Origin: Candidatus Abyssobacteria bacterium SURF_5
GTDB taxonomy: Bacteria > Abyssobacteria > SURF-5
Assembly: GCA_003598085.1 (NCBI GenBank)
Contig: QZKU01000002.1
Location: forward strand, 1-14,642
Direction: 5' to 3'
Length of the DNA: 14,642 bases
Every line of letters begins with the position of its first letter. The first letter of the stretch is position 1. Below are positions 1 through 14,642 of this stretch, in pieces. A program made the position numbers and the translations under genes. A model generated the notes under the pieces. It made no database searches, was not told the origin of the DNA, and saw nothing but the letters and a program-made list of their open reading frames with translations.

Positions 1-1
1 T

Positions 2-100
2 CCTTTGCGAATACACAAAAAAGGTATACACCATTTCGCTCTCAAAATGGCGGGGTTTGATTCGATCCTAGGTGGCGGGTTTTAAGTGACCGCTGACAAT
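2..100 (-). pseudogene. Out-of-frame remnant of the SIR2-domain C-terminus
   Basis: Reading leftwards, the fusion gene reaches LLY (codons 107-99) and then continues in its own frame with an unconvincing basic tail to a stop at 42-44. The frame shifted by one base (starting at 100) reads DRIKPRHFESEMVYTFF and then VYSQR to the window edge. This resembles the family's usual C-terminal segment, roughly EW-x-x-(I/L)-K followed by FM-x-T-I-F-G-Y-S. A TAG at 68-70 sits just where the family tryptophan (TGG) is expected. The family pattern is from memory, not from an alignment. The reading is one frameshift plus one nonsense change; a sequencing or assembly error near the contig edge could explain the shift. 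Confidence 0.45.
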
Positions 101-1292
101 ATAGAAGCGGGACTTTTTGGAAACGTTTCCCGCAAATTTTGCAGGTACCTCTGAGCCATGAACCACCTTTGTTGCTATGTTCAGGACAGTAACCAACTGC
201 TACGTTTCCATGAAGGAAAACGACCTTTGGCGGGTCGACTATCTGATAATTTCGCTGGCAGGTCATATAGAGAAGGGGATCCCAATTGAAGGTGGCGATC
301 AAATCCTTCGGTCTTAAAGACATAACGAGATAATCATAAATTGTAGGCTCGTCGGGGAGTTGAAGCGACCGGAAATAGTCGTCAACTTTGTATTCGATCA
401 GTTTTGGAAGTTTGCTGGATTCATCCTCCGTTAAAGCACTGTATATCTCCTCAAAATTAGTGCCATCACAATTGACCTTATCTGATTCAAGCAATTCCCT
501 CAGTCCAACTACGTCGATTATGTCGTTCATAAGCGGAAGTTTTCGGCCATTTCTATCTCCTTCTGGAAAGGCTGCGAGACTTGCGCCCGCACCTAGTATT
601 ACGACATGACGTTTCCCCATAGATGTGTCGGCAATTTCTTGTTCTACAGTACTTGAAGATAAGTCATCAGGAAGATTCTCAGAATTACAGCTTATTAATA
701 CGGTACGATCTGCCTCTTTTCGAAGAGTGTCGGGTGAGCTCTTGACCTGTGATTTATATAATTCGATTTTGGCCGTTATCTGCCTGGCAATTTCAGGAAC
801 TCCAATATACGAGGGCAGCGCTTTAATGTCGGCCAAGAGAATATCTTTTCCGCGTATCTCTTCTGGAGTGATGTTATGGAAGATGGGCAAGATTACGTCT
901 TCTTGGCTGTTCCCTTTTTGTCTCAGAGCTGCCAATTCAGCTTTTGGCCATTTCTTACGAAAATAGTGTGGACTTAGGACCACAATTCCCCAATGTGAAT
1001 GGCGTAGCCCTTGTTCGATTGCGCGACTGATTGAATCCCCAACCTGTAGGACATGGTCATCAAACCAGATTTCGAGATGGTGGTCGCCCCGTAAGGCATT
1101 AGCTAGCGCTGAAACAAACGGCTTATCCTCGCTTGCGTAAGAAATGAATGCATCCCATTTCATGCTTCGTTCCCCAAAAGCGATGCTCTTATCAGGCTGG
1201 ACAATTTTTTCCTGCGACTCAGGCTTTAATTTCTTCCCATTCACCCAAGGTTTGGAGAATGGAGGAATCCATCTATCATTTCCTCTATCCAT
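42..1292 (-). CDS. TIR-SIR2 fusion protein, putative antiphage NADase; C-terminus probably frame-disrupted
   Basis: The 416-residue product joins two NAD-processing folds. Residues 44-180 form a TIR domain, opening with MKWDAFISYASEDK. The WPKAEL motif places E119 at the usual catalytic glutamate of TIR NADases. From about residue 227 a SIR2-like domain begins: glycine loop GAGAS (234-238), TFNWD (334-338, candidate catalytic N336 and D338), FLHGN (359-363, H361) and a probable zinc site C369/H372 with C384/C387. TIR and SIR2 domains in bacterial immunity (Thoeris, DSR, SIR2-Argonaute) make NAD-derived signals or deplete NAD; a similar role here is inferred. The last 18 or so residues do not look like the family, and the expected continuation lies in another frame (see 2-100). 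Two starts are possible: ATG at 1292 (upstream GGGAAG) or ATG at 1163, exactly at the TIR domain (upstream GGGGAA). Base composition is AT-richer than the right half, for example 22 G/C in 661-720. It lies 168 bp downstream of the nuclease-like gene on the same strand. Confidence 0.8.
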   Translation of the reverse strand: MDRGNDRWIPPFSKPWVNGKKLKPESQEKIVQPDKSIAFGERSMKWDAFISYASEDKPFVSALANALRGDHHLEIWFDDHVLQVGDSISRAIEQGLRHSHWGIVVLSPHYFRKKWPKAELAALRQKGNSQEDVILPIFHNITPEEIRGKDILLADIKALPSYIGVPEIARQITAKIELYKSQVKSSPDTLRKEADRTVLISCNSENLPDDLSSSTVEQEIADTSMGKRHVVILGAGASLAAFPEGDRNGRKLPLMNDIIDVVGLRELLESDKVNCDGTNFEEIYSALTEDESSKLPKLIEYKVDDYFRSLQLPDEPTIYDYLVMSLRPKDLIATFNWDPLLYMTCQRNYQIVDPPKVVFLHGNVAVGYCPEHSNKGGSWLRGTCKICGKRFQKVPLLYCQRSLKTRHLGSNQTPPF

Positions 1293-1460
1293 TCAATTTC
1301 TTCCCAAAGATATTCTTATCATTTCGCCGGTCTCAAATGCTTCGCTAAGGCAGAGCATTGGATTTGGTTTACGCAAAGGATTTCGGTGTCGATCTCCGTG
1401 TCCAGAAATATTGAATCGCCGCATTGGAGGCGGATGTGTTCGAATGTTATCGTCATCATT

Positions 1461-2324
1461 TCAATCTGTTACAACGGCGGGATCAGTAGCCGTCGCCTGT
1501 TCGAATGTTTCAGATGCCGGAATAAACGCTGGCCGTGCGAGAGTCGGGGCTGGTTGTAATTTTCCCTTTGGCTTGCTACTTTGCTTGCTTACTTTTCGGA
1601 GGGTCCGACGCACCCGAGAAAGCGCCTTTGAAGCTTCTTCACCTTCGATTATATCTCTTTTCAAAACCTCGTTTAAGAGTATTTTCTCGATTTCTTCGTC
1701 CCGAATTCGTAGTCCCGGTGTCAGTTTCTTCAGGTCTCTGCGCAGAGTCGAAAAAACGCTCTCCTGTCGCAGCAATGCGCCTATTATGAAGCGGTTGACG
1801 CTTTGTATCTTCTCATAGAAAGTTTCCCGAGCCGCCCTGGCCAGTCCTTCTTTTGAAAGAATGAACAGTTTTTCCTGATCTTCAGCCTTGCGCGCGCTCA
1901 ATTCCAAAAAATTGAAGGAATAAACAAGGTCGTACTGGATGGGTTGTTCAAATCTGATCTTGTAGAGTTCCCAGTTAATTCCATTCGTCAGGACCGCCCA
2001 TTGAGCCCCATGATTCGCGCAATAATCTACTGCCTGGCGGAGATGGTTTTCTTTTAAAGTTAGGCCAATCGCTTTAACTTCGATAACATTCTGGACCGTT
2101 TCACCCATTTTTATGGCAAGATCGCAGAATGTCCCTCGGATACAATATTCGGAGGTAATTTCCAGGTACTTATCGAAACCCATTACTTCAGAAAGGATAT
2201 CTTGCACGATTGCCACTGTGTCCGCTTCGTTAACATCTCTGTCTCTCGCAATCTGAAGGATTCGTTGGAACTTGGGAACCGTTGAGACGAATCTTGCCGC
2301 TACCGCCTTCGGGATCGAAATCAT
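1461..2324 (-). CDS. Stand-alone HsdR N-terminal-like PD-(D/E)XK nuclease domain protein
   Basis: This 287-residue protein resembles the HSDR_N nuclease domain of type I restriction subunits. The residues fit a PD-(D/E)XK site: D68 in FCDLAIK, E82-x-K84 in VIEVKAIG, then Q97-x3-Y101 (QAVDY), the QxxxY motif typical of HsdR-type nucleases. E59 upstream may also contribute. There is no helicase/translocase domain, and no hsdM or hsdS lies in the window, so this is a lone nuclease-type protein and not a classical type I subunit. The C-terminal 40 residues are basic and proline/alanine-rich and probably disordered. I chose ATG 2324 over the more upstream ATG at 2378 because GAGGAGGGG lies about 10 nt before it and the conserved part starts with MISIPKAVAARF. 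The TIR-SIR2 gene follows on the same strand. Cleavage activity is inferred; the role could be defence or something else. Confidence 0.8.
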   Translation of the reverse strand: MISIPKAVAARFVSTVPKFQRILQIARDRDVNEADTVAIVQDILSEVMGFDKYLEITSEYCIRGTFCDLAIKMGETVQNVIEVKAIGLTLKENHLRQAVDYCANHGAQWAVLTNGINWELYKIRFEQPIQYDLVYSFNFLELSARKAEDQEKLFILSKEGLARAARETFYEKIQSVNRFIIGALLRQESVFSTLRRDLKKLTPGLRIRDEEIEKILLNEVLKRDIIEGEEASKALSRVRRTLRKVSKQSSKPKGKLQPAPTLARPAFIPASETFEQATATDPAVVTD

Positions 2325-2420
2325 TTCCTTATTCCCCTCCTCTTTAGACAACGTCAAGGAATAACATTTTTGCTTCAAGCAGTCTTAATCGGTTTCAAGG
2401 GCGATGTATGGACCGGTCAC

Positions 2421-2632
2421 AACGCTCCGAGAAGACGGAGCGTTTCATCGCGCGGAAGCTGAACGCGCGGGTTGAGGAGTTGTTCCCTCGAGGTTTCCAA
2501 GGCGAGGCTGCTTGAGGGCCGGCTCCTCTTTTTTGGGCACGGTCCCGCCGTGCCCCTGCACAAAAAAACGGGATTCGAGATGCTTCGGGAGGATTTTACC
2601 AGAATGTCCGGATTTCGTCAATTACGAAATCC
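2421..2632. repeat. Hairpin cluster (REP-like) between divergent genes
   Basis: Several inverted repeats follow one another: AACGCTCCG/CGGAGCGTT (2421-2429 and 2436-2444), CGCGCG/CGCGCG (2449-2454 and 2464-2469), an imperfect CCCTC..GAGGG stem (about 2486-2519), GGGCACGG/CCGTGCCC (about 2535-2555) and GGATTTCGT/ACGAAATCC (2610-2618 and 2624-2632). No T-run follows any of them, so they are not ordinary terminators. The GGGCACGG stem recurs at 3760-3780. I see no credible gene in 2325-2825. Confidence 0.6.
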
Positions 2633-2680
2633 CGCCGATATGCTCGGTGAGGAAATTGCGGCGAGGAAGCAGGTGGATTG

Positions 2681-2780
2681 AACCGCAAAGGCGCCGAGGC
2701 CGCAAAGGCAGAATAAAACAAGGATTTAAGAGGTCTTGTTGCGCTTTGTCTTTATCTGCGCTCTTCGCTTCTCCGCGGTA
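2681..2780. repeat. Imperfect inverted 'CGCAAAG' repeat element
   Basis: The left arm is AACCGCAAAGGCGCCGAGG with a second CGCAAAGG unit at about 2700-2708. The right arm (about 2739-2780) is pyrimidine-rich, and its reverse complement carries the same kind of ACCGC / CGCAGA / CGCAA units. This forms a long, degenerate palindrome of a type scattered through many environmental bacterial genomes. No coding potential was seen. Confidence 0.45.
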
Positions 2781-2790
2781 GCCTCGAAGA

Positions 2791-2820
2791 TTGACTTCCC
2801 TGTCCGGAAGGTGGTATTTT
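2791..2820 (+). promoter_or_regulatory. Candidate sigma-70 promoter of the toxin-antitoxin pair
   Basis: TTGACT (2791-2796), an 18-bp spacer and TATTTT (2815-2820) precede the ATG at 2826 by only five bases. If this promoter is used, transcription would start at or next to the ATG, giving a leaderless or nearly leaderless mRNA. An alternative is a promoter further upstream with GGAAGG (2806-2811) as a distant ribosome binding site. Confidence 0.4.
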
Positions 2821-2825
2821 AACTC

Positions 2826-3113
2826 ATGGACTGTGGAGAAATAGTTTTCAGCGGCCATGCCGTTCAAAGAATGTTCAAGCGAAAGATTACTCCTGCCCAA
2901 GTGCGCGCTGTCCTGGAATCAGGAGAAGTAATCGCAAGCTATCCGGAAGACACTCCCTTCCCGAGTTATCTGCTTTTTGCGGTAGTAGATGGGCGCCCTC
3001 TTCACGTGATCGCGGCGCTGGAAGAGGAGGAAAGAAGATGCTACGTTGTTACGGCATATGTACCTGAAATCGAAATATGGAGTGACGACTTCCGGACAAG
3101 GAGAAACCTATGA
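2826..3113 (+). CDS. DUF4258-family protein, putative toxin of a type II TA pair
   Basis: This small protein of 95 residues matches the pattern of DUF4258: an N-terminal S-G-H-A-x-x-R-M-x-x-R-x-I block (HAVQRMFKRKIT, residues 11-22), a central PxSYLLFAVVDGRPLHVIAA strand region and a C-terminal YVVTAYVPEIEIW. DUF4258 genes are often paired with YgiT/MqsA-type zinc-finger genes, and the family is thought to be RelE/MqsR-like; RNase activity has not been shown here. The stop overlaps the start of the next gene (ATGA, 3110-3113), so the two are surely co-transcribed and translationally coupled. The order toxin-then-antitoxin matches mqsRA. The start follows a poorly spaced GGAAGG. Confidence 0.8.
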   Translation: MDCGEIVFSGHAVQRMFKRKITPAQVRAVLESGEVIASYPEDTPFPSYLLFAVVDGRPLHVIAALEEEERRCYVVTAYVPEIEIWSDDFRTRRNL

Positions 3114-3334
3114 GATGCGTCATTTGTAAACAGGGAGAGACGCGCCCTGGCACAGCAACTGTCACCTTGCAGCGGGAAGAAAGCACCATCATTATCAAAG
3201 ATGTCCCCGCTGAGATCTGCGAGAACTGCGGCGAATATTATCTTTCAGAATCTATCACTGAAAAAGTCATGACTCGCGCAGAGGAATCAATCAAGAAGGG
3301 CGCTGAGGTTGAGATCCTCCGCTTCGCAGCTTAG
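3110..3334 (+). CDS. YgiT-type zinc-finger protein, putative antitoxin
   Basis: This protein of 74 residues begins with MRCVIC and carries two CxxC pairs, C3/C6 and C37/C40, that should bind one zinc ion as in the N-terminal half of MqsA. The DVPAEICENCGEYYLS stretch (31-46) is a hallmark of YgiT-type zinc-finger proteins. The C-terminal helix-turn-helix DNA-binding half of MqsA is absent, so autoregulation by this protein alone is doubtful. GGAG (3100-3103) lies six bases before the ATG, which overlaps the DUF4258 stop. The likely role is to neutralise the upstream protein; this is inferred from family pairing and the overlap. Confidence 0.82.
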   Translation: MRCVICKQGETRPGTATVTLQREESTIIIKDVPAEICENCGEYYLSESITEKVMTRAEESIKKGAEVEILRFAA

Positions 3335-4020
3335 TGATTCGGAGGAGCTTTCGTCTGACCTGCATTCATGCGAGTTTCAACGCATAGAGTCGCAAGAAGG
3401 AATTCTCCGTTTCCTCTGTTTGCTCCTGTGAATCCTTTCTTGGCGTTTCGGCGTTCAAAGAATTTCTTTGTGCCTTGGTGTCTTGGTGGTTGGATTTTGT
3501 CTTTTCTCCGTGGGTCTCAGTGCCCTCCGTGGTTGATGAATTAGTTCAAGGTTCAATGTTCAAGGTTCAAAGTTGAAGAGAGATTCTTCCCCCCGCAAGG
3601 CGCGGGAAGATAAAAGAACACAGGCGGGACGCCTGTGCTACCGAGGAAAAGGAGCCATGCAAGGATTGTGTTTCCGCGGGAATGACCCCGGATCGGAGTC
3701 CGGGGCAGGCTCATGAAAAATCCGTGTCCGTCCATCGGTGGTCTTCGCGTCTGTTTTTCGGGCACGGCCCGCCGTGCCCCTACAATGGGTGATAGGTTAG
3801 GTTCCAAAGAGAGATTCTTCCCCCGGATCATGTCCGGGGTCAGAATGACAGATAAACCCAATAAAAGGTCTGAAATCCTGCGCCGCGCAGGACCAACAGA
3901 GATAACGGAGGGAAAAGATATTCCCGCTTCTGCGCTCTGTTTCCTCTGTTACCTCCTGTTGAGGAATTCTTTGTTCTTCTTCTTTTCTGAAGCGGGAAAA
4001 ACTGCGCCGGCACGAAATTC
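3335..4020. repeat. Gene-free mosaic of short repeats
   Basis: I see no gene here. Visible pieces are: a T/G-rich degenerate block at about 3400-3540; five 7-bp units GTTCAAG/T/A (3544-3578, the last GTTGAAG); hairpin ACAGGCG/CGCCTGT (3620-3636); two copies of the stem CCCCGGA/TCCGGGG (3686-3705 and 3821-3839) in opposite orientation; an exact 18-bp repeat AAGAGAGATTCTTCCCCC (3576-3593 and 3807-3824); and GGGCACGG..CCGTGCCC (3760-3780), also found at 2535-2555. No T-tailed stem was found for the end of the larA-like operon. Confidence 0.6.
3921..3998. repeat. 78-bp element with perfect 10-bp terminal inverted repeats
   Basis: TTCCCGCTTC (3921-3930) and GAAGCGGGAA (3989-3998) are exact reverse complements. 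They flank a pyrimidine-rich interior that includes TTTCCTCTGTT and CTCCTGTT, motifs also seen near 3408-3431. It has no coding capacity and could be a small non-autonomous element or a structured 3' end for the leftward operon ending at 4021. Confidence 0.45.
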
Positions 4021-5283
4021 CTACAAGTCCTCCGGGAATGGAGGGCACTGGATCGAGGAGTATGGATAAACGGCCACCTTCGCGCCGTCCGGATACTGGC
4101 CAGCCAGCTTCGAAATCACGCTGTCCCACGTCTTGTAAAGAAATGACGAATCCATCGGCCCGAAGTATTCCGTGTCCATTTTCGCGTGGAACGGATTGAG
4201 AATGTGGGTGCGCCCATAAGAGGCGCGGGGTAGCTTGCGGGCCATGGCAAACTGCTCGCCGCCGTACTCGGTCCCGAAGCGCGTGTTGCCGTAATGGTGA
4301 ATCTGGCCGTCCGGGCTGTGGGTGATCACAACGGCGTCGCCGTCCTCGCGGGTCGAGAGATAACACGGCCACAGCGCCTTTCCCGCCTCGTTCTCGATGG
4401 GGAACGTGTTTGAAACGGTGATATCGACGCCGAGCGCCGGCATCGTCGCATAAAATTTCTTGCCGAATTTCACGCCCTCATAGAACGAGTCGAACCCGTC
4501 GCCTGCGTAAATCTTCACGGTCTCGCGTTTCTCGTTCACGATCGCGTCGATCTTGTAGTCGATCCCCACCTTTCTGGCCACCTCGTGCGCGTCGTCGCGC
4601 AGTTTGTTGCCGTAAACCTTTCCGAACGTGAATTCCGAGATCGAGCCGTCGGGGTTGCGCGGCATCACTTTCATATGGTTGTAATTGATGGTCTTCATGC
4701 CGACGACGCCCGGCAAAATGATTTTCAAGCCGCCGCTGAAGCCGGCATCGACATGAGGAATGATGCAGCCGATTCCGATGCGCAGGTCGCACGACATGTA
4801 TTCTCGGTTGGCGAGGATGGGCGTTCCGCTGCTCGACTTGCCGAGGTCCACCAAGTGCTCGTGCGCGTTGTGATTGTAGACCGGATAATTCTCGACGATG
4901 TCTTCCCCGAGTTTTTTGGCCCACTCATCGCGCGTCATCGCACGATGCGTTCCCAGGGCGGAGATGAAGCGAATCTGGCCGGGCCCCACGCCCGCCTTTG
5001 CAAGGATATCCAGCACCGGCGGCACGATATCCTTCACCGGCGTCGGGCGCGTGAGGTCATCGAAGACGATAACCGCCTGCTTTTTCCCTTTTGCGATCGA
5101 TGAGAGGGGCTTGGCGCCGATGGGTTCATCTATCTGTTTTCGCAGCTCGTCGTAACCCAACGGTTTCGCGCCGTGTCCATCCATTCGGCATTCCTGAACG
5201 CTCCAGTTTTTCGGGAACGTGAGAAGAAGCGATTGATCGCCGAACCATGCCCGTATTGGAATGTTGACGCTGTGATTTTGCAT
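4021..5283 (-). CDS. LarA-family nickel-pincer-nucleotide racemase/epimerase
   Basis: The 420-residue length is normal for LarA (DUF2088). LarA racemases use a nickel-pincer nucleotide cofactor to racemise or epimerise 2-hydroxy acids in the cytoplasm by hydride transfer. Visible motifs are DDLTRPTP (75-82), GTHRAMT (111-117, H113), PHVDAGFSGGLKIILPG (176-192, H177 and K187) and NHMKV (H203). The spacings H177-K187 (10) and K187-H203 (16) equal those of H174, K184 and H200 in Lactiplantibacillus plantarum LarA, so the cofactor lysine and nickel ligands appear intact. The true substrate cannot be told: relatives act on lactate, malate, gluconate and other hydroxy acids. It is the second gene of an operon, 48 bp after the zinc dehydrogenase, with AGGGAGAA before the ATG. 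The cofactor genes larB, larC and larE are not in the window. Confidence 0.88.
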   Translation of the reverse strand: MQNHSVNIPIRAWFGDQSLLLTFPKNWSVQECRMDGHGAKPLGYDELRKQIDEPIGAKPLSSIAKGKKQAVIVFDDLTRPTPVKDIVPPVLDILAKAGVGPGQIRFISALGTHRAMTRDEWAKKLGEDIVENYPVYNHNAHEHLVDLGKSSSGTPILANREYMSCDLRIGIGCIIPHVDAGFSGGLKIILPGVVGMKTINYNHMKVMPRNPDGSISEFTFGKVYGNKLRDDAHEVARKVGIDYKIDAIVNEKRETVKIYAGDGFDSFYEGVKFGKKFYATMPALGVDITVSNTFPIENEAGKALWPCYLSTREDGDAVVITHSPDGQIHHYGNTRFGTEYGGEQFAMARKLPRASYGRTHILNPFHAKMDTEYFGPMDSSFLYKTWDSVISKLAGQYPDGAKVAVYPYSSIQCPPFPEDL

Positions 5284-5331
5284 TGCGGTTCTCCCTTTTG
5301 CCGGCAGAGAGGCGCGGCGTAAGACTCCTCT

Positions 5332-6339
5332 TTATATGTTAACGATTATTTTAATATCAGACTTTGCGGCGGTCAACCCTCGCATGACGCCGGGCAATTC
5401 ATCCAGTGAAATGGTGCGCGTAATAAACGAAGCCGGATCGATTTTGCCGGCGGCCATCCAGCCGATTGCGGTCGCGAGGTCCTCGCTCGAAGTCGCCTGG
5501 CTCGCGTGGATATTAATTTCTTTGAGAATCCAGGTGATCGGGTTGACCACTATCTCTTCGAAACAGTTGCCGACCACGACCACCGTGCCGCCGCGCTCGA
5601 CCACCTCCATTGCCTCGAGAATCGTTCCGGGTTTGCCCACTGCCTCGAAAACCAGGCGCGGCTGCGAACCAAGCAGAGATTCCAGCCGCTCGGGAAGGTC
5701 CTCGGTCGAGGGATCAACGACCGCCGACGCTCCCACTTTTTTCGCGATGGTTCGGCTTCTCTCATTGATATCGGAAACGACCACGTTGCGCACACCCGCC
5801 ATCTTCAGCGCGACAAGAATACTCAGGCCGATCGGGCCGGCGCCAATGATCAGCGTCTTCACGTCCGGACTGAGCGGCGCCCGCCTGGAGGCATGGTGGC
5901 CGACTGCAAGCGTGGGGATCAGCGCGCCGTCATGCATGGAGATACTCTCGGGGAGCCTGAACAGAGAGCGTGCGGGCGCCTTGGTATATTCAGCGAACGC
6001 GCCCGGCCAATGGATTCCGAGATTGGCGGCTTGCGAGCAGAGGTTCTCCAGACCGCGCCGGCAGAAATCACAGGCGCCGCACGAGAACAGATCGTTCACA
6101 ACCACGCGGTCGCCGGGCTTCAGGCCCTTCACTCCCGGCCCCAATTTCTCGATTGTGCCGCTGCATTCGTGTCCCAGGATTGTCGGAGGATTATACGTGC
6201 CGTTCTCGAAGAACTCCATGTCGGTCCCACAAATGCCGCAGCTATGCACTTTCAGGAGCACCTCGCCCTTTTCGGGGACGGGAACGGGGACGTCTTCGAT
6301 TGTCATCGAGTGTGCATCGAGCAGAACGGCTGCTTTCAT
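5332..6339 (-). CDS. Zinc-dependent medium-chain dehydrogenase (Tdh/sorbitol dehydrogenase-like)
   Basis: This 335-residue protein is a medium-chain alcohol/polyol dehydrogenase. It has a GroES-like domain with CGICGTD (catalytic-zinc C37), GHE (H57, E58) and a full structural zinc site C87/C90/C93/C101. The Rossmann domain shows GAGPIGLS (166-173) and an acidic residue D190 at the end of the second strand, which favours NAD over NADP. Oddly, where the family usually has a glutamate followed by proline (as in ALIEPLAVG) it has ALIPTLAVG, so the third catalytic-zinc ligand seems lost or replaced. It likely oxidises a secondary alcohol or hydroxy acid; the substrate is unknown. It is the first gene of an operon with the LarA-like gene, so the two may act on successive or stereoisomeric intermediates. 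GAGAGGAC precedes the ATG. Confidence 0.88.
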   Translation of the reverse strand: MKAAVLLDAHSMTIEDVPVPVPEKGEVLLKVHSCGICGTDMEFFENGTYNPPTILGHECSGTIEKLGPGVKGLKPGDRVVVNDLFSCGACDFCRRGLENLCSQAANLGIHWPGAFAEYTKAPARSLFRLPESISMHDGALIPTLAVGHHASRRAPLSPDVKTLIIGAGPIGLSILVALKMAGVRNVVVSDINERSRTIAKKVGASAVVDPSTEDLPERLESLLGSQPRLVFEAVGKPGTILEAMEVVERGGTVVVVGNCFEEIVVNPITWILKEINIHASQATSSEDLATAIGWMAAGKIDPASFITRTISLDELPGVMRGLTAAKSDIKIIVNI

Positions 6340-6387
6340 ACGGTCCTCTCACGGGGGCGAAAAGTTTTCAGTTTGTGAATCGTGTTC

Positions 6388-6416
6388 ATCATATCGCGGA
6401 TCATTAGGTTTCGCAA
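6388..6416 (-). promoter_or_regulatory. Sigma-70-type promoter of the dehydrogenase-larA-like operon
   Basis: On the minus strand TTGCGA (6416-6411), a 17-bp spacer and TATGAT (6393-6388) form a good sigma-70-type pair. The predicted start is near 6381, about 40 nt before the dehydrogenase ATG. It lies just beyond the terminator of the upstream gene. Confidence 0.6.
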
Positions 6417-6418
6417 GC

Positions 6419-6459
6419 AAAAAGTGAGGGGAAAGCTCCTCCCGGTATTTCCACCTCAC
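6419..6459 (-). terminator. Rho-independent terminator of the membrane-protein gene
   Basis: Reading leftwards, GTGAGG(T)GGAAA (6459-6448) pairs with TTTCCCCTCAC (6434-6424) as an 11-bp stem with one bulged T. It is followed at once by TTTTT (6423-6419). It sits 53 bp after the stop of the membrane-protein gene and insulates the next operon. Confidence 0.75.
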
Positions 6460-6512
6460 GGCCACCGCTCAATGTGGCACGCTCGCGCTCCGGGTCTTGC
6501 GCTGTGTTCGGT

Positions 6513-7841
6513 TCAGGAGATCTTCGGATTGAAAGAGACAAGCCTCGGAACATATTTTCCAATGGGCTTCTTGAAGAACAGAAGAAGCAAAAACAAGAGG
6601 ATTAGATTCGCCGCGAGAGGATTCGGATACATGATCCCGTACCAACTGAGCAGCAACGCGGAAAGCGTTTCCAAATAGACCCCTTCGCCTTCTTTCAACT
6701 TCATCAAAATCCAAATCCATACGGCTACGGCGACCCAGCTCAAGTAGATGCTCCAGAAGATGGGCCACGGAATTACGGTTGCGAGCAGGCACGGGATTTC
6801 CTGCCGGACGAGGTCATCGCTCCTGCCGGCAAAGAAAACGATGACGGCCGCCATGAGCAGCAGAAGCATTTTTGAGATGAGGCCGCCGACGGGTTGCAGC
6901 AGACCTATCCTCTCCAGCGAGAGGTTTCCCGTGTTCCCGAGTTGAAGAGTTTGAATCGTCCTGGATGTCTCGAAGACGAAGGTGCGGTAATTGCTCAACT
7001 CGATGATCGGCGACAACAAACTGAGAAAGAAGAAGACCGCGCATCCTCCGATCAGCCCCGCCAGATACTCGTATTTTCTTTGCCTGAACGAGAAGACGAC
7101 AAAAAAGAGCGGGACGAGAATGATGTTCGGCTTGAGAATGAACGCCGCGCAGATAAGGAATCCTTGCAGGTATGGCGAGATTTTGGAGTCCCAATCGGCG
7201 AGCATGATCTGGACCAGGACGAGCAAGGTCACGATCAAGGCGGTATTCCCGGCCAGCCAGTCACGGTAGGCGGCAAGAACAAAAACCAAAAGCACAATCG
7301 CGGCCGCCCCCCAAGCGCCGGCGAAACTGGTCGGGCGATTGACGTTTGCTTTTCCGGACGGCAGGGGCGACTCGCCCCCGCTCGTGTGGCGCAGGGTATA
7401 TATGACCAAGCAGCCAAGCGTGAGAAGGCCGCACAAGATCAGCATCGTCCTGTATCGCGCCTCGAAAACGGCGTATTCGTCTCCGAAAATCCGCATGAGC
7501 AGCGAAAAGAAGGCGAAGACCGGCGGCAGCGACAAACCGGGCGTCGTGTTGAGGACGCCGCCCCTTACGTATGGCCCCTGCAGGCTTGCCGTGGCTGTGA
7601 AATTGCCAATCAGATCGAACGCTGTCACATGCCCGTTTTCGAACACTCGCCGCAGCACCCTGAAGGACACCGTGATGTATCGCGCCGCCAGAATACCCGA
7701 AAGCCCGGTTACCAGTCCGGAAAGACAGTATTGAGCCGCAACGGCATAACGAGGGACCCGGTTTTTTATGATGAAAACAGCCGGCGGAATGAGAACGGTA
7801 GTTAAAAGGAGGATGTTAAAAAGTACCGGCAGTCGAGCCAT
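6513..7841 (-). CDS. Multi-pass inner-membrane protein, possible GT-C (GT87/DUF2029-like) glycosyltransferase
   Basis: The 442-residue product is hydrophobic throughout, with about ten membrane segments, the first at roughly residues 8-25. A short hydrophilic loop (about residues 153-172) separates two halves. A conserved-looking ILKPNIILVPLFF segment near residue 236 and GNTGNLSLERIGLL later recall the GT87/DUF2029 group of polyprenyl-phosphate-sugar-dependent glycosyltransferases, where a lysine-proline motif lies in a similar place. I cannot identify the catalytic aspartate with confidence, so this is a tentative family call. It stands alone: it has its own promoter (7889-7917) and terminator (6419-6459). 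The ribosome binding site before the ATG is weak. An O-antigen ligase-like or other polytopic enzyme remains possible. Confidence 0.65.
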   Translation of the reverse strand: MARLPVLFNILLLTTVLIPPAVFIIKNRVPRYAVAAQYCLSGLVTGLSGILAARYITVSFRVLRRVFENGHVTAFDLIGNFTATASLQGPYVRGGVLNTTPGLSLPPVFAFFSLLMRIFGDEYAVFEARYRTMLILCGLLTLGCLVIYTLRHTSGGESPLPSGKANVNRPTSFAGAWGAAAIVLLVFVLAAYRDWLAGNTALIVTLLVLVQIMLADWDSKISPYLQGFLICAAFILKPNIILVPLFFVVFSFRQRKYEYLAGLIGGCAVFFFLSLLSPIIELSNYRTFVFETSRTIQTLQLGNTGNLSLERIGLLQPVGGLISKMLLLLMAAVIVFFAGRSDDLVRQEIPCLLATVIPWPIFWSIYLSWVAVAVWIWILMKLKEGEGVYLETLSALLLSWYGIMYPNPLAANLILLFLLLLFFKKPIGKYVPRLVSFNPKIS

Positions 7842-7888
7842 TTGAAAAAAGCCAACAGTTAAAGTATTAGCAGTATTAGCCAGTACCC

Positions 7889-7917
7889 ATGCTACTTGAG
7901 CAGAATGCGGATGTCAA
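7889..7917 (-). promoter_or_regulatory. Sigma-70-type promoter of the membrane-protein gene
   Basis: On the minus strand a perfect TTGACA (7917-7912) is followed after 17 bp by TAGCAT (7894-7889). The predicted start is near 7882, about 40 nt before the ATG. A 9-bp near-direct repeat (CTAATACTG/CTAATACTT) lies in the leader at about 7863-7880. Confidence 0.5.
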
Positions 7918-7944
7918 GCGAAGGGCAGTGCGATGATGCGAAAA

Positions 7945-7974
7945 TTGACAACTTTCCGTTGTTGTTGATATACT
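7945..7974 (+). promoter_or_regulatory. Sigma-70-type promoter, distal, reading toward the acyl-CoA synthetase gene
   Basis: A perfect TTGACA (7945-7950), an 18-bp spacer and TATACT (7969-7974) make a near-consensus promoter. Its start near 7981 would give a 226-nt leader before the acyl-CoA synthetase. I recognise no riboswitch in that leader. Its -35 box lies 27 bp from that of the divergent membrane-protein promoter. Confidence 0.6.
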
Positions 7975-8109
7975 CTTGCAGCGTTTATAGTTGCAGAAGA
8001 ATGGGTGAGAGCCGGCTGCAGGTTCGCCCCGGACCGATTATCACCGCGCCCAGCAAGTAATCCGCAATAAGAATATGAACGGCGTTAAGAGCGGAATGCA
8101 ATTTTCCGT

Positions 8110-8125
8110 AAAGGGTAATCCCTTT
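8110..8125. promoter_or_regulatory. Candidate operator palindrome
   Basis: AAAGGG-TAAT-CCCTTT is a perfect 16-bp palindrome ending 15 bp before the -24 element of the sigma-54-like promoter. It is bracketed by two direct copies of TTTTCCG (8102-8108 and 8123-8129), 21 bp apart, i.e. two helical turns. It looks like a regulator binding site; which regulator is unknown. Confidence 0.4.
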
Positions 8126-8140
8126 TCCGGTGCGTGGGCT

Positions 8141-8156
8141 TGGTATCGTTTTTGCA
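8141..8156 (+). promoter_or_regulatory. Sigma-54 (RpoN) promoter candidate of the acyl-CoA synthetase gene
   Basis: TGGTATCGTTTTTGCA matches the -24/-12 pattern TGGCAC-N5-TTGCW. The GG (8142-8143) and GC (8154-8155) have the required 12-bp phase and TTGCA is complete. The predicted start is near 8167, 41 nt before the ATG at 8208. If correct, expression needs an ATP-dependent enhancer-binding activator, not encoded here. Confidence 0.55.
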
Positions 8157-8207
8157 ATTCATACTGACTTGCGAGCATCAACAGTAGTTCGTGGTACAGG
8201 AGCAGTT

Positions 8208-9656
8208 ATGGAGGAATCGATGACGGAAGGAGCAAGCAACAACTCGTTGGAACACCTGTTTTATCCGCGATCGATAGCGGTTGTGGGCGCCTCACCCGAT
8301 GGCGACGCCTTCCGGTGGGGCGGCAAGACCTTTATTGAGGGGCTTGTAAAGCAAAATTATCGGGGGAATGTTTATCCCGTTCACCCGAAAGCGCAGACGG
8401 TTTGCGGGATTAAGGCATATAAAAACGTGTGCGATATTCCCGATCAAGTGGACCTTGCCATTTTCAGCGTACCCGCATCGGCGGTGATGCAGGTCATGGC
8501 GGATTGCGTGAAAAAACAGGTCAAATTTGTGCACGTTTTCACCGCGGGTTTTACAGAAACCGGTCTGGAGGACCGAGCGCGGCTCGAGGCGGAGATGGCA
8601 GCTCTGGCGCGGAGCGGGGGCGTGCGCGTGATCGGACCCAACTGCATGGGGGTGTATTGCCCCGATGCGGGAGTCGCCTGGGTGAAGGATTTTCCGGCGA
8701 CGAGCGGACCGGTGGCATTTGTCTCGCAGAGCGGGCAGCTTGCCGGGCATTTTATCGAGGAAGGCGGCCTGTGGGGCATCCAGTTCAGTAAAGTGATCAG
8801 TTTTGGAAACGCGAGCGACCTGCAGATTCACGAGTTCCTTCACTACCTCGCGAACGACGAGAAAACCGGAATTATTGGGGCCTACATCGAAGGCCTCAAG
8901 GACGGCCGGGCCTTTTTCGACGTCGTCCGGTCGCTCACGCTGAATAAACCGCTGGTTGTCTGGAAAGGCGGGCAGACCGAGGGCGGCTCGCGCGCGGTAA
9001 GCTCTCATACCGCCTCGATCGCGGGCTCACGAGAACTCTGGCAGGCGCTATGCAAGCAGACGGGCGTCATTCCGGTTAACAATATCGAAGAACTTGTCGC
9101 CAACGTGGCGGCTTTGCAATGCATGGGTCTGCCGCGCGGGCGCCGCGTCGCCATCGTCGGCGGGGCAGGTGGCGGGAGCGTGACCATGACCGATGCTGCC
9201 GAGCGAGCGAATTTGCTGGTGCCGCAACTGTCGGAGGAGTCCATCCGCGGGCTGAGCGAGTTCGTTCCGGTGCACGGCCAGAGCGTGAAGAACCCGCTCG
9301 ACATCTTCAGCGTTCTTGTCAATTACGATCACTTCATGCGGATGATCGAGCTGTTGCGAGACGACCCGAACATCGACGCGCTCATCTATTTTCAGCGCGT
9401 CGAATGGGCGCTCAGGCGCGACCGAATCTTTCTGGATATGGCGATGCAGATGGCGATTGACGGGACCCGAGAACTGAAGAAACCTCTTTATATCGCTCTC
9501 GCGGCGGCGCATTCACTCGAGGGCGAGCTCCTTCGCCGCGAAGCTCAGAAGAAATACGCGCGCGAAGGTATTGCGACTTTTCCGTCGTTTGAGGCCGCAG
9601 CCTGTGCAGCATACAACCTGAGCGAATACCAGCGGTACCTTTCGGGGCGAAAGTAA
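8208..9656 (+). CDS. ADP-forming acyl-CoA synthetase, alpha-type (no ATP-grasp domain)
   Basis: This 482-residue protein matches the alpha part of NDP-forming acetyl/acyl-CoA synthetases, which interconvert acyl-CoA + ADP + Pi and acid + CoA + ATP. The CoA-binding Rossmann domain starts at SIAVVGAS (22-29), with GPNCMGV (143-149). The succinyl-CoA-ligase-like part has SQSGQLAG (173-180) and SFGNASD (198-204). SSHTASIAG (265-273) carries the expected phospho-histidine H267, and YIEGLKDGR (226-234) the partner glutamate E228. The ATP-grasp beta domain is absent and no beta gene follows, so a partner must be encoded elsewhere or the protein works differently. Two in-frame ATGs have good ribosome sites: 8208 (AGGAG, five bases away) and 8220 (GGAGG, five bases away). 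The frame extends upstream to 8130, but that would overlap the sigma-54 promoter. Confidence 0.85.
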   Translation: MEESMTEGASNNSLEHLFYPRSIAVVGASPDGDAFRWGGKTFIEGLVKQNYRGNVYPVHPKAQTVCGIKAYKNVCDIPDQVDLAIFSVPASAVMQVMADCVKKQVKFVHVFTAGFTETGLEDRARLEAEMAALARSGGVRVIGPNCMGVYCPDAGVAWVKDFPATSGPVAFVSQSGQLAGHFIEEGGLWGIQFSKVISFGNASDLQIHEFLHYLANDEKTGIIGAYIEGLKDGRAFFDVVRSLTLNKPLVVWKGGQTEGGSRAVSSHTASIAGSRELWQALCKQTGVIPVNNIEELVANVAALQCMGLPRGRRVAIVGGAGGGSVTMTDAAERANLLVPQLSEESIRGLSEFVPVHGQSVKNPLDIFSVLVNYDHFMRMIELLRDDPNIDALIYFQRVEWALRRDRIFLDMAMQMAIDGTRELKKPLYIALAAAHSLEGELLRREAQKKYAREGIATFPSFEAAACAAYNLSEYQRYLSGRK

Positions 9657-9696
9657 CGATCGGACCGGGTGAACTGCTTGCTATTCTCGCTGAATT

Positions 9697-9722
9697 GCTT
9701 TCTCACGCAAAAGTGAGAAAGC
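9697..9722 (+). terminator. Terminator-like hairpin after the acyl-CoA synthetase gene
   Basis: GCTTTCTCAC (9697-9706) and GTGAGAAAGC (9713-9722) form a perfect 10-bp stem with loop GCAAAA, 41 bp after the stop codon. No strong T-run follows, so it may slow or protect the transcript end and not act as a classical intrinsic terminator. Confidence 0.45.
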
Positions 9723-9751
9723 TTCCAAAGGTCTGAAATCCCCCTTAGTGG

Positions 9752-9879
9752 GGCTGTCCCATAATTGAGATTTGTCTTCTTCTGCCAGACCCTGGATTCC
9801 TGCTTTCGCAGGAATGACGGGTTACTCTGACTTGTCAATACCGTTCTGTCATCGGCGCCAACCCCATTATAGGACAGCC
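9752..9879. mobile_element. MITE-like element with 16-bp terminal inverted repeats
   Basis: GGCTGTCCCATAATTG (9752-9767) and the reverse complement of 9864-9879 (GGCTGTCCTATAATGG) agree at 14 of 16 positions and bound 128 bp without a gene. Such ends resemble insertion-sequence termini. The interior holds a REP-like hairpin ATTCCTGC-TTTC-GCAGGAAT (9796-9815). The element appears to sit inside an older repeat: a CCCCCTTAG stretch lies on the left and CCCCCTTT-TCC-AAAGGGGG (9886-9904) on the right. I could not see a clear target duplication. Confidence 0.5.
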
Positions 9880-10087
9880 TCTGGTCCCCCTTTTCCAAAG
9901 GGGGGAATCGCCAGCACCACAGGAAGGGGATCATGATTATTGCTCGGTTTTCCTTTTCCAAGGTGGAATCACTGGTCGAATTTTAATCTACTCGGGGCAG
10001 CAGGTGTAATTTGGTGTAAGGGCGTGATCAATTTGTGGTCCCGCAAATGATTAGCGCCGTGACGCACATTTCTCTATTCCAACAACC

Positions 10088-11365
10088 TTATGCGGGAACC
10101 TGTGCGGCGGCGGGCGCCTTCACCGGCCGGGCGAAGATTATGACGATGGCGGCGGTGAACTGGAGCAACGCGACGTAGAAGAAGGCGGTCCGATAGCTGC
10201 CGGTCAAGTCGAAAAGGAATCCCGCCACCGGCGGTCCGATCACGCTTCCCATCATGGTCACCGGCGCCATGAACCCCTGGATTTTGCCGAAGGCGGCTCG
10301 CCCGAAATACTGGCCGCGAATTGCCGGATTCAGCGGAATTTCTCCTCCGAATCCGATCCCGAACAGCAAAGCGAACAGATAGAGAGTAGCCGTACTGTGG
10401 ACGTTCATAAGAGCAAGCACTCCGACCGCCTCGAAAGAGTATGTCAGCACGAAGAGAATGCGCTTTTCGACCATATCGCCGAGCCATCCGAAGGTGAGGC
10501 GGCCGATGATGCTCAGCAACGTCATCAATCCGAGACTGAACGCCGCCTTTTCGGGATTGATCCCCATATCCGTGATTGCGGGAACGGCATGAACGGTGAC
10601 GACCGCGTGCGTCATCGCCGCGAGGAAGAAAGCAAGGGCGAGAATCCAGTAGGTTCTTGAAGCGAGCGCCTGCCCGAGTGTCCAATCCCGTCCGGCTGGA
10701 GTCGTTGGTTTGCCGGCAACTGACCGGACGAGGGTCTCGTTTGGAGGGTCTTCCTCAGGCGGGTCGCCATCCGGGCGCAGTCCCATTTCCTCGGGCTTGT
10801 GCCGGATCACCAGCGAGAGAGGCAGCGCCACAACCCACACCGTGAGCCCAAGCACGACAAAAGCGATGCGCCACCCCATGAAACGGATGAGGTATGCCGC
10901 CGCAGGCGCGCAGATAAAGCCACCGATAGCCGCTCCAAGCGTCAGGATCGACATAGCGCGCGATCGTTTTCGATTGAACCAGTTGGCGATGGCGGTCATG
11001 GCGGGCAGATACAACATCGCGCTCATGCCGATCGAAAGCAGCACTCCATAAACCATGTAGAATCCGATCAATGATTCCACGAAATACATCATGATGAAGC
11101 CGAAGCCGGCAATGATGGTTCCGATAAAGACGACGATGCGCGGCCCATACTTATCGGTGGCCCAGCCGACGACCGGCGCCGCGAATCCCCCCTGTATGCC
11201 GCGAAATGAATAAGCGCCCGCAGTCATGGCGCGCGTCCAGCCGAACTCGTTCATCATCGGCTTGAAAAACACGCCGAAACAGTACAGCCACGTGCCATAT
11301 CCAAGCATGCAGATGATGTTTGTTGCCGCCACTATCCACCAGCCGTAGAAAATCTTCTTCTTCAT
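10088..11365 (-). CDS. MFS transporter, oxalate/formate antiporter-monocarboxylate type
   Basis: This 425-residue, probably 12-segment inner-membrane transporter belongs to the major facilitator superfamily. The start FYGWWIV (6-12), the FGWTRAMTAGAYSF stretch (41-54) and the loop-2 signature GWATDKYGPR (67-76, Gx3D-x2-GxR) fit the OFA/MCT-like group, which moves small carboxylates. A degenerate repeat of the signature (FGWLGDMVEKR) opens the second half after a long cytoplasmic loop (about 190-225). The substrate cannot be read from sequence. It follows frr on the same strand after a 175-bp gap and probably has its own promoter. No clear Shine-Dalgarno precedes the ATG; GGAAA lies about 13 nt away. 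The nearby acyl-CoA synthetase would suit uptake of an organic acid, but that is inference. Confidence 0.85.
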   Translation of the reverse strand: MKKKIFYGWWIVAATNIICMLGYGTWLYCFGVFFKPMMNEFGWTRAMTAGAYSFRGIQGGFAAPVVGWATDKYGPRIVVFIGTIIAGFGFIMMYFVESLIGFYMVYGVLLSIGMSAMLYLPAMTAIANWFNRKRSRAMSILTLGAAIGGFICAPAAAYLIRFMGWRIAFVVLGLTVWVVALPLSLVIRHKPEEMGLRPDGDPPEEDPPNETLVRSVAGKPTTPAGRDWTLGQALASRTYWILALAFFLAAMTHAVVTVHAVPAITDMGINPEKAAFSLGLMTLLSIIGRLTFGWLGDMVEKRILFVLTYSFEAVGVLALMNVHSTATLYLFALLFGIGFGGEIPLNPAIRGQYFGRAAFGKIQGFMAPVTMMGSVIGPPVAGFLFDLTGSYRTAFFYVALLQFTAAIVIIFARPVKAPAAAQVPA

Positions 11366-11428
11366 AAAGGTATATTCATTTCCGTTTTTGCTGTCAGGTT
11401 TTGGGATAGGAGAGAGGGGATGCCTCTT

Positions 11429-11457
11429 TTTTTACCACAGGAGGGAGATAAATGCAA
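11429..11457 (-). promoter_or_regulatory. Weak candidate promoter for the MFS gene
   Basis: On the minus strand TTGCAT (11457-11452), a 17-bp spacer and TAAAAA (11434-11429) lie about 64 nt upstream of the MFS start codon. The -10 box is poor. Nothing else notable was seen in the gap 11366-11540. Confidence 0.3.
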
Positions 11458-11540
11458 GGGAAGAAAGCATACGGGACTGGAAAACAGCGACGGGAGGCTG
11501 ATTTGAAAGCGTTTGGCGTTCGGGTGTGGCCGTTAGCGCC

Positions 11541-12104
11541 TCAGATTTCCATTATCTCCTTTTCCTTCGCCTTGAGAATATCATCGACTTTACTGATGTA
11601 GTCGTTGGTCACTTTCTGGACGTCGTCGATGACGCGGTGGCTGTCGTCTTCCGAGATATCGCCGTTCTTTTCCTTCTTCTTCAAAAGGTCGTTCGCTTCG
11701 CGCCTGATGTTTCTGACGGATACTCGCGTGTCCTCTGCAAGCCGGCGGACTACTTTCACCAGGTTCTTGCGACGCTCTTCGGTCAGTTCTGGGATCGGGA
11801 TGCGGATGACTTTCCCGTCATTGTTCGGGGTAAGCCCGAGGTCGGATTTCAGGATCGCCTTCTCGATTGCGCCGAGAACCCCTTTATCGTAGGGGGTAAC
11901 CATCAATAATCTCGGTTCCGGCACCGAGATATTTGCCATCTGGTTCAACGGGACCGTAGAGCCGTAATATTCAATGGTCAGTCCGTCGACTAACGAGGTG
12001 GAGGCCCGACCGGTTCTGATGGTGGAGAATTCGCGGCGGATATGATCGAGCGCTTTGTTCATTCTATCTTCCGTTGACGACAAGATCTCTTTCCGGATAT
12101 CCAT
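11541..12104 (-). CDS. frr: Ribosome recycling factor
   Basis: RRF splits post-termination ribosomes together with EF-G. The 187-residue length is standard (about 185). The family sequence is clear: STIRTGRAS (27-35), the [15 protein letters not shown] core, [19 protein letters not shown] (about 101-119) and the helical C-terminus with [13 protein letters not shown]. Its ATG directly abuts the pyrH stop codon (TAG then ATG, no gap), with AAGGGGGAA just before it inside the end of pyrH, so the two are translationally coupled. It is the last gene of the rpsB-tsf-pyrH-frr block. The usual next genes (uppS, cdsA, dxr) are absent here; an MFS transporter follows. Confidence 0.98.
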
Positions 12105-13440
<1,336 letters not shown>

Positions 13441-13559
13441 TTTCTTCTCCCCGACTATAAGTTTTTGCACAGATGCTCCGACTCCTGACAAAGTTCTATC
13501 GGAGACATATTGAATGATTTTGAATTCTGCGAATGAATCGACGAAAAGGGAGGAAGAAC

Positions 13560-14372
13560 CTACTCCGGTTCCTCTTCCTCTTCGCTGTCGTCCTCGATGA
13601 CCGATGAGCCCGCGCGGGAAAGCACGGCTCGGTCTTTTTCTGCGATCTCTGCGCCCAGTTCTGTTCCCGGCACTTCCTTACCTTCCAGGACGCGCGCCTT
13701 CGCATCCAGTACGGCATCGGAGATTATGGTGGTGAACAGCTTGATCGAGCGAATGGCGTCATCGTTACCGGGAATGGGATACGTGATTTCATCCGGATCG
13801 CAGTTGGTGTCGACTATCCCGATCGAGGGGATTTTTAATTTGTTCGCCTCAGCGACGGCGATCGCTTCTTTCTTGGTGTCAATAATAAAAATCGCGCCCG
13901 GCAGCATCGCCATATCTTTGAGACCGGACAGGTTCTTGTCCAGCTTAGCCTTTTCCTTCAGGAGCCTCCCGATTTCCTTTTTCGTGAAATTCCCGAAAGT
14001 CCCTTCTTGCTCCATCTTCTCTATGCGCTTGAGTCGCCGGATGCTCTTCTTGATCGTCTCGAAGTTGGTAAGGGTGCCGCCAAGCCAGCGATTGGTTACA
14101 TAAAACATCCCGCAGCGTTGCGCCTGCTCACGGACGACTTCCTGAGCCTGCCGCTTGGTTCCGACGAACAGGATGCTTTCGCCCTGCTCGATGATCTCGC
14201 GCACGAAATGATAGACGGTATTAACCTGCTGGACTGTCTTTTGCAGGTCAATGATGTACACGCCGTTGCGTTCGCCGAAGATGTAGCGCTGCATCTTCGG
14301 GTTCCATCGGCGCGCCTGGTGGCCGAAATGAACGCCGGCCTCCAGCAGTTGCTTCATCGTTACAATTGCCAT
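13560..14372 (-). CDS. rpsB: 30S ribosomal protein S2
   Basis: The 270-residue product carries all S2 signatures: [20 protein letters not shown] (6-25), [20 protein letters not shown], the coiled-coil region with [14 protein letters not shown], and [20 protein letters not shown]2 joins late in 30S assembly and helps hold S1. The C-terminal tail is strongly acidic ([11 protein letters not shown]). ATG 14372 is supported by GGAGGAG six bases upstream and by the universal [13 protein letters not shown] start; the frame runs 69 bases further upstream without support. It is the first gene of the rpsB-tsf-pyrH-frr block. Confidence 0.98.
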
Positions 14373-14422
14373 GATTCTCCTCCGAAAAATGGTTTTTGCC
14401 TCGATTCCGCCTCCGGAGGAAA

Positions 14423-14438
14423 CCGGCCGTCCGGCCGG
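14423..14438 (-). promoter_or_regulatory. GC-rich hairpin in the rpsB leader
   Basis: CCGGCC/GGCCGG arms with a 4-base loop sit in the predicted 120-nt leader of rpsB, next to another palindrome CCTCCGGAGG (about 14411-14420) that contains a Shine-Dalgarno-like GGAGG and its complement. S2 represses its own operon through leader RNA in several bacteria; whether these stems serve that purpose is inferred. Confidence 0.35.
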
Positions 14439-14498
14439 CACCGCCCCCCGCAGCGTCTCAGCAAAGACTGCGGAATCTGTGTTTTATGCCAATTCACT

Positions 14499-14527
14499 AA
14501 TATACCAGAAATCGCAATTTTAAGCAA
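14499..14527 (-). promoter_or_regulatory. Sigma-70-type promoter of the rpsB operon
   Basis: On the minus strand TTGCTT (14527-14522), a 17-bp spacer and TATATT (14504-14499) predict a start near 14492 and a leader of about 120 nt before rpsB. The rest, up to 14642, shows no gene that I can support. Confidence 0.6.
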
Positions 14528-14642
14528 CCTCGGCAAAGAGGGATTCCAGGGCTTACGCATCTAAATTCCGAGTAATTTCTGTAGGAAAGTTTGATCGAGG
14601 GCGGCTTTTGTTCTTTTTCTTCTGAGTGATAGCTTTGGTGTT

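Follow-up and report, generated by a model that had tools for sequence, protein, structure and literature searches.

The locus at the start of this stretch of DNA raises the question of whether a single gene joins a TIR domain to a SIR2-like domain, two NAD-consuming modules, and whether such a gene still encodes a working protein, as an earlier note made from the sequence had pictured it. The window analysed here is the whole stretch of 14,642 nucleotides that opens contig QZKU01000002.1 (below, C2) of Candidatus Abyssobacteria bacterium SURF_5. An open reading frame of 416 codons (42-1292, minus strand) carries the TIR and SIR2-like parts in a single frame. The reading that we favour, with a probability of about 0.6, is that this ORF is what remains of an NAD-depleting effector, probably anti-phage, that joined TIR and SIR2-like domains in a single chain and has since been inactivated. 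Its parts are laid out as follows.

99-1292, minus strand: TIR-SIR2-like fusion gene, native part (residues 1-398 of the ORF), with its 3' end cut.
765-1163, minus strand: TIR domain, residues 44-176 (about 44-184 in the model), by TIR_2 profile and structure match.
936-950, minus strand: WPKAE (a WxxxE motif), from W115 to the catalytic-type E119; W and E are invariant in 25 TIRs.
663-764, minus strand: linker of residues 177-210, for the most part disordered in the model (pLDDT <50 at 186-213) and without an in-frame start codon.
99-662, minus strand: SIR2-like domain, N-terminal half only, residues 211-398 with the lead-in TVEQEIADTSM counted in; 45-55% identical to a standalone family.

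A ribosome-binding-type motif, GGGAAG, was located 7 nt upstream of M1. No in-frame ATG, GTG or TTG codon was found between residues 153 and 225; TVEQEIADTSM, the segment that leads up to M225, is similar to the beginning of L014, a standalone relative (VEEQTNDTSM). On these two grounds the TIR and SIR2 halves are one gene, as far as sequence can tell. The same segment is also similar to the lead-in of another relative, L099 (TVTDEIEDVSN). A separate SIR2 start at M225 was considered and ruled out, since no ribosome-binding motif precedes it and homology reaches further upstream. The proposal that both domains belong to one chain was therefore borne out, with one ORF, one start and no internal start in that interval. 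The model of the window protein showed disorder at residues 186-213 and 216-220 and had a pTM of 0.48; with the linker disordered and pTM this low, no contact between the TIR and SIR2 parts, and no relative placement of them, is predicted.

Upstream of the fusion by 168 bases and on the same strand lies an ORF of 305 aa (1461-2378, minus strand) that matched HSDR_N_2 (type I restriction; E 6.4e-7); no homologue of it was found in the loci of other members of the SIR2-like family. Further into the window (2826-3334, plus strand), a DUF4258 protein and, after it, a small YgiT-like protein with CxxC form a toxin-antitoxin-like pair.

The TIR_2 profile search that had been proposed gave a match at residues 49-155 (E 4.9e-21; 75.9 bits, cut-off 28). 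Consistent with this result, the TIR model superimposed on PdTIR (3h16) with a Z of 21.8 and an rmsd of 1.7 over 135 residues, and on AbTIR with a Z of 19; the nearest solved structures were PdTIR, Brucella BtpA/TcpB, BtTir and AbTir. The WxxxE motif aligns with that of PdTIR and BtpA. AbTir cannot cleave NAD without E208, the counterpart of E119, and depends on W204 to produce cADPR (PMC11374754). The window TIR thus has the fold, the sequence profile and the WxxxE motif of a bacterial TIR NADase domain, and the suggestion that it is likely to be catalytic, made from E119 in WPKAEL, is upheld by the conservation of W115 and E119 across the aligned TIRs.

In the SIR2-like part the following features were identified.

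579-593, minus strand: GAGAS nucleotide-binding loop, residues 234-238; among 85 sequences G234, A235, G236 and A237 are conserved in 95-98% and S238 in 89%.
285-287, minus strand: N336 of TFNWD, at the ThsA N112 position by motif; N in 84 of 85 sequences.
210-212, minus strand: H361 of LHGN, at the ThsA H152 position by motif; H in all 85 sequences.
132-188, minus strand: zinc-type motif C369-x2-H372 ... C384-x2-C387, complete in 57 of 84 relatives and degenerate in the rest.

Mutation of ThsA N112 (N112A) or H152 abolishes NAD cleavage (PMC7272460). The predicted CxxH/CxxC zinc-type insert was found as described, and in the family it takes the consensus form C-x2-[CHDE] ... C-x1-2-C after the HG. 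In canonical deacylase sirtuins the zinc insert sits directly after the catalytic HG. The SIR2_2 antiphage sirtuins are without the zinc module of the deacylases, a module that is needed for deacetylation (PMC12700824); this point seems to separate the family, in which the insert is present, from SIR2_2.

Profile searches did not recognise this half of the protein. Pfam, NCBIfam and PADLOC gave no SIR2-like match in the SIR2 half of the window protein, so that the SIR2_2 search suggested beforehand came out negative; neither SIR2 (PF02146) nor SIR2_2 (PF13289) exceeded its cut-off in the window or in 51 family members, and PF13289 was absent from the source genome at its curated cut-off. The family profile, searched against PDB sequences, returned chance matches only, and structure comparison was therefore used instead. 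The SIR2 fold was modelled on L014 (51-row alignment), the window copy having only the N-terminal half of the domain. The L014 model (mean pLDDT 94, pTM 0.92) aligned in VIA-align with SIR2-HerA (Z 14.8, rmsd 5.1, 261 aligned residues) and BcThsA (Z 14.1, rmsd 3.5, 226 aligned residues), and it also matched KomC, DSR2 and SPARSA (Z in the 12-15 range) as well as canonical sirtuins. Canonical sirtuins formed the top Foldseek rows, whereas the best VIA-align Z scores were those of SIR2-HerA, ThsA and KomC. In the model of the window protein itself the SIR2 N-terminal half was confidently predicted; the VIA-align matches listed for that model were TIR structures. The comparison with ThsA and the DSR proteins, which had been called for, thus supports a SIR2 fold for the modelled family. 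The assignment of a SIR2-like domain holds for the motifs GAGAS, TFNWD and LHGN and for the fold of the family model, but the domain is present only as its N-terminal half. In agreement with the earlier note, no SLOG domain was seen in the surviving part, nor was a TM or macro part in its place; the gene's own 3' end is missing, and the relatives, at about 340 aa, are filled by SIR2.

The reason for the missing half lies at the edge of the contig, since base 1 of the window is base 1 of C2.

1-98, no strand assigned: end of a mobile repeat, beginning TGTCAGCGGTCACTT on the minus strand; an identical end stands at the start of contig C140.
42-98, minus strand: non-native tail of the ORF, encoded by the repeat (residues 399-416, CQRSLKTRHLGSNQTPPF); a different ORF in C140 closes with these 18 residues and the same stop.

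The first 98-99 or so bases of the window are identical to the start of C140, from the same genome, where the repeat end interrupts an unrelated, repeat-rich gene; the start of contig C47 carries a repeat end that is 81% similar. Because C2 and C140 have this end in common, residues 399-416 can be assigned to a mobile element, and the native gene ends at residue 398. On the coding strand the repeat end carries paired, spaced TGGCGGG(G)TTT terminal repeats, by which the element is probably IS21-like. A search for a transposase that would confirm the family (IstB) gave weak or DnaA-like AAA matches only, and comparison of the repeat end with plasmids gave no match.

Homology of the fusion ORF stops at LLY398, whereas all of its relatives run on for about 150 conserved residues, a C-terminal half that includes conserved K, Y and W residues, FGYSAPxxDxxA and PRR. 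No credible match to a profile of that half turned up in the assembly (5.1 Mb). The mobile element has therefore inserted inside the SIR2 domain, with the second half either lost or unassembled. As the surviving SIR2 part is without half of its fold, the window copy should be devoid of sirtuin activity. The picture of a working protein consequently fails for this copy.

Relatives of the SIR2 half, at 45-55% identity, were obtained by tblastn and genome scans from Vibrio, Stenotrophomonas, Shewanella, Bacteroidota, Bacillota, Zixibacteria and many others. Most are proteins of about 340 residues that start some 15 residues before an HVVxLGAGAS motif; an intact standalone example is the Vibrio plasmid protein WP_040122577.1. 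The family is widespread and nearly invisible to the models of Pfam, NCBIfam and PADLOC: Pfam and PADLOC gave no usable match on two standalone relatives, and AbiH (PF14253) matched weakly in two of 51 members (best E 7.7e-6) and not in the window protein. No relative was found in the phage collection. Within two genes of some standalone members, PADLOC and Pfam identified BrxL, Dsr1, an AbiC-like protein and an AbiJ N-terminal domain, together with methyltransferases, resolvases and integrases/recombinases. These neighbours suggest enrichment near defence genes; no conserved partner gene was found next to the standalone members.

Several members depart from the standard form. L099 (1132-2565) has a different N-terminal extension of about 150 residues with no Pfam match, and since its lead-in is similar to that of the fusion, N-terminal fusion to this SIR2 appears to recur. 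In L072 (7947-10199), an ORF of 750 residues, the SIR2-like domain comes first and is followed by a long additional C-terminal part. Decay is frequent in the standalone family: in one phylum sample five of seven matches had in-frame stops, the decayed cases including L110-L114 (G743, G781, G479, G765 and G629), and L024 and L078 are split ORFs. On a Vibrio plasmid (L008), the standalone gene is adjoined by a second SIR2 protein, a SLATT protein, an ATPase and McrBC-type genes, a locus that looks like a defence island.

The survey for a second TIR fusion covered 80 genome loci, six viral contigs and four plasmid records; the genome loci were the best 80 of 110 relatives, and rarer fusions could have escaped. 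Of these approximately 90 relatives none carried a TIR in its SIR2-like ORF, and neither phmmer nor a 25-sequence TIR profile showed a clear TIR gene in the fetched flanks (within 8 kb), the one borderline match being in L027 (E 0.011). A search for relatives in 386 genomes and a phylum sample of 392 gave more members and no TIR fusion. A viral scan with the TIR alone as the query gave no match, unlike the scan with an alignment query. No paper describing such a fusion was found in a literature search that included the phrase 'TIR-SIR2'. In the legend of Extended Data Fig. 2 of PMC12700824 (a sirtuin tree, 2025), TIR is named among the domains that share a protein with SIR2_2; on the strength of that legend, TIR and SIR2 in one chain are not wholly unrecorded in print. 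The architecture had been put forward as perhaps rare, and we likewise read it as rare.

Had the homologues always been separate genes and the fusion a product of assembly, the earlier note would have withdrawn its proposal. The relatives come close to the first of these, as roughly 90 of them are standalone and TIR-less, but the ORF itself is internally continuous, which a join of two separate genes in the linker does not explain. Such an artefact is very improbable: the GC3 of the linker (0.29) is below that of both flanks (0.43-0.45), but the join is in frame and far from the contig end, and what precedes M225 looks like the native N-termini of the family. A recent accident is a less distant prospect, although still rather doubtful. 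In that case a TIR gene and a standalone SIR2-like gene would have been joined in frame in one lineage, with no selected joint function, and would then have decayed through a mobile element. The solitary fusion, the lack of a clear TIR gene near the other members and the fact that this gene is already broken would fit such a history; the frame that stays open through a linker region devoid of start codons, and the recurrence of N-terminal fusion in L099, speak against it.

It is unlikely that the SIR2-like half was a zinc-containing NAD-dependent deacylase or ADP-ribosyltransferase regulating the TIR, with the TIR as the NAD-cleaving effector. The insert that 57 of 84 members have immediately behind the catalytic HG, the absence of the module from SIR2_2 antiphage sirtuins and its role in deacetylation (PMC12700824), and the canonical sirtuins at the top of the Foldseek rows all favour such a role; in contrast, one third of the members have a degenerate motif, the best VIA-align scores are with antiphage sirtuins, and defence genes are among some of the neighbours. 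For the NAD-depleting effector that we prefer, both folds, W115/E119, N336/H361, the single ORF, truncation by the repeat end, the BrxL, Dsr1, AbiC and AbiJ neighbours and the weak AbiH matches in two members count in favour. Against it count the lack of a second TIR fusion among the relatives that would indicate maintenance by selection, the placement of the zinc-type insert, which makes deacylation possible, and the disordered linker with no predicted domain contact.

The ancestral protein would most likely have been an effector of the abortive-infection type. Its TIR domain would be activated during infection, assemble and cleave NAD+, and the attached SIR2-like domain would cleave NAD+ as well, so that one chain would combine sensing or signalling with NAD depletion; in the source genome the mobile element has inserted inside the SIR2 domain. 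The intact fusion thus most likely served infection-triggered NAD+ depletion; NADase activity of each domain, a function in phage defence and coupling of the two domains in cis are what we infer from the evidence above. A more specific version, again unlikely, is a one-gene Thoeris-like switch without a SLOG receptor, in which the TIR product (cADPR-type) or TIR assembly turns on the tethered zinc-containing SIR2 NADase. If it were true, intact versions would exist elsewhere, and these would provide a test of TIR signalling and SIR2 NAD depletion coupled within one chain. The widespread SIR2-fold family, which Pfam, NCBIfam and PADLOC pass over almost completely, is itself a candidate for an uncharacterised one-gene NAD-depleting defence, because its catalytic-type residues are kept and some of its loci adjoin known defence genes.

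Among known systems, Thoeris likewise pairs a TIR with a SIR2-fold domain, the catalytic N and H positions are present here and the family model aligns with ThsA (Z 14.1). The window has one ORF, whereas Thoeris has separate ThsB and ThsA genes; ThsA is a SIR2-SLOG protein, and SLOG is lacking from both the surviving part of the window protein and the standalone relatives. The window TIR scored 75.9 bits with TIR_2 against 22 bits with Pfam ThsB_TIR and is closest to TIRs of the PdTIR/BtpA/AbTIR type. The standalone family of about 340 aa has the same motifs and zinc-type insert at 45-55% identity to the window SIR2 half, but is without a TIR and has its C-terminal half intact. The SIR2_2 plus TIR proteins, known from the legend in PMC12700824 rather than from compared sequences, also hold both domains in one protein; the window SIR2 half differs in falling below Pfam SIR2_2 and in having the zinc-type insert that SIR2_2 reportedly lack (PMC12700824). 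DSR1/DSR2, SIR2-HerA, Avs5 and SPARSA have in common with the window family the SIR2 fold (Z 12-15) and the catalytic-type N and H; their sensors are long C-terminal parts or partner proteins, whereas the window protein has an N-terminal TIR.
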